NCBI GenBank assembly: GCA_913774845.1
Contig: CAJYJO010000030.1
Location: 1-64,000 of the forward strand
Reading direction: 5' to 3'
DNA from: an uncultured Microbacterium sp.
Lineage (GTDB): Bacteria > Actinomycetota > Actinomycetes > Actinomycetales > Microbacteriaceae
Length of the DNA: 64,000 bases
Shown here: piece by piece, positions 1-64,000 of the stretch
How positions within the stretch are numbered: position 1 is the stretch's first letter
Layout of the letters: every line of letters begins with the position of its first letter
Notes under the pieces: generated by a model
What the model was told of the DNA's origin: nothing
Database searches by the model: none
The model's input: the letters and a program-made list of their open reading frames with translations, nothing else
Position numbers and translations under genes: made by a program

Positions 1-414
1 GGGGGGGGGGGGGTGGGGCATCCGTTCGGGAGGAAAGCGCGGGGTGGCGCAGCGGTCCGGGAGGAAAGTGCGGGAAGGGAGGACGAATGACGCACCGCTC
101 GTCCTCCGCCCGCCCCCTCTCCTCCCGCGCACAGCGGGCCACCGCGCGGGGGCTGGCGCAGCGGTGCGGGAGGAGAGGGGGCGGGGAGGACGAATAATGC
201 ACCGCTCATCCTCCCCCCGCCCCTTTTCCTCTCGTGCACGCCGGGCCGCCGCGCGCGGCGAGCGGGATGGCGCGGCGGTGCGGGAGGAGAAAGCGGAAAA
301 GGAGGACGAATATCGCGCCGTCATGCTCCCCCCGCCCCTTCTCCTCCCGCGCGCGCCCTGTCGCCACCGTGCGGGCCTGGCTAGGGTGAAGCCACGCACG
401 CACGAGGGGGAAGC
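1..414. repeat. GC-rich tandem hairpin repeats, no gene
   Basis: The window opens with 13 consecutive G. Then come about three diverged tandem units of roughly 110 bp; the shared word GGCGCAGCGG (GGCGCGGCGG in the last) starts near 46, 155 and 269. Each unit carries a GGGAGGACGAAT-type arm followed by a complementary ATCCTCC or TCGTCCTCC arm, so each can fold as a long hairpin. Open frames across the block are low complexity and overlap on both strands, so none is called. The block lies immediately upstream of the redox operon and may contain its promoter, which I could not identify. Confidence 0.6.
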
Positions 415-1005
415 ATGTCGTTCATCACCCGCGGATTCTCCGGCCGCCGACGCGAGCGCGACCCGCGCCTGCCGCCCGGCCAGACGCTGGTCGGCGACTG
501 GCCCGTGCTCTCGGCCGGACCCACCCCGGCCGTCGATCCCGAGACGTGGGAGTTCGCCATCGGCACCGAGAACGGCGTCCACCGCTGGTCGTGGGACGAA
601 CTGCGGGCGCTCGGCATGGAGGACGTCACGGTCGACATCCACTGCGTCACCCACTGGACCAAGCTCGACATGTCATGGCGCGGGGTGTCGCTCGACCGCA
701 TCTTCGCCGAGGTCGACACCGCGCACCGCTACGCGATGGTCCATTCGTTCGGCGGGTACACCACCAACCTCGCCGTCGACGATCTGCTCGGCGGTCGCAG
801 CTGGATCGCCTTCGAGGCCGACGGTGCGCCCCTGACCCCCGAGCACGGTGGACCCGCGCGGCTGCTCGTGCCGCACCTCTACTTCTGGAAGAGCGCGAAG
901 TGGGTGCAGGGCCTCATCACGATGCCCTCCGACAAGCCCGGGTTCTGGGAGCAGAACGGCTACCACCTGCACGGCGACCCCTGGCGCGAGGAACGGTACG
1001 GGTGA
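415..1005 (+). CDS. Sulfite-oxidase-like molybdopterin-dependent oxidoreductase
   Basis: 196 aa, a compact molybdopterin domain of the sulfite oxidase/MsrP (YedY) superfamily. The motif DIHCVTHWTKLDMSW (about residues 67-81) contains the Cys expected to bind molybdenum. The end resembles the family (YLHGDPWREERYG-type tail). No signal peptide or Tat motif is visible, so a cytoplasmic location is inferred. Substrate unknown. The GTGA at 1002-1005 overlaps the start of the next gene, a ferredoxin-reductase-like protein, so electron transfer between the two is likely. ATG 415 follows GGGGGA, a usable ribosome binding site. Confidence 0.9.
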   Translation: MSFITRGFSGRRRERDPRLPPGQTLVGDWPVLSAGPTPAVDPETWEFAIGTENGVHRWSWDELRALGMEDVTVDIHCVTHWTKLDMSWRGVSLDRIFAEVDTAHRYAMVHSFGGYTTNLAVDDLLGGRSWIAFEADGAPLTPEHGGPARLLVPHLYFWKSAKWVQGLITMPSDKPGFWEQNGYHLHGDPWREERYG

Positions 1006-1733
1006 CTCCCCCGGGCGCCGCCTGGCACGTGGCCACGGTCGCAGCTGTCCGGCCCGAGACCGCGACCGCCCGCCGCATCGAACTCGAGGTGCCCACGTGG
1101 CCGGGCAACGACGCCGGTTCGCATCTCGACGTGCGCCTCACCGCGCCGGACGGGTACCAGGCGAGCCGCTCCTATTCGGTCGCATCGTCGGGCGGGGGGA
1201 TGCGAGTGGTTCTCGCCGTCGACGAGGTGCCCGACGGCGAGGTGTCGCCCTTCCTCGTGCACGACCTGCGCGTCGGCGATCGCCTCGAGGTCCACGGTCC
1301 GCTCGGCGCGTTCTTCGTGTGGCGCCCGACGGGAGATCCGCGTCCCGTGCAGCTCATCGCCGGCGGGTCGGGGGTCGTGCCCCTGTACGCGATGGCGGCC
1401 GCGCGCGCCGCGAGCGACGACACCGCACCGTTCCGCCTGCTGTACTCGGTGCGCTCCCCCGGCGACGTGTTCTTCCGCCGCGAGCTCGAGGCGCTGCGCT
1501 CCCCCGCGCTGTCCGTCGACCTGGTGTACACGCGCTCCGCCCCTCCGGGCGACGAGGTGCCGCCGGCACGCCTCACGGCGGAGCGCCTGGCCGCCGCGAT
1601 CGTGCCGCCGGAGCGGCATCCACGGATCTTCGTCTGCGGGCCGACGCCGTTCGTCGAGGCCGTCTCGGGCTGGCTGGTCGACGCCGGCCACGCGGCCGCC
1701 GACATCCGCACCGAGAGATTCGGAGGATCGTGA
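1002..1733 (+). CDS. Ferredoxin reductase-like FAD/NAD(P)-binding oxidoreductase
   Basis: 243 aa. FAD-binding beta-barrel first, with RSYS at residues 56-59 (the RxYS flavin motif), then an NAD(P) domain with a GGSGVVP nucleotide loop (about 122-128) and a CGPTPFVEAV motif near the C-terminus, as in FNR-type reductases. No [2Fe-2S] cysteine cluster is present, so it is the reductase module only. The GTG start overlaps the upstream stop (GTGA), and its own stop TGA overlaps the ATG of the next gene by one base, so the three genes are translationally coupled. Likely supplies electrons to the molybdopterin enzyme; this is inference from context. Confidence 0.9.
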   Translation: MTPPGAAWHVATVAAVRPETATARRIELEVPTWPGNDAGSHLDVRLTAPDGYQASRSYSVASSGGGMRVVLAVDEVPDGEVSPFLVHDLRVGDRLEVHGPLGAFFVWRPTGDPRPVQLIAGGSGVVPLYAMAAARAASDDTAPFRLLYSVRSPGDVFFRRELEALRSPALSVDLVYTRSAPPGDEVPPARLTAERLAAAIVPPERHPRIFVCGPTPFVEAVSGWLVDAGHAAADIRTERFGGS

Positions 1734-1993
1734 TGACCCTGCTCGACGGCAACGCGCTGGCCGGCCGGCTGGCCGAGATCGTCGGCGGCGAGGCCACCGA
1801 CTCCCCCATCCGGTGCCGGCACTGCGGCGAGGTCGGCGAGCTCGGCCGAGTCGTCGTCTTCGCCTCGGCGATGGGCGTGGTCGCTCGTTGCCGCAGCTGT
1901 GACGGGGTGCTGCTCACCCTCGTCGACGCCGAGGACGGTCGCTCCTGGTTCGGGATGCCGGGCCTGAGCGCCCTGCCCCTGCGCGGCCGGTGA
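1733..1993 (+). CDS. DUF6510-type zinc-ribbon protein
   Basis: 86 aa. Two CxxC pairs (CRHCGE and CRSCDG, about residues 28-33 and 53-58) suggest a zinc ribbon or rubredoxin-like metal site. Matches what I recall of the small actinobacterial proteins that follow sulfite-oxidase-like/ferredoxin-reductase pairs (DUF6510). The start overlaps the upstream stop (TGATG at 1731-1735). The function is unknown; by context it is an accessory or electron-transfer partner of the operon. Followed at 2005-2028 by a hairpin terminator. Confidence 0.75.
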   Translation: MTLLDGNALAGRLAEIVGGEATDSPIRCRHCGEVGELGRVVVFASAMGVVARCRSCDGVLLTLVDAEDGRSWFGMPGLSALPLRGR

Positions 1994-2004
1994 CGAGAAC
2001 GCGA

Positions 2005-2028
2005 AAAGCCCCGGCGAACCGGGGCTTT
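2005..2028. terminator. Bidirectional intrinsic terminator
   Basis: Perfect 10-bp stem AAAGCCCCGG / CCGGGGCTTT with loop CGAA. It has A/T ends on both sides, so it can end the redox operon on the plus strand and the tRNA-Ser transcript on the minus strand. Confidence 0.85.
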
Positions 2029-2033
2029 ATCGG

Positions 2034-2122
2034 CGGAGACGGAGGGATTTGAACCCTCGGTCCCCTTACGGGGACTCCACCTTAGCAGGGTGGTGCACTA
2101 GGCCTGACTATGCGACGTCTCC
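2034..2122 (-). tRNA. tRNA-Ser(GCT)
   Basis: Read on the minus strand it starts GGAGACG and ends CGTCTCC plus discriminator G, a perfect 7-bp acceptor stem. The anticodon stem-loop is CCACCCTGCTAAGGTGG with anticodon GCT. The T-loop is GGTTCAAATCC. The long variable arm (GTCCCCGTAAGGGGAC) is typical of serine tRNAs. CCA is not encoded. Confidence 0.95.
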
Positions 2123-2216
2123 AGGTGGTCGGCGCCTTGCGGCTCGAACACACGCGTCCATACTAACCGGTCGCCGCCCGGCATCCGAACCACGATCGGA
2201 TGCCGGGCGGCACAGG

Positions 2217-3503
2217 TCAGCGGACGTTGCCGTTCGAGCAGGTCGACTGCGCGGCGGTCTGACCCGCGATGCCCGACGGCAGGGTGATGGCGTCGGAGGT
2301 CGGGGCGGGCGACGCGGTCGCGCTCTCGGTGGGCTCGGGGCTCGCGGTGTCGACCGGGGCGGGCGTTTCGGTGGGCGCTGGCGTCGCGTTCTCGTCGACG
2401 ACCACGCCGTCTCCGTCGCTGAGGTTGCCCGAGAGCTCGAGCGGCTGGTTGGCGGCGAGAGCGGCCCACAGCGTCTCGGCGTCCTCGCGGTCGGGGACCA
2501 CGCGGTTCGCGTTGGAGGGGTCGGTGTACGTCGGGTACTGGATGAAGACGATCTCGCTGAACGGCACGTCTTTCACCGCGGAGGCGATCTGCACGAGCGT
2601 CAGCGGGTTGGTGAGCGAGGTCGACGGGTCGACGTTGCGCAGGGCGGTCGAGGCGAGCTTGTACAGCGTCGCCGGGTTCGACAGCACGTCCTCGCTCTTG
2701 AGCTTGTTGGCCAGTCGCGACATGTACTGCTGCTGGTTCGAGATGCGGCCGAGGTCGCCGCCGTCACCGACGCCGTGGCGCGTGCGCAGGAACTGCAGGG
2801 CGTCGAGCCCCTTCACCGTGCGCATCCCCGCGGGCCAGTCGATACCGGTGTAACGATCCTTGATGCCGTTGGCGATGCAGACGTCGACGCCGCCGATCGC
2901 GTCGGTGATGTTGATGACGCCGCCGAAGCTCACCTTCGCGGCGAAGGGGATGTCGAGCCCGCTGAGCTCCGAGACGGTCTGCACGACGCACGACAGCCCG
3001 CCGTACAGGTACGCGCTGTTGATCTGGCGGTAGTCGCTCGCGTAGCTCTCGTTCCCGTCCTTGTCGGTGCACGACGGCATGGGCGCCATCAGGTCGCGCG
3101 GGAAGGAGATGACCGTCACCCGGCGCGGGGCGTCCGAGATGTGCACGAGCATGTTCACGTCGTTGAGGTTGCCCTCGGCATCGGAGCCCGAGCAGCGGTC
3201 GCCGAAGTACTGCGCGAAGTCCGGTTCACACTCGTCGGTGCCGACCAGCAGCATGTTGACGCCGCCCTTGAGCTCACCCAGGTCGGGCGGCACGGCGGGC
3301 TGGCCCTTCAGATCGACGGCGTCGGCGGTGAAGCTCTGCGTGAGGTCGACCGCGGCGTACGCGAGCACCGCGCCGCCGGAGACGAGCAGGACGGCGAGCG
3401 CGATCGCGACGCCGCGGAACAGCTGCGCGAAGGGCCCCGGCGACGTGAGCCGCCCATGGCGCGCGACGGTCCGCTGACCGCGCGGTGTTCTGGTCTTGCT
3501 CAC
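2217..3503 (-). CDS. LytR-CpsA-Psr (LCP) family cell-wall glycopolymer ligase
   Basis: 428 aa. Short cytoplasmic basic N-terminus, one membrane helix (about residues 25-50), then the extracellular LCP domain. Family motifs seen are LLVGTDE, SDAEGNLNDVNMLVHI, and VISFPRDLMAPMP with the Arg that binds the lipid pyrophosphate, followed by the LQFLRTRHG region with conserved arginines. The C-terminus (about 365-420) is a Pro/Thr/Ala-rich wall-spanning tail. LCP proteins move polymers from undecaprenyl carriers onto peptidoglycan. GTG at 3503 was chosen because GAGAGGACCC precedes it; an in-frame ATG lies at 3530. Confidence 0.9.
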   Translation of the reverse strand: MSKTRTPRGQRTVARHGRLTSPGPFAQLFRGVAIALAVLLVSGGAVLAYAAVDLTQSFTADAVDLKGQPAVPPDLGELKGGVNMLLVGTDECEPDFAQYFGDRCSGSDAEGNLNDVNMLVHISDAPRRVTVISFPRDLMAPMPSCTDKDGNESYASDYRQINSAYLYGGLSCVVQTVSELSGLDIPFAAKVSFGGVINITDAIGGVDVCIANGIKDRYTGIDWPAGMRTVKGLDALQFLRTRHGVGDGGDLGRISNQQQYMSRLANKLKSEDVLSNPATLYKLASTALRNVDPSTSLTNPLTLVQIASAVKDVPFSEIVFIQYPTYTDPSNANRVVPDREDAETLWAALAANQPLELSGNLSDGDGVVVDENATPAPTETPAPVDTASPEPTESATASPAPTSDAITLPSGIAGQTAAQSTCSNGNVR

Positions 3504-3699
3504 TCGGGTCCTCTCGGAGACGGATGCCACCGGCCCGGCAGCACGTCGACCCCGGCGCGGCCGGAGGTCGCAGCAATACTAGGGACGTGCGGCTGTGAAT
3601 GGCGTGAAGAGCGGCGCGGCGCGGCATCCGGTGTTCGTCGAATGGATGCCGTGACGTCACGTCCGCGCGTTAGCGTGCGACCACGGACAGGGGGACGGC

Positions 3700-3810
3700 A
3701 TGGACGAGACGCTCGAAACGGTTCTGATCCTCGTCGCGATCGGCGGGCTCGTCGCCGCCACGGTGACGATGGGGATCGTCGCCGCGCTTAGTAATCGCGA
3801 CGGTGCGTGA
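3700..3810 (+). CDS. Small single-helix membrane protein, function unknown
   Basis: 36 aa, starting MDETLETVLILVAIGG, then a continuous hydrophobic helix (about residues 8-30) and a short polar tail NRDGA. The ATG follows GGGGGAC, a reasonable ribosome binding site. It lies between the divergent LCP gene and the accessory island. The clean membrane helix with charged ends supports it being coding, but there is no family recognition. Confidence 0.45.
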   Translation: MDETLETVLILVAIGGLVAATVTMGIVAALSNRDGA

Positions 3811-3920
3811 GCAGGTGGGTGGCCGTTAGCCAGCGCCCCGCGGCTACCCCTGCGCGGAACAGCTCTGTCCCGAGAGCGCGTCTCGATTTAGAATAAAATA
3901 AATACGATTTGGAGGTGGCG

Positions 3921-5102
3921 ATGGCGGAGAGTGCTCCCAGCCCGTTCACCCCGGGCTATGGCAAGAAGCCTGCCATCTTCGGTGGCCACGGGGAAGAGCT
4001 CGCCGAACTCCGCCGAGTCTTCGACACTCTCGACTTCGGTGAGAACCACTCCGTACTGGTGTCGGGTCTGCGCGGTGTCGGCAAGACCTCGTTCCTCGCC
4101 ACCCTGCAGGACGACGCACGCGATGCCGGGTGGATCGTCATCAGCGATGACGCCAGCGCAGGTCTCATGGGCCGCGTCATGGACTCGGCCATCCCAGCCC
4201 TCATCAACGAGCGGACGCCGGAGTACCGAGTGCGGCTGAGCAAGCTGGGGATCTGGCAGTTCAATGCCGAGGTCAGCTACATCGACCGCCACCGCTCGGT
4301 GAAGCCGCAACTGCGCAGCGACCTCGTCGCGCTTTCCGCTGCGCTCGAGGGGTCCGCGGGCATCCTCATCACCATCGACGAGGTCTCGGCCGGCAAGGTC
4401 CGACTCCGCGAACTGAGCAAATTCGCGCTGCAGGTATCTCACGCCCTGGAAGACGGCGCCCAGGTCATGGTCGTATTCGCCGGCGTGAAGGTAAGCCTCG
4501 ACGCCCTGCTCGCAGAGGCGCACACGACCTTCCTTCGTCGTTCGAGGGAAGTCGAGTTCGAGCGGCTGTCCGCGCCCGAGACCCGAAGAGTGTTCGTCGA
4601 GACCGCCCGCGTCGGTGGCCGTGCCGTCGAACAAGAGGCGCTGGACAAGCTCGTCTCTCTGTCCCAGGGTTACCCCTACCTTGTCCAGCTCGCAGGCGAT
4701 TACGCGTGGCGGAACAACTCGACCGCGCCCACCATCACGCTCGCCGACGCGACCATCGCTCACGACCGAGCCATCAGAGCCGTCGAGAGCCGGGTCATCA
4801 GCCGTGTCTACGGCGACCTCTCCGAGGTGGACCAGAAGTTTCTCGACGCCATGGCCGAGGACGACGACCGTACGAAGGTGGCGGACATCGTGAAGCGGAT
4901 GGGCGTGTCCGACGCTTACGTCCAGGTCTATAAGAAGCGGCTGCTGGAGAGCGGGTACGTGCACACCGCCGGGCGTGGTTACGTGCAGTTCTCCTTGCCG
5001 TACCTGGGCGCCTACATACGACGACAGCTCGCCGCCGAGGCGAGCGAAAGCCGCAATGACGGCGGTTGGTCTGCGTACCCCGCCCCGGATCTGCCCTCCT
5101 AG
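3921..5102 (+). CDS. AAA+/STAND-like ATPase with C-terminal winged helix
   Basis: 393 aa. Walker A GLRGVGKTS at residues 49-57, Walker B ILITIDEVS at 149-157, and a C-terminal helical and winged-helix region (about 295-375). The layout matches Orc1/Cdc6-like and archaeal-type ATPases. No nuclease or membrane part is present. ATG 3921 was chosen over an upstream TTG because GGAGGT sits just before it. Upstream (3888-3910) is an unusually AT-rich stretch, TAGAATAAAATAAATACG, that can act as a -10 region. It sits at the left end of the accessory island. It could be a defence ATPase, a plasmid or element remnant, or a stand-alone ATPase; I cannot decide. Confidence 0.7.
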   Translation: MAESAPSPFTPGYGKKPAIFGGHGEELAELRRVFDTLDFGENHSVLVSGLRGVGKTSFLATLQDDARDAGWIVISDDASAGLMGRVMDSAIPALINERTPEYRVRLSKLGIWQFNAEVSYIDRHRSVKPQLRSDLVALSAALEGSAGILITIDEVSAGKVRLRELSKFALQVSHALEDGAQVMVVFAGVKVSLDALLAEAHTTFLRRSREVEFERLSAPETRRVFVETARVGGRAVEQEALDKLVSLSQGYPYLVQLAGDYAWRNNSTAPTITLADATIAHDRAIRAVESRVISRVYGDLSEVDQKFLDAMAEDDDRTKVADIVKRMGVSDAYVQVYKKRLLESGYVHTAGRGYVQFSLPYLGAYIRRQLAAEASESRNDGGWSAYPAPDLPS

Positions 5103-5138
5103 GACCGGTTCTATAGCGCACCTCGCGGGTGTCCGCCT

Positions 5139-5242
5139 AACTCCGTTCGACTCCCGCTCAGCCGGTGAGAATTCGAGAAGCGGACCCCTGCGGGGCCCGC
5201 TTCTCTCTTTGCGGAACCTGCGCGAATGCTTTCGAACCCCTC
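5139..5242. repeat. 105-bp direct repeat, copy 1, with hairpin
   Basis: Begins AACTCCGTTCGACTCCCGCT and ends TTTCGAACCCCTC. An inner hairpin pairs GAGAAGCGG-A-CCCC with GGGG-C-CCGCTTCTC around loop TGC, a terminator-like structure. The second copy starts 325 bp downstream. Confidence 0.8.
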
Positions 5243-5463
5243 ATGGAATACGCGGCGGCTGCTTGCTTGAAGAGGGAGACAAGCAGGTCACTAGCTCCAT
5301 CGGCAGGCCTCGAAAGCCTCAGCCCCGCGGAGTTCGAACGACTTCACATCCCGGCCGCAACCGCGGCATGAACAACACGGTCATAACGGAAGGTGTGGGA
5401 TTCTCCCCACCGCCCCTCCACCGATCGCTTCGCGCTCGGCGGAGCCTCCGGCGGCGTGGGCCC

Positions 5464-5569
5464 AACTCCGTTCGACTCCCGCTCAGCCGGTCATAACGGA
5501 AGAACGCGGACCCCTGCGGGGCCCGCGTTCTTCCGTTGCGGAACCTGCGCGATGGCTTTCGAACCCCTC
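5464..5569. repeat. 105-bp direct repeat, copy 2, with longer hairpin
   Basis: Same flanks as copy 1, but the hairpin is longer: AACGGAAGAACGCGG-A-CCCC pairs with GGGG-C-CCGCGTTCTTCCGTT, a 15+4 bp stem around loop TGC. The outer stem differs from copy 1 on both sides in a compensating way, so pairing is preserved. The GTTCGACTCCCGC words recall the 3' half of a tRNA, but no tRNA body is present. Confidence 0.8.
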
Positions 5570-5690
5570 GTGGGAGACGCAGCGTCTACTCGACTGGATT
5601 AGCTCACGTGTTCGCTGACGTCGAGCCGTCTGAGCCCGATGCGCCCGAACGAGGAGACTTCTAGCTCCAAGACGACGCGGTCGCCAACCG

Positions 5691-6578
5691 CTAGCTCGCG
5701 CGGGCCTCGGTCTCCAGCTTCTCAATTTGCTGGACAAGCCGCTGCGATTCGGCAAGGAAGGGACGAGCTTGCAGTAGTCGCAGGTCATCGCGGGAGGCGA
5801 GAGCACGAAAGGTTCCCACGATGTCCCGCTGTGTGTATTCGCAGACGGCAACCCAGGCGTCTGCCAACCGGAGGAGGATAAGCGCCGAGGTGGCCAGCCG
5901 ACCGCGGGCGACTACGATGCGGCCTCGATCGTCGGGATCCAACTCAACATGTTGACGATGCTGCTCCAACCCCGCGTGGGCGATTTCGCTCAACGCTCCA
6001 TAGAGGGGACCGATACCCGGAATTAACTTCTTCAGTGCGGAGATGGAGTACGACGCACTGACCTTCTCCATTTCCTCAGGAGTACCGAGCCTCGACGCTT
6101 CGAGTGCCCAGGCAATCTGTTCGAGGATTTGTCGGGAGATCGTGTCACCTTCGATGTTCAACCCAAGCCGGTAGAGGATGTGCGCGCCGCGGAACCCCGA
6201 GTCCAGGCGCTGTAGTGCTACCGCAGCCGCGAAGGCGCCGTAGTTGTCACCCTCTTCGAAATTACCCAAGTCGCTGAGCGTCTCTTTCATGTGCCTTCGT
6301 GCCGCGAAGTAAGCCTGTAGATAGCGATCGGTCGCAGTCGGCTCGTCCTCCTCATCGTTGTGCGTGTAACGACGGCGCGCGTCGTCCAAGCTTGTGAGCC
6401 CAAGGGCACTCGCCGCCGATGCAGCCCGGAGGTTTCGCGGCAGGCTGGTTGCTCGCCACCTGGACGAATACAGGACCGCACCAGCGACGGGTGCCGCGAA
6501 AGCATCGAACGCCTCAAGAGTGGACAGCACGTCCTCGTGTAGGTTGCGGATGGGGGACGCGGCGAACGAGTCGGACAT
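5691..6578 (-). CDS. Hypothetical mostly helical protein of the accessory island
   Basis: 295 aa, no signal peptide, predominantly helical. Visible landmarks are SRQILEQIAWALEASR (about residues 147-162) and LYGALSEIAHAG (about 193-204), a pattern I associate with DUF5677-like uncharacterised proteins, but this is weak. The last 40 residues form a charged, possibly coiled-coil helix (LVQQIEKLETEA). It is divergent from the large nuclease-ATPase across 111 bp, so the two may share a regulatory region. GC content and codon choice are more relaxed than in the flanking core genes. It could be a partner or regulator of the large gene; there is no direct evidence. Confidence 0.6.
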   Translation of the reverse strand: MSDSFAASPIRNLHEDVLSTLEAFDAFAAPVAGAVLYSSRWRATSLPRNLRAASAASALGLTSLDDARRRYTHNDEEDEPTATDRYLQAYFAARRHMKETLSDLGNFEEGDNYGAFAAAVALQRLDSGFRGAHILYRLGLNIEGDTISRQILEQIAWALEASRLGTPEEMEKVSASYSISALKKLIPGIGPLYGALSEIAHAGLEQHRQHVELDPDDRGRIVVARGRLATSALILLRLADAWVAVCEYTQRDIVGTFRALASRDDLRLLQARPFLAESQRLVQQIEKLETEARAS

Positions 6579-6689
6579 GATGCGAGGCTAGTGACAACGC
6601 TGAGACATCCGAAGAGTTCGAGGAGCAACTAGACAAGACCAGGTGGGAGTGCCCACCGGGAGCCCACCGCGCCGAGAGACGAGGCTGAC

Positions 6690-9600
6690 TTGAATGTCTG
6701 GAGTCGTGCAGGCGCGATCGCCGGCCGCGGATTTCATTTCCAGGATGCTGTGGGGGCATGGTTTTGTGCTCGGCTACTGGGCGGATCCGATGGAGCCCAC
6801 CGCGTAGTGCCCGAAGGCTACGAAGATCTTCAAATCGACGGTGATGTGCCTCTTTTTGTTCAGGTGAAGAGCCGACAAGAGCGACGGGGATCGTTCACGT
6901 TGTCAGAGACCGGGGACCATCTGGTCGAGATGTGGGAGAAGCACCGGGCACGAGGGTTCGTGACTGGTCGGCTGATCCTGGTGGTAGAACGACCGGTGGC
7001 GGGCGAAGTCTTCGATGATCTCAACCGCACTCTCAGCGACCTCGACGCCTCGCATCCGCTGAGATCCGTCATCGCAGAGAAGGTTGGCCCCGATCTCGCC
7101 GAACTCTTGACGATCTCGACCATCCTCACTCTCGACTGGCAGCTCGCCCACGATCAGGCGGTTACCGCCCTTGCAGACTCCTTGAATGCTGCCCGCGCTG
7201 CCTGCGAGTTCGTCGAGCGGTCGTTGCGAATCGATGTCGCAAACGCCGCCGACGCCAATGCGGCCGTTACCGTCCCTGAACTTGCTGTCGGCATCGACCG
7301 ATCGGAGGTCAGACACCGGGCAGAGAGTGCACTGCGGTTGCTAGATGCAGATGCGCTATCACGAGCGATCACAGACGGGACCTGCGTGCCTGTCAGATTT
7401 GTCGACCTTGGAGCCCACGACGACTATTACGCAGGTACGTCGGCGCGGCCCGAGCATATTGCCGCAGGGCTGCCCGCCCCAATGCCCGACGCTGTCGGCG
7501 ATGCAGTCACGGCCCTGAGCGCGGGCAAGCCAGTCCTGTTCGTCGGACCGTCCGGAGTCGGCAAGTCAACGGCGGTATGGTCCGCTGTCTATACGCGACG
7601 TGATGTCGTTTGGTACGAGGTGAGGCGTACAGATACCGAAGCAATCCGGAGCATTGTCGACCTGGCAGTTTCCTTCGCCACCAACGACCGGAATCAGATC
7701 GGATTCGTCCTCGACGGGGTGGGAACAGGCCAGTTGCTCGGGTGGGACGAACTCGTAGACGCAACTTCGCACTTGACCGGGGTCATGACGCTTGGCTCAG
7801 TCAGAAATGAAGACTTGATCGGCGTCCGCGACACGGCGCGATGTGCGCTCGTTCGCGTGTCTCTTACTGAGCAGATAGCGGAGGCGCTTTATGTCAGTCT
7901 CCAGAACGACCGGCTCACCAGTCTCCCACACTGGCGGGAAGCGTATGACGCGGCGGATGGGCTGACTCTCGAATACACGTACATGCTCACACGAGGACGT
8001 CGTCTTGGAGCCGTCCTTCGCGACCAAGTGATGAACCACATCTGCCAAGGTCGAGAAACCGAACTGCGGGTTCTTGCCCTCGTTTCCACGGCCTCGCAAT
8101 GGGGAGCCGCCCTGAGTATCCCCCAACTTGAATCCGCGCTGCCAACAGAAGGCGCACTGCGCCGTGCGTTGCTTCGCCTGGCGGAGGAACACCTCGTTCT
8201 GGTGTCCGGCGAAACCGTGCGTGGATTGCACCCACTTCGCTCGCGTCTACTGTCCAAATACTTACATGAGGCGCCCCCACCTTCGGTGGCCCAAACAATT
8301 CAGAAGCTCGTCAGTCTGGTTGCGGCGGAATTCCTGCCGACTCTTCTTGTAGGCATTGCACGCGATGCGCCTGCGGCTCTTCCGTCGGCAATAAACAGGC
8401 TTCAGAACCGGTTGGCGCAGGCACCAGTTGGCGAGTTGATCACGGGTTTGCAAGCAGTCAAGCTCGCGGATCTGCAGGGCCGGTCCGAGCATTGGCTTGA
8501 AGTGCTCAACCGAAATGACGTGCCTCCACCATCTCGTGTTTTCACGCTGCAACTGGCGATCGTGGACGGCGACTGGAGCGGCATGCCCTTTCCACAGAAC
8601 GTCGCCAAGGCCGTCAGTGAGCTGCGTGAGGTCGCCAAGGAGCCGTTCCCGGGCCTCGCAACAGTCATGAGAAATATCGGGGTCAGTCGTATAATGGACG
8701 CCGTCTTTTCGCTACACCGACTATCGGACCTCGAAAGCCTCTTCAGCGCGATCCACGGAGCAGATCCGGAACTCCTCCAGGACATCGACGTCAATTTCGG
8801 CACGCATCTGGACAACGGACGCCGACCGGCTAGTTTCTCTCAGGAACCGCCGCTGGAGGCGTTAGCTGAGTTGACAATGGCGGCGCGGATGCTTACTCCA
8901 GGTGTCGCTGAAGGAGTCACAAGATTGGCCGGCGGCGCAGACCGGATCCTCGATCGACTGACCGAGCGGTTCATGGGCGCGCATTCGCTATTCATTGTCG
9001 ATTCCCACGATGGCAAAATACTGCATGGTTCCATCATCCATGTTTCGGACGCGGTTCAGGGTGACGCTGATCGAAATGCGAAGGAACTTGCTCGTCTCGG
9101 CGTCGCATGCATACCGAGTGTAGATAGCGCAGACATATCAACGAAGCTCCCAGGCGGAAATGACTATCGCATCGGCGATATGCAGCTGGGAATATCTAAG
9201 CTCCAACGAAGATCGCTCCACGCGAGGTCCTCCGTCGCTTCGAACAGGCAAACCGCTAATCTCGCGGCCGCGCGGCTGCATCAGTTGACACGGACTGAGC
9301 GCGTTTCCGTCGGGGAAGCGGGGCTAAGACTCGCGGATGCTGTTCTGGACCGCACGGCATTGATCTGGCTACGTGGTGAAACTCGCTCCAGCGTGGTTGC
9401 CGCATTACAGGAAGACGCGGCGTCGCTCGCGGAGATGGCTAATCGATTGGTTCCGGTTGTCGATTCGCCGCTAGATGGGACGTCGGCACCCCCATCCGAT
9501 GACTTGCATAGTGTCTTGAGCGGGATTGCGCTCGATCTTCCCAGAAGACTGGTCGATCCCACAGGTCACCGAGCGTTGGCGATGTATCTGAGTGAAAACT

Positions 9601-10571
9601 TGGTGGAGGCTGCGATCAAATGCAAACGAGAACCGTGGGACCTGATTGCTGAAGACCCGTCCGATGCAATTGACCGGATTGTCGGACGTCTCGAGGACCT
9701 TTCCGCCATCCTGGAAACGATTGCGGCGAACGAGACGAGCGGCAGTGATATACGCCGAGCGGCCCGTTCGGGTGAGTCCGGTCTAGCTCTCGCTCGCGCT
9801 GGCACCCTTGCCCGACGAAATGGATCTCGAACCGCTCAGCGCCAGCGCGACCTGCAACTGTCTGCCTTGCGCGAACTAGGGCTTGAGGCGACCTCATACG
9901 AGCGGGCCACAGATCGTGTTTACGAAGGCTGGCCTCCGCAGCAGCGCGCCGTCGGAATCAAGGTTCCTGATCCGCTCGAATGGTTCAAGCACTCGCCGGA
10001 GGTGCTGCACAAGCTGACCCCAGACTCGGGTTCGTATGGGTACCGACCCCCCTTAATCGTTTTCCCGGAGATTGGGGGATACCGAGTGGACCGCCTTGCA
10101 TTCACAATCATCCGTACCGCACATTCGAGCGAGACTGCTCTCGACGATTGGACAGGACTGGTGCCGCCGGCCTGGACGACCCCTCGATCCGATGCATACA
10201 AAGCAGGAATCCACGCGGCTACCGTGCTTTCTGGGCTCGAAGTGATGCGGCGTTACCACATCGCCCACGACGTTGCGGAGCTGCGCGCCCGCTTCCAACT
10301 CGAACTCGACCAGGCGGTTCTCAAATTACAGGCGTTCGACAACGTCGCGACGGACGTCGTCGCCAAGCACCTTGATACTATTCGCTCGCGTCTAGTTGAG
10401 GAGCTAGAAGATTTAACTCAGGTCGCTGAGGACGAGACGATCGCCGCACATCTGCTCGGATCGGTGCTAGGGGTGGAATCCGAACTCGGAACATCGGTAA
10501 CCGCCCACGGCGTGCTAGCACTGCAATGCGACGTGGATATCGAGGTGGCAACTTCTTTCACAGAGCGATAG
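6690..10571 (+). CDS. Cap4-type nuclease fused to P-loop (STAND-like) NTPase, putative anti-phage effector
   Basis: 1293 aa. The N-terminus (about 1-160) matches the Cap4/DUF4297 dsDNA endonuclease pattern: RGFHFQDAVG (13-22), PEGYEDLQIDG (41-51), FVQVKS (56-61), giving the E/D...QxK catalytic set of a PD-(D/E)xK fold. A Walker A motif GPSGVGKST lies at about 286-294, followed by a Walker-B-like GFVLDGVG about 50 residues later, then winged-helix-like and long helical C-terminal regions (about 450-1293) with no family I recognise. Nuclease + NTPase + large C-terminal sensor is the Avs/STAND defence layout. TTG 6690 was chosen because CGAGG lies about 6 bp upstream and translation from there keeps the whole nuclease motif; no ATG fits. 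Codon use is clearly less GC-biased than the neighbours, suggesting transfer. Confidence 0.8.
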   Translation: MNVWSRAGAIAGRGFHFQDAVGAWFCARLLGGSDGAHRVVPEGYEDLQIDGDVPLFVQVKSRQERRGSFTLSETGDHLVEMWEKHRARGFVTGRLILVVERPVAGEVFDDLNRTLSDLDASHPLRSVIAEKVGPDLAELLTISTILTLDWQLAHDQAVTALADSLNAARAACEFVERSLRIDVANAADANAAVTVPELAVGIDRSEVRHRAESALRLLDADALSRAITDGTCVPVRFVDLGAHDDYYAGTSARPEHIAAGLPAPMPDAVGDAVTALSAGKPVLFVGPSGVGKSTAVWSAVYTRRDVVWYEVRRTDTEAIRSIVDLAVSFATNDRNQIGFVLDGVGTGQLLGWDELVDATSHLTGVMTLGSVRNEDLIGVRDTARCALVRVSLTEQIAEALYVSLQNDRLTSLPHWREAYDAADGLTLEYTYMLTRGRRLGAVLRDQVMNHICQGRETELRVLALVSTASQWGAALSIPQLESALPTEGALRRALLRLAEEHLVLVSGETVRGLHPLRSRLLSKYLHEAPPPSVAQTIQKLVSLVAAEFLPTLLVGIARDAPAALPSAINRLQNRLAQAPVGELITGLQAVKLADLQGRSEHWLEVLNRNDVPPPSRVFTLQLAIVDGDWSGMPFPQNVAKAVSELREVAKEPFPGLATVMRNIGVSRIMDAVFSLHRLSDLESLFSAIHGADPELLQDIDVNFGTHLDNGRRPASFSQEPPLEALAELTMAARMLTPGVAEGVTRLAGGADRILDRLTERFMGAHSLFIVDSHDGKILHGSIIHVSDAVQGDADRNAKELARLGVACIPSVDSADISTKLPGGNDYRIGDMQLGISKLQRRSLHARSSVASNRQTANLAAARLHQLTRTERVSVGEAGLRLADAVLDRTALIWLRGETRSSVVAALQEDAASLAEMANRLVPVVDSPLDGTSAPPSDDLHSVLSGIALDLPRRLVDPTGHRALAMYLSENLVEAAIKCKREPWDLIAEDPSDAIDRIVGRLEDLSAILETIAANETSGSDIRRAARSGESGLALARAGTLARRNGSRTAQRQRDLQLSALRELGLEATSYERATDRVYEGWPPQQRAVGIKVPDPLEWFKHSPEVLHKLTPDSGSYGYRPPLIVFPEIGGYRVDRLAFTIIRTAHSSETALDDWTGLVPPAWTTPRSDAYKAGIHAATVLSGLEVMRRYHIAHDVAELRARFQLELDQAVLKLQAFDNVATDVVAKHLDTIRSRLVEELEDLTQVAEDETIAAHLLGSVLGVESELGTSVTAHGVLALQCDVDIEVATSFTER

Positions 10572-10764
10572 GCCGCCATCTATAGCAATTGGGCGTGAGG
10601 AACGGACGGAGCACTTGTGCCCGTCCGAGAGTGGGGGAACCGTCCAGAGCGCCGTTGGAGCCCTTCTACGGTGCTGCTGCGCATGCAGCCCGTGGACAGC
10701 GGCGAATATGCGCAAACCCCGCCCAAACTTTCGTTTGGACGGGGTTCGAATAACGCACGTTTGG
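10572..10764. other. Intergenic region between effector and tRNA-Ser
   Basis: No gene seen. It contains the minus-strand tRNA terminator at 10715-10746. I found no integrase, and no clear copy of the tRNA-Ser 3' end at the other side of the island. Confidence 0.5.
10715..10746 (-). terminator. Intrinsic terminator downstream of tRNA-Ser(TGA)
   Basis: 14-bp stem with one mismatch: AACCCCGTCCAAAC on the minus strand pairs with GTTTGGGCGGGGTT around a 4-base loop, starting 18 bp past the tRNA 3' end and ending in TTT. Confidence 0.85.
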
Positions 10765-10849
10765 CGGAGGGTGTGGGATTCGAACCCACGGGACATTGCT
10801 GCCCACTGGTTTTCAAGACCAGGTCCATCGGCCGCTCGGACAACCCTCC
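10765..10849 (-). tRNA. tRNA-Ser(TGA)
   Basis: On the minus strand it begins GGAGGGTTGTCCGAGCGGCC and ends ACCCTCC plus discriminator G, a 7-bp acceptor stem. The anticodon stem-loop ACTGGTTTTCAAGACCAGG, read in reverse complement, gives anticodon TGA. The T-loop is GGGTTCGAATCCC, and a long variable arm is present. It flanks the right end of the accessory island. Confidence 0.95.
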
Positions 10850-10947
10850 CGAACGCACCGAGTCTACCGAGCCGGGGAGCCGTCGACATGCGCCGCCGGA
10901 CGCGACGGCGGCCCGTGGCGGGAACCACGGACCACCGCCGTTCGGTG

Positions 10948-12765
10948 TCAGCCGAGCGGACCGTAGGCCGCCGGGGTCGTGCGGGCGTGGGTCGCCTGCT
11001 CGAAGCCGTAGGCGAGGCCCAGCAGCGGACCCTCGGCGAAGTCACGGCCGAGGAACTCCAGGTTCACTCCCCCGGTCGAGGCCTCGGTCGCGAGCCCCTG
11101 CCCCATCGGCACCGTGACCGCCGGCAGACCCGTGTTGGGGCTGAGACGCATGTTCGCGGTGCTGATCGTGGCGTAGGTGTTCGCGCTCGGGTAGATGACG
11201 GCATCCAGCTTCTGAGCGTCCATGAACGCGGTCATGATCTGCTTGCCCTTGGCCAGCTGCAGGGTGTGCGACCCCTGCGGGCCGGCCCAGGCCTGGTACG
11301 CCGCCTCGGTCACTGCCGCGCGCTGACCGTAAGGGTTGCTCGCGCGACCGGGGACGATGTTCGGCGACTGCGAGATCGCGAGCAGACTGCGCGCGCTCAC
11401 CGCCGGGTTCAGGGAGGCGGTGATGTAGTTCTGCAGGTCGTGGTTGAACTCGGGGCCGCTCCCGCTGCCCTCGCCGACGATGGCCGCGAAGCCGTCGGGC
11501 GGGGTCAGCTCGACGACCGTCGCCCCGCGCTGCTCGAGGGTCTTCTTCGCCTGCTCGAACAGGCGCAGCGTCGTGGGGTTGCTGCCGACGAGCGACGGGA
11601 AGTATCCGAGCTTCTTTCCGGTCAGCGCGCCGTCGTCGAGGTACGAGGTGTACGTCTCGGGCACCTTCCCGGCCTGGCGAGCGGTCACCGGGTCACCGGC
11701 GTCCTCCCCGACCACCGCGTCGAGCGCGATCGCGGCATCCTGAACCGAGCGGGCGATCGGACCGCCGGTGTCCTGCGAGAGGGCGAGCGGCACGATGCCG
11801 TCGCGGCTCGCGAGGCCCACCGTGGGACGCACGCCGACGAGCTGGTTGTAGGTCGAGGGGATGCGGATCGAGCCGCCGGTGTCGGTGCCGAAACCGATGC
11901 CGGCGAGGTTCGCGGCGATCGCAGCGCCCGTTCCCCCGCTCGACCCGCCCGAGGTCTTCGTGGTGTCGTAGGGGCTCGAGACGATACGGGACGCACCCGC
12001 GGGCTGGAACGCCGACCATTCGGAGCTCAGGTTGATGGCGAACTCGTCCATCGAGGCCTTGGCGACGATCACCGCGCCGTCGGCGCGGAGCCCCTTCACC
12101 ATGGTCGCGTCGGTCGAGGTCTGGTTGTCGTTCCAGCAGCCGCATCCGGCCGTGGTGGGCATGTCGACGGTGTTGTAGTTGTCCTTCAGAGCCACCGGGA
12201 TGCCGAGCAGCATCCCCGTCATCCCCTTCTCGGCGCGGATCGCGTCGGCCTCCGCCGCGGCCTTCAACGCGACCTCGCTCGTCGTGATGATCGAGTTGAG
12301 CGGGCGGACACCGGTCGGACGCACGGTCTTGTCGTACGCCGCGATGCGATCGAGGTACTGCTGCGTGAGCGACACCGAGGTGATCACCCCGGCATTCATC
12401 GCCGCCTGCATGGCCACCGCGTCGGCCTCGACAATCTCGAACGGTCCGTCGTCGTAGATGATGCGCTCCGACAGCAGGGCGAGGTCGGATGCCGTCACGG
12501 CATCGTCGTCGTCGAGGTCGAACCGCGCGGCATCCGCCCATCCGGCCCCACCCGAGGTCGCACCCAGGTGCGGGGCGAGGGCCTCGAGGTCGGCCGTGGT
12601 CACCCGCGCATCGCCGGTGACGTCGAGCTCGGTGTAGTACGGCGCGAGGAAGGGCGCGCCGACGACGGGGGCGGCGAGCGCCGCAGAGGGCGCGACGACC
12701 GCCCCGGCGACGACGACGCCGACGGAGGCGGACACGGCCAGGACACGGCGGGCCAAGGGGGTCAT
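10948..12765 (-). CDS. Secreted amidase-signature hydrolase with N-terminal dockerin domain
   Basis: 605 aa. Signal peptide at residues 1-32 (basic MTPLARR, long hydrophobic core, ALAAP cleavage). Residues about 48-102 are a type-I dockerin-like pair of calcium loops: DVTGDARVTTADL (48-60) and DLDDDDAVTASDL (83-95), spaced by a linker. Then comes the amidase signature domain: Lys in VALKDN, Ser-rich SGGSSGGTGAA, and the nucleophile region GTDTGGSIRIP, i.e. the Ser-cisSer-Lys triad. The amide substrate is unknown. ATG 12765 has AAGGA 6 bp upstream; an alternative ATG at 12810 overlaps the upstream stop (ATGA) and would add 15 residues. It is directly downstream of the cohesin-like gene. Confidence 0.88.
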   Translation of the reverse strand: MTPLARRVLAVSASVGVVVAGAVVAPSAALAAPVVGAPFLAPYYTELDVTGDARVTTADLEALAPHLGATSGGAGWADAARFDLDDDDAVTASDLALLSERIIYDDGPFEIVEADAVAMQAAMNAGVITSVSLTQQYLDRIAAYDKTVRPTGVRPLNSIITTSEVALKAAAEADAIRAEKGMTGMLLGIPVALKDNYNTVDMPTTAGCGCWNDNQTSTDATMVKGLRADGAVIVAKASMDEFAINLSSEWSAFQPAGASRIVSSPYDTTKTSGGSSGGTGAAIAANLAGIGFGTDTGGSIRIPSTYNQLVGVRPTVGLASRDGIVPLALSQDTGGPIARSVQDAAIALDAVVGEDAGDPVTARQAGKVPETYTSYLDDGALTGKKLGYFPSLVGSNPTTLRLFEQAKKTLEQRGATVVELTPPDGFAAIVGEGSGSGPEFNHDLQNYITASLNPAVSARSLLAISQSPNIVPGRASNPYGQRAAVTEAAYQAWAGPQGSHTLQLAKGKQIMTAFMDAQKLDAVIYPSANTYATISTANMRLSPNTGLPAVTVPMGQGLATEASTGGVNLEFLGRDFAEGPLLGLAYGFEQATHARTTPAAYGPLG

Positions 12766-12806
12766 GACGGATCCTTCGCGGAAGAGAACGGACGAACGGG
12801 ACGCGG

Positions 12807-13556
12807 TCATTCCTGCACCGCCTGACGGCGGCGGAGCACGACCAGGACGGCACCGGCGACGAGCGCGGCGACGCCGAGGGCACCGGAGATCAGCCACGCG
12901 GCGGCGTCGACACCGGTGGTGGCGAGATCGCCCGGAGCATTGGCGGCGGGGAGCGGCGTGGCCGACGCCGACGACGAGGTCGACGGAGACGGCGACGACG
13001 AGACCGTCGGCTGCGGCACCGGACCCGGCTGGGCCGCGATGGCGACGGTCTGGGATGCCACGCCCTCCGCCGTCACGACGTCGCCGATCGACGACACCAG
13101 ACGCACCGATGACAGCTCGACGACGGCCGAGCCGGCAGCGAGGGTCCGCAGCGGGATGACCGCCAGGACCACACCGCTCGTCCCGGCGAGACCGGGCGAG
13201 GTGCCCAGACGCGTGTGCGTCACGGTCAGCGTGCCGGACCCCGTGGCCGACGACGTGAAGCCGCCGTCCGGTCCGGTGGGGGCCTCGTCGGCGGGTGCCA
13301 CGAGCTCGGGGTCGAAAGCGAGCTCGAGGTCGTAGGAGTAGAGGTCGCTCACCCCCGAGGCCGTGACGGTGGCGACGAGGGAATCGCCCTCGGTGACGTC
13401 GGTCTCGTCGAGCGAGAGCGACAGCGTCGCGGCGGGCGGGGCGGCGTGGGCCGCGGGGGCGACGAGCAGCGGCCCGAGAAGGGCCAGAGCCGCCACGAGA
13501 GCGGCACCGAGCCGGCGGGCCGGTCTCGGACGGGGAGGTGTGCGGTGTGCAGACAT
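12807..13556 (-). CDS. LATTG-anchored surface protein with a single cohesin-like domain
   Basis: 249 aa. Signal peptide (about 1-38, ending AAHAAPP), a cohesin-like beta domain (about 43-172; features LSLDETDVTEGDSL, YSYDLELAFDPELV, and a late VVLAVIPLRTLAAGSAVVEL strand pair), a Ser/Pro/Thr linker (about 175-205), then LATTG (about 209-213), a membrane helix and RRRQ tail: a sortase sorting signal of the LAxTG type used by class E sortases. It is therefore likely covalently wall-bound with one cohesin displayed. GAGGAG precedes ATG 13556. The next gene encodes a dockerin-bearing amidase, the natural partner. The cohesin assignment is by pattern reading. Confidence 0.82.
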   Translation of the reverse strand: MSAHRTPPRPRPARRLGAALVAALALLGPLLVAPAAHAAPPAATLSLSLDETDVTEGDSLVATVTASGVSDLYSYDLELAFDPELVAPADEAPTGPDGGFTSSATGSGTLTVTHTRLGTSPGLAGTSGVVLAVIPLRTLAAGSAVVELSSVRLVSSIGDVVTAEGVASQTVAIAAQPGPVPQPTVSSSPSPSTSSSASATPLPAANAPGDLATTGVDAAAWLISGALGVAALVAGAVLVVLRRRQAVQE

Positions 13557-13787
13557 GCGGGGTGAGGCTCCTCGGGAGACGGGGCGAGCACGACCGGGAT
13601 CCGCGCGGGCCTCTCGGCATCCGACGGTCGCTGGGGGTGCTCCGACCTTTCCAGGGCGGCATGTCGGACACGTTGCGGTCTGTTTCGGTCGCATCTCGCC
13701 CGGGGTCCAGGGTCGACGTTTTCCGGAAGAGAGGTCCTCGCGTCCAGCCCCCGAGCCCACCGCGCGCCGCGGGATAGCGTCGAGCGC

Positions 13788-15053
13788 ATGGCACCGACCG
13801 CGCGCAGTCCCCTCGCCTCGCTCTTCCTCCGCCTGGGGAGACAGGTGTGGGTGCGCGCGGCGATCTTCACCCTCATCGCGATCGTGGTCGTCCTGGCCGC
13901 GCGCTTCATCGGGCCGTTGCTGCCGTTCTCGTTCAGCATCGATCTGGCCGAGGGCGCCGTCGACGAACTCCTGCAGATCATCGCCACGGCGATGCTGACG
14001 GTGAGCACGTTCTCGGTGACGGCGATGGTCACCGCGTTCTCGTCGGCGACGACGACCGCCACCCCGCGCTCGACGCAGCTGCTGATCGCCGACCCCACCT
14101 CGCAGAACGCCGTCTCGACGTTCGTGGGCGCCTTCACGTTCTCGCTGGTGGGGATCGTCGCGCTCTCCACCGGGTACTACCAACGGCAGGGCCGCACGAT
14201 CCTCTTCGTCGCGACCCTCGTGGTCATCGGCATCGTCGTGTTCACCCTGCTGCGGTGGATCTCGCACCTGTCGACCTTCGGCCGTATGGCCGACGTCATC
14301 GACCGCGTCGAGAGGGCGGCCGCGACCTCGCTCCGGCTGCACGCCGAATCACCCACCCTCGGCGCCCGACCCGCGATCGCCGTACCGGCCGAGGCCCGGG
14401 CCGTGCACGCGGAACGGGTGGGCTACGTCACGCACGTCGACGTGGCGGGGCTCGATCGCATCGCCGATCGCCTCGACCTCGACATCCACGTGCGCGCCAC
14501 CCCGGGACGCATCGCCGATGCCCGCCTCCCCCTCGCGCTCGTCACCGGCCCCCTCGATGACGACGACGTCGCCCGGGTGCGTCGCGCGTTCCGTATCGAG
14601 AACCACCGCACCTACGAGCAGGACCCCCGCTTCGGCGTCATCGCCCTCAGCGAGATCGGCAGCCGCGCCCTCTCCGCAGCGACCAACGACCCGGGGACCG
14701 CGATCGAGGTGATCGCCGCTCTCCAGCGGGTCTTCGATGCAGCGCTCGCCACGGAGGCGGAACACCGCGTCGCGCACGAGCGGGTCTTCCTGCCGCCGCC
14801 CCGCCTCGCCGACCTCGTCGACGACGCCTTCCGCCCCCTCGCGCGCGACGGCGCATCCGACGTCGAGGTGCAGGTGCGCCTGCAGAAGTGCCTCGCCTCG
14901 CTCGCGGCATCCTCACCCGCCCGAGGCGGGGTGTTCCGGGATGCCGCCCGCGCGGCCCGCGAACGGGCTCGGCGCGAGCTGACACGCCAGGACCGCCGCG
15001 TGCTCGATGCCGCCGCGCGCACCGCCTGGAGCGGCGTCCCGGCATCGCGCTGA
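13788..15053 (+). CDS. DUF2254 family integral membrane protein
   Basis: 421 aa. Four membrane helices in the first 165 residues (about 24-45, 62-85, 113-133, 140-160), with the DUF2254 hallmark TAMVTAFSSATTTATPRSTQ between helices 2 and 3. The remaining 250 residues are soluble, mixed alpha/beta, probably cytoplasmic. The biochemical role of the family is unknown. Divergent from the cohesin/amidase operon across about 230 bp that must hold both promoters. Confidence 0.88.
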   Translation: MAPTARSPLASLFLRLGRQVWVRAAIFTLIAIVVVLAARFIGPLLPFSFSIDLAEGAVDELLQIIATAMLTVSTFSVTAMVTAFSSATTTATPRSTQLLIADPTSQNAVSTFVGAFTFSLVGIVALSTGYYQRQGRTILFVATLVVIGIVVFTLLRWISHLSTFGRMADVIDRVERAAATSLRLHAESPTLGARPAIAVPAEARAVHAERVGYVTHVDVAGLDRIADRLDLDIHVRATPGRIADARLPLALVTGPLDDDDVARVRRAFRIENHRTYEQDPRFGVIALSEIGSRALSAATNDPGTAIEVIAALQRVFDAALATEAEHRVAHERVFLPPPRLADLVDDAFRPLARDGASDVEVQVRLQKCLASLAASSPARGGVFRDAARAARERARRELTRQDRRVLDAAARTAWSGVPASR

Positions 15054-15171
15054 GAGGCCGCTATGGACGCGGTATCCGTTCACCGCGCACCCCGCCGTCG
15101 GTGGTGAGGCAGGAGTAGACCGAGATCATCACCCCACGACCCGCCGGGCCGTCCGAGTGGAGGAGGTCATC

Positions 15172-15462
15172 ATGCTCGTCACCACCCTGTCCGCGCAGAT
15201 CGTTCTCGCCGTCTTCGCGCTCGTCTACGCGGCATCCGTGCTCGCGGCGGTCGTCGCCGTCCGCGATCCGCAGGCATCCGCCGGCCTCAAGGCCGCGTGG
15301 GTGGCGGCCCTTCTGCTGCTGCCCCCGGTGGGACTGCTGGCCTGGGAGGCGGCACGTGTCGCCGATCACCGGGCCGCCCACCGCGTCGTGACCGTGCGCG
15401 ACCGCACCGCCTACCTGGCCGACCGCGCGGCCCACGTGGCGGGTGGTTCCGCGCGCGTCTGA
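15172..15462 (+). CDS. Small two-helix membrane protein
   Basis: 96 aa. Two hydrophobic helices (about 5-27 and 39-60) followed by a charged tail rich in Arg/Ala/His. The arrangement resembles the PLDc_N-type small membrane proteins (VYAASVLAAVV...LLLPPVGLLAWEA). Function unknown. GGAGGAGG lies 4 bp upstream of ATG 15172. Confidence 0.65.
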   Translation: MLVTTLSAQIVLAVFALVYAASVLAAVVAVRDPQASAGLKAAWVAALLLLPPVGLLAWEAARVADHRAAHRVVTVRDRTAYLADRAAHVAGGSARV

Positions 15463-15807
15463 CCGGCTGGGGCGCCGACGCCGACCGGCAGGGCGCCTCG
15501 GCGGACTCCGGGAGCCGGGGGCTCGGCACCGCGATGGTCGCCGGACCCTTCGACAGGCTCAGGGACCGGCCCGACGGCAGGGACCGGGACGAAGGCTCGG
15601 AAACCGGCGCGAAGGGCTCGGCACCGCGATGGTCGCCGGACCCTTCGACAAGCTCAGGGACCGGCCCGACGGGAGGGACCGGGACGAAGGCTCGGAGACC
15701 GGGGCGAAGGGCTCGGCACCGCGATGGTCGCCGGGCCCTTCGACAGGCTCAGGGACCGGCCCGAGGGCAGGGACCGGGGCGGAGGCGCCGCGGCGAGGGA
15801 GCGGGGG
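15463..15807. repeat. 95-bp tandem repeat, 2.8 copies
   Basis: Units begin with GGCTCGGCACCGCGATGGTC at 15520, 15615 and 15710, a strict 95-bp period; the last copy fades near 15786. Each unit contains CTTCGACAGGCTCAGGGA (one copy has CAAGCTC), the same core found inverted at 23075-23180. Non-coding; it lies between the small membrane protein gene and the convergent HAD gene. Confidence 0.9.
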
Positions 15808-16710
15808 TCAGAGGGAGCGGAGGGCCGCCGCGACGCCGCCCTCGGTCACCGAGAGGCCCACCTCGCCCGCGGCCGCGTGCACCTCGGGCGGGCCCTGGTG
15901 CATCGCGATGGCCCGACCGCCGTTTCGGACGGCCCACTGCATCATCTCGATGTCGTTCCGACCGTCGCCCATGACGAGCACACGCTCCGGCGGGATACCG
16001 AGCCACCCGCGCACGAGCTCGAGGGCCGTGGACTTGTCGACGCCCTGCGGGGCGATGTCGAGCCAGGCCGTCCACCCGATCGCGTACGACACCTGGCTGA
16101 GGCCGATGCGCTCGACCAGCTCCAGAAAGTCCTGGTCGGTCTGCTCCGGCGCCACCACGACCACCCGGCACACGGGTTCGTCCGACAGGTGCGCGAACGT
16201 CACCTTGTTGGCGCCGACGAGATTCCAGTCGTCGAGGTAGTCGGTGAACTTGCGCGTCCCGTCGGGCAGCTCGACGAGGAAGTGCGCCCCCGCGAGATGC
16301 TCGCCGAGCAGCCGCAGCACCTCGGTGGGGTCGAACGTCTCGACGTGCGCGCGCTCGTACTGCGCGGCATCCCCGTCTCCGCGTCGCCGCATCACGACGG
16401 CACCGTTCGAGCAGACCGCGTACTCGGGCCGGATGCCGAGCCGGTCCATGATCGTGTGGGTGCTGTCCCAACTGCGGCCGGTGGCGAGCATGACCTCGTG
16501 CCCGGCGGCATTCGCCTCGGCGACGGCCTCGACCACACCGGGACTGAGGGTGTCGTCTTCGAGGAGGACGGTGCCGTCGATGTCGAGGGCGATCAGCATC
16601 CGCTCGACTACGGGTGCGGCGTCGGCGAGAGCGGCGACGACATCGGCCGCCTCCTGCTTCGGCGCGCTGTCGACGGCACCGGTGTCGGGGAGGGCGGCCT
16701 CGTCGGTCAC
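15808..16710 (-). CDS. HAD superfamily (Cof-type) hydrolase
   Basis: 300 aa. Class IIB HAD phosphatase: motif I DIDGT (about residue 41), motif II region ATGRS, motif III Lys in VDKSTALE, and motif [13 protein letters not shown]. Substrate not predictable, probably a sugar phosphate. GTG 16710 overlaps the serS stop (GTGA), so it is co-translated with serS; the first 36 residues are acidic and outside the fold, so ATG 16599 ([10 protein letters not shown]) is an alternative start. Confidence 0.88.
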
Positions 16711-17975
16711 GCGATCGGCTCCATGACCTCGAGCCCGCCGAGGTAGGGCCGCAGCACCTCGGGCACCGTCACCGAGCCATCGGCGCGCTGGTGCGTCTCG
16801 AGCAGGGCGACGATCCAGCGGGTGGTCGCGAGCGTGCCGTTCAGCGTGGCGACGGGCTGGGTCTTCGCCCCCTCTTCCGGGCGGAAGCGGGTGTCGAGGC
16901 GGCGGGCCTGGTAGGTCGTGCAATTGGACGTGCTCGTCAGCTCGCGGTAGGCGTCCTGGGTGGGAACCCACGCCTCGATGTCGAACTTGCGCGCGGCGCT
17001 CGAGCCCAGGTCGCCCGCGGCGACGTCGATGACGCGGTACGCGAGCCCGAGGTCCTGCAGCATGGCCTCCTGCATCGCGACGAGCCGGTCGTGCTCGGCC
17101 TCGGCATCGACCGGGTCGGTGTAGACGAACATCTCGAGCTTGTTGAACTGGTGCACGCGGATGATGCCGCGGGTGTCCTTGCCGTACGACCCGGCCTCGC
17201 TGCGGTAGCACGTGGACCACCCGGCGTACCGCTTGGCCCCGCGCTCCAGATCGAGGATCTCGTCCATGTGGTAGCCGGCGAGGGGGACCTCGCTCGTGCC
17301 CACGAGGTAGAGGTCTTCCTTGGGCAGGTGGTACACCTCGTCGGCGTGCTGGCCGAGGAAGCCGGTGCCGCGCATGACCTCGGGACGCACGAGCGTCGGC
17401 GGGATCATCGGGGTGAACCCGGCCTGCAGGGCGCGGTCGAGGGCCAGGGTCATCAGCGCGAGCTCGAGGCGCGCGCCGATGCCGGTGAGGAAGTAGAAGC
17501 GGCTGCCCGAGACCTTGGTGCCGCGCTCCATGTCGATCGCGCCGAGCTTCTCGCCGATCTCGAGATGGTCGCGGGGGGCGAAGTCGAACGACGGGACCTC
17601 GCCGTGGGTGCGGAGGGTCACGAAGTCGTCCTCGCCACCGGCGGGGACACCCTCGAGCACGATGTTCTCGATCTTCGACAGCGCCGCTTCGGCGGCGGCC
17701 TCGGCCTCGGTGGCGGCGTGCTGGGCGGCCTTGACCTTCTCGCTCAGCTCCTTCGCCTCGGCCACCAGCGCGGCCTTCTCGTCTTTGGGCGCCTGCGCGA
17801 CGCGCTTGCCGTGTGCGTTCTGCGCCGCCCGCAGCTCTTCGAAGGCGGTGATGGCGGCGCGGCGGTCGCGGTCGGCGGCGAGGGCGTCGTCCACCGAATC
17901 CGGCGACTCCCCGCGGGCGATCTGGGAGCGCTTCACGAGCTCGGGATCTTCACGCAGCAGAGTCAGGTCGATCAC
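16707..17975 (-). CDS. serS: Seryl-tRNA synthetase
   Basis: 422 aa, full length. N-terminal two-helix tRNA-binding coiled coil (about 27-105), then the class II catalytic domain with [13 protein letters not shown], motif 2 [20 protein letters not shown] (about 252-271) and the final motif 3 [17 protein letters not shown]. Charges tRNA-Ser; two tRNA-Ser genes lie in the same window. First gene of an operon with the HAD hydrolase. Start [10 protein letters not shown] is the canonical family start. Confidence 0.97.
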
Positions 17976-18152
17976 GCGTCCATCCTATGGTCGCGTCCGC
18001 CCCCTCCTCCCGGGCCACGCCCACCGCCGCCGCTCTCCTCCGACCGCATCACGACGCCGCAGCCCGCGCGGCGCATGGTCCGTCGGCATCCGGTCGTCAA
18101 CCCCACCCGACCCGCCCGTTCCCCGCGTTCGCGCGGTCCTATGGTGGATGCC

Positions 18153-19442
18153 ATGGCCGCCTCCGATGATCCGCGTGACGACGCGCAGTCCCCCGCGAAC
18201 GTCCCCACCGATGCGCCCGAAGAGGTGCACGCCGACGCCGCCGCCGCGGACGGGTCGAAGGAGCACTTCGACGCGGCACGCCTGGGCGACGACACCGACG
18301 ACCGCCCCCGCACGGACGCCCCCGACCCCAAGGAGGCGGCGGAGCCCGACGACGTCATCCACCAGCCGGAGGACGTCGAGCCCGACTCCTCGGCCGAACT
18401 GCCCGGCAAGGCGCAGCGCGTCGACGCCGGGGGCGACGAGGCGCCGATGGACGCCGAGGCGACGCGGAAGAAGCGCGCCGCCCTCGTCTACAACCCCACC
18501 AAGGTCGAGCCCGAGACGCTACGGGCGCGGGTCGCCGAGCTCGCGGCCGAGGCCGGCTGGGCCACCCCCCTCTTCTACGAGACCACCGTCGACGACCTCG
18601 GCGACGACGCCACCCGCGCCGCCCTCGACGAGAAGGTCGACGCCGTGCTCGCGGCCGGCGGCGACGGCACCGTCCGCGCCGTGGCCGAGGCGCTCACCTC
18701 CACCGGCATTCCCCTCACGATCGTGCCGAGCGGCACCGGCAACCTGCTCGCCCGCAACCTGAACCTCCCGCTGACCGACACCGACGCGATGATCCGCGCG
18801 ACTTTCGAGGGCGACATCCACCCGATCGACACCGGCATGGCCCGCATCCGTCGCGCCGACGGCGAGGTCGAGGAGCACGGGTTCTCGGTCATGGCCGGCA
18901 TGGGACTGGACGCCGCGATGATCCAGAACACCCGCGACGACCTGAAGAAGCAGGTCGGCTGGGTCGCCTACGTCGACGGAGCGGCGCGGTCGCTCGTCAA
19001 CGCCAAGCCGTTCCGCGTCATGTACCAGCTCGACGGGCACCGCCTGCACTCGGCGAAGGTGCACAGCGTGCTCTTCGCGAACTGCGGCGCCCTCCAGGGC
19101 GGCGTGGCGCTGATCCCCGACGCCTCCATCGCCGACGGCCGGCTCGACGTGGCCGTCCTGCAGCCGAGCGGCCCGCTGGGCTGGCTGGGCGTGTGGCGGA
19201 GCATCGTGTGGGACAACTCCGTGCTGCGGAAGTTCCGCGCCGGCCGACGAGTGCTCGAGCGTCGCAAGGACTCCTCGGTGCGCTACCTCCGCGGGACGGG
19301 CATCGAGCTGGCGACCGCCCCCGCGCAGCCGATCGAGCTCGACGGCGACGAGTTCGGCGAGGCCACGCGCATCTACACCCGCATCATCGCGGGCGGCCTC
19401 TCGGTCGCGCTGCCGAAGGGCCACGACACCTCGTCGCTCTGA
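18153..19442 (+). CDS. Diacylglycerol kinase/NAD kinase-like lipid kinase
   Basis: 429 aa. Residues 1-105 are acidic, low complexity and probably disordered (repeated Asp/Glu/Ala/Pro). The kinase follows: ALVYNPTKVE, AAGGDGTVRAVAEAL with the GGDGT nucleotide motif, PSGTGNLLARNL, and a C-terminal beta domain ending in DGDEFGEATRI. Likely phosphorylates diacylglycerol or a related lipid at the membrane. The start could be ATG 18141 or 18153; GGTGG lies upstream of the second. Divergent from serS. Odd: the long acidic extension is not typical of the family. Confidence 0.88.
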   Translation: MAASDDPRDDAQSPANVPTDAPEEVHADAAAADGSKEHFDAARLGDDTDDRPRTDAPDPKEAAEPDDVIHQPEDVEPDSSAELPGKAQRVDAGGDEAPMDAEATRKKRAALVYNPTKVEPETLRARVAELAAEAGWATPLFYETTVDDLGDDATRAALDEKVDAVLAAGGDGTVRAVAEALTSTGIPLTIVPSGTGNLLARNLNLPLTDTDAMIRATFEGDIHPIDTGMARIRRADGEVEEHGFSVMAGMGLDAAMIQNTRDDLKKQVGWVAYVDGAARSLVNAKPFRVMYQLDGHRLHSAKVHSVLFANCGALQGGVALIPDASIADGRLDVAVLQPSGPLGWLGVWRSIVWDNSVLRKFRAGRRVLERRKDSSVRYLRGTGIELATAPAQPIELDGDEFGEATRIYTRIIAGGLSVALPKGHDTSSL

Positions 19443-19451
19443 CACCCGGCG

Positions 19452-19490
19452 CCGGGCATCGGGCATCGGGCATCGGGCATCGGGCATCGG
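19452..19490. repeat. 7-bp microsatellite (CGGGCAT)n
   Basis: Five near-perfect tandem CGGGCAT units just past the kinase stop. A following pair GAGATCACACG / CGCGTGATCTC (19494-19552) can form a long-range hairpin and may terminate the kinase transcript. Confidence 0.8.
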
Positions 19491-19640
19491 GCGAGATCAC
19501 ACGATCCGCTCGAGGTCACACGCCGTTCCAGCGCGATCCCGCGTGATCTCGGCCCCGGTCGCGGCCCGACCCGCCTGCGAGCGAGCCGAGGCGGGTGTCA
19601 AGCCCGCGGTCCGGGATGCCGCGGTGGATAGCGTCGGGGA

Positions 19641-21011
19641 ATGGCATCCCCCTCGATCGTGTGGTTCCGCGACGACCTGCGCCTGACCGACAATCCGGCG
19701 CTGCGCGCAGCGCTCGACCGGGACGAGCCGATCGTCGCCCTGTATGTGCTGGACGAGGAGTCCGACGGCGTGCGCGCGATCGGCGGGGCGGCGAGGTGGT
19801 GGCTGCACGGGTCGTTGGCATCCCTCGGCGAGCGCCTCGAGGAACGCGGCTCGTCGCTCGTGCTGCGGCGGGGCCGGGCCGCCGACGTCGTTCCCGCCCT
19901 CGTCGACGAGCTCGGCGCCGGGGCGGTGTTCTGGAACCGCCGCTACGGCGGGGTCGAGCGCGAGATCGACGCGGGGATCAAGGAGAAGCTGCGCGACGAC
20001 GGCGTGACCGTCGCCTCCTTCGCCGCCAACCTGCTCTACGAGCCGTGGACGGTACGAACGCAGTCGGACAAGCCGTACGGCGTCTACAGTCCGTTCTCCC
20101 GCGCGGTGCAGAAGCTTCCCGCGCCGCGTCCGCCGATGCCCGAGGCGCGAAAGGTCCCCGGCTTGGACGGGAGCGTCGACGGTGACGACCTCGGCGCCTG
20201 GGACCTCCTCCCCACCACGCCCGACTGGGCCGGCGGCCTGCGCGAGACGTGGGAGCCGGGCGAACCCGCCGCGAAGGCGCGCCTGAAGGAGTTCCTCGAC
20301 GACGACCTCGGCGAGTACTCGCAGTACCGGGACGAGTTCGCCGGCGGCGCCACCTCGAACCTCTCGCCGCGCCTGCGCTGGGGCGAGCTGAGCCCCTACC
20401 AGGTGTGGCACGACACTCTCGAGCACAAGGGCTCCGGGAAGCACGCGCAGAGCGCGAGCGGCTTCCTGTCCGAGCTCGTGTGGCGCGAGTTCGCCTGGCA
20501 CGTGACCTACCACTCCCCCGACATCGCGACGGTGAACTGGCGTCGCAACTTCGACGACTTCCCCTGGCCCCGACTGAACCGCTCCCACCTCGAGACGTGG
20601 CAGCAGGGCAAGACGGGGGTGGCGGTGGTGGATGCCGGGATGCGTCAGCTCTGGTACACCGGCGTCATGCACAACCGCGTGCGCATGGTCACGGCATCCT
20701 TCCTCATCAAGAACCTGCTGATCGACTGGCGCCACGGAGAGCAGTGGTTCTGGGACTGCCTCGTCGACGCGGATGCCGCGAGCAATCCGTTCAACTGGCA
20801 GTGGGTCGCGGGGTCCGGGGCGGATGCCGCTCCGTACTTCCGCGTGTTCAACCCGGAGACGCAGCGCAAAAAGTTCGACCCGCGGGACCAGTACATCCGC
20901 GAGTGGGCTCCGGAGTACCTGGGCGAGAACCCGCCCGAGCCGATGGTGGATCTCGGCGAGACGCGCAAGCGCGCGCTGGACGCCTACGCGCACGTGCGCC
21001 ACGGCGGCTGA
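19641..21011 (+). CDS. phr: Deoxyribodipyrimidine photo-lyase
   Basis: 456 aa, full length for a class I photolyase. N-terminal Rossmann-like photolyase domain starts SIVWFRDDLRLTDNPAL; the FAD-binding helical domain holds SELVWREFAWHV, NWRRNFDDFPWP, MHNRVRM, WFWDCLVDADAASNPFNWQW and the YIREWAPE end. Repairs cyclobutane pyrimidine dimers using light. A hairpin terminator follows at 21043-21072. Confidence 0.96.
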   Translation: MASPSIVWFRDDLRLTDNPALRAALDRDEPIVALYVLDEESDGVRAIGGAARWWLHGSLASLGERLEERGSSLVLRRGRAADVVPALVDELGAGAVFWNRRYGGVEREIDAGIKEKLRDDGVTVASFAANLLYEPWTVRTQSDKPYGVYSPFSRAVQKLPAPRPPMPEARKVPGLDGSVDGDDLGAWDLLPTTPDWAGGLRETWEPGEPAAKARLKEFLDDDLGEYSQYRDEFAGGATSNLSPRLRWGELSPYQVWHDTLEHKGSGKHAQSASGFLSELVWREFAWHVTYHSPDIATVNWRRNFDDFPWPRLNRSHLETWQQGKTGVAVVDAGMRQLWYTGVMHNRVRMVTASFLIKNLLIDWRHGEQWFWDCLVDADAASNPFNWQWVAGSGADAAPYFRVFNPETQRKKFDPRDQYIREWAPEYLGENPPEPMVDLGETRKRALDAYAHVRHGG

Positions 21012-21042
21012 CCTCCGCGGGCCCCGGGTCCCGGACACGCGA

Positions 21043-21072
21043 AAGGGGCGCCGCCTCCTGGCGACGCCCCTT
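21043..21072. terminator. Bidirectional terminator between phr and Asp23 gene
   Basis: AAGGGGCG pairs with CGCCCCTT (8 bp) around a GC-rich loop that can extend the stem. It sits between two convergent genes. Confidence 0.75.
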
Positions 21073-21082
21073 CGAGAAGGTG

Positions 21083-21508
21083 TCAATTAACGCGCTGCTC
21101 CTCGGCGTCGTCCTCGTCGTCGTCGCCCGGGATGAAGACGTCGACGACCGTCACGTTGATCTCGGCGACCTTCATGCCGACCAGCTCGGTGATGGCCTCG
21201 TGCACGGCCTTGCGGACGTTGCCGGCCACGCGCTGCAGCTGCTCGGGGTAGTCGACCTGGATCGCGATGTCGGCGGCGACCTCGGTCTCGCCGACCTCGA
21301 CGCTCACGCCCTGGGCGTGGTCCTTCGCGCCGACCGCCTGGCGGATGTTGCCGATCACGCGGGCGGCACCGCCACCGAGGGCGTGCACACCGGGCACCTC
21401 GGCCGCGGCGATGCCGGCGACCTTGGCGACGACGGCGTCGACGATGACGGTCGAGCCGCCGTCCTTGGTCGCGGTGGTGGGGGTGGCGGGGGTGGTGTTC
21501 TCGGCCAT
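21083..21508 (-). CDS. Asp23/Gls24 family envelope stress protein
   Basis: 141 aa. Typical Asp23 pattern: VVAKVAGIAAAEVPGVHALG, then VEVGETEVAADIAIQVDY and VRKAVHEAITELVGMKVAEIN, ending in an acidic tail. Family members are soluble, abundant and linked to cell-wall or alkaline stress. ATG 21508 has GGAAGCGAC upstream. Confidence 0.9.
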   Translation of the reverse strand: MAENTTPATPTTATKDGGSTVIVDAVVAKVAGIAAAEVPGVHALGGGAARVIGNIRQAVGAKDHAQGVSVEVGETEVAADIAIQVDYPEQLQRVAGNVRKAVHEAITELVGMKVAEINVTVVDVFIPGDDDEDDAEEQRVN

Positions 21509-21618
21509 GTCGCTTCCTTCCGTCGTGAGCGGGACCGTGCGTCCCGCGATGTCACAGTGAAGACGCGGGCCGGACGGGTTTCGTCACGTCGATTTCCTGA
21601 AAGAAGGCTGAGAACACC

Positions 21619-21897
21619 TCACTCGTCGAAGAAGCCGCCGAACGGTTTCTCGGCGTCGCCGGTGTCGCGGGGGTCGTCCCGCACGGTCTCCATCGAGAAG
21701 ATCACGCGGGAGTGCGGCGTGAACAGAGCGGTCACCCGCCGATCACCGAGGACGACGAAGCTCACGAAGCGTCCGCCCGCCTCGCATGCCGCCTCGATCC
21801 GCCGTTGGAGCTCATCGATGTCCTGCCCCTGCGCGAGGAGGAAGGAGCTGTCGTCGATGGCGATCTGGGTGCGCACAATGGTCTGCGTGTCGCTCAT
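21619..21897 (-). CDS. Hypothetical 92-aa protein
   Basis: 92 aa, soluble alpha/beta pattern: TQIAIDDSSFLLAQGQDIDE, a helix ELQRRIEAACEAGG, then FVSFVVLGDRRVTALFTPHSRVIFSME and an FGGFFDE end. It reads like the small actinobacterial proteins proposed to bind DNA or membranes, but no family is certain. Divergent from the LLM-class oxidoreductase. Confidence 0.65.
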   Translation of the reverse strand: MSDTQTIVRTQIAIDDSSFLLAQGQDIDELQRRIEAACEAGGRFVSFVVLGDRRVTALFTPHSRVIFSMETVRDDPRDTGDAEKPFGGFFDE

Positions 21898-21993
21898 GCG
21901 CGGCACGCTAAGCGGCGGAGCACCAAGCGTCCACGGGGGTTGCGCGCGGGGCGCCCGAGGAATACCGCGGGACCGGTCGCCGTTGGCTTCGGA

Positions 21994-23043
21994 GTGAACG
22001 ACGCGATCCCCTCCCTCTCCGTTCTCGACCTCGTGCCCGTGCGCCACGGGCAGACCAGCGCGCAGGCGATGAGCGCGGCCCTCGATCTCGTCGAGCGCGC
22101 CGACCGTCTCGGATATCGCCGCTACTGGTTCGCCGAGCACCACAACATGCCCTCCGTGGCATCCACGACTCCCCCGGTGCTGATCGCCGCTGCGGCCGCG
22201 CGGACCAGCCGCATCCGCGTCGGATCGGGAGGCGTCATGCTGCCGAACCACTCGCCCCTCATCGTGGCCGAGCAGTTCGCCGCCCTCGAGGCCCTCGCGC
22301 CCGGTCGCATCGACCTCGGCATCGGCCGCGCCCCGGGAAGCGACCCGGTCATCACCCAGCTGCTGAATCGCTCCGGCACGACCAGCGACGTCTCGCGCTT
22401 CCCCGATCACGTGACCGACATCATGGCGCTCACCTCGCCCGAGGGGGCCACCGTGCGATTCACCTCGGGCACCGAGTACCAGGTGAAGGCGACGCCCGCG
22501 GCATCCGGGACGCCCCAGGTGTGGCTGCTCGGCTCGAGCGACTACTCGGCGCAGCTCGCGGCGAGCTTCGGTCTGCCCTACGTCTTCGCGAACCACTTCG
22601 CCGGCGAGGGCCTCGAGCACGCGCTGCGCCTCTACCGTGACCAGTTCGTGCCGAACGAGTCGGGCGAGGGCCCGCGCACCTTCGTCACGGCGAACGTCGT
22701 CGCGGCCCCCACCGCGGCAGAGGCCGAGGAGCGCGCGGTCCCGCAGCTGCGGATGATGGCGCGCCTGCGCACGAACCGCCCCCTGGTGCCGCTCGAGACG
22801 ATCGAGCAGGCCAAAGCCGAGCCGTTCGACGCGATGGCCGAGTCGATCATGGCCTCGACGCGGCGGAAGTGGTTCGTCGGCACCGGCGAAGAAGTGCAAG
22901 GCCAGCTCGCCGCGTTCGCCGCTCAGCACGGCGTCGACGAGATCATGGTCTCGCCCGTGGCCGGCGCCTACGACGGCGAGACGTCCGAGGGTCGCGCGCG
23001 GACGCTCGAGCTGATCGCCGCCCCGGCGGCGGTCGCGGCCTGA
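21994..23043 (+). CDS. LLM-class flavin-dependent oxidoreductase (MsnO8-like)
   Basis: 349 aa, luciferase-like TIM barrel. Motifs: LSVLDLVPVRHG near the start, RYWFAEHHNMPSVASTTPP (about 43-61), GSGGVMLPNHSPL and RIDLGIGRAPGSDP. Uses reduced FMN; substrate unknown. GTG 21994 was chosen because the conserved domain starts within a few residues; the frame is open further upstream but without family similarity. Confidence 0.92.
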   Translation: MNDAIPSLSVLDLVPVRHGQTSAQAMSAALDLVERADRLGYRRYWFAEHHNMPSVASTTPPVLIAAAAARTSRIRVGSGGVMLPNHSPLIVAEQFAALEALAPGRIDLGIGRAPGSDPVITQLLNRSGTTSDVSRFPDHVTDIMALTSPEGATVRFTSGTEYQVKATPAASGTPQVWLLGSSDYSAQLAASFGLPYVFANHFAGEGLEHALRLYRDQFVPNESGEGPRTFVTANVVAAPTAAEAEERAVPQLRMMARLRTNRPLVPLETIEQAKAEPFDAMAESIMASTRRKWFVGTGEEVQGQLAAFAAQHGVDEIMVSPVAGAYDGETSEGRARTLELIAAPAAVAA

Positions 23044-23199
23044 CGCGCCGTGCGGGTCGCCGCGCCAACGGGAGGTGGCTGAGCCTGTCGAAGCCACCGG
23101 ACGCACCGCGCGGGTCGCCGCCGCGGCCTGACGCGCCGCGCGGGTCACCGCCGCAACGGGAGGTGGCTGAGCCTGTCGAAGCCACCGGACGCACCGCGA
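23038..23199. repeat. 88-bp direct repeat with GAGCCTGTCGAAG core
   Basis: Two copies with an 88-bp offset (starting 23038 and 23126), the first overlapping the end of the oxidoreductase gene. Each contains GGTGGCTGAGCCTGTCGAAGCCACC cut here as GGTGGCTGAGCCTG followed by TCGAAGCCACC, itself able to fold as GGTGGCT/AGCCACC. The core is the reverse complement of that in the 95-bp repeat at 15520-15786. Confidence 0.85.
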
Positions 23200-23220
23200 T
23201 TCCGGGCCCTCCGACGAGCC

Positions 23221-23263
23221 CAGCGGTCCCGTGAATCGCGGGACCCGGCCCCCGGGACCGCTG
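23221..23263. terminator. Intrinsic terminator downstream of pheA
   Basis: CAGCGGTCCCG pairs with CGGGACCGCTG (11 bp) around a 21-base loop. Sits between the convergent flavin oxidoreductase gene and pheA. Confidence 0.75.
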
Positions 23264-23275
23264 AAGGCCCCGCGT

Positions 23276-24238
23276 TCAGGCCTCGGGCTCGCCGCTCAGC
23301 AGGCCGCGCAGCCAATCGCGCGCCTCGACGAACACGTCGTCGCTGTAACGCTGCGGGTAACGCACGATCGCGCGGTCGGCGCGCGCGTACGAGCCGAGGA
23401 AGATCACCTTCGGGCTGAACCGCCGCAGGCCGAGGAGGGCGTCGGCCATGCGCTCGTCGTGAACGTGCCCGTCGGCGTCGATCACGAAGCGGTAGCGGCC
23501 GAGGGCGTCGCCGATGGGGCGGGATGCCAACAGGCTCAGGTTGATGCCCCGGGTGGCGAACTGCTCGAGCAACTCGAGCAGGGCACCCGGGTGGTCCTCG
23601 GGGAGCTCGACGATGAGCGACGTCTTGTCGGCGCCCGTGGGAGGGGCCGGGGCGACGGTGCGGCTCACGAGCACGAAACGAGTCACCGCGTTGGGGTTGT
23701 CGCCGATGTTCTCGGCCAGCACCGCGACGTCGTGGTGCGCCACGATCCCGGGCGCCGCGATCGCGGCATCCGCTGCACTCGTCCCGTCGAGCACGCCGAG
23801 GGCGCTCGCGACGTTGCTCTCGGCGGGCAGGTGCGCGTGGGCCGGGACGTTCCCGCTCAGCCAGCCCAGGCACTGCCCGTAGGCGACGGGATGAGCGGCG
23901 ATCAGCGAGACACCGTCGAGGGTGGCTCCGGGCCGCCCCACGAGCACGAAGTTGACCGGGACGAGGTACTCGCCCACGATGCGCAGTCCCGGCACGGTGG
24001 CCAGGGCGTCCTGCGCGGTGGAGACGCCGCCGTCGACCGAGTTCTCGATCGCGATCATCGCGGCATCCGACCGGCCCTCGACGACGTCGGCGAGCGCCTC
24101 GCCGACGTTGCGGACGGGCCGCCAGATCTGGTCCCGCGCCTCGGGGACCTGCGCGAGAGCGGCCTCGGTGAAGGTGCCGGCGGGCCCGAGGTAGCTGTAG
24201 GTACGGCGGGCGGGGGCATGGTCTGTGTCGGGCAGCAC
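23276..24238 (-). CDS. pheA: Prephenate dehydratase
   Basis: 320 aa. Periplasmic-binding-like PDT domain: [25 protein letters not shown], and [11 protein letters not shown] with the catalytic TRF motif. A C-terminal ACT domain (about 212-285; [36 protein letters not shown]) senses phenylalanine. Converts prephenate to phenylpyruvate. Divergent from pgm. Confidence 0.95.
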
Positions 24239-24339
24239 CGGCTCAGCCTAGTCGCGCCGCGGGGGACGGCTGTCGACGGATTCGCCCGGAATGCGTCGCG
24301 ACGTGTGCGCATGTCGGATGCAGCGGGCAGACTGGGCGC

Positions 24340-25986
<1,647 letters not shown>

Positions 25987-25996
25987 CGTTCCCGCG

Positions 25997-26028
25997 AAGC
26001 GGCGTCGCCCCTTGGGGCGGCGCCGCTT
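25997..26028. terminator. Intrinsic terminator of pgm
   Basis: AAGCGGCGTCGCCCC pairs with GGGGCGGCGCCGCTT (15 bp, one mismatch) around a 2-base TT loop and is followed by TTCGTG. Confidence 0.85.
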
Positions 26029-26195
26029 TCGTGTGCGCGGGGGCGTCGCCCTCCGGGGCGGGGCCGCGCTCGTGGGCGGCGGGGGTCGCCCTCCGGGGCG
26101 GGGCTGCACCCGGGTGCGCCGGGGGCGATGGCGCTCGTGGCGCAGCGCTGGCGATGGGGGCGGGGCCGCACTCGTGAGCGGCGGGTGTCGAACCC

Positions 26196-26265
26196 GCGAT
26201 AAACGACGCGCCGAGTGAGACACCGCACCACAGAGCGTGTCTCACTCGAGACGGCGTTTATCGCG
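26196..26265. repeat. 70-bp palindromic element, copy A
   Basis: Starts GCGATAAACG and ends CGTTTATCGCG, with an inner pair GAGTGAGACAC / GTGTCTCACTC. Copy A has small changes (GACGCG, CCGCACC) relative to copies B and C. Confidence 0.9.
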
Positions 26266-26368
26266 ACGGGGGCGACGGGATGCCGCGACCCCGCGCTCTG
26301 CAGAACGTCCGGGCCGCGGCATCCGCACTACACGTCCAACGCCCGCGGTCTGGCCGCCGCTACCCCCT

Positions 26369-26438
26369 GCGATAAACGCCGCGCCGAGTGAGACACGGCG
26401 CCACAGGGCGTGTCTCACTCGAGACGGCGTTTATCGCG
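26369..26438. repeat. 70-bp palindromic element, copy B
   Basis: Exactly 70 bp, GCGATAAACGCCGCG to GGCGTTTATCGCG, inner GAGTGAGACAC / GTGTCTCACTC. Identical to copy C by eye. Confidence 0.9.
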
Positions 26439-26593
26439 CAAAGAGCGACGGGATACCGCGACCCCGACGCCCGACGCAGCGTTTATCGCGCAGAGAGCGA
26501 CGGGATGCCGCGACCCCGCGCTCTGCAGAACGTCGGGGCCGCGGCATCCGCACTACACGTCCAACGCCCGCGGTCTGGCCGCCGTTACCCCCT

Positions 26594-26663
26594 GCGATAA
26601 ACGCCGCGCCGAGTGAGACACGGCGCCACAGGGCGTGTCTCACTCGAGACGGCGTTTATCGCG
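26594..26663. repeat. 70-bp palindromic element, copy C
   Basis: Second of the near-identical pair, 225 bp after copy B, as part of a larger direct duplication. Confidence 0.9.
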
Positions 26664-26739
26664 CAGAGGACGACAGGATGCCGCGACCCCGACGCTCCGG
26701 AGAATGTCGGGGCCGTGGCATCCGGGGCTGGAGCCGGGG

Positions 26740-27786
26740 TCAGGCGGGGGCGAAGGTCTTCGCGTCGATGACGAAGCGGTAGCGCACGTCGCTCTTCAGC
26801 ACGCGCTCGTAGGCGTCGTTGATCTGGTCGGCCGAGATGAGCTCGGTCTCGGGCGCGATGCCCTTCTCGGCGCAGAAGTCGAGCATCTCCTGGGTCTCGC
26901 GGATGCCGCCGATCGACGAACCGGCGAACGAGCGACGGTTGGTGAACAGCGTGAAGACCTGGATGGGCAGCGGCTCCGGCGGGGCGCCGACGTTGACCAT
27001 CGTGCCGTTGAGGGCGAGCAGGCCCAGGTACTGCTTGAGCTCGAGCGGGGCGCTGACGGTGTTGATGATGAGGTCGAAGTGCTTCTTGAGCGTCGAGAAG
27101 GTCTCTTCGTCCTTCGTCGCGTAGTAGTGGTCGGCGCCCATCTTCAGGCCGTCGTCCTTCTTGCTGAGCGTCTGCGAGAGCACGGTGACCTCGGCGCCCA
27201 TGGCGTGGGCGATCTTGACGGCCATGTGCCCCAGACCGCCGAGACCGACGACCGCGACCTTCTTGCCGGGGCCGGCGTTCCAGTGGTTCAGCGGCGAGTA
27301 GGTCGTGATGCCGGCGCACAGCAGCGGGGCGGCCTTCTCGTACGGGATCGACTCGGGCACGCGCAGCACGAAGTGCTCGTCGACGACGATCTTCTCGCTG
27401 TAGCCGCCCTGGGTGATCGTGCCGTCGACGTCCTTGGCGCCGTACGTGCCGATGTTGCCCTTCTCGCAGTACTGCTCCTCGCCCGCGAGGCAGTTCTCGC
27501 ACTCGCGGCACGAGTTGACCATGCAGCCGACGCCGACGCGGTCGCCCACCTTGTGGCTGGTGACGTCGGAGCCGACCTCGGCGACCGTGCCGACGATCTC
27601 GTGGCCGACGGTCAAGGGGTAGGGCACGTCGCCCCACTCGCCGCGGATGGTGTGGATGTCGGAGTGGCAGATGCCGGCGTAGGCGATGTCGATGAGGACG
27701 TCCTTCGGGCCGACGTCACGACGCTCGATGGTCGTGGGCTCGAGGGGCGAGGTCGCGGACGACGCCGCGTAGGCGTTGACGTGCAT
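26740..27786 (-). CDS. Zinc-dependent NAD(P)-dependent alcohol/aldehyde reductase (YahK/CAD type)
   Basis: 348 aa, medium-chain dehydrogenase. Catalytic zinc ligands in GICHSDIH and GHEIVG; structural zinc in [15 protein letters not shown]; Rossmann [11 protein letters not shown]. The sequence around [20 protein letters not shown] is typical of the cinnamyl-alcohol-dehydrogenase/YahK branch that reduces aldehydes with NADPH. GAGGAGAACC precedes ATG 27786; an upstream in-frame ATG at 27819 lacks a binding site. Confidence 0.94.
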
Positions 27787-27885
27787 GGTTCTCCTCAGTG
27801 GGGGTCGATGCGGATGCATCCATCCTCCCCCGCCCGACCGCGGGCAGGACGGGCTTGCACGGATGTGCGCAAGGTGCCACGCACG

Positions 27886-27947
27886 TGTGAGGTGCCCAGA
27901 ATTGTCGCGTCGGGCGCCGTCGAAGCGACAATTCTTGGCACCTCACA
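27886..27947. repeat. 62-bp inverted repeat
   Basis: TGTGAGGTGCCCAGAATTG plus TCGC pairs with GCGA plus CAATTCTTGGCACCTCACA, about 23 bp per arm with one mismatch, loop about 16 bases. Lies between the GH30 terminator and the alcohol dehydrogenase gene. It may be an isolated palindromic element of another family or an operator-like structure. Confidence 0.8.
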
Positions 27948-27971
27948 CGAGTCCCCGGCCGGGGAGACGAC

Positions 27972-28011
27972 GAGGCCGTGTCGGCCGCCGGAAGGCGGCC
28001 GACACGGCCTC
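27972..28011 (-). terminator. Strong intrinsic terminator of the GH30 gene
   Basis: Perfect 18-bp stem, GAGGCCGTGTCGGCCGCC with its complement, loop GGAA, 12 bp after the stop codon. Confidence 0.9.
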
Positions 28012-28022
28012 GGTCACTGCGC

Positions 28023-31000
28023 TCAGGCGTCGGAGCGACGACGACGCAGCAACATCACCCCCGCGCCGAGCAGGAGCAGGACGACGGCGCCGATCGTGGT
28101 GGCCGTGACACCCTCGGCGTTCAGACCCGTGATCGCGAGGTTCTTGCCCTTCGCGTCGGTCGAACCCGGCGTCGCCGTACCGCCCGCCGATGCACCGGAG
28201 CCCGACCCCGAGCCGGGCGTCGCACCCTGGCCGGAGCCGTCGCCGGAGCCGTCGCCGGAGCCCGAGCCGGAGCCGGAGCCCGAGCCCGGACCGGGGTTCG
28301 CGCCGCCGTCGCCGCCGGTGCTGGGTCCGGCGACCGGCACGATCGCCGCCGAACGCGCGGTGCCGTCGTCGAAGCCGTCGGCCGTCGCGGTCACCTCGGC
28401 CGTGATCTCACGCCCCAGGTCGGCAGCCGTGAGCAGGTAGGCGTCGGAGGTCGCACCGGGGATCGCGACCCCGTCGCGCAGCCAGACGAACGCCAGCGCG
28501 GCGTCGGCCGGGTCGGTGACGGCAGCGGCGCGGACGGTCGCCCCGACGCGCGCCTCACCCGTCAGGGTCGGCGTGTCGACGCCCACGGCGCGGTTCACGG
28601 TGACCGTGTACGTCTGCTCGGTGCCGTCGGGAGCGGTGACCTGCACCGTTCCGACGCCGCCGAGGGCGCGGGCGGTCGGGCTCGCCTCACCCGGCTGGGT
28701 GATCTCGACCCGGGCGTCCTCGTCGACCGCGAGAGCGTGCAGCTGCGGCCACTCCGCTCCGGGGGAGGTGACGGTGTAGGCGAAGGTCTTCGGGTCGAAG
28801 CCCTCGACCTCGGTGTCTCCCACGGTGAGGCGGGCGAGGTCCGCGATGTCGGCGGGGGCCGCCGAGGCCGCGTAGATCTCGACCTCCGAGACGATCATGT
28901 GCGTCTGCGAGCGGGCGTTCATGACCACGCGCACCTCGTCGGCGGTACCGGAGACCGGCACATCGACGCGCGGCGCACCGCTCGAGGGAGCGGGAACGTT
29001 CTGCACGGCGCCCTCGACCCACTGCCCGCCGTCGATCCGGTGGTCCACGCGCATGGTCTCGGGCCAGCTCAGCGAGTTGCCGTCGCGGTAGAACTGCACG
29101 GCCACGCGTGTGAGGGTCGCACGCTCGTTCAGGTCGTAGCTGAGCGTGTCGGAGCCGTTCTTGGTGCCGGATCGCCAGTTCGACCATCCCTTGTCGGTCG
29201 TGCTGCCGTTGATCGTGTTCTTCACGTCGTACTGCGCGCTCTCGGTGAAGGTGGCCGAGGGCCGGCTCTCGGGAGCGACGTTGCGCTCCGAGGCCGCCGT
29301 CACGATGACCGTGAGAGCCGCGGGCAGCGTCGCGCCCGTCGGGTCGGTCGCGACGCCCGGGACGGACACCGTGCCCGGCGTCGCGAGCTGCGCGGCGGTC
29401 ACGCCGTCCCACGTCCACTCGACGGGGATCCAGTAGCCCGAGCCCGAGGGACGCAGCTCGGCCTGGACGCTGGTGTCGGCGAGCCCCTTCACCACGTCGA
29501 GGGCACTGCCGGCCGGTACCGTGACCGACGCCGGTCGGGTGGCGGTGTACGAACCGACCTCGACGTCGGCCGTCGCGGTGAACGCGGCCCCGAAGAGGTC
29601 GGTGCCCGTTCCGCGGACCTGCACCGTACCGGCTCGCGAGAAGTCGACGCCGTCGAGCTGCCACGTCACCGGGGCGCTGCGCAGGACGCGGCCCTGGTAC
29701 CGCAGGGTGACGTCCGCCGGCAGGTTCGGCGACGCGCCGACCTCGGGGGCGACGCCCACCGCGGTCGCGGCCGAGACCGGCTCGGCCCCGACGATCGTCG
29801 TGCCGGCGATGCGCCACTGCTGGTTGTAGCCGCCGTTGGAGGTCCACAGACCCACCGTCGTGCCGGCATCCGTCTTGCCGCCGTTGACGTCGAGCACGCG
29901 CTCGTTCGCCACGCTCAGCACGGAGTAGTTCGTGCCGTCGGTGGTGGATGCCATCCACTGCAGGGAGGGGTCGTTCGCTGCCGTGGCGGGGTCGGACGAG
30001 ACCAGCGCGGTCCCGCCGTCACGGACGGCCAGGAACGCTCCCGTGCCGCTTCGCAGCGTGAAACGGTGACGGTTGGTGCCCGCGCCGTCCACGGTACGGA
30101 CCGTCCACGTCTGCGCCTTCGCCGCCTCCGCGGTCGTGGCCTCGGGGCGGATCGCGAGGGTCGACGAGCCGTCGAGCAGCAGCCCGCTCTGCAAGCCGCT
30201 CAGCTGGACCGTCTGACCGTCGCGGAACGCCGCAGCATCGGCCGAGACGCCCGAGACACCGTCGATGAGGAAGGTCACGACCGACTTGGCCGGGACCGTC
30301 AGCGTGGCCGACTTCGAGGACGGGTCGACGCCCACCGGCTCACCCTGCTTGAGGGCGTTCAGCGCGGGCTGGTCGGCCGTCGACTGGGTCGTGACGATCG
30401 GAGTCACGGTCGCGCCCGGGGCGACGGAGCCGAAGTCGCGCAGGTTGATCTGCACGGTCTGCGCGTCCGCCTCGGAGTTGACGTGCACGATCGTCGCGCC
30501 CTGGCCGTCGGCGTCGACGGCCGCGGTCGACTGGCCGTTGTCGGTCGCCATCAGGTGGCTGCCGGGGGTGATGTAGTGCGTGAAGTTGCGCACGGTGTTG
30601 AACTTCTCGTTGGTCAGCACCTTGCACGAGGGATCGGCGTCGCCGTCTTTGATGCGGCGCTCCGACTTGCCCTCGGCGTTGCAGTCGAAGTCGATGAAGA
30701 CGCTGCCCCAGTTGAGCTTCTCGACCTTCTGCATGTTGTAGAGGTCTTCGACCGGCTGCCAGAACACCCATGCGTCGGGCTCGAGCTCGCGCAGGTCGCC
30801 GACGATGTGCTCGGCCATGCCGAGACCGTTCTCGATGTCGTCGGTGACGAAGCCGCGGCTGGTGTCGGTCCAGTTGCCCTCGACCTCGCTCATCCACAGC
30901 GGCTTGTCCGCGGCCTTGGCGATGTCGCGCACGACCTGGCGCCCGCCCGTGCCGTACGTGTGGACGTTGAGCTGGTCGACGAGGCTCTTCGACTGCGCCG

Positions 31001-31931
31001 ACCACGCGTTCCAGTTGTTCGCGAAGATGCCGGGATTCGTCTCGTCCATCGCCGAGATGACGGCCTCCGTCGTCGTGCTCGATTGCGCGAGGCGGGCGGC
31101 GAGCGCCTTGACCATGGCGTCCTGCGCCTGGGACCCGATGTGCGCGCCCTCCTGGCGTCCACCGGTGGGCCACTGGGCGCCGTTGGGGATCTGCGTCTGC
31201 CAGTAGTTGGTGTTCGGCTCGTTGAACGGGTCGATGGTGTCGAATGTGACGCCGTGCTCCTTCTCGAGCTCGTCGACGACGTTCACGAGGTATCCCGCGA
31301 ACTTGTCCATGTCGGCGGGGGCGAGCTGCTCGCTCGTGGCGTTGTTGATGCCGCCCGAGACGTAGCCGCTCTGCGTGAGGAAGTAGGGCGGGGAGTTGCT
31401 GAACGCCTCCCAGTGCGTCACCTTGTCTTTCAGGGCGTCGATCCACCAGCGCTGACCCTGGTCGGCCGAGAAGTCGTAGTGGGTCGGGTCGTCGGGGTTC
31501 CACGCGTCGCGGTACGCCGCGCGGTCGGCGTAGGTCGAGCTCACTCCCGCCACCGGAAGGTCGGGGTTCCAGAACCCGGGGACGGCGCCGCCGGGCCGCA
31601 GGTACGGGGGCACGTCGGTGGCGTTGCCGCCGCCGATGTTGTACCGGGCGATGTTGAGGTTGAGGCCGTCGTCGCCGAAGACGGCGTCGAAGAGCTTCTG
31701 GCGCACGTCGGCGGGGTACTGACCGGTCGCGTTGGCGAACCAGACCAGGCTCGTGCCCCAGCCCTCGAAGGGCTTCTCCGACGCCGTGGCCGGGTTGGGC
31801 GTGATGGAGACCGTCTGGTCGACCGCCGCCTCGGCGGAGGGAGGCGCCATGGCGGCCGTGGCGCTGATCGCCCCGGCGGCGAGGGCCACGGCGCACGTCA
31901 TCGACAAGAGTCGAGGTGACTTCATCGTCAT
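28023..31931 (-). CDS. Sortase-anchored GH30 endo-beta-1,6-galactanase-like multidomain enzyme
   Basis: 1302 aa. Signal peptide (1-36); GH30 catalytic domain (about 40-470) with acid/base Glu238 in DPFNEPNTNYW and nucleophile Glu349 in LWMSEVEGNW, closest in pattern to fungal/actinobacterial endo-beta-1,6-galactanases; ricin-type beta-trefoil CBM13 (about 572-706, ending QQWRIAG); two Ig-like domains (about 715-865); F5/8 type C/CBM32 domain (about 882-1020); cadherin-like and Ig-like domains (about 1030-1195); Gly/Ser/Pro linker; LAITG (about 1264) + membrane helix + RRRR tail. So it is displayed on the wall. Start ATG 31931 (GGATCGG upstream) or 31925. A perfect LacI-type operator lies 37 bp upstream. 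Confidence 0.9.
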   Translation of the reverse strand: MTMKSPRLLSMTCAVALAAGAISATAAMAPPSAEAAVDQTVSITPNPATASEKPFEGWGTSLVWFANATGQYPADVRQKLFDAVFGDDGLNLNIARYNIGGGNATDVPPYLRPGGAVPGFWNPDLPVAGVSSTYADRAAYRDAWNPDDPTHYDFSADQGQRWWIDALKDKVTHWEAFSNSPPYFLTQSGYVSGGINNATSEQLAPADMDKFAGYLVNVVDELEKEHGVTFDTIDPFNEPNTNYWQTQIPNGAQWPTGGRQEGAHIGSQAQDAMVKALAARLAQSSTTTEAVISAMDETNPGIFANNWNAWSAQSKSLVDQLNVHTYGTGGRQVVRDIAKAADKPLWMSEVEGNWTDTSRGFVTDDIENGLGMAEHIVGDLRELEPDAWVFWQPVEDLYNMQKVEKLNWGSVFIDFDCNAEGKSERRIKDGDADPSCKVLTNEKFNTVRNFTHYITPGSHLMATDNGQSTAAVDADGQGATIVHVNSEADAQTVQINLRDFGSVAPGATVTPIVTTQSTADQPALNALKQGEPVGVDPSSKSATLTVPAKSVVTFLIDGVSGVSADAAAFRDGQTVQLSGLQSGLLLDGSSTLAIRPEATTAEAAKAQTWTVRTVDGAGTNRHRFTLRSGTGAFLAVRDGGTALVSSDPATAANDPSLQWMASTTDGTNYSVLSVANERVLDVNGGKTDAGTTVGLWTSNGGYNQQWRIAGTTIVGAEPVSAATAVGVAPEVGASPNLPADVTLRYQGRVLRSAPVTWQLDGVDFSRAGTVQVRGTGTDLFGAAFTATADVEVGSYTATRPASVTVPAGSALDVVKGLADTSVQAELRPSGSGYWIPVEWTWDGVTAAQLATPGTVSVPGVATDPTGATLPAALTVIVTAASERNVAPESRPSATFTESAQYDVKNTINGSTTDKGWSNWRSGTKNGSDTLSYDLNERATLTRVAVQFYRDGNSLSWPETMRVDHRIDGGQWVEGAVQNVPAPSSGAPRVDVPVSGTADEVRVVMNARSQTHMIVSEVEIYAASAAPADIADLARLTVGDTEVEGFDPKTFAYTVTSPGAEWPQLHALAVDEDARVEITQPGEASPTARALGGVGTVQVTAPDGTEQTYTVTVNRAVGVDTPTLTGEARVGATVRAAAVTDPADAALAFVWLRDGVAIPGATSDAYLLTAADLGREITAEVTATADGFDDGTARSAAIVPVAGPSTGGDGGANPGPGSGSGSGSGSGDGSGDGSGQGATPGSGSGSGASAGGTATPGSTDAKGKNLAITGLNAEGVTATTIGAVVLLLLGAGVMLLRRRRSDA

Positions 31932-31967
31932 TCCGATCCGGTCGCGTCGGTGCGACCTGTGGGGGGC

Positions 31968-31983
31968 ATGTTGACGTCAACAT
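31968..31983 (-). promoter_or_regulatory. LacI-type operator upstream of the GH30 gene
   Basis: ATGTTGACGTCAACAT, a perfect 16-bp palindrome, matching the two operators at 33261-33276 and 33294-33309 upstream of the divergent LacI and ABC genes. This predicts co-regulation of the GH30 enzyme and the transporter operon by the LacI protein encoded between them. Confidence 0.85.
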
Positions 31984-32057
31984 GGTGTCGTCAAGATCGA
32001 GCATAGGTGAGCGCGCTGCAACCGCGCAATGATTCCGTGACCGCGACCGCGTGTTCC

Positions 32058-32183
32058 GTCGGCGTGCCGATGGGCAGGCCCCGCAGCACGCGGCCGGGCC
32101 GTCGGCGTGCCGACGGGCGGGCCCCGCAGCGCGCACCCGGGCCGTCGGCGTGCCGAGGGGCGGGCCCCGCAGTGCGCGCGACG
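32058..32183. repeat. 43-bp tandem repeat, about 2.9 copies
   Basis: Units start GTCGGCGTGCCGA at 32058, 32101 and 32144, strict 43-bp period, non-coding, between the GH30 operator and the lacI stop. Confidence 0.9.
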
Positions 32184-32199
32184 GCGCGCCACCGGGCCG

Positions 32200-33246
32200 T
32201 CAGCGGCGCGGGCCGGAGCTGGAGCGGACGACCAGCGACGTCGGCACGAGCGTGCGCGCGTGCTCCCTGCCCGTCCCTTCGATGTCGGCGATGAGCGCCG
32301 TCATCGCCTCTTCGCCCACGCGCTCGAAGCGCTGGCGCACGGTCGTCAGAGGCGGCCAGAAGTTCGCCGCCTCGGGCATGTCGTCGAACCCCACGACGCT
32401 CACCTCGTCGGGGACCGCGCGTCCGGCCTCGTGGAAGGCGCGGATCACCCCGAGCGCCATCTGGTCGTTCGCGGCGAACACCGCGGTGACGTCGGCGTCG
32501 GCGGCCAGTGCCTGTCCGATGCGGTGCCCCGACTCCGCGGTCCAGTCGCCGATCTGCTCGTCGGGCACGTGGCATCCGCGATCTTCGAGGGCGGCTCGCC
32601 AGGCGTTGCGTCGGCGTTCGGCGGCGAAGGACTCCGGCGGTCCCGACACGTGCCAGACGGTCTCGTGGCCGAGGTCGAGCAGGTGCTCCGTCGCGAGGCG
32701 CGCCCCCTGCGCCTGGTCGTTGTCGACGACGGCGTAGGGGTAATCGGCGCTGGAGTCGACCACGACGACCGGGAGCCCGGTCGGCAGCGCCAGCTCGTTC
32801 TCGCCGAGACGGTGGGTCTCGATGAGGATGACGATCCCGTCGACCGCGTGCTCGCGCAGGCGCAGGAAGGCGCCCGACACGTCTGACTGCGACGCCGACT
32901 GCACGGTGATGAGGGTGATGGAGTACCCGGATGCCGCGGCCATCGACGCCAGCGCGTCGAGGGTGCGCGTGTTGCCGTAGGAGCTGAGCGAGAACATGAT
33001 CACGCCGATGCTGCGGAACCGTCCGGACCGCAGCGCCCGCGCGGCGCTGTTGGGGCGATAGCCCAGGGCCGACATCGCATCGAGCACCCGCTGACGCGTA
33101 TCGGGGTCGACATTCGTGCGACCATTGGCCACGCGGGAGACGGTCTGGCCCGACACCCCCGCGGCCGCGGCCACGTCGGCCATCGACACCTCTCGTCGGC
33201 GCTCACGCGTCGGGATCACGGTCGACGTCGTCGTCGTCTCGCTCAT
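32200..33246 (-). CDS. LacI family transcriptional regulator of the galactan locus
   Basis: 348 aa. HTH domain (about 21-70) with SMADVAAAAGVSGQTVSRVANG and the hinge RPNSAARALRSG, then a periplasmic-binding-like effector domain (GVIMFSLSSYGNTRTL, NDQMALGVIRAF, VVGFDDMPEAANFWPPLTTV). ATG 33246 was chosen because a longer start at 33276 would lie inside the operator. Divergent from the ABC importer operon; probably a repressor released by a galactan- or arabinan-derived sugar. Confidence 0.92.
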   Translation of the reverse strand: MSETTTTSTVIPTRERRREVSMADVAAAAGVSGQTVSRVANGRTNVDPDTRQRVLDAMSALGYRPNSAARALRSGRFRSIGVIMFSLSSYGNTRTLDALASMAAASGYSITLITVQSASQSDVSGAFLRLREHAVDGIVILIETHRLGENELALPTGLPVVVVDSSADYPYAVVDNDQAQGARLATEHLLDLGHETVWHVSGPPESFAAERRRNAWRAALEDRGCHVPDEQIGDWTAESGHRIGQALAADADVTAVFAANDQMALGVIRAFHEAGRAVPDEVSVVGFDDMPEAANFWPPLTTVRQRFERVGEEAMTALIADIEGTGREHARTLVPTSLVVRSSSGPRR

Positions 33247-33260
33247 TTCTGGCCCCCTGG

Positions 33261-33276
33261 ATGTTGACGTTGACAC
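33261..33276. promoter_or_regulatory. LacI operator overlapping the -35 box of the ABC operon
   Basis: ATGTTGACGTTGACAC, an imperfect copy of the 31968-31983 palindrome. It overlaps the -35 hexamer TTGACA at 33270-33275. Confidence 0.8.
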
Positions 33277-33298
33277 CCTAGCGCGGTCGGGTTATGTT
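33270..33298 (+). promoter_or_regulatory. Sigma-70-type promoter of the ABC/GH51/GH35 operon
   Basis: -35 TTGACA (33270-33275), 17-bp spacer, -10 TATGTT (33293-33298). Both boxes are covered by LacI operators, so repression by occlusion is expected. Confidence 0.75.
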
Positions 33299-33309
33299 TA
33301 CGTCAACAT
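33294..33309. promoter_or_regulatory. LacI operator overlapping the -10 box of the ABC operon
   Basis: ATGTTTACGTCAACAT, one base short of a perfect palindrome, 33 bp from the first operator centre to centre, so both face the same side of the helix. Confidence 0.8.
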
Positions 33310-33355
33310 CCGGCTCACCCGGACCGGATGCGCAACAACGAAGAGGCACCGGACG

Positions 33356-34279
33356 ATGACGACCACCGCGGCACCCCCGCCCGCCCTGCGCACCCCCCGG
33401 CGCAAGCGGCGCGCACGAATCGACGATCGCGGCTGGCTGTTCGTCGCCCCGTTCGCGCTCGTCTTCGCACTCGTCTTCCTCGCGCCGCTGGCGTACTCGG
33501 TGTACCTGAGCCTGTTCCGCGACCAGCTCATCGGCGGCAACGCCTTCGTGGGTCTCGAGAACTACATCACGGCGTTCCAGGACCCGAAGTTCTGGGACGG
33601 CTTCACCCGCGTCGGCATCTTCCTCGTGATCCAGGTGCCCATCATGCTGCTGCTGGCCCTGGCCGCGGCGCTCGCGATCGACAGCGCGCGGCTGCACGCG
33701 GCCGGTTTCTACCGCATCGTGATCTTCCTGCCCTATGCCGTGCCGGCCGTCGTCGCCGTGCTCATGTGGGGTTACATCTACGGCGACCAGTTCGGCCTCA
33801 CCCGCAACCTCAACGACCTGCTCGGCGGCACCTTCGTGCAGCCCTTCATCCCGGAGTGGATGCTGGTGTCGATCGGCAACATCGTCACGTGGCAGTTCGT
33901 GGGCTACAACATGCTCATCTTCTACTCGTCGCTGAAGACCATCCCCAACGAGCTGTACGAAGCGGCATCCATCGACGGAGCCGGCGCCTGGCGCACGATC
34001 TTCTCGATCAAGATCCCCGCCGTCCGCGGCGCCGTGGTGATCGCCACGATCTTCTCGATCATCGGCAGCTTCCAGCTGTTCAACGAGCCGAACATCCTCA
34101 AGCCCCTGGCACCCAACGTGATCTCGACGTTCTTCACGCCGAACATGTACGCCTACAACCTCTCGTTCGCGGGCCAGCAGTACAACTACGCGGCCACGAT
34201 CGCCATCATCATGGGCGTCATCACCGCCGTCATCGCTTACGTCGTGCAGCTGCGCGGCTCCCGTCAGGAGGCGCGATGA
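33356..34279 (+). CDS. CUT1 sugar ABC transporter permease
   Basis: 307 aa. Six membrane helices, first at about 28-50, EAA loop YEAASIDGAGAWRTIFSIKIP. Inner-membrane permease of a binding-protein-dependent sugar importer (MalF/UgpA type). GAAGAGG precedes ATG 33356. Its stop overlaps the next start (ATGA at 34276-34279). Confidence 0.93.
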   Translation: MTTTAAPPPALRTPRRKRRARIDDRGWLFVAPFALVFALVFLAPLAYSVYLSLFRDQLIGGNAFVGLENYITAFQDPKFWDGFTRVGIFLVIQVPIMLLLALAAALAIDSARLHAAGFYRIVIFLPYAVPAVVAVLMWGYIYGDQFGLTRNLNDLLGGTFVQPFIPEWMLVSIGNIVTWQFVGYNMLIFYSSLKTIPNELYEAASIDGAGAWRTIFSIKIPAVRGAVVIATIFSIIGSFQLFNEPNILKPLAPNVISTFFTPNMYAYNLSFAGQQYNYAATIAIIMGVITAVIAYVVQLRGSRQEAR

Positions 34280-35211
34280 CCACCGCGACCGCACCCCGTA
34301 CCGACACCGTGGCCGTGACCACGTCCCGATCGAGCACGCGTCGCCGCTTCGCCCGCACCTCGCCCACGCAGAGCAAGAAGTCGGTCGTGCTGAGCATCGT
34401 CATGGCGCTCTACCTGGTGTACACGCTCCTGCCGCTGGCCTGGCTGCTCATCAACGCCACCAAGACCCAGCCCGACCTGTTCACGACGTTCGGTCTCGGC
34501 CCGGGCACCAGCTTCGCCCTGTTCGACAACATCGCGCAGACGCTCACCTACCGCGACGGCATCTTCCTGCGCTGGCTCGGCAACACGCTGCTGTACGTCG
34601 TGGTCGGCGCCGGCGGTGCGACGCTGCTGGCGACCCTCGCCGGTTATGGTCTGGCCAAGTACAACTTCCGCGGACGCAAGGCCGTGTTCGCCGTCGTGCT
34701 CGGCGCGATCGCGGTGCCCGGCACCGCACTGGCGGTGCCCACGTTCCTGCTGTTCAGCCAGCTGGGACTCACCAACACCCCGTGGGCGATCATCATCCCC
34801 TCGCTCATCAGCCCGTTCGGCCTGTACCTCATCTGGGTCTACGCGACGGATGCCATCCCCACCGAGCTGCTCGAAGCCGCCCGCATGGACGGCGCCGGCG
34901 AGTTCCGCACGTTCTTCACGATCTCGATCCGCCTGCTCACCCCGGGCATCGTCACCGTGCTGCTGTTCGCGGTCGTCGCGACCTGGAACAACTACTTCCT
35001 GCCGCTCATCATGCTGAGCGACCCGCAGTGGTACCCGCTCACCGTCGGCCTGAACCAGTGGAACGCCCAGGCCGTGGGCGTGGGCGCCCAGCCGATCTAC
35101 AACCTCGTGATCACCGGAGCCGTGCTGTCGATCATCCCAATCGTCGCCGCCTTCCTCGTGCTGCAGCGCTTCTGGCAGTCCGGCCTCAGCGCCGGCAGCG
35201 TCAAGCAGTGA
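34276..35211 (+). CDS. CUT1 sugar ABC transporter permease
   Basis: 311 aa. Six membrane helices starting at about 36, EAA loop LEAARMDGAGEFRTFFTISI, MalG/UgpE type. Forms a heterodimer with the previous protein. GGAGG at 34267-34271 inside the upstream gene is its ribosome binding site. No ATPase subunit is encoded in this operon; an MsiK-like shared ATPase elsewhere in the genome is expected. Confidence 0.93.
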   Translation: MTTATAPRTDTVAVTTSRSSTRRRFARTSPTQSKKSVVLSIVMALYLVYTLLPLAWLLINATKTQPDLFTTFGLGPGTSFALFDNIAQTLTYRDGIFLRWLGNTLLYVVVGAGGATLLATLAGYGLAKYNFRGRKAVFAVVLGAIAVPGTALAVPTFLLFSQLGLTNTPWAIIIPSLISPFGLYLIWVYATDAIPTELLEAARMDGAGEFRTFFTISIRLLTPGIVTVLLFAVVATWNNYFLPLIMLSDPQWYPLTVGLNQWNAQAVGVGAQPIYNLVITGAVLSIIPIVAAFLVLQRFWQSGLSAGSVKQ

Positions 35212-35315
35212 TTCACCCGAACTCCCCCTGATCGGGGCATCCGCCCCGCACAACCGCACACCCGAACTCCGGAGCGTCCTGCCCCGGCATCCACAACAAC
35301 GAAGTAGAGGAACCG

Positions 35316-36677
35316 ATGACATTCATGCGCAAGGGCACCGCCGCACGGCGGGCCGTGTTCGCCGTCGCCGCCGCCGCCCTGTCGGTGGGCGCGCTGACGG
35401 CGTGCTCCGGCGGCAACACCGGTGGCGGCGCCGCCGGCGGCTCGGCCGACGACATCGAGAAGGCCCTCGAGGCCGGCGGCGAGATCACGTACTGGTCGTG
35501 GACGCCCTCCGCCGAGGCGCAGGTCAAGGCCTTCGAGGCGAAGTACCCCAAGGTGAAGGTGAACTACGTCAACGCGGGCACCAACACCGAGGAGTACACC
35601 AAGCTCCAGAACGCCATCAAGGCGGGCTCGGGCGCGCCCGACGTCGTGCAGATCGAGTACTACGCGTTCCCGCAGTTCGCGCTGTCGGACTCGCTGCTCG
35701 ACCTGTCGTCGTACGGCTTCGCCGACCTCAAGGGCGACTACGCGACCGGCCCCTGGGGCTCGGTCGACTTCGACGGCAAGATCTACGGCCTCCCGCAGGA
35801 CTCGGGCCCCATGGCCCTGTTCTACAACAAGAGCGTCTTCGACCAGTACGGCATCGCCGTCCCCACCACCTGGGACGAGTACTACGCCGCCGCGCAGAAG
35901 CTGCACGCCGCCGACCCGACGAAGTACATCACCGCCGACACCGGCGACTCCGGCTTCACCACCAGCATGATCTGGCAGGCCGGCGGCACCCCCTTCCAGA
36001 CGACCGGAGACGCGGGCACCGATGTGACCATCGACCTGCAGGACGACGGCTCGAAGAAGTTCGCCGACAACTGGAACCGCCTCATCAAGGGCGGTCTGCT
36101 CTCCGACACCCCCAGCTGGAGCGACGAGTGGTTCAAGGGCCTCGGTGACGGCTCGATCGCCTCGCTCGTGATCGGCGCCTGGATGCCCGGCGTGCTCGAG
36201 TCGTCGGTGACCGACGGCGCGGGCAAGTGGGCCGTCGCCCCCATCCCCACCTACGACGGCAAGGCCGTGACGGCCGAGAACGGCGGCGGTGGCCAGGCCG
36301 TGACCAAGCAGAGCAAGAACCCCGCTCTCGCGGCCGGCTTCCTCAAGTGGCTGAACAACGACGAGGAGAGCCTGCAGATCTTCGCCGAGTCGGGTGGATT
36401 CCCCTCCACGACCGCGCAGCTGAGCGACTCCGCCTTCGTCGACAAGAAGTCGGACTACTTCGGCGGCCAGCAGATCAACCAGGTGCTCACGCAGGCCTCG
36501 AGCGAGGTCCGTGAGGGCTGGAGCTACCTCCCCTTCCAGGTGTACGCGAACAGCATCTACAGCGACACCGTCGGCCAGGCCTACGCCAACAAGAGCGACC
36601 TGAACGCGGGCCTGAGCACGTGGCAGGACCAGCTCGTGCAGTACGGCAACGACCAGGGCTTCTCGGTCAACAAGTAA
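35316..36677 (+). CDS. Sugar ABC transporter substrate-binding lipoprotein
   Basis: 453 aa. Lipoprotein signal with lipobox LTAC, Cys30. Family 1 (CUT1) solute-binding fold; aromatic residues such as YWSWTPS near the mature N-terminus and VQIEYYAFPQFA are consistent with oligosaccharide binding. Ligand not predictable; galacto- or arabino-oligosaccharide is inferred from the neighbours. Note the gene order permease-permease-binding protein. Confidence 0.93.
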   Translation: MTFMRKGTAARRAVFAVAAAALSVGALTACSGGNTGGGAAGGSADDIEKALEAGGEITYWSWTPSAEAQVKAFEAKYPKVKVNYVNAGTNTEEYTKLQNAIKAGSGAPDVVQIEYYAFPQFALSDSLLDLSSYGFADLKGDYATGPWGSVDFDGKIYGLPQDSGPMALFYNKSVFDQYGIAVPTTWDEYYAAAQKLHAADPTKYITADTGDSGFTTSMIWQAGGTPFQTTGDAGTDVTIDLQDDGSKKFADNWNRLIKGGLLSDTPSWSDEWFKGLGDGSIASLVIGAWMPGVLESSVTDGAGKWAVAPIPTYDGKAVTAENGGGGQAVTKQSKNPALAAGFLKWLNNDEESLQIFAESGGFPSTTAQLSDSAFVDKKSDYFGGQQINQVLTQASSEVREGWSYLPFQVYANSIYSDTVGQAYANKSDLNAGLSTWQDQLVQYGNDQGFSVNK

Positions 36678-36688
36678 GCAGTTCCACG

Positions 36689-36723
36689 GGGGCGGGCCGC
36701 AGCGAACGCTAGCGGCCCGCCCC
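36689..36723 (+). terminator. Hairpin between binding-protein gene and GH51 gene
   Basis: GGGGCGGGCCGC pairs with GCGGCCCGCCCC (12 bp), followed by TCCCTTTCCC. Probably a partial terminator or mRNA-stabilising hairpin allowing more binding protein than downstream enzymes. Confidence 0.75.
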
Positions 36724-36747
36724 TCCCTTTCCCTCCCGAGGAGAGTC

Positions 36748-38268
36748 ATGAGCACCCCCACCCGCATCCGCGTCGACCGTTCCGCGGTCGGTGCCGAGGT
36801 CCCCCGCCGCCTGTTCGGCTCGTTCGTCGAGCACATGGGCCGCTGCGTCTACGACGGCATCCACTCCCCCGGACACCCCACCGCCGACGCCGCCGGCTTC
36901 CGCGCCGATGTGCTGGAGCTGGTCCGCGAGCTCGGCGCGACGGTCGTGCGCTACCCGGGTGGGAACTTCGTCTCGGGCTACCGGTGGGAAGACGGTGTGG
37001 GACCCCGGGCGGAGCGCCCGGTGCGCCTGGATGCCGCGTGGCACAGCACCGAGACCAACCAGGTGGGTCTGCACGAGTTCGCCGAGTGGGCGGATGCCGC
37101 GGGCCTCGAGGTCATGGAGGCGGTCAACCTCGGCACGCGCGGCGTCGCCGAGGCCGCCGACCTGCTGGAGTACGCGAACCATCCCTCCGGCACCGCACTG
37201 AGCGACCGCCGCCGCGACAACGGCCGCGAGGAGCCCTTCGGCATCCGACTGTGGTGCCTGGGCAACGAGATGGACGGCCCCTGGCAGATCGGCCACAAGA
37301 CCGCCGACGAGTACGGCCGCCTCTCGGCCGAGACCGCGCGCATGATGCGCTTCGTCGACCCGACCGTGGAGCTCGTGGCCGCGGGCAGCTCGAACCACGA
37401 GATGCCCACTTTCGGCGAGTGGGAGCGGACCGTGCTGCGTCACACCGCGGGTCTCATCGACCACATCTCGGTGCACGCGTACTACGAGGAGGACCCCTCC
37501 GATCCGGTGAGCTTCCTCGCCAGCGGGGCCGCCCTCGACCGCTACATCGGCGAGGTCGCCGACATCATCGACGAGGTCGGGGCGACGACGCCCGATGGCC
37601 GCCCGATCGGCATCAGCGTCGACGAGTGGAACGTCTGGAACCAGACCCGCTGGAACGAGGTCGACAAGCCGCGCGTCTTCACCGGCGACTGGCCGATCGC
37701 GCCGCGCCTGATCGAGGACGACTACACCGTCACCGACGCCGTCGTCGTGGGATCCCTGCTCATCACCCTCATCCGACGCTCCGACCGCGTGTCGATGGCC
37801 AACCTCGCCCAGCTGGTGAACGTCATCGCCCCCATCCGCACCGAACCGGACGGCGGCGCGGCCTGGCGCCAGAGCACGTTCCACCCCTTCGCCCTCACCG
37901 CGAGGGCGGCCACGGGCCGCGTCGTCGTCCCGCACGTCGACGGCGCCACGATCGACACCCCCCGCCACGGCGCGGTGGATGCCGTCGACACGGTCGCCAC
38001 GATCGACGGCGACGCCGTGGCGGTGTTCCTCGCGCACCGCGACCTGGAGGCGTCGACCCCCGTCGAGCTCGACCTCGGCCGCGTCGCCGAGGTGGAGGCC
38101 GTGGTCGTCACGGTGCCCGCTGGCGGAGACCGCCACACCACCAACTCCGCCGACGGCGAGCCCGTCGCCCCCGTCGACCTGCCCGTCGAGGTGGGCGCCG
38201 ACGGCATCCTCCGCTTCACTCTCCCCGCCCTCGCCTGGGTGCGCCTGACCGCGCGCCTCTCCGCCTGA
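36748..38268 (+). CDS. GH51 alpha-L-arabinofuranosidase
   Basis: 506 aa, full length, no signal peptide (cytoplasmic). Start RRLFGSFVEHMGRCVYDGI is characteristic. Acid/base Glu174 in LWCLGNEMDGPWQ; nucleophile Glu293 in ISVDEWNVWNQ. Removes arabinofuranose side groups from imported oligosaccharides. GAGGAGAG lies upstream of ATG 36748. Confidence 0.95.
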   Translation: MSTPTRIRVDRSAVGAEVPRRLFGSFVEHMGRCVYDGIHSPGHPTADAAGFRADVLELVRELGATVVRYPGGNFVSGYRWEDGVGPRAERPVRLDAAWHSTETNQVGLHEFAEWADAAGLEVMEAVNLGTRGVAEAADLLEYANHPSGTALSDRRRDNGREEPFGIRLWCLGNEMDGPWQIGHKTADEYGRLSAETARMMRFVDPTVELVAAGSSNHEMPTFGEWERTVLRHTAGLIDHISVHAYYEEDPSDPVSFLASGAALDRYIGEVADIIDEVGATTPDGRPIGISVDEWNVWNQTRWNEVDKPRVFTGDWPIAPRLIEDDYTVTDAVVVGSLLITLIRRSDRVSMANLAQLVNVIAPIRTEPDGGAAWRQSTFHPFALTARAATGRVVVPHVDGATIDTPRHGAVDAVDTVATIDGDAVAVFLAHRDLEASTPVELDLGRVAEVEAVVVTVPAGGDRHTTNSADGEPVAPVDLPVEVGADGILRFTLPALAWVRLTARLSA

Positions 38269-38281
38269 CCCGAAAGACATC

Positions 38282-40003
38282 GTGACGACCTTCTCCATCG
38301 GCGAGACCGACTTCCTGCTCGACGGACGACCGCATCAGGTCATCTCGGGCACGCTCCACTATTTCCGCATCCACCCCGAGCACTGGGCGGACCGCATCCG
38401 CACGGCCAAGGCGATGGGTCTGAACACCATCGAGACCTACGTCGCCTGGAACGCCCACGAGCCGGTGAAGGGCGAGTGGGATGCCACCGGGTGGAACGAT
38501 CTGGGGCGCTTCCTCGATCTCATCGCCGCGGAGGGCCTGCACGCGATCGTGCGCCCCGGCCCCTACATCTGCGCGGAGTGGCACAACGGCGGACTGCCGG
38601 TCTGGCTGACCTCGACGCCGGGGATCGGCATCCGTCGCTCGGAACCGCAGTTCGTCGAGGCGGTGTCGGAGTACCTGCGCCGCGTCTACGAGATCGTCGC
38701 ACCCCGCCAGATCGACCGCGGCGGCAACGTCGTGCTCGTGCAGATCGAGAACGAGTACGGCGCGTACGGCTCCGACAAGGACTACCTGCGTGAGCTCGTG
38801 CGCGTGACGAAGGACGCCGGCATCACCGTGCCGCTGACCACCGTCGACCAGCCCATGCCGTGGATGCTCGAGGCGGGGAGCCTGCCCGAGCTTCATCTCA
38901 CCGGGTCGTTCGGCTCGCGGTCCGAGGAGCGCCTGACGACCCTTCGCGAGCACCAGCCCACGGGACCGCTCATGTGCAGCGAATTCTGGGACGGGTGGTT
39001 CGACTGGTGGGGCAGCATCCACCACACGACCGACCCCGCGGCATCCGCCCACGACCTCGACGTGCTGCTCGCGGCGGGTGCGTCGGTGAACATCTACATG
39101 GTGCACGGCGGCACGAACTTCGGCACCACGAACGGCGCGAACGACAAGGGCCGCTTCGACCCGATCGTCACTTCGTACGACTACGACGCCCCCATCGACG
39201 AGTCGGGCCACCCGACGGCGAAGTTCCACGCGTTCCGCGAGGTCATCGCCAAGTACGCCCCCGTCCCCGCGGACGTGCCCACCCCCCGACCCGACGCACC
39301 CATCTTCGACGCGCCCCTGGTCGGACACGGCGACTGGATGCCGGAGGCGTCCGCGTCGGCTCCCACCGACGTTCCGGCGACGTTCGAGGATCTCGCGCAC
39401 CTGGGGCCCCTCGTGCGCTACGACGTCGCCCTCCCCGCGTTCAGCGGGCCCGCCGCCCTGGTGTTCGCGGAGGTGCGCGACCTCGCGTGGATCCACGTCG
39501 ACGGGACGCCGGTGGGCCGGCTCTCGCGGGCGCTGCACGAGCGCGCGCTGACGATCCCCGCGGGTGCCCGCCTGACCGTCCTCGTCGAGGACCAGGGCCG
39601 GGTCAACTACGCGGACCGGCTCGGCGAGGCCAAGGGCCTCATCGGTGCGGTGACGCTGAACGGCGAACCGCTCACCGGCTGGACGGCGACCCCCGTCGAC
39701 CTCACGCTCGCCCGGGGAGCCGGCAACGGCTCCGTGGGACGCGCCCTGCTGCGCGGCTCGTTCGAGCTCGAGAGCGAGGCCGACCTCTTCCTCGACACGT
39801 CCTCGTGGGGCAAGGGCTTCGCCTTCGTCAACGGGTTCTTCCTCGGCCGGTACTGGAACAACGTCCCGCAGGGCACCCTGTACGTCCCGGGCCCGGCCAC
39901 GCGGGTCGGCACGAACGAGGTGGTGGTGCTCGAGCTCGAGCACGCCGTCGCTCCGGTCGCCCGTTTCGTCGCCGGCCCCTCCCTGGGGCAGATCGAGGAG
40001 TAG
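38282..40003 (+). CDS. GH35 beta-galactosidase
   Basis: 573 aa, cytoplasmic (no signal peptide). Opening LDGRPHQVISGTLHYFRIHP, acid/base Glu158 in VQIENEYGAYG, nucleophile Glu234 in LMCSEFWDGWFDWWG; C-terminal jelly-roll domains ending FVNGFFLGRYWNNVPQGTLY. GTG start 13 bp after the GH51 stop. Releases galactose, which galT-galK can then process. Confidence 0.95.
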   Translation: MTTFSIGETDFLLDGRPHQVISGTLHYFRIHPEHWADRIRTAKAMGLNTIETYVAWNAHEPVKGEWDATGWNDLGRFLDLIAAEGLHAIVRPGPYICAEWHNGGLPVWLTSTPGIGIRRSEPQFVEAVSEYLRRVYEIVAPRQIDRGGNVVLVQIENEYGAYGSDKDYLRELVRVTKDAGITVPLTTVDQPMPWMLEAGSLPELHLTGSFGSRSEERLTTLREHQPTGPLMCSEFWDGWFDWWGSIHHTTDPAASAHDLDVLLAAGASVNIYMVHGGTNFGTTNGANDKGRFDPIVTSYDYDAPIDESGHPTAKFHAFREVIAKYAPVPADVPTPRPDAPIFDAPLVGHGDWMPEASASAPTDVPATFEDLAHLGPLVRYDVALPAFSGPAALVFAEVRDLAWIHVDGTPVGRLSRALHERALTIPAGARLTVLVEDQGRVNYADRLGEAKGLIGAVTLNGEPLTGWTATPVDLTLARGAGNGSVGRALLRGSFELESEADLFLDTSSWGKGFAFVNGFFLGRYWNNVPQGTLYVPGPATRVGTNEVVVLELEHAVAPVARFVAGPSLGQIEE

Positions 40004-40028
40004 GGGTCGCCGGAGGGGCGTGTCCCCC

Positions 40029-40063
40029 GGAACAGGCCGGTCCGTCCAGGATCGGCCTGTTCC
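40029..40063 (+). terminator. Terminator of the galactan/arabinan operon
   Basis: GGAACAGGCCG pairs with CGGCCTGTTCC (11 bp), loop 13 bases, ending TTCC, 25 bp after the GH35 stop. Confidence 0.8.
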
Positions 40064-40127
40064 GTTTCCGGACCGTGCGCTGTTCTCTTTCGCGCCAGCG
40101 CGGGACGGAGAGTGCAAGGATGACACC

Positions 40128-40502
40128 ATGAGCGACGACGACGACTTCCCTCCCCGCCGGACGCGGGAACGACTGCAGGGATGGGTCGACGACTTCCTCG
40201 CCGAGGACGGCGACTCCGGCCACCGCATCGACGTGATGCCGCAGGAGGGAGAGCGCGACCTCGACACCGGCCTCGTCGTGATGCGCCCCCGCCACTCCGA
40301 GATGCCGATCTACATCCAGCCGCGGGCGTACGACGACCCCTTGTGGGAGATGACGCTCCCCGCCCGTGACGAGGAGGTCACGATGACGCCGCTCGAGCTC
40401 GGCCGGCTCGCGGCGCTCGTCGTCGCCGCCGTCAACCTGTGCACGTACCTGCAGTTCCGCTCGCTCGAGTGGGATCGCCGGAGCGGCCGCCGCGGCGACT
40501 GA
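40128..40502 (+). CDS. Hypothetical 124-aa protein
   Basis: 124 aa. Acidic N-terminus, a compact beta region (IDVMPQEGERDLDTGLVVM, IYIQPRAYDDPLWEMTL), then one amphipathic/hydrophobic helix (ELGRLAALVVAAVNLCTYLQF, about residues 94-113). No known family. ATG 40128 is preceded by AAGGATGACACC; the AAGGA fits a ribosome binding site. Confidence 0.6.
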   Translation: MSDDDDFPPRRTRERLQGWVDDFLAEDGDSGHRIDVMPQEGERDLDTGLVVMRPRHSEMPIYIQPRAYDDPLWEMTLPARDEEVTMTPLELGRLAALVVAAVNLCTYLQFRSLEWDRRSGRRGD

Positions 40503-40621
40503 GCTCGCTGCGGCGCCCCGGTCGACCTCGGGCGCCGGGTGCGGCATCCGGCTGGGACCAGACCGGGCGGGCACCTCCGACCGCCGGCAGTGGGCAGACA
40601 AATGAACGAGAGCGAGAAGCG

Positions 40622-41062
40622 ATGAGCGACTACGAGATCACCGAGATCGGCGGGCTGGACGCCTGGCGCGAACACTTCGGCGGTTTCGCCCCGGCGCGCT
40701 CGCGCGACGGGCGACGCGTGGTCGACCAGGAACTGACCATGCAGTTCATCGGGATGACGGCGAACGCCCTCCTCCCCGGCGAACAGGCGGGCTATTGGCA
40801 CACGCACACCCGGGTCGAGGAGCTCTACGTCTTCCTCGAGGGTCGCGGTCAGATGGGGCTCGACGACGACGTGATCGACGTCGGACCGGGCAGCGTCGTG
40901 CGAGTGGGGAAGAACGTCTGGCGCACGTGGCGCGCGATCCCGGACGGGGAGGGCGAGCTGCGGTGGCTCTGCATCCGCGCGGGTGGCGAGGCGCTGCCGC
41001 CCCTGCCCGACGACAGCTCCCGCGACCCCGACCGGCCGATGCCGTGGGGCGACGAGGCCTGA
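40622..41062 (+). CDS. Cupin-domain protein
   Basis: 146 aa. Single cupin barrel: QAGYWHTHTRVEELYVFLEG is motif 1 (two His and a Glu), ending WLCIRAGGE; metal binding is likely. Function unknown, likely a small enzyme or sugar-binding protein. Short gap from the previous gene; preceded by GAGAGCGAGAAGCG. Confidence 0.85.
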   Translation: MSDYEITEIGGLDAWREHFGGFAPARSRDGRRVVDQELTMQFIGMTANALLPGEQAGYWHTHTRVEELYVFLEGRGQMGLDDDVIDVGPGSVVRVGKNVWRTWRAIPDGEGELRWLCIRAGGEALPPLPDDSSRDPDRPMPWGDEA

Positions 41063-41103
41063 CGGCGGTGTCGCCCCGGCGCGCGATCTCGCGTGATGCC
41101 GCC

Positions 41104-42375
41104 TCACGGCGTGGCGATCACGGGCTCCGCGGCATCCGGAGCCTTCGACCGTAGCGACGGGCTCGTGAAGCGCGCGCGGCCGATGACCACCGCGGCAACG
41201 AGCATGAGCGCCGCACCCAGTACGTAGGGAGCCGCGTGCGCGACGTGGGCGTACAGCAGGCCCGCGACCAGCGGTGCGACCGTGCCGACCGCGGCGTTGA
41301 GGGACTGCGCCGCCCCGGCGATCCATCCCTGCTCGTCGTCGCCGACGGCGTTGGAGAGCAGCCCGTCCATCGTGGCCTGGGCCGCGCCCTGACCCGCGGC
41401 GAGCGTCAGCGCACCGACGATGAACAGCCACGGCTGGGCGAACAGCGACGCGACCGCGGCGAGGGCGACGAGCCCGATCGTCTGGGTGAGGATGCCGCCG
41501 ACCACGACGCCCCGTTCGCCGATGCGCGGCAGCAGGAATCCGAGCAGCGCGCCCTGGATCGCGATGTCGATGATGCCGACACAGGCGGTGAGCAGGCCGA
41601 TCGCGGTGGGACTCCAGGAGATCGCGTCGAGGGCGAGCACGCTGAAGTTGTTCACGAAGAAGCCGAACGGCAGGCCCACGAGGATGAGGCCGACCATGAG
41701 GCCGCGCAGCTCGGGGCGGCGGAAGACCCCGCGGAACACCGCGAACGGGTGCACCGCGAGCAGGTCGAGAGCGGCGATGCGCTTGTCGGGCGCGAGGCTC
41801 TCGGGCAGCAGGAAGATGCTGAGGATCGCGACCGTCAGGGCGAGGGCCGCGGTGACGAAGACGGGAAGGTCGACGTCGATCGCGGCGAGGGTGCCGCCGA
41901 GGGCGGGACCGACCATCGTGCCGATGCCGGCGGTCGCCCCGAGCACGCCGAAGCGGCGCGCGCGCTTCTCGGGCGGGGTGATGTCGGCGAGGTAGGCGAA
42001 GAGGGCGGGGAGGTCGCCGGCGGTGATGCCCTGGACGATGCGCCCGAGCAGCAGCACCCAGATCGCGCCGCCGATGCCGAAGAGCAGGAAGCCGAGGGCG
42101 GCGCCGAACCCGGCGACGATGATCACCGGTCGACGGCCGAAGCGGTCGGAGATGCGCCCGAGGAACGGCGCGACAAGGAACGCGCACAGCGCGTTGACGG
42201 TTTCGAGGATGCCGACCCAGACGGCCAGGTCGGCCGGGTTCGACACGTAACGAAGCACGACGAAGGGCAGGACCGGCAGCACGACCGTCATGCCCGCGGT
42301 GGTGAGCGTCGTGATGGCGACGAGCATGATCCAGGCACGTCGGCCCGGATCGGATGTGGGAAGAAGTGAAATCAC
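41104..42375 (-). CDS. MFS drug-efflux-like transporter (TetA/Bcr type)
   Basis: 423 aa, twelve membrane helices. The MFS loop 2-3 motif GRISDRFGRRPVIIV is present, as are PPEKRARRFG and the antiporter motif C-like VGPALGG in helix 5. The shared control region with a divergent TetR gene supports drug/metabolite efflux induced by its substrate. Confidence 0.9.
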   Translation of the reverse strand: MISLLPTSDPGRRAWIMLVAITTLTTAGMTVVLPVLPFVVLRYVSNPADLAVWVGILETVNALCAFLVAPFLGRISDRFGRRPVIIVAGFGAALGFLLFGIGGAIWVLLLGRIVQGITAGDLPALFAYLADITPPEKRARRFGVLGATAGIGTMVGPALGGTLAAIDVDLPVFVTAALALTVAILSIFLLPESLAPDKRIAALDLLAVHPFAVFRGVFRRPELRGLMVGLILVGLPFGFFVNNFSVLALDAISWSPTAIGLLTACVGIIDIAIQGALLGFLLPRIGERGVVVGGILTQTIGLVALAAVASLFAQPWLFIVGALTLAAGQGAAQATMDGLLSNAVGDDEQGWIAGAAQSLNAAVGTVAPLVAGLLYAHVAHAAPYVLGAALMLVAAVVIGRARFTSPSLRSKAPDAAEPVIATP

Positions 42376-42381
42376 GCCGTA

Positions 42382-42409
42382 ACTGTACTCGTACCAGTTC
42401 TGGTGTCAA
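42382..42409 (-). promoter_or_regulatory. MFS promoter with TetR operator
   Basis: Minus-strand -35 TTGACA (42404-42409) and -10 TACAGT (42382-42387), spacer 16. The -10 lies in the 17-bp imperfect palindrome ACTGTACTCGTACCAGT (42382-42398), a probable operator for the adjacent TetR protein. Confidence 0.65.
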
Positions 42410-42443
42410 TACGTGTTTGGACCGAGGCCGCTAAGCTGAGGGC

Positions 42444-43028
42444 ATGACCACGGAGCCCGGACGCCGCGAACGCAAGAAGGCCGCCACCCGCAAGGCCATC
42501 TCCGACGCCGCGACGATGCTGTTCGTCGAGCGCGGCTTCGACGACGTCAGCATCCGCGAGATCGCCGACGCCGCCGACGTCTCCCCCACCACCGTGTTCG
42601 CGCACTTCCCACAGAAGGAGGCGCTCGTCTTCGACGAGGACGACGCCCAGCGCGACCTGCTCGTCAGCGCCGTGCGCGACCGCGCCCCCGGCACCTCGGT
42701 ATCCGAGGCCCTGCGCGATCTCTACCGGCGCGAGCTGATCGGCCTCGCTTTCGACCCGACCGGCGAGAACCGGCGTCAGTTCATGAAGCTGATCACCGAG
42801 ACCCCCGCCTTGCAGGACTACGCCTCACGCATGTGGCTTCGCCACGAAGACGCCCTCGCGCAGGCGATCGCCGAGACCACCGGACGCGACGAGCCCGACG
42901 CCGACGTTCGGGTGTACGCGCGCATGGTGCTGCAACTGCAGATCCTCGCCTTCGAGCACGACGACGCGGCGGCGACCATCGAGGCCGGCTTCCGCATCCT
43001 CGACCGAGGGTGGCGCGAGGAGAACTGA
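42444..43028 (+). CDS. TetR family transcriptional regulator
   Basis: 194 aa. HTH domain (about 11-58): RKAISDAATMLFVERGFDDV and IADAADVSPTTVFAHFPQKE. The C-terminal ligand domain is of the AcrR/mycobacterial type. Divergent from the MFS exporter, so its likely local repressor. Confidence 0.92.
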   Translation: MTTEPGRRERKKAATRKAISDAATMLFVERGFDDVSIREIADAADVSPTTVFAHFPQKEALVFDEDDAQRDLLVSAVRDRAPGTSVSEALRDLYRRELIGLAFDPTGENRRQFMKLITETPALQDYASRMWLRHEDALAQAIAETTGRDEPDADVRVYARMVLQLQILAFEHDDAAATIEAGFRILDRGWREEN

Positions 43029-43044
43029 TCGGGTCGCCCCGCCG

Positions 43045-44010
43045 TCAGGCGGGGAGGCTGCTCTCGCGGACCACCAGCGACGCCGGCACCGAGTCGGCCG
43101 CGGGGACGCCGCCCTCGATCGCGGTGACGAGCGCGTCGACGGCACGCCGACCGAGAGCGTCGAAGTCCTGGCGGACCGTGGTCAACGGGGGCCGGTACTC
43201 GGCGGCATCCACGATGTCGTCGAAGCCGACGACGGCGACGTCGGCGGGCACCCGCCGACCGGAGTCGGCGAAGGCGCGAAGGGCGCCGAGCGCCATCTGG
43301 TCGTTCGCCACGAAGACGGCCGTGGCGGCTGAGAGCTCTGCCGCCGCACGGTGCCCGGATGCCGAGGTCCAGTCGCCTCGAACAGGGTCGACCACCGTCG
43401 CCCCGGCGTCGGCGAGGGCCTCGCGCCAACCGCGTTCGCGCTCGGCGGCGGCGAAGGAGCGGGCGGGGCCGGCGAGGTGATGCACCGTATCGTGCCCCAG
43501 GGAGAGCAGGTGGGCGGTGGCCTCTCTTGCTCCCCCGGCATGGTCGGTCTGCACGATCGAGAAACGCCGGTCGGGCGGGGAGTCCACCACGACGAGATGC
43601 AGGTCGGCGGGCGGGTCGACATCGCGCGCCAGTTCGGTGGCCTCGTTGAGCACGACCGCGCCGTCGACACCCTGGGAGCGCAGGCGGGCGAAGGCTTCCC
43701 GGATGCCGCGTTCCCCCACCGTCACGACGGCGAGGGCGTAGTCGCGCTCGGCCGCGGCCTCGGAGATCGCCTGGAGCATGCGGGAGTTGCCGACCGAGGC
43801 GAGGGTCGACACGACGAGGCCGATCGTCGAGGTCTGGCCCGTGCGCAGGGCACGCGCAGCGCGATGCATGCGATAGCCGAGGTCGGCCATGGCCTTTTCG
43901 ACGCGCGCGCGGGTTGCCGGGTCGACGCGGGGGCTGCCGTTCGCGACGCGCGACACGGTCTGCGCCGACACCCCGGCCCGTTCGGCCACGTGGGCCATGG
44001 AAACTCGCAC
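43045..44010 (-). CDS. LacI family regulator divergent from galTK
   Basis: 321 aa. HTH with SMAHVAERAGVSAQTVSRVA, hinge YRMHRAARALRTG, then effector domain (NDQMALGALRAF, VVGFDDIVDAAEYRPPLTTV). Similar in layout to the galactan-locus LacI (the same IWPFDD-type C-terminal motif pattern), so the two are probably paralogs. GTG 44010 follows GGAGGGGGAAAG. Operators at 44023-44038 and 44053-44068 lie in the divergent promoter. Confidence 0.92.
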   Translation of the reverse strand: MRVSMAHVAERAGVSAQTVSRVANGSPRVDPATRARVEKAMADLGYRMHRAARALRTGQTSTIGLVVSTLASVGNSRMLQAISEAAAERDYALAVVTVGERGIREAFARLRSQGVDGAVVLNEATELARDVDPPADLHLVVVDSPPDRRFSIVQTDHAGGAREATAHLLSLGHDTVHHLAGPARSFAAAERERGWREALADAGATVVDPVRGDWTSASGHRAAAELSAATAVFVANDQMALGALRAFADSGRRVPADVAVVGFDDIVDAAEYRPPLTTVRQDFDALGRRAVDALVTAIEGGVPAADSVPASLVVRESSLPA

Positions 44011-44022
44011 CTTTCCCCCTCC

Positions 44023-44068
44023 GTGTTGACGATAGCACGCGCCGGCTGTAGCGTGTTATCGTGAACAC
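44023..44068. promoter_or_regulatory. galT promoter with two LacI operators
   Basis: Plus-strand -35 TTGACG (44026-44031), 17-bp spacer, -10 TAGCGT (44049-44054). Operators GTGTTGACGATAGCAC (44023-44038) and GTGTTATCGTGAACAC (44053-44068) cover the -35 box and the -10/start-codon region. The predicted start of transcription falls on or next to the galT GTG at 44061, so the mRNA is probably leaderless. Confidence 0.7.
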
Positions 44069-45232
44069 GGACACCCCTTCCGCGGTGGCGCTCGGCGCCG
44101 GCGTCGTCAAGCGGCCGACCCACCTGGCCGACGGTCGCGACCTGATCTACTTCGACGACCCGGGCACCTCCCTCGGCTCCGAACGCGCGATCGACGAGCG
44201 CACCCTCGACCCTCGCCCGGCCACCGCGACCATGCGGCAGGACGTGCTCACGGGCGACTGGATCACCGTGGCATCCAATCGCCAGAACCGCGCGTTCCTG
44301 CCTCCCGCGCACCTCGACCCGCTGTCGCCGCAGACCCCGACCAACCCCTCCGAGATCCCCTCGCTCTACGACGTGGCGGTCTTCGAGAACAAGTCACCGT
44401 CGTTCGGTCCCGCCCTCGACACCGCGATCGGCGACGCCCCCGCGGCCGTCGATCCGCCCCGCGGCGACGACGACCTCGAGCACCTCGGCCTCGGCCGCAC
44501 CCGCACCTCGGTGGGTCGCTGCGAGGTCGTGTGCTTCAGCCCGCAGCACGAGGGATCGTTCGGCTCGCTCTCGCGCACCCGCGCGCGCACCGTCATCGAG
44601 GCGTGGGCCGACCGGACCGCGGCACTGTCGGCTCTGCCCGGCATCCGTCAGGTGTTCCCGTTCGAGAACCGCGGGCAGGAGATCGGCGTCACGCTCCCCC
44701 ACCCGCACGGGCAGATCTACGCGTACCCGTACGTGACCCCGCGCACGCACCGGCTGCTCGACACGATCTCGCGCACCTCCGACGATCTGTTCGCCCGCAT
44801 CCTGGAGTTCGAGCAGGCCGGCGAGCGCGTCGTGCTGCGCGGCGAGCACTGGACCGCGTTCGTGCCCTTCGCCGCGCGCTGGCCCATCGAGGTGCATGTG
44901 CTGCCCCACCGCCACGTCGCCGACCTCGCCGAGACGACCGACGCGGAGCGCGACGAGCTCGCGCCCTTCTACCTGCGGCTGCTGCGCGGCATCGACGCGC
45001 TGTACGACACCCCCACGCCCTACATCGCCGCCTGGCACCAGGCGCCGGTCGGACGGGGCCGGGATGCCGTGCGCCTGAACCTGCAGATCACCTCGCCGCG
45101 CCGCGCGGCCGACAAACTCAAGTACCTCGCCGGATCCGAGGCCGCCATGGGCGCGTGGATCGGCGACGTCACCCCCGAGTCGCAGGCCGAACGCCTGCGC
45201 GCCGCCCTCGACACCGTTCCGGAGGTGACGGC

Positions 45233-45236
<4 letters not shown>
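44061..45236 (+). CDS. galT: Galactose-1-phosphate uridylyltransferase
   Basis: 391 aa, full length. KRPTHLADGRDLIYFDD near the start, catalytic HPH in PHPHGQIYAYPYV (about 214-226), and C-terminal GalT domain. Converts UDP-glucose + galactose-1-P to UDP-galactose + glucose-1-P. GTG 44061 has no Shine-Dalgarno sequence and sits about 7 bp from the -10 box, i.e. leaderless translation. Overlaps galK by ATGA. Confidence 0.95.
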
Positions 45237-46384
<1,148 letters not shown>

Positions 46385-46396
46385 CGCGCACCCGAC

Positions 46397-46466
46397 GCGA
46401 TAAACGCTCCGGCGAGCGAGACACGCTGTCACACGGCGTGTTTCACTCGGCACGGCGTTTATCGCG
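46397..46466. repeat. 70-bp palindromic element, copy D
   Basis: GCGATAAACGCTCCGG to CGGCGTTTATCGCG, inner GAGCGAGACAC / GTGTTTCACTC. Same length and outer arms as the copies at 26196-26663 though 20 kb away, with diverged inner part. Confidence 0.9.
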
Positions 46467-46515
46467 AGGAAACGCCCGGAGGGCACGCGCCCTCACCGCG
46501 CCACGCGCACCCGAC

Positions 46516-46585
46516 GCGATAAACGCTCTCGTGAGCGAGACACGCTGTCACACCGCGTGTTTCACTCGGCACGGCGTTTATCGCG
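46516..46585. repeat. 70-bp palindromic element, copy E
   Basis: As copy D with CTCTCGTGAGC instead of CTCCGGCGAGC at the left. Exactly 70 bp. Confidence 0.9.
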
Positions 46586-46724
46586 AGGAGACGCTGAGGC
46601 TCTGGACGGCGCAGGCGGCCCGGGGCGGCGCAAGTGGCCGCGGGGCCACGCAGGCGCTGCGCCGCGGAATCGACGCTCCGCGCGCTGCGGCGGCGGCTCG
46701 GCGCGATCACGGCAGGATGAGGGA

Positions 46725-48188
46725 ATGGATGCCGCTCCCCTCGCCGTCACGTCGAAGGGGGCCGTCCGCGGGTTCCGACGCGGCGCCACCGCCGTGTTCC
46801 TCGGCATCCCGTTCGCTCAAGCCCCCGTGGGTCCGCTGCGCTTCGCCGCTCCCGCGCCGATGGCGGCGTGGGACGGGGAGCGCGACGCCACCGCCTACGG
46901 GCCGACGGCGCAGCGGGGCGATGCCGGCATCACCCTCATCCCCGAGCCGAGCGTGCCCGGAGACGCGACGCTGAACGTCAACGTCTTCGCGCCGGCCGAC
47001 AGGGATCCGGATGCCGCCCTCCCGGTGCTCGTGTGGATCCACGGCGGCGGATTCACCTCGGGCTCGCCCGCGAGCCGCTGGTACGACGGTGACGCCTTCG
47101 CCCGGGACGGGGTGATCACCGTCGTGATCTCCTACCGGATCGGCTTCGACGGGTTCGGCCTCATCGACGGCGCCCCGACCAACCGGGGCCTGCGCGATCA
47201 GATCGCGGCGCTCGAGTGGGTGCGCGACGAGATCCGTGCCTTCGGCGGCGATCCCGACCGCGTGACCGTGGCGGGGCAGTCGGCGGGCGGCGGATCGGTG
47301 CTCGCACTGATGGCGAGCCCCGCGGCATCCGGTCTCTTCTCCGCCGCGATGGCCCTCTCGCCCGCGATCGGAGCGGTCTCGCGGGAAGCCGCGATGCGCT
47401 TCGCCGACCGTGTCGCCGCTCGAGCCGGGGTGCGCGCTGGCCGGGAGGGTTTCGCGTCCGCCCCCGAGGAGCGCATCCTCGCCGCGCAGAGGAGCGCCCT
47501 CGCCCCGCACCTCGTCCGGGCGCTGTCATCGCTTGCGACGCTGCTCGAGGACGGTCTGCCGCTCGGACCCGTCATCGACGGCGACGTGCTGCCGCGGCAT
47601 CCGCTCGAGGCCCTGGCCGACGGCGCCTGCGCCGACGTCCCCCTCGTGCTCGGATCGACCGACGACGAGTTCACGGCGTTCACCGCGCGCTACGCCGGCG
47701 CGCTCCGCGCGGTGCCCGTACCGCTCGCTCTGGCCGTGCTCGGGCTCCGTCGCTCGCGACGGCGCGCCTACCTCGAACGCACGCGACGGCGCGGACCCGC
47801 GGCCGTGCTCGGCGGCTTCTTCAGCGATCGCGTCATCCGGTCGACGGTGGTGAAGGCGGCCCGGGCGCGCGGTGCGGCTCCGACCTGGGTGTACCGCTTC
47901 GCGTGGGCGTCGCCGATACCGTCGATCGGCGTCGCGTGTCACTGTCTCGACGTGCCGTTCTGGTTCGACCACCTCGACGCCGACGGTGTCGCCGCCATCG
48001 CGGGCGACGCCGCCCCGGCCGCCCTGGCCGGCGAGATGCACGCCGCAGCGGTCGCCTTCGCACGGGACGGCGATCCGGGATGGCCGACCTGGGATGCCAC
48101 GGCCCGGCGCGCGCGGGTGTTCGACGCCGCGGCATCCGGCCCTCTCGTCGAGTCCGCCGCCTACGCCGACGTGGTCCCGCTGGTCTGA
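46725..48188 (+). CDS. Type B carboxylesterase
   Basis: 487 aa, alpha/beta hydrolase. Oxyanion motif VWIHGGGF, nucleophile VTVAGQSAGGGSVLALM (GQSAG), acid residue in LGSTDDEFTAF, and catalytic His in ACHCLDVPFWF (from the family pattern). No signal peptide, so intracellular. Start ATG 46725 preceded by AGGATGAGGGA. Substrate unknown. Confidence 0.93.
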   Translation: MDAAPLAVTSKGAVRGFRRGATAVFLGIPFAQAPVGPLRFAAPAPMAAWDGERDATAYGPTAQRGDAGITLIPEPSVPGDATLNVNVFAPADRDPDAALPVLVWIHGGGFTSGSPASRWYDGDAFARDGVITVVISYRIGFDGFGLIDGAPTNRGLRDQIAALEWVRDEIRAFGGDPDRVTVAGQSAGGGSVLALMASPAASGLFSAAMALSPAIGAVSREAAMRFADRVAARAGVRAGREGFASAPEERILAAQRSALAPHLVRALSSLATLLEDGLPLGPVIDGDVLPRHPLEALADGACADVPLVLGSTDDEFTAFTARYAGALRAVPVPLALAVLGLRRSRRRAYLERTRRRGPAAVLGGFFSDRVIRSTVVKAARARGAAPTWVYRFAWASPIPSIGVACHCLDVPFWFDHLDADGVAAIAGDAAPAALAGEMHAAAVAFARDGDPGWPTWDATARRARVFDAAASGPLVESAAYADVVPLV

Positions 48189-48615
48189 CCGCTTGGCGGC
48201 CCGGCGCGGCGCTCGGAATCGGGCGCGCCTATCAGAAGCGGATGCGGAAGGCCCGCCGGTCCGCATCCGCTGCGCACGTCCGAGTCCGTTGCGCTCGGCG
48301 CAGCCCTCGGCGCTTGACGCGGCGTGGTCAGAGGTGCGGGATGACTTCGCGATCGAACAGCGAGATGCCGGAGGCCGGACAGAGTGCGCGGTGCACATTC
48401 GAACGCGGGGCGGTGCCGGTGCGAGGCGGCGCTGGGCGGTGCGAGGCGGCGCCGGGGCGGGGCGAGGCGGGGCCGGGGCGGTGCCGGTGCGAGGCGGCGC
48501 CCGGGCGGTGCCGGTGCGGGGCGCGGAACGTGCAATGGGGCGCTCACCGCACACCCCGGTGCACACCGGGCGCCCCGGCGCGGGCGGGGCGGCACCGGTG
48601 CGTGCGGCCGCGGGG
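48189..48615. repeat. 427-bp non-coding region with G/C repeats
   Basis: Begins with the esterase terminator at 48238-48270. From about 48410 to 48530 come degenerate units of GGCGAGGCGGCGCC/GGTGCCGGTGC type (10-20 bp periods). Open frames across it are repeat translations and are rejected. Confidence 0.75.
48238..48270 (+). terminator. Intrinsic terminator of the carboxylesterase gene
   Basis: GCGGATGCGGA pairs with TCCGCATCCGC (11 bp) around an 11-base loop, 50 bp after the stop. Confidence 0.75.
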
Positions 48616-49563
48616 TCAGTCCGCGAACGACTCCAGACGCTTGTGCATCACCGCGACCGCGTCGGCGTTGTCATCGATCAGCACCGAGTGCCGGCCGAGC
48701 GGCGCAGCCACGGCTCCGAGCGTGCCGCTGCCGGCGAACATGTCGAGCACGCGATCGCCGGGGCGCGAGGACGCCTGCACCATGCGGCGCAGCACGCCCT
48801 CGGGCTTCTGCGTCGGGTATCCGGTCTTCTCCCGGCCCGTGGTCGGCACGATGGTGTGCCACCAGACGTCGGTGGGCATCTTTCCGCGCGCGGCCTTCTC
48901 GGCGGTCACGAGACCCGGAGCCATGTACGGCTCGCGGTCCACGGCATCCGAATCGAAGAAGTAGGTCGCGGGGTTCTTCACGTACACGAGGATCGTCTCG
49001 TGCTTCGTGGGCCAGCGGCGCTTGGTCTTCGCGCCGTAGTCGTACGCCCAGATGAGCTCGTTGAGGAACTTGTCGCGACCGAACAGCGCGTCGCACATGA
49101 CCTTGGCGTAGTGCACCTCGCGGTAATCGAGGTGCAGGTAGAGCGTGCCGTCGTCGGCGAGCAGGCGCCACGCCTCGATCAGACGCGGCTCGAGGAAGCC
49201 CCAGTAGTCGTCGAAGCGGTCATCGTAGGTGCGCAGGTCGCCCCGCAGCCGCGCGTACTCGCGGCCGTGGAAGCCGCGCTGCACCACGGGCGGCGGGGGC
49301 GGCTCCTCCTCGGGGAAGTCGAGCATGTCGGGATCGGATGCCGCGACCTCGGGCTCCTCGGCATCCTGAGGCTCGTCGACCGGGGGCGTCCACGTCGCCG
49401 ACTCGACGGCCTTGGAGCGCGTCCGCCCCGTGTTGAACGGCGGGTCGAGGTAGACGAGCGCGAAGGAGCCGTCGGCGTAGGCCGGGGTGATCGTGAGGTT
49501 GTCGGCGTGGTGGATCTCGACGCGGCCGGGTTCGGGGGCGTCGGGCAGGACCTCGCCGCTCAC
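48616..49563 (-). CDS. Beta-class site-specific DNA methyltransferase (N4/N6)
   Basis: 315 aa. Motif IV LVYLDPPFNTG comes first, motif I VLDMFAGSGTLGAVA near the C-terminus (beta-class circular order). A target-recognition region lies between them, with a Glu/Pro-rich insert (about 75-95). No restriction partner in the neighbourhood, so probably an orphan methylase. GTG 49563 overlaps the lipoate ligase stop (GTGA), giving a two-gene operon; ATG 49581 is an in-frame alternative. Confidence 0.9.
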   Translation of the reverse strand: MSGEVLPDAPEPGRVEIHHADNLTITPAYADGSFALVYLDPPFNTGRTRSKAVESATWTPPVDEPQDAEEPEVAASDPDMLDFPEEEPPPPPVVQRGFHGREYARLRGDLRTYDDRFDDYWGFLEPRLIEAWRLLADDGTLYLHLDYREVHYAKVMCDALFGRDKFLNELIWAYDYGAKTKRRWPTKHETILVYVKNPATYFFDSDAVDREPYMAPGLVTAEKAARGKMPTDVWWHTIVPTTGREKTGYPTQKPEGVLRRMVQASSRPGDRVLDMFAGSGTLGAVAAPLGRHSVLIDDNADAVAVMHKRLESFAD

Positions 49564-50609
49564 GGGACGCGCTGCAGCCACGCGTCGGTGGCGAACTTCG
49601 TCTCGACCAGGGCCTCGGCTTCGGCGTACTCCTCGTCGGAGATGTGCCCCTGGGTCGCGCCGTAGAGCGTGGTGAAGGTCTGGATGAAGCGGTCGATCAC
49701 CTGGTCGCGGGGAAGGCCGGTCTGGCTGCGCAGCGGGTCGACGCGCTTCGCGGCCGAGACGGTGCCCTTGTCGCTGAGCTTCTCGCGACCGATGCGCAGT
49801 ACCTCGGTGAGGACCTGGCCGTCCATGTCGTAGCTGAGGGTCGCGTGATGCAGCACTCCGCCGTTCGCGAGGCGCTTCTGCGCGGCACCGCCGATCTTTC
49901 CGTGGGGGCCGGCGATGTCGTTCAGCGGCTGGTAGACCGCGTCGATGCCGAGCGAGCGGAGGGCCTGCAGCACCCAGTCGTCGAGGAAGGCGTACGAGTC
50001 GGCGAAGGTCATGCCGGCGACGAGGGATGCCGGCACGTACAGCGAGTAGGTGACGATCGAGTTCGCGGCCATGAGCATCGCTCCCCCACCCGAGATGCGG
50101 CGCACCACGTCGAAGCCGTGCTTCTCGGCGCCCTCGGGGTCGACCTCGTTACGCAGCGACTGGAACGAGCCGATGACCACGGCGCTCTCGTTCCATTCCC
50201 ACAGGCGCAGTGTGGGCTTGCGCAGTCCCGCGCCGACGCGGGTGGTGAGCACCTCGTCGAGGGCGAGGTTCATGCGCGGCGAGACGGGGCCGTCGTGCAC
50301 GACCTCCCATTCGAAGTCGGCCCATCCGGGAGCGGTCACGAGCGCGCGACGGATCGCCGTGGCGACCGACTCGGGGGTGAAACCGAGCAGCTGCGCCCCC
50401 TCGGGGAGCGCGGCGCGGATCGCGGCAGCGATGGTGGGGACGTCGGACTCCACCGGCAGGCCGTTGACGGCCGCATCGATGTCGTCGAGGGCGTCGTCGG
50501 GCTCGAGGAAGAAGTCGCCCGCGAGGTGGAAGCCGTGAATGCGGCCCTCGCGCTCGTCGAGGTCGACGACGACCAGCTTCCCGCCGGGGACCTTGTACTC
50601 GCCGTGCAT
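49560..50609 (-). CDS. Lipoate-protein ligase family protein with N-terminal accessory domain
   Basis: 349 aa. Residues about 1-85 resemble the lipoate-ligase accessory (C-terminal type) domain (GEYKVPGGKLVVVDLDERE, HLAGDFFLEPDDAL); residues about 100-320 are the catalytic biotin/lipoate ligase domain, with VVRRISGGGAMLM (RRxSGGG) and a Lys in GGAAQKRL. So the domain order is reversed relative to E. coli LplA. Likely attaches lipoate or octanoate to a carrier protein. First gene of an operon with the methyltransferase. Confidence 0.88.
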   Translation of the reverse strand: MHGEYKVPGGKLVVVDLDEREGRIHGFHLAGDFFLEPDDALDDIDAAVNGLPVESDVPTIAAAIRAALPEGAQLLGFTPESVATAIRRALVTAPGWADFEWEVVHDGPVSPRMNLALDEVLTTRVGAGLRKPTLRLWEWNESAVVIGSFQSLRNEVDPEGAEKHGFDVVRRISGGGAMLMAANSIVTYSLYVPASLVAGMTFADSYAFLDDWVLQALRSLGIDAVYQPLNDIAGPHGKIGGAAQKRLANGGVLHHATLSYDMDGQVLTEVLRIGREKLSDKGTVSAAKRVDPLRSQTGLPRDQVIDRFIQTFTTLYGATQGHISDEEYAEAEALVETKFATDAWLQRVP

Positions 50610-50618
50610 GCGTCCAGC

Positions 50619-51557
50619 CTACGGCGGCGGCGCGATCGCGAGGACGGGCTCGTCGGCCGCCGAGCCTGCACTCCGGCGGTGGCGTCGCTCGATCGCCTGT
50701 CCCGCGTACGAGGCGGCGACGATCAGCGCCGCCCCGACCAGCCCCGGAACGCCGACCGCCTCTCCGCCGACGGCCACCCCCACGGCGAGCGCCCACACGG
50801 GCTCGGTCCCCATGAGGATGCTCGCGCGGGTCGCTGAGGTGCGCCGCACCGCCCACAGCTGCACGACGAAGGCGAACACCGAGCACATCAGCCCGAGGAA
50901 GAGCACGTCGACCCAGCCGGATGCCGAGAGCCCGGCCGCCGCGCGCGGGAGGTCGGCGCCGGCCACGGCGGACGAGGCCAGGGCGCACACGAGAAGCTGG
51001 ACGAACACGACGGCGAGGGTGCTGTCCTGACGCCCACGGGTGAGATGTCCGCTGGCGGTGACGTGCACGGCGCGGACGACCGCGGCCGCGATGACCAGGA
51101 CGTCCCCGAGGTTCGGGGCGCGAAGCCCCCCGCCGGAGACGAGGAGGGCGACCCCGACCACCGCCGCCACGGCGGCGACGAAGTACGACCGCGGCAGCCA
51201 GGACCGCGACGCGACGCTCTCCAGCACGGGGGTGAAGACGAGGGCGAGACTGATGAGCAGACCCGCGTTCGTCGCCGAGGTCAGGTGCACGCCCGCGGTC
51301 TCGAGCCCGATGACCGCCGCCTGCGAGCACCCGAGCAGCGCCGCGATCGCGAGGCCCCGGCCGCGCGGCATCCGTTCCCGGCGCGTCAGGCACAGGATGC
51401 CGAGAGCCGCAGCGGCCACGAGGAAGCGCAGGCCCACGCCGGCGGCGACGCCGGTCTCGGCGACCAGGTCCTTGGCGGCGAGGAAGCTGGCTCCCCACAC
51501 CGCCGCGACGGCGATGAGGAGGACGTAGACGACGAGTTCGGGGACGCGGCGGGTCAT
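50619..51557 (-). CDS. EamA/DMT family transporter
   Basis: 312 aa, ten membrane helices in two EamA repeats (about 10-140 and 150-285), e.g. AAVWGASFLAAKDLV and GLMCSVFAFVVQLWAVRRTSATRASI. Probably exports an amino acid or metabolite. ATG 51557 has GGAGGG directly upstream; an upstream in-frame ATG at 51608 is rejected for that reason. Divergent from a LysR regulator. Confidence 0.92.
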   Translation of the reverse strand: MTRRVPELVVYVLLIAVAAVWGASFLAAKDLVAETGVAAGVGLRFLVAAAALGILCLTRRERMPRGRGLAIAALLGCSQAAVIGLETAGVHLTSATNAGLLISLALVFTPVLESVASRSWLPRSYFVAAVAAVVGVALLVSGGGLRAPNLGDVLVIAAAVVRAVHVTASGHLTRGRQDSTLAVVFVQLLVCALASSAVAGADLPRAAAGLSASGWVDVLFLGLMCSVFAFVVQLWAVRRTSATRASILMGTEPVWALAVGVAVGGEAVGVPGLVGAALIVAASYAGQAIERRHRRSAGSAADEPVLAIAPPP

Positions 51558-51615
51558 CCCTCCACCGTCGCCGCCTGGAGTCGGAAGAACAACGACCATC
51601 TTCTTCACCGTGCCG

Positions 51616-51629
51616 TAAGTTTTTCCTTA
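51616..51629. promoter_or_regulatory. LysR-type box in the EamA/LysR divergent region
   Basis: TAAGTTTTTCCTTA, an inverted repeat with T-N11-A form, directly before or touching the LysR start ATG at 51629. Confidence 0.55.
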
Positions 51630-52543
51630 TGGATGCCGTTCACCTGCGTCTGCTGCGCGACCTGCGCGACCGTGGGAGCGTCGCCGCCGTCGCCGCCGCC
51701 CAGCACGTCTCGGCGTCCGCGGTGTCGCAGCAGCTCGCCGCCCTGCAGGCCCACGTACCCGTCCCCCTCACCACCCGCCGGGGGCGCACCCTCGCGCTCA
51801 CGCCCGCCGGCGAAGCCCTCGCCGCCGCCGGTACCCGCGTCGACGAGGCCCTCATCGCGGCACGGGAGGCGGTCGGTGCGTTCCTCGACGCCCGCGACCG
51901 TCCGGTGCGCGTCTCGGCCTTCCACAGCGCAGCCCTCGCGCTCTTCGGACCCCTGCTGCGCGAACTCGGGGCGACGCCGCCCGTGCGCTTCTCCGACGCG
52001 GACGTCGCGCACCGCCACTTCCCCGGGCTCACCGCCGACCACGACCTCGTCGTGGCGCACCGCCTCGCCCACGACGAGCCGTGGCCCGCCGATCGCGTGG
52101 TGACGGTGCCGCTTCTCGAGGAGCCGCTCGACATCGCCCTCCCCGCCGCGCATCCGCTGGCGCGGCGCGACGAGCTCCGCGCCATGGACCTCACCGACGA
52201 ACGGTGGGTGTCGGTCCACGACGGCTTCCCGCTCGCGGGGGTGCTCGATCACCTCGCCGCACACGTGGGACGCCCCCTCGACGTCGCGCACCGCATCAAC
52301 GAGTTCTCCGTCACCGCCGAGGTCGTGCGGGCGGGGGCCGCGATCGCCGTCATGCCGCGGATCACAGCGAGGCCCCTCGCCGTCGACGGCCTCGTCCTGC
52401 GGCCGCTCGCCGATCTCGCCCTGGTGCGCCACGTGGACGCGCTGGCACGACCCGACGCGCTCGCTTACTCCGCGGTGCGGCGCGTGCTCGCGGCGCTGCG
52501 GACGGTCTCGGCCCGGGCTGCGGGGGACTCGGTCATCGGCTGA
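51629..52543 (+). CDS. LysR family transcriptional regulator
   Basis: 304 aa. N-terminal winged HTH (LRDRGSVAAVAAAQHVSASA, VSQQLAALQ), then substrate-binding domain (VVTVPLLEEPLDIALPAAHP, INEFSVTAEVVRAGAAIAVM). Likely regulates the divergent EamA exporter gene. No clear Shine-Dalgarno before ATG 51629, perhaps leaderless. Confidence 0.92.
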   Translation: MDAVHLRLLRDLRDRGSVAAVAAAQHVSASAVSQQLAALQAHVPVPLTTRRGRTLALTPAGEALAAAGTRVDEALIAAREAVGAFLDARDRPVRVSAFHSAALALFGPLLRELGATPPVRFSDADVAHRHFPGLTADHDLVVAHRLAHDEPWPADRVVTVPLLEEPLDIALPAAHPLARRDELRAMDLTDERWVSVHDGFPLAGVLDHLAAHVGRPLDVAHRINEFSVTAEVVRAGAAIAVMPRITARPLAVDGLVLRPLADLALVRHVDALARPDALAYSAVRRVLAALRTVSARAAGDSVIG

Positions 52544-52998
52544 TCGGCGGCCTCGGGCTCGCGGCGCGACCCGGTGATCCGTCGTTCGGGGGCGGGGGTG
52601 GGGGCGGGGGTGGAGCCGGGGACCGGAGGTGAGGCCGGGGCCAGGGGCGGAGCCGGGGGTGGAGCCGGGACCGGGGGCGGAGGCGGGGCCGGGGGCGGAG
52701 GCGGAACCGAAGGCGGAGGCGGGGCTGGGGCCGGAGGCGGAGCCGGGGCCGGAGGCGGAGGCGGAACCGGGACCGAAGCCGAAAGCGGAGCCGGAACCGA
52801 AGGCGGAGCCGGAACTGGAGCCGGAGCCGGGGCCGGAGGCGGAGCCGGAACCGAAGGCGGAGCCGGAGCCGGATGCCAGGGCCGAGAGGCAGCCGCGATT
52901 GCCGCACGGGCATGGGAAACCGGAGCCCAGCGGGCCCGTGCGCGGCGGCGCCACCGTGCGTCGCTGCGGCGAGGCGGCGGGCGCACGAGACCCGAAGC
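52544..52998. repeat. 455-bp region with hexanucleotide-type GGAGCCGGGGCC repeats
   Basis: 52574-52872 is one long degenerate run of GGAGCC/GGGGCC/GGCGGA hexamers, G-rich on the plus strand. Its translations are poly-Gly/Ala/Ser/Pro in every frame. No gene is supported. Confidence 0.85.
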
Positions 52999-53856
52999 TC
53001 AGCGGGTCAGGGGGCGCGGCGGCATCCGTTCATCGAGCCAAGCCAGCAGATCAGCCCGCACCTGCGCCTGCGCGCGCTCGGCGAAGATCTCATGCCGGGC
53101 GCCCGGGTACACGAGGGTCGTGACGTCGGTCAGTCCGGAGCGACGCGTGTAGGCGTCCGCCAGCTTGTGCACGCTGCGGGGGCCGCCCACGGTGTCGTCG
53201 CGTCCGACCATGAGCAGCAGAGGGACATCGCGCCCGAGATCGCGCCGGGGCCGGCCGAGGAGCTTCGCCGTCTCGATCGGACCGAACAAGCGCGCGAGCG
53301 GCGTGGAGACGGTCAGCGGATCGGCCACGAAATCGCGGCCCACCTGCTCGTCGCTCGACAGCCACTCCATCCCCGAGCCCCGGAGGTGCTTCCACGGGGC
53401 GTTGAGATCTCCGGCGTTCAAAGAGCCGGGGACCCTGAGCGCCGATCCGCTCATGACGACGGCGTCGAAGGATTCCGGATGCCGATCCAGCAGCATCTGC
53501 GCGAGGAACGAGCCCCACGAATGACCGAGCAGGACGAGGGGGAGATCGCCGCGCTCTTCCTCGATGCGTTGCGTGAGGGTCCAGACGGCGTCGCGGGCGG
53601 CACCGAGTCCGCCCGGCCCCAGGCGACCGAGCTTGGCGTGATCGCCGCCCCACTGTCGCAGACCGGTGCGGCCGTGACCCCGGTGATCGTCGGCGTAGAC
53701 CGTGTAGCCCGCAGCCACGAGGGTATCGATGAGCGCGCCGTAACGCCCGGCGTGCTCGCCCACCCCGTGCAGCAGCTGCACGACCGCCCGGGGCTCGGTC
53801 GCCTCGTACACATCGAAGACGATCGAGATGCCGTAGGCGTCGACGAACTCGGGCAT
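52999..53856 (-). CDS. Alpha/beta hydrolase (monoacylglycerol lipase type)
   Basis: 285 aa. QLLHGVGEHAGRY (oxyanion), nucleophile GHSWGS, acid residue in GRDDTVGGP, His in GARHEIF: serine hydrolase of the Hydrolase_4/MAGL type. Cytoplasmic (no signal peptide). Substrate most likely a monoacylglycerol or other ester. Confidence 0.92.
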   Translation of the reverse strand: MPEFVDAYGISIVFDVYEATEPRAVVQLLHGVGEHAGRYGALIDTLVAAGYTVYADDHRGHGRTGLRQWGGDHAKLGRLGPGGLGAARDAVWTLTQRIEEERGDLPLVLLGHSWGSFLAQMLLDRHPESFDAVVMSGSALRVPGSLNAGDLNAPWKHLRGSGMEWLSSDEQVGRDFVADPLTVSTPLARLFGPIETAKLLGRPRRDLGRDVPLLLMVGRDDTVGGPRSVHKLADAYTRRSGLTDVTTLVYPGARHEIFAERAQAQVRADLLAWLDERMPPRPLTR

Positions 53857-54408
53857 GGGGCGAGTTTAGGGGGCGCGGTCGGCATGGGGTGGGGTGGGGT
53901 GGGGTGGGGTGGGGTGGGTTTGGAGCGGCGGCGCCGGGGTGGGGCGGGTTCGGGGTGGGGCGGGGTCGGGGTGGGGCGGGGCGAGTTCGGGGCGGCGGCG
54001 CCGGGGTAGGGCGAGTTCGGGGCGGCGGCGGCGGAGTGGGGCGGGTTCAGCGCCGGGAGCGAGGCGAGTTCCCGGGGCGGCGGCGCGTTGGGCGGGGCGA
54101 GTGCAGGGCGGCGGTGCCAGGGCGGGGCGGGTTCCGGGCGGCGGCGCCGGGATGGGGCGAGGTCCCGGGGGCGGCGCCGGGACGGGCACGGCGTTCCGTG
54201 GCCATGCGCGCTCCGGCGAACCGAGTGAGCGGTCGCCGCACGCGGGGAGGACTCCGCGTCGACGCGTCGGATGACGGTGCCGCGCTGGTGCGACCGCCCT
54301 GGCCGGTCCCGGTTCCACTCCTTCTCCCCAACCGTCGAGTTCGTGGATCTATCCACAAAAATACCCGATCAAGGTTCGAATGTCGGAGGTGCGGTCTAGC
54401 ATGCCTGC
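53857..54408. repeat. 552-bp non-coding region with (GGGGT)6 and 25-30-bp G-rich repeats
   Basis: (GGGGT)6 at 53886-53915, then degenerate units of GGCGGCGGCGCCGGGGTGGGGCG type to about 54200. From 54330 the sequence becomes AT-richer and contains GTGGATCTATCCAC (54343-54356), a perfect-arm palindrome, probably belonging to the promoter region of the HNH gene. No gene. Confidence 0.8.
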
Positions 54409-55959
54409 ATGAGCTTCTCGACACCTCCACCCTCACCACCCGACGGGTCTGACCTGCTTGCGGTCGTGCTCGGCGAGGTGCTGGACGCGGATGCCGCCCT
54501 CGCGGCCGCCGAAGCCCGTAAGACCCGGGCGCTGGCCCGGGCGGGGCGTCTGACCCTCGACGTCATGGCGGGGCAGCGGGCGTCGTCTCGGGCGGCGGAG
54601 ATGGCGCTTCGCGAGGTGGCGTCGGAGATCGCCGCCGCCGGGTGCCTGTCGGATCGGTCGGTGCAGGCGCAGATCGGGCGAGCGATGACGCTCGTCGATC
54701 ATTTCCCGGCGACGGTCGACGCGTGGGAGGCGGGAGCACTCTCCCGGGCTCATGTGCAGGCGATCATGGATGCCGGCACCCCGGTGCCCGTCGACAAGCG
54801 TGCAGAGTTCGACGTGCTCGCCGTCGCCACCGCTGAAGGACTGAGTCCGGGACGGCTGCGGGCACGGTTGGCGACGTTGGCGGAGCGGTTGCAGCCGACG
54901 ACGATCACGGAACGGCACCAACGCGGGCGTGAGCAACGCTGCGTCCGGGTGGTTCGGGGCGAGAACGGGATGTCGGATCTGATCGCGACGTTGCCGACGG
55001 TGTTGGCGGTGGGGATCTACGACCGGTTGACGCAGCAGTCGCGGGCGTTGATCGATGCGCGGCAGGAAGCCGACGCGCCACAGTCCGCGGTGGGGACACG
55101 AGACGAAACGGGCGCGGCGTTCGGCCTGACGCCAGCGGGCGAGGACGCTGCAGGAGCGCCTTCCCGATCTGCCGACACGGCGTCTGCATCTGCATCTGCA
55201 TCTGCCTCTACCTCTGCCTCCACGTCGAGCAGTGACGAGGCATGTGCGGGCAACCCGATTCCCAGCGGGGGTGAGAGCGGCGACGTCGAACCGGATACTC
55301 GAAGCACCGACCAGGTCCGGGCCGACATCCTCGCCGACCTCCTCCTCACCGCCGCCCCCGACGCCGACCCCACCCGCACCGACGACGGCCCCGGCACCCT
55401 CGGCGCGATCCGCGCACGGGTGCAGGTCGTCGTCCCGGCGCTGTCGGTTCTCGACCCGGCGCGCGAGAACCTCGACCCCGCCGAACTCATCGGACACGGC
55501 CCCATCGACATCGACACCGCCCAACGCCTCGCCGAAGCGACGAGAGTGCCCTGGGACCGGGTCCTCACCCACCCCGTCACCGGGGCCGTGCTCTGCACCG
55601 ACACGTACCAGCGGACCGCCGCGATCGACCGATACCTCCGCGCCCGCGACCGACACTGCCGGTGGCCCGGCTGCACCGCCCCCGCCGTCCGCTGCGAAAT
55701 CGACCACAACCTCGACTACGCCCTCGGTGGCAAAACCCACGTGTGCAACCTCTGCCACTTCTGCCAGCGGCACCACACCCAGAAGCAGTTCACCCGCTGG
55801 CAGGTGAGGCAATTGCCCGGCGGGGTGATCGAGTTCACCTCACCCACCGGCCGGGTCTACACCGACCACCCACTCCCGTACTCACCGGCCGTGCGATTCA
55901 CGACCGACGAACCACCCGCCTCGACTCTCCCCCAGGGCACGCAGTCCGCGCCCTTCTGA
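54409..55959 (+). CDS. DUF222/HNH endonuclease domain protein
   Basis: 516 aa. DUF222 (13E12 repeat-family) helical N-terminal two thirds, then a C-terminal HNH nuclease motif (about 425-470): RDRHCRWPGCTAPAVRCEI, DHNLDYALGG, NLCHFCQRHHTQK. A Ser/Ala tract at about 259-270 is encoded by TCTGCA hexamers (55183-55218). Such genes are multi-copy in actinobacteria and of unknown role. ATG 54409 lacks a close Shine-Dalgarno. Confidence 0.9.
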   Translation: MSFSTPPPSPPDGSDLLAVVLGEVLDADAALAAAEARKTRALARAGRLTLDVMAGQRASSRAAEMALREVASEIAAAGCLSDRSVQAQIGRAMTLVDHFPATVDAWEAGALSRAHVQAIMDAGTPVPVDKRAEFDVLAVATAEGLSPGRLRARLATLAERLQPTTITERHQRGREQRCVRVVRGENGMSDLIATLPTVLAVGIYDRLTQQSRALIDARQEADAPQSAVGTRDETGAAFGLTPAGEDAAGAPSRSADTASASASASASTSASTSSSDEACAGNPIPSGGESGDVEPDTRSTDQVRADILADLLLTAAPDADPTRTDDGPGTLGAIRARVQVVVPALSVLDPARENLDPAELIGHGPIDIDTAQRLAEATRVPWDRVLTHPVTGAVLCTDTYQRTAAIDRYLRARDRHCRWPGCTAPAVRCEIDHNLDYALGGKTHVCNLCHFCQRHHTQKQFTRWQVRQLPGGVIEFTSPTGRVYTDHPLPYSPAVRFTTDEPPASTLPQGTQSAPF

Positions 55960-56001
55960 CACGCACGGGCCTCTCGGCATGCCCTCGACCATGACCTCGA
56001 C

Positions 56002-56225
56002 GATCCTCGAGACCATGCCCCGCGTGCCCGTGGTTCATCCGCGCGACCTTTCCGCGCGCCGGTGGTTCATCCACGCGACCTTCCCGCGCACCCGTGACTC
56101 GTCCGCGCAACGTTCCCGCACGCCCGAAACTCATCCGCTCAACGTTCCCGCACGCCCGAAACTCATCCGCGCGACCTTCCCGCACGCCCGTGATTCTGGC
56201 GCGCCACCTCACCGCGCACCCGCGC
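56002..56225. repeat. 32-bp tandem minisatellite, about 7 copies
   Basis: Unit TTCATCCGCGCGACC followed by TTCCCGCRCGCCCGTGA; unit starts at 56034, 56066, 56098, 56130, 56162 and 56194 are each 32 bp apart, with a degenerate first unit from about 56002. No unique spacers are present. Confidence 0.9.
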
Positions 56226-56433
56226 GCATCCCCGTCGAGCTGGGACAATCACACCGTCCCACCCGGGCGGCGATCCCCCGCAACGCGCCGAGGGGCGTTC
56301 GGCGTCGCCACCGCCCACCCTGCCGAGAGGAACCGCCCGCCTCTCGCCCACGCTGAATCGCACGGCGCATCAGGCCAACACCCACCAGGCGGATAGCACC
56401 GGATCCCCTCGTCACCCCACACGACCTATTCCT

Positions 56434-56446
56434 TTAGCAATGCTAA
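56434..56446. promoter_or_regulatory. MarR-type operator TTAGCAATGCTAA
   Basis: Perfect palindrome (arms TTAGCA/TGCTAA, one-base centre) 24 bp before the MarR start. A likely autoregulatory site controlling marR and the following MFS gene. Confidence 0.7.
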
Positions 56447-56469
56447 TGAGCTACCCTCGAGGCAGGAAC

Positions 56470-56931
56470 ATGAACAACCGCGTCGACGAATCCCCCCTTC
56501 CCGACCAGGGCCATGACGACAGTGCAGCGGCATCCGAACTGCGCATGGCCACGTTCCGACTGGCCCGCCGCCTCCGGGCGCAACGGGCCATCGACACCAT
56601 GAGCGACGGGCAGTTCGCCGTCCTCGCCGCTCTCACGGTGCACGGCGCGCACACGCTCGGTCAGCTGGCCGATCGCGAGCGCGTCAGTGCACCGTCGATG
56701 AACCGAACCGTGACCCTGCTCGAGAACGCGGGCTACATCTCCCGCACCCCCGACGAGACCGACCGCCGCCGGGTGACGATCGACCTCACCGATTACGGCC
56801 GCCGCATCGTGGACGAGACCGTCCGACGACGCGACGCCTTCGTCGAGGAGGCCCTCGCCGAACTCACCCCGGAAGAACGCGAGACCCTCGCCCGTGCCGC
56901 GACGATCATGAGGAAGGTAGCCGACAGATGA
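56470..56931 (+). CDS. MarR family transcriptional regulator
   Basis: 153 aa. Winged HTH (about 50-110): QFAVLAALTVHGAHTLGQLA and REVSAPSMNRTV-like RERVSAPSMNRTVTLLENAG with the wing DETDRRRVTI. ATG 56470 follows GAGGCAGG; an upstream in-frame ATG at 56440 lies inside the operator. Stop overlaps the next start (ATGA), so it regulates and is co-transcribed with the MFS exporter. Confidence 0.92.
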   Translation: MNNRVDESPLPDQGHDDSAAASELRMATFRLARRLRAQRAIDTMSDGQFAVLAALTVHGAHTLGQLADRERVSAPSMNRTVTLLENAGYISRTPDETDRRRVTIDLTDYGRRIVDETVRRRDAFVEEALAELTPEERETLARAATIMRKVADR

Positions 56932-58301
56932 GCACATCGATGTTCCGGTCGCTGTCGATCTTCAACTACCGCGTCTGGTTCATCGGAGCCCTCGTCTCGA
57001 ACATCGGCGCCTGGATGCAGGCGACGGCGCAGAACTGGGTCGTCCTGACTCAGCTCACCGACAACGACGCGGCCGCCATGGGCGTGACCATGGCCCTCCA
57101 GTTCGCTCCGCCTCTGCTGCTCGTGAGCGTCACCGGATGGGTCGCCGACCGGTTCGACCGCCGCAAGCTCATCATGTGCACCCAGAGCGCTCTGCTGGCA
57201 CTGGCGCTGACGCTCGGCATCCTGCTCCTCACCGGAGCGATGACCCTGCCGCTGATGTTCGCGTTCGCCCTCGCGCTGGGCGTGGTGACGGCCTTCGACA
57301 ACCCGGCACGGCAGGCGTTCGTCTCCGACCTCGTGGCCCAGGAGAACGCGTCGAACGCCGTGGCCCTCAACGCCGCCTCCTTCAACACCGCCCGACTCAT
57401 CGGCCCCGCCGTGGCCGGCGTGATGATCGTCCTGGTCGGCACGGGATGGGTGTTCCTGGTCAATGCATTCACCTTCCTCGCGATGATCGGCGCCCTCCTG
57501 CTGATGCGCCCGCACGAGCTCGTCGCCCACCATCGCCGCGGCGGGCCCGCGCGACTGGCCGACGGCTTCCGCTACGTCGCCCGACGCCCCGACCTCGTCG
57601 TCATCTTCGTGATGGTGTTCCTCCTCGGCGCGTTCGGCATGAACTTCCCGATCTTCGCCTCGACGATGGCGCTCGAATTCGGTCGCGGCGCCGACGGGTT
57701 CGGCCTGCTCAGCTCGTTCGTCGCGATCGGTTCGCTCGCCGGCGCCCTCCTCGCGGCGAGGCGCGACCGCGCGCGGATGCGCGTCGTCATCCTCGGGTCC
57801 GGCGGATTCGCCGTGGCATCCACCCTGTCCGTTTTCGCTCCGAGCTACGCGGCGTACGCCGCGACCCTCGTGCTCACCGGGTTCTTCGTCGTCACCACCC
57901 TCACCACCGCGAACGGATACGTCCAGACGACCACCGATCCCGCCCTGCGCGGACGCGTGCTCGCGCTGTACATGGCGATCCTGCTCGGCGGCACCCCGAT
58001 CGGCGCCCCGATCGTCGGCAGCGTCGCGGCCCAGTTCGGCCCGCGCATCGCGATCGCCCTCGCGGCCGTGGTCGCCGCCATCGCCTGCGGTATCGGCGTC
58101 GCCTGGACCCTGGCCTCGGGCCGCCTCCACCGTCACGAGACGAAACGCTTCCGCCTCACCCTCGACGAGACCCGCCCCATCCAGACGGTTCCCGCCGAAC
58201 CCGAGGACTTCAGCGACGAGATCGCCGGCACCACCCCCATCCCCCTTCCGCCCGCCGATCGCGCCCCCCGCCCCGCACCGCTCCCGCGCCACGGCGCCTG
58301 A
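56928..58301 (+). CDS. MFS exporter (MFS_3 type)
   Basis: 457 aa, twelve membrane helices; YRVWFIGALVSNIGAWMQAT start, VADRFDRRKLI loop and VTAFDNPARQAFVSDLV are typical of the MFS_3 (enterobactin-exporter-like) group. Ends in a Pro/Arg-rich cytoplasmic tail. Overlaps marR by 4 bp. Likely drug or siderophore efflux. Confidence 0.92.
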   Translation: MSTSMFRSLSIFNYRVWFIGALVSNIGAWMQATAQNWVVLTQLTDNDAAAMGVTMALQFAPPLLLVSVTGWVADRFDRRKLIMCTQSALLALALTLGILLLTGAMTLPLMFAFALALGVVTAFDNPARQAFVSDLVAQENASNAVALNAASFNTARLIGPAVAGVMIVLVGTGWVFLVNAFTFLAMIGALLLMRPHELVAHHRRGGPARLADGFRYVARRPDLVVIFVMVFLLGAFGMNFPIFASTMALEFGRGADGFGLLSSFVAIGSLAGALLAARRDRARMRVVILGSGGFAVASTLSVFAPSYAAYAATLVLTGFFVVTTLTTANGYVQTTTDPALRGRVLALYMAILLGGTPIGAPIVGSVAAQFGPRIAIALAAVVAAIACGIGVAWTLASGRLHRHETKRFRLTLDETRPIQTVPAEPEDFSDEIAGTTPIPLPPADRAPRPAPLPRHGA

Positions 58302-58560
58302 GCGCGCACCGACCACTCATCGGGCTGCCCACTCGCGACCCCAGCATCCCCTCGGGACACCAACGCCCTTCCTGCGCGCGCGACCGCGATCCCGGACGCC
58401 ACGATGCCACCGCACCCCGCGCGAACCGCGAGCGACGTCGTCGAGCGTCCGCACACCCCCCCCACAACGCCGGCGCACGAGCCGAGAAGCCGCGAGTGCC
58501 TCCCGAGGAACCGACGCGCAAGCCCTCCCACTCGCCCATTTCACTAGATAAGCTAGCGAC

Positions 58561-60168
58561 ATGACCGACAACATGGCTGGACGCCGCTGGGCGGGCCTCG
58601 TCTTCATCAGCATCGCCGTCTCGCTGATCATCGTCGACTCGACGATCGTCAACGTCGCCGTCCCCTCGATCGTCGAGGAGCTCGGCATTTCGTCGACCGA
58701 GGTGCAGTGGGTCCAGGAGGCCTACACGCTCGTCTTCGCGTCGTTCCTCCTCGTGTTCGGCAGCCTCGCCGACCGTTTCGGCCGACGACGACTGCTGCTG
58801 CTGGGCGTCGCCGTCTTCGCGATCGCCTCGATCGGCGCCGCCCTCGCCCCGACCGGCGGACTGCTCATCCTCGCTCGCCTCGTGCAGGGCATCGGCGGGT
58901 CGATGATCCTGCCGACCACGCTGTCGCTCATCAACGCCACGTTCCGCGGGCGCGAGCGCGGCATCGCCTTCGCCGTCTGGGGATCGACGATCGGAGGCAT
59001 GGCCGCGATCGGCCCCCTCCTCGGCGGCTGGCTGACCACCGCCTTCTCGTGGCGATGGGCGTTCGGCATCAACATCCCGCTGGGGCTGATCATCGTGATC
59101 GGCGTCCTGGCCACCGTCGCCGAGTCACGGAGCGACCGCGTCGAACGCATCGACGGCGTGGGTGCCCTGCTGTCGGTCCTCACGATGGCGCCCCTCGTGT
59201 TCGGCCTGATCGAGGGCCGCACGTACGGATGGTGGACCGTCGACACCGCCCCGACCGTCGGCGACTGGACCTGGCCGCTCCCGCTGTCTCCGGTCCCCCT
59301 GGCGTTCGCCCTCTCCGCCGTCGCCCTCGCCGCTTTCGTCGCGTGGGGCGTGCGACGCCAGCGTCGCGGCCGCTCCACGCTCCTGGCCTTCGGGCTCTTC
59401 CGCATCGCCTCCTTCCGCAACGGCAACATCGCCGCGGCCGTGGTGTCGCTGGGAGAGTTCGGCATCATCCTCGCCCTCCCCCTCTGGCTGCAGTTCGTCG
59501 TCGGCTTCGACGCTTTGCAGACCGGACTGCTGCTGCTCGCCCTCGCGATCGGCTCGTTCGTCGCGAGCGGCATCGCGGGCGCCCTGAGCGGGCGGGTCGC
59601 CCCCGTCTGGATCGTGCGCGGCGGTCTGCTCGCCGAGATCGTGGGCGTCGCGGGCGTCGCCTTCACCATCGGACCGGATGCCACCTGGGGCCCGCTCATC
59701 CCCTTCCTCTTCGTCTACGGCGTCGGTGTCGGCCTCGCCACCGCGCAACTGACCGGCGTCGTCCTCGCCGAGGTCCCGCCGGCGGCGAGCGGCCAGGCCT
59801 CGGGAACGCAATCGACCTCGAGGCAGCTCGGGGCGGCGCTCGGCGTCGCCGTGCTCGGCACGGTGCTGTTCTCCACGACGGCCGGGGTGCTGGCATCCAC
59901 CCTCGACGACCGGGGCATCCCCGCCGCTCAGCGCGACCAGGTGGTGTCGCAGGTGGTCGACAGCGCGGGCGGAGCGATCGCCGGACTCGCGGCCTCGCCC
60001 GACACGCAGGACCTCGCCGTCGATGCCCGCGCGGCGTTCAGCGACGGTACGCGCGCGGCGGCGTTCACGGCGGCGGCCTTCCTCACGCTGGGACTCGTCT
60101 CGACGGTGAGCCTCGGCGCGCCGGCCCGACGTCGCGAGGAGCGACCGGAGGCGAAGACGCGGCGCTGA
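58561..60168 (+). CDS. DHA2 family (EmrB/QacA-type) MFS multidrug transporter
   Basis: 535 aa, about fourteen membrane helices. Start VFISIAVSLIIVDSTIVNVA, SLADRFGRRRLLLLG loop and VQGIGGSMILPTTLSLIN are hallmark DHA2 segments. The 259-bp gap upstream ends in CACTAGATAAGCTAG just before ATG 58561: the CTAG-ATAAG-CTAG repeat may be a second MarR-type operator, and there is no Shine-Dalgarno, so a leaderless mRNA is possible. Nothing else coding was seen in that gap. Confidence 0.93.
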   Translation: MTDNMAGRRWAGLVFISIAVSLIIVDSTIVNVAVPSIVEELGISSTEVQWVQEAYTLVFASFLLVFGSLADRFGRRRLLLLGVAVFAIASIGAALAPTGGLLILARLVQGIGGSMILPTTLSLINATFRGRERGIAFAVWGSTIGGMAAIGPLLGGWLTTAFSWRWAFGINIPLGLIIVIGVLATVAESRSDRVERIDGVGALLSVLTMAPLVFGLIEGRTYGWWTVDTAPTVGDWTWPLPLSPVPLAFALSAVALAAFVAWGVRRQRRGRSTLLAFGLFRIASFRNGNIAAAVVSLGEFGIILALPLWLQFVVGFDALQTGLLLLALAIGSFVASGIAGALSGRVAPVWIVRGGLLAEIVGVAGVAFTIGPDATWGPLIPFLFVYGVGVGLATAQLTGVVLAEVPPAASGQASGTQSTSRQLGAALGVAVLGTVLFSTTAGVLASTLDDRGIPAAQRDQVVSQVVDSAGGAIAGLAASPDTQDLAVDARAAFSDGTRAAAFTAAAFLTLGLVSTVSLGAPARRREERPEAKTRR

Positions 60169-60322
60169 GACCGACCGGAAGGGGGCTCGGCACGATCGAT
60201 TCCAGTCAGTAGAAGACGCGCGTCTCGATGTCAAGGCGGCCCGCGCGTCACACGCCCCCGATCGCCTTTCCCTACTGTGCAGGTGTCCATTTCGCACAAC
60301 CGATCTCGTGGGGAGATCCATC

Positions 60323-60913
60323 ATGCCGAAGTTCACTCGCCGTTCCTCTCGCATCGCCACCGCGATCGCCCTGCCCGCGGCCGTGGTCGCGGCGGGCGTC
60401 CTCGTGTCGACGAGCTCGTACGCCGCCTTCTCCGACACCACCTCGAACGAGCAGAACACCTGGCGCGCGGGAACCGTCCAGCTCGCCGACGACGATGCGG
60501 GACGCGCCCTGTTCACGGTTCCCAACGCCAAGCCCGGCGACGGGGGCGCGAACTGCATCGCCGTCACCTCGACCGGCTCGCTCGCCTCGCAGGTGCGCCT
60601 CTACGCCACCGACCGTTCCTCCACCGCGGGCCTCGCGGACAACCTCGTGCTGACCGTCGAACAGGGCTCCGGCGGCGGATACGGCACCTGCAACGGCTTC
60701 ACCGCCGAGAAGACCGTCTACGCCGGCCGCCTCTCCGGCTTCGGCGACGCGCACTCGTCCTTCGCGAACGGCGCCACCACCTGGAGCCCGGCCGGCGGCG
60801 CTTCCGAGACGCGCACCTTCCGCATCTCGTGGAAGCTCGTCGACGACGCCCCCGACAGTGTCCAGGGCGGCACCGCGGCGACCTCGTTCGTGTGGGAAGC
60901 CCAGAACAGCTGA
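60323..60913 (+). CDS. SipW-dependent TasA/camelysin-like secreted protein
   Basis: 196 aa. Long signal region with AAFSDTTSNEQNTWRAGTVQ at about 34-53, the pattern recognised by SipW-type (ER-type) signal peptidases; then a beta-rich secreted domain with one Cys pair (NCIAV, TCNGF). No sortase motif. Related to TasA/CotN-type matrix or surface proteins. GGGGAGA precedes ATG 60323. The processing peptidase is the next gene. Confidence 0.85.
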   Translation: MPKFTRRSSRIATAIALPAAVVAAGVLVSTSSYAAFSDTTSNEQNTWRAGTVQLADDDAGRALFTVPNAKPGDGGANCIAVTSTGSLASQVRLYATDRSSTAGLADNLVLTVEQGSGGGYGTCNGFTAEKTVYAGRLSGFGDAHSSFANGATTWSPAGGASETRTFRISWKLVDDAPDSVQGGTAATSFVWEAQNS

Positions 60914-60917
60914 TCCG

Positions 60918-61934
60918 GTGCACCCCGCTCGCCTCCTGCTGACGGCGGGAGTGGCGGCGGCTCGAGCGATCGTGACGATGGTCGTGACGCTCGGGTTCTG
61001 GGCGGCGGCCCCGCTCATCCTGGGGTGGATCCCCACCACCGTGATGACGGCGTCGATGTCGCCGGCCATCGAGGTGGGCGACGTCGTGGTGGCACGACCC
61101 GTTCCGCGCGACGCACTCGTCGCGGGACGGGTCGTGCTGGCGACCGACCCCGACTGGTCGGACCGCCTGCGCCTGCACCGCGTCACGACGCTCGACGACC
61201 GGGGCGACCTGATCACCAAGGGCGACGCCAACCCCTCCGCCGACAGCTCACCGCTGCACCCCGACGCCGTCCGAGGCGTCGGGGTGCTCCGAGTGCCGTT
61301 CGTCGGTCTGCCGATCGTGTGGGCGCGCTCGGGCGAGATCGTCCCGCTCGCCGCGTGCGTCCTCGCCTTCGCGGGATGCCTCGCCCTCGCCCTCCGCCGA
61401 GGCGACGAGGACAAGGAGACGGATGCCGACACACCACCGCCATCCCTCCTCCCGGCATCCCTCACCCGACGTGCGCTGCGCACCCGCGCGCGCGAGGACT
61501 CCGTGCGCCTCCGTCGACGAACGGTCCGCGCCGCGCTCGCCCTGACCGCGATCACGACCCTCGTCGCCGTGGCGGTCGCCACGCCCGCCTCGGCGGGCTT
61601 CCGCGCGGACGTGTCGACCCCGGGCTCCGTCACAGCCGGCCGCGTCACGGCACCCTGGGGACCGGGGTGCTCGAGCGGACTGTTCTCGAACGCGGTGATC
61701 TTCTGGAGCTACGACGGGTGGCAGCCGCGCAGCTTCGACATCCTCGCCGACGGCTACGTCATCGTCCGCGACATCGCGCCGGAAGAACGGGCCGTCCGCC
61801 TCCCGTACGGATCGTGGCCCGTCCTGGGCGCCTCCGGCGTCACCGTGCGCGTGAACGTCGGTCAGCGCTGGACGGCCGAGTCCGACGCCGTCGCCGTCTC
61901 GGGTTCCCTGTTCGGTCGCCCCTACTGCTCCTGA
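60918..61934 (+). CDS. SipW-type signal peptidase I fused to a substrate-like C-terminal domain
   Basis: 338 aa. Membrane anchor (about 15-40), ER-type (S26B) peptidase core with nucleophile Ser46 in TASMSPAIEVGDVV, His87 in LRLHRV (His replaces the Lys of prokaryotic-type LepB) and Asp103 in TKGDANP; second membrane helix (about 135-155); cytoplasmic basic loop; third hydrophobic segment ending ATPASAGFRADV (about 205-220), which looks like a SipW-substrate signal, then a 120-aa secreted beta-rich domain with two Cys. GTG 60918, 4 bp after the TasA-like gene. Confidence 0.85.
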   Translation: MHPARLLLTAGVAAARAIVTMVVTLGFWAAAPLILGWIPTTVMTASMSPAIEVGDVVVARPVPRDALVAGRVVLATDPDWSDRLRLHRVTTLDDRGDLITKGDANPSADSSPLHPDAVRGVGVLRVPFVGLPIVWARSGEIVPLAACVLAFAGCLALALRRGDEDKETDADTPPPSLLPASLTRRALRTRAREDSVRLRRRTVRAALALTAITTLVAVAVATPASAGFRADVSTPGSVTAGRVTAPWGPGCSSGLFSNAVIFWSYDGWQPRSFDILADGYVIVRDIAPEERAVRLPYGSWPVLGASGVTVRVNVGQRWTAESDAVAVSGSLFGRPYCS

Positions 61935-61940
61935 GCCCGA

Positions 61941-62298
61941 TCAGAGCCGGGCGCCCGCACCGTCGTCGACGGGCACGAGCCGCCGCAACGGCGTGACGTG
62001 GCGCGGTTCGAGCTCGGCGAGCGACGAGACACCGAGCAACGTCATCGTGCGCTCGATCTCGCTGCGCAGGATCGCGATCGTGCGATCGACCCCCTGACGC
62101 CCGCCGGCCATGAGGCCATAGAGATAGGCGCGGCCGATGAGGGTGAATCTCGCGCCCAGAGCGATGGATGCCACGATGTCGGCGCCGTTCATGATGCCCG
62201 TGTCGGCGGCGGTAGCCCGCTCGACCAGACCGTACGAGATGGAGCGGTCCTTCATGACGTACAGCTGGAACCAGTTGCGGCTGACGCTGAACCGTGGA
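61941..62298 (-). pseudogene. lldD: Remnant of L-lactate/alpha-hydroxy-acid dehydrogenase (lldD-like)
   Basis: The 5' part reads [20 protein letters not shown] and then, without a frameshift, jumps to [34 protein letters not shown] and [12 protein letters not shown], segments that in full enzymes lie far apart (mid barrel versus end of barrel). The N-terminal third and the middle with active-site residues are missing. It cannot be a working FMN enzyme. Upstream it retains a GGAGG and a GntR-type palindrome (62311-62325), the control region of the former gene. Confidence 0.85.
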
Positions 62299-62310
62299 AT
62301 CCTCCGTCGG

Positions 62311-62325
62311 TGTGGTCTGACCACA
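62311..62325 (-). promoter_or_regulatory. GntR/LldR-type operator TGTGGTCTGACCACA
   Basis: Perfect 15-bp palindrome with the TGGTC-N-GACCA core typical of FadR-subfamily GntR regulators such as LldR. It now precedes only the lldD remnant. Confidence 0.75.
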
Positions 62326-62350
62326 TCGTACGGCGCCACCCGGCGTCTCG

Positions 62351-63196
62351 CTACGTCTCGCGCGTGATCGTGACCTTCACCTTGAGATTGCTCTTGCCGG
62401 GCCCGGCGTAGACCCCGCGCAGCGGGGGCACGTCGTTGTAGTCACGACCGCGACCGACGAGGACGTGCCGATCGCCGATCTCGATGTTGTTGGTCGGGTC
62501 GAAGCCCTGCCAATCGCCGGCGAACCACTCCACCCACGCGTGCGACTCCCCCGTCACCGCCTCGCCGACCTCGGCCGACGGCTTCGGGTGCAGGTATCCC
62601 GAGACGTAGCGGGCCGGGATGCCGACGTCACGCAGTGCCCCGATCGCGATGTGCGCGATGTCCTGGCACACGCCTTTGCGAGCTTCCCAGGCGTCGACCG
62701 CCGTCGAGTGCACGCCGGTGACGCCCTGCATGTAGTCGATGGCATCCCCGATCGCCTCGGCGATCGCGTGCGCCGCGGGGCCGGGCCGGTCGTGCTGCGC
62801 CGCGATCGAGCGGGCGAGCTCGGCGACCTCGGGGTGCGGGGTCGTCCGACGGGTCTGGGTGAGCTGCTCGACGGTCGTGATCGAGCGCCCCGCCTCGGCC
62901 GCGAGCTGCTCCCACGTGATGTCGGCGTGCTCGATCGGTCGCGGACGCACCTCGACGAGCGAGCGCGCCGTGATCGTGAGGGCCGCGTGCGGCGACAGCA
63001 CGTCGAAGGCGGCCACCCGCGTGCCGAAGTAGTCGACGTACTGGTTGACCGAGGTCGACGGCTCGATGTCGAGCGACGAGCTCAGCACGAACTGGCTGTC
63101 GGTCGAGTGCGGCAGCATGCGCGCCTCGTTGTACGAGGCGACCACGTCGCCCGGGTAGACGAACCCGGTCTGGTGCTCGATGCGTAGACGTTTCAT
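62351..63196 (-). CDS. Transglutaminase-like cysteine peptidase family protein
   Basis: 281 aa. N-terminal transglutaminase-associated domain ([20 protein letters not shown]), then the transglutaminase core with catalytic Cys in [15 protein letters not shown], His in [10 protein letters not shown] and Asp in GFDPTNN. Found in operons with alpha-E and ATP-grasp proteins. Start overlaps the upstream stop (ATGA). Confidence 0.92.
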
Positions 63197-64000
63197 GAGA
63201 TCTCCCCGATCCAGCTCGGCTCGGCCTGCGTGGGGAAGAAGCGCGAACGGATCGCCTCCGACGCCTCTCGTGTCACCGTCTGCACGCGCTGCATGTGCTC
63301 GGGCAGGTCGGTGAGCACGTCGCTGACGGGCCGGTACTCGAGATCGTTGCGGATCTGTCCCAGCGCCCGCAGCACGGTGTTGGAGTGACCGACACGATCG
63401 GCGCGCGGATCGATCGCGCTCATGCAGTCCTCGGCGCGCTGGATCGAGTAGATGATCGAGCGCGGGAACAAGCGGTCGAGCAGGAGGAACTCCGCCGCGT
63501 TGCGCGCACTCGGCATCCCCCGATACGTGCGGAGGTACGCCTCGTACGCGCCGCACGAGCGCAGGATCGTCGTCCACGACGGCCCCGAGACCTCGGTCAG
63601 CGATCGCGTCGCGAGCAGCCGCGCCGTCATGTCGGTGCGCTCGATGCTGCGCCCCAGCGTGAAGAACTGCCACGCCTCGTCGCGGTTCGTCGACGAGTCG
63701 ACGATGCCGATCGCCAGCGCCGCGCGCTCGCGCACCCACTGGAAGAACTCATGCACCTTGTCGGTCTGCAGGCGCCGAGGCATCCGCGAGTTCGTGGTGT
63801 TGAGGATCTCCCACAGCTCGGTCGACACGATCTCACGCGCACGTCGGGCGTTCTCGCGCGCTGCGGTGAGCGAGTAGGCGATGCTCGACGGGTTCATCCG
63901 GTCGACGGCGAGGCGCGCGAGCACATCGTCGCGCCGCACCGTGTCGACGTTCTCGGGCCAGGCCGAGCCCATGACGCTCAGCAGCGAACGGCAGGCGGTG
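63193..64000 (-). CDS. Alpha-E domain (DUF403) protein, 5' end beyond the window
   Basis: At least 268 aa visible. The frame continues to the window edge (TACRSLLSVMGSAWP), and the family start LSRIAESLFWIGRYIERA lies outside, so the gene is cut by the window. Motifs ARENARRAREIVSTELWEILN and QFFTLGRSIERTDMTARLL fit alpha-E proteins, which with ATP-grasp and transglutaminase-like partners are proposed to make or break peptide-like bonds. Confidence 0.9.
   Translation of the reverse strand, partial: TACRSLLSVMGSAWPENVDTVRRDDVLARLAVDRMNPSSIAYSLTAARENARRAREIVSTELWEILNTTNSRMPRRLQTDKVHEFFQWVRERAALAIGIVDSSTNRDEAWQFFTLGRSIERTDMTARLLATRSLTEVSGPSWTTILRSCGAYEAYLRTYRGMPSARNAAEFLLLDRLFPRSIIYSIQRAEDCMSAIDPRADRVGHSNTVLRALGQIRNDLEYRPVSDVLTDLPEHMQRVQTVTREASEAIRSRFFPTQAEPSWIGEIS

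Follow-up and report, generated by a model that had tools for sequence, protein, structure and literature searches.

A putative one-receptor, one-enzyme cohesin-dockerin pair with an amidase as cargo in Microbacterium and its relatives

Clostridia assemble their cellulose-degrading cellulosomes by cohesin-dockerin docking. Non-cellulosomal cohesin-dockerin pairs are already known, from Clostridium perfringens and from Archaeoglobus. The NagJ-NagH system of C. perfringens, which is non-cellulosomal, joins glycoside hydrolases to each other. For Archaeoglobus fulgidus, excerpts of PMC9705933 report strong and specific binding of the ORF2376 cohesin to the ORF2375 dockerin, and describe the engineering of this pair in Escherichia coli, with the cohesin displayed on the cell surface and an enzyme docked to it. 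Among cellulosomes, anchoring scaffoldins combine a surface cohesin with an SLH domain or a sorting signal (excerpts of PMC5817068 and PMC11557425). In the excerpts of PMC11557425, 305,693 genomes are screened for a protein with at least two cohesins plus a dockerin glycosidase, so that a pair of the type described below would fall outside the screen. Non-cellulosomal modules are the subject of Peer et al. 2009, cited in excerpts of PMC9012536, and that survey may list single members of such pairs. Among the matches listed in a search of open-access literature, a scope that leaves subscription journals mostly outside, we found no description of a cohesin with a dockerin-amidase, nor of such a pair for Microbacteriaceae or Paenibacillus.

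Here, we analyze a 64,000-nucleotide stretch of DNA from an uncultured Microbacterium sp. (hereafter the window), in which a gene for a cohesin protein is followed on the same strand by one for a dockerin-bearing amidase. As non-cellulosomal pairs are known, we regard this pair as a variant of an existing theme rather than a new principle. The NagJ-NagH complex (2ozn) and the GH33 cohesin (2vo8) of C. perfringens are the best fold matches of the dockerin and the cohesin here, respectively, but the receptor in the window is without an enzyme domain and has a wall anchor. The A. fulgidus pair is alike in that cohesin and dockerin reside on consecutively numbered ORFs, and its non-cellulosomal cohesin 2xdh is among the fold matches of the window cohesin; it differs in being archaeal, and in A. 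fulgidus we know of no enzyme-carrying receptor anchored by sortase or SLH. The engineered E. coli attachment follows the same design by hand, as a synthetic system. With anchoring scaffoldins (type II cohesin plus SLH; sortase-linked in Ruminococcus) the window pair shares an anchored surface cohesin; unlike them, it comes with no multi-cohesin scaffoldin that we could find, with one dockerin match in the genome, and with an amidase rather than a glycosidase as cargo. The features of the locus are listed here by position.

10948..12765, minus strand: dockerin-amidase gene, 605 aa (signal peptide, N-terminal dockerin, amidase)
10972..12447, minus strand: amidase-signature catalytic domain (Pfam Amidase, PF01425, 260 bits)
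12460..12624, minus strand: dockerin, residues 48-102 (Pfam Dockerin_1, loop conservation, model, fold search)
12481-12519, minus strand: dockerin calcium-type loop 2, residues 83-95
12586-12624, minus strand: dockerin calcium-type loop 1, residues 48-60
12807..12810, minus strand: ATGA overlap (cohesin stop codon and possible upstream amidase start)
12807..13556, minus strand: cohesin gene, 249 aa
12912..12926, minus strand: LATTG sorting motif, residues 211-215 (NF058582, 27.3 bits)
13023..13436, minus strand: cohesin domain, approximately residues 41-178 (Pfam, AlphaFold2, Foldseek)

A preliminary description had read the cohesin gene as encoding a signal peptide, a single cohesin-like domain, a linker and LATTG. 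Coordinates, strand and features all stand, the full order being signal peptide, one cohesin, Pro/Ser/Thr linker, LATTG, membrane segment and basic tail. Pfam Cohesin (PF00963) matched the product by hmmscan over residues 46-142 with 26.8 bits (cut-off 24.1), and the predicted fold likewise matched solved cohesins first. Specifically, AlphaFold2 with a 25-row alignment predicts an all-beta domain of 11 strands (block means of pLDDT 81-98 over residues 41-180), whose top Foldseek match is the C. perfringens cohesin 2vo8 (E 1.6e-8, target TM 0.81). Of the best 50 PDB rows, two are YcnI (7me6 chains) and the remainder cohesin, scaffoldin or cellulosome-component entries, among which 2o4e carries the title of a GH84 interaction module only. 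A sequence search with P0001 returned 10 PDB sequences (best E 5e-4), seven of them titled type II cohesin. The sorting signal was recognized by the NCBIfam LAVTG model NF058582 at 27.3 bits (cut-off 27), and L211, T214 and G215 of the motif are invariant across the 25-row alignment of cohesin proteins. The protein thus has what is looked for in a sortase substrate, namely, an LPXTG-like motif, a membrane segment, a basic tail and a sortase in the genome, which carries three sortase genes.

The second gene starts 41 bases behind the cohesin gene, although translation of the amidase could begin at the ATG at 12810, overlapping the cohesin stop codon. Its product is a secreted amidase with two dockerin-like loops, as had been proposed, and Dockerin_1 (PF00404) matches residues 48-102 with 25.9 bits, above the cut-off of 22.9. 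Type I dockerin loops are expected to carry Asp or Asn at positions 1, 3, 5 and 12. In a 56-row dockerin alignment (the window plus 55 of the 61 dockerin loci introduced below, near-copies dropped), position 12 is Asp in all rows in both loops, and position 1 is Asp in 54 of 56 rows for loop 1 and in all 56 for loop 2; position 3 of loop 1 departs from expectation, with Thr in 43 of 56 rows. Dockerin_1 matched all 56 rows at E up to 0.01 and EF-hand_7 matched 30, and the dockerin profile in turn also matches calmodulin EF-hands, at the level of sequence only. The preliminary description had staked its reading in part on the formation of a dockerin loop fold. A model of the 77-residue segment, predicted from the 56-row alignment (mean pLDDT 84.9), has three helices with the loops at the expected places, and solved dockerins rank first in Foldseek: 2ozn, 5m0y, 4u3s and 2y3n lead (probability 0.99-1.00, E 0.09-0.18), the top six rows comprise the NagJ-NagH complex and dockerins of type II complexes (probability 0.98-1.00, E 0.09-0.29), and all top 15 rows are dockerin-containing entries (E 0.09 to 2.2). 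The ranking is right yet statistically weak, as is to be expected of a segment of 77 residues. The EF-hand protein polcalcin appears at ranks 16 and 19 (rmsd 10.6) and three calmodulin entries at ranks 27, 29 and 30 (rmsd 10.7-12.5).

In the catalytic domain, Lys194, Ser275 and Ser299, which we take to be the Ser-Ser-Lys catalytic triad, are invariant in all 25 rows of an amidase alignment. The closest solved structures are 1m21 and 5ac3 of peptide amidase (240 bits), presumably of Stenotrophomonas origin and with peptide amidase activity, and no dockerin was matched in these. The closest relatives overall are from Microbacterium testaceum and kin, at 88% identity of the amidase; going by these, the genome is probably that of a Microbacterium. 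As for the surroundings, a tRNA-Ser gene (anticodon tga; 10762-10849, minus strand) lies between the amidase gene and a gene on the plus strand (6690-10571) whose 1293-aa product matches nSTAND3 and Cap4 nuclease below threshold; this could be a tRNA-associated defence gene of the STAND type. The divergent neighbor of the cohesin gene encodes a DUF2254 membrane protein (13788-15053, plus strand).

Does the window genome hold further partners? In its 3.37 Mb, the amidase dockerin was the sole Dockerin_1 match at E up to 10, which answers the call for a genome-wide search made in the preliminary description. A search of the genome with the PF00963 profile missed the window cohesin, which direct hmmscan and a family profile both detect; PF00963 matches elsewhere are weak (E 0.9 or more), and the family profile finds one cohesin. 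A cellulosome was considered and rejected: instead of a scaffoldin with at least two cohesins and several dockerin glycosidases, the genome has one cohesin match and one dockerin match, the latter on the amidase.

The same exclusivity was seen in a set of 32 genomes (26 family genomes with the pair plus six congeners without it; G155 and G056 not included), for which all candidates were scored in searches with the cohesin-domain profile and Dockerin_1. At E up to 0.01, the cohesin profile matched once in each of the 26 pair genomes and in none of the six congeners, which also showed no Dockerin_1 match. In 21 of the 26, the single Dockerin_1 match is at the amidase. Three others (G328, G340 and G021) have no match at E 0.01, their amidases carrying the dockerin by similarity to that of the window. 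G321 and G360 have a second match elsewhere in the genome, located in a 1259-aa frame (G321:C13:154463-154606) and a 1241-aa frame (G360:C5:796500-796646), respectively. These second matches are what one would cite for a wall cohesin that receives dockerins of other proteins or of neighbors, the amidase being one of several clients; with one cohesin and one Dockerin_1 match in the window genome, and the amidase as the only match in 21 of 26 pair genomes, we give this reading almost no weight. With one cohesin per genome and a dockerin mostly at the amidase only, the arrangement is one-to-one, not a scaffold.

To what extent is the pair kept among relatives? In a named-genome set, our own domain profiles, applied to the 80 best amidase loci, identified a dockerin in 61 (L101-L161). 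A cohesin is adjacent or fused in 59 of these; the other two, L109 (Cellulosimicrobium) and L126 (Cellulomonas iranensis), have the dockerin-amidase at a contig end. At the 19 loci without a dockerin (L162-L180; Bacillaceae, Paenibacillus and Spirosoma), no cohesin was found within up to ∼4 kb on either side, some flanks being shorter. The pair occurs in Microbacterium, Curtobacterium, Leifsonia, Mycetocola, Agreia, Frigoribacterium, Herbiconiux, Cellulosimicrobium, Demequina, Georgenia, Oceanitalea, Oerskovia, Nocardioides, Naasia, Paenibacillus and Cohnella. In a cohesin-domain alignment of 59 rows (the window plus 58 of the 59 loci, L111 left out), Pfam Cohesin matches 53 at E up to 0.01. 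Excerpts of PMC4562250 report neither cohesin nor dockerin in the Cellulosimicrobium cellulans F16 genome, and those of PMC3544764 report the same for three Cellulomonas genomes; other Cellulosimicrobium strains or species carry the pair (L110, L117, L120 and L146). Six plasmid records contain amidases of 36.6-40.2% identity, with matches that start at residue 105 or later and hence do not cover the dockerin, and in one of the six, from Metabacillus, no cohesin is annotated within 3 kb.

Searches of the family gave a congruent picture. A full-length or nearly full-length cohesin match is present in 27 of 398 genomes, and 25 of the 26 cohesin-bearing relatives have a dockerin-amidase adjacent to or in one frame with the cohesin; in the 26th, G155, the locus is cut at a contig end and the amidase sits close to the end of a different contig. 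Close amidase orthologues (54% identity or more) occur in 28 genomes, namely, the same 27 plus G056, whose amidase begins at base 40 of its contig. The divergent amidases of G185 (43%) and G132 (42%) still carry a dockerin, with a divergent cohesin upstream, and the four loci fetched out of 28 further, lower amidase matches have neither. An order-wide search of 396 genomes gave 20 such cohesin matches (L181-L200; three from family-set genomes), with an amidase within reach at 19, while L197 is cut six bases past the match; at four of these loci the dockerin was beyond the first flank and was revealed by larger fetches. In a class-wide search, matches were present in 10 of 394 genomes, of which four were known from earlier sets. 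Of the six new loci, five have the amidase adjacent, with the dockerin end outside the flank, and one, in G1052, is an orphan. Before filtering, the cohesin query matched in 78 of 398 family and 259 of 396 order-wide genomes, yet the matches beyond the 27 and 20 fall elsewhere on the query, mainly at its C-terminal sorting-signal end, and were therefore not counted as cohesins. Absence in these searches is weak evidence, since few candidates were scored per genome (at most six for the family cohesin, three for the family amidase, seven order-wide and 10 class-wide). Nor are the counts additive, as the named-genome and family sets appear to overlap (e.g., L108/G160, L114/G115 and L161/G185).

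The genes that flank the pair differ between loci. None of 368 neighboring ORFs in the 61 loci, picked by length and many of them likely spurious in GC-rich DNA, is common to more than four other loci, leaving a wider operon unsupported. Gene order is reversed in some loci, with adjacency retained. A quickly built tree of 82 amidase rows (L179 left out; L111 uncounted for the anchor) shows at least two changes of gene order and at least three of the anchor; dockerin presence changes once, so that the loci are not independent trials. What recurs is the pair, kept as order, anchor and surroundings change. Chance domain matches are ruled out by the orthologues, the fold searches and the association of dockerin with cohesin. 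The distances of cohesins and dockerins correlate weakly and unevenly beyond those of the amidase (partial r 0.15, 0.36 and 0.07 in three sets, with 4, 0 and 160 of 2000 permutations, respectively, as high; 57 of the 59 two-domain loci were used, L111 being out for its frame break and L161 for lying outside the range taken).

One might argue that the two domains are related by descent to binding partners but do not bind each other, the dockerin being a structural calcium fold and the genes being neighbors through a shared pathway. The EF-hand-like sequence matches of the dockerin would fit this, as would the orphan cohesin of G1052 (L225, 8374-11298, minus strand), which is directly behind a gene for a secreted M28 peptidase with no amidase near. 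No dockerin match was found in the G1052 genome either, in a search without a positive control whose emptiness alone shows little. Still, cohesins are known dockerin receptors, natural fusions of the two exist, and dockerin-less amidases have no cohesin neighbor, be it at the 19 loci of the named-genome set or at the four fetched from the family; on balance, we think this explanation very unlikely.

The preliminary description had also proposed that the cohesin is anchored to the wall, and the LATTG here and the sorting or SLH signals of most relatives fit this, although an anchor goes unrecognized in six Nocardioides loci. Among the 59 partners, 39 have an LPXTG-like motif by pattern, 12 have SLH and eight have neither, the eight being six Nocardioides, L161 and L111. 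Pfam detects SLH in all 12 Paenibacillaceae partners, and Cohesin over the cut-off in 11 of these, L150 falling below. The L161 partner ends in a membrane segment and a basic tail, and in L111 (Demequina; 3117-3947, plus strand) the cohesin gene is apparently broken between two frames, with a sorting-like signal at the end of the second. Since all six Nocardioides loci of the named-genome set lack a recognizable anchor behind the cohesin, anchoring is not universal. Moreover, dockerin, amidase and cohesin occupy a single frame in four Nocardioides (L135, L136, L138 and L142) and in L226, which implies that docking is unneeded there to keep cohesin and enzyme together. The dockerins of L142 (17.2 bits) and L135 (20.7 bits), the two frames scanned whole, are below the Pfam cut-off of 22.9, and Pfam misses the L142 cohesin; these domains were called from our own profiles. 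L039 is a single frame in the opposite order, with a sorting signal and a second signal peptide remaining between the parts, and may have arisen through loss of a stop codon instead of by domain fusion. In Paenibacillaceae, the L160 amidase seems to bear an additional cohesin-like domain ahead of its dockerin (Pfam, 34.4 bits), and weak profile hits suggest the same for L148, L149, L150, L155 and L156; in these six amidases, the extra domain is reminiscent of the X-module that precedes type II dockerins.

Against a pure anchoring role, the Nocardioides partners without a recognized anchor and the single-chain forms weigh most. Together with the extra cohesin-like domain of some Paenibacillaceae amidases, they would suit a scheme in which cohesin and dockerin bind mainly to stabilize, gate or multimerize the amidase, the wall anchor being a lineage-specific addition; in a fused protein, the dockerin at the N-terminus would dock onto the cohesin at the C-terminus, either within one molecule or from one molecule to the next. 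A wall or membrane end is nonetheless present on 52 of the 59 partners (39 LPXTG-like, 12 SLH and the L161 tail, with the frame-split L111 uncounted), and we consider this scheme improbable, if less so than the alternatives above.

We therefore favor, with good though not full confidence, a dedicated surface display of the amidase by one receptor for one enzyme. Judging from the sequence, the cohesin protein and the amidase are both exported via their signal peptides, and a sortase would use LATTG to link the former to the wall. The amidase dockerin would fold around calcium in its two loops and plug into the single wall cohesin, as we infer from domain identity, adjacency, exclusivity and the natural fusions. 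Thus docked, the amidase would be kept at the surface, acting on amides near the cell and freeing products where the cell can take them up. Its resemblance to peptide amidase makes peptide amides or similar small amides the likeliest substrates. Of the minimal two-gene wall display originally proposed, the domains and the pairing hold; the picture of a single actinobacterium was too narrow, as the pairing extends across actinobacteria and Paenibacillaceae.

The pair would be cellulosomal docking chemistry at its most reduced, with a cargo other than a glycosidase, among Paenibacillaceae and actinobacteria of soil and plants. Taking all observations jointly, we see roughly even chances for a broader view, according to which cohesin-dockerin docking is a general enzyme-mounting plug of Gram-positive surfaces, cellulosomes being one elaborate use; a transferable one-receptor, one-amidase module would have been kept across Actinomycetota and Bacillota while sortase signal, S-layer domains and direct fusion replaced one another as its anchor, and head-to-tail docking of fused forms could build enzyme chains. 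Such pairs may offer new material for protein engineering, a use to which, according to excerpts of PMC9705933, the A. fulgidus pair has already been put. They would also provide a simple natural model for the beginnings of cohesin-dockerin systems, and offer a testable explanation for the surface retention of a secreted amidase.
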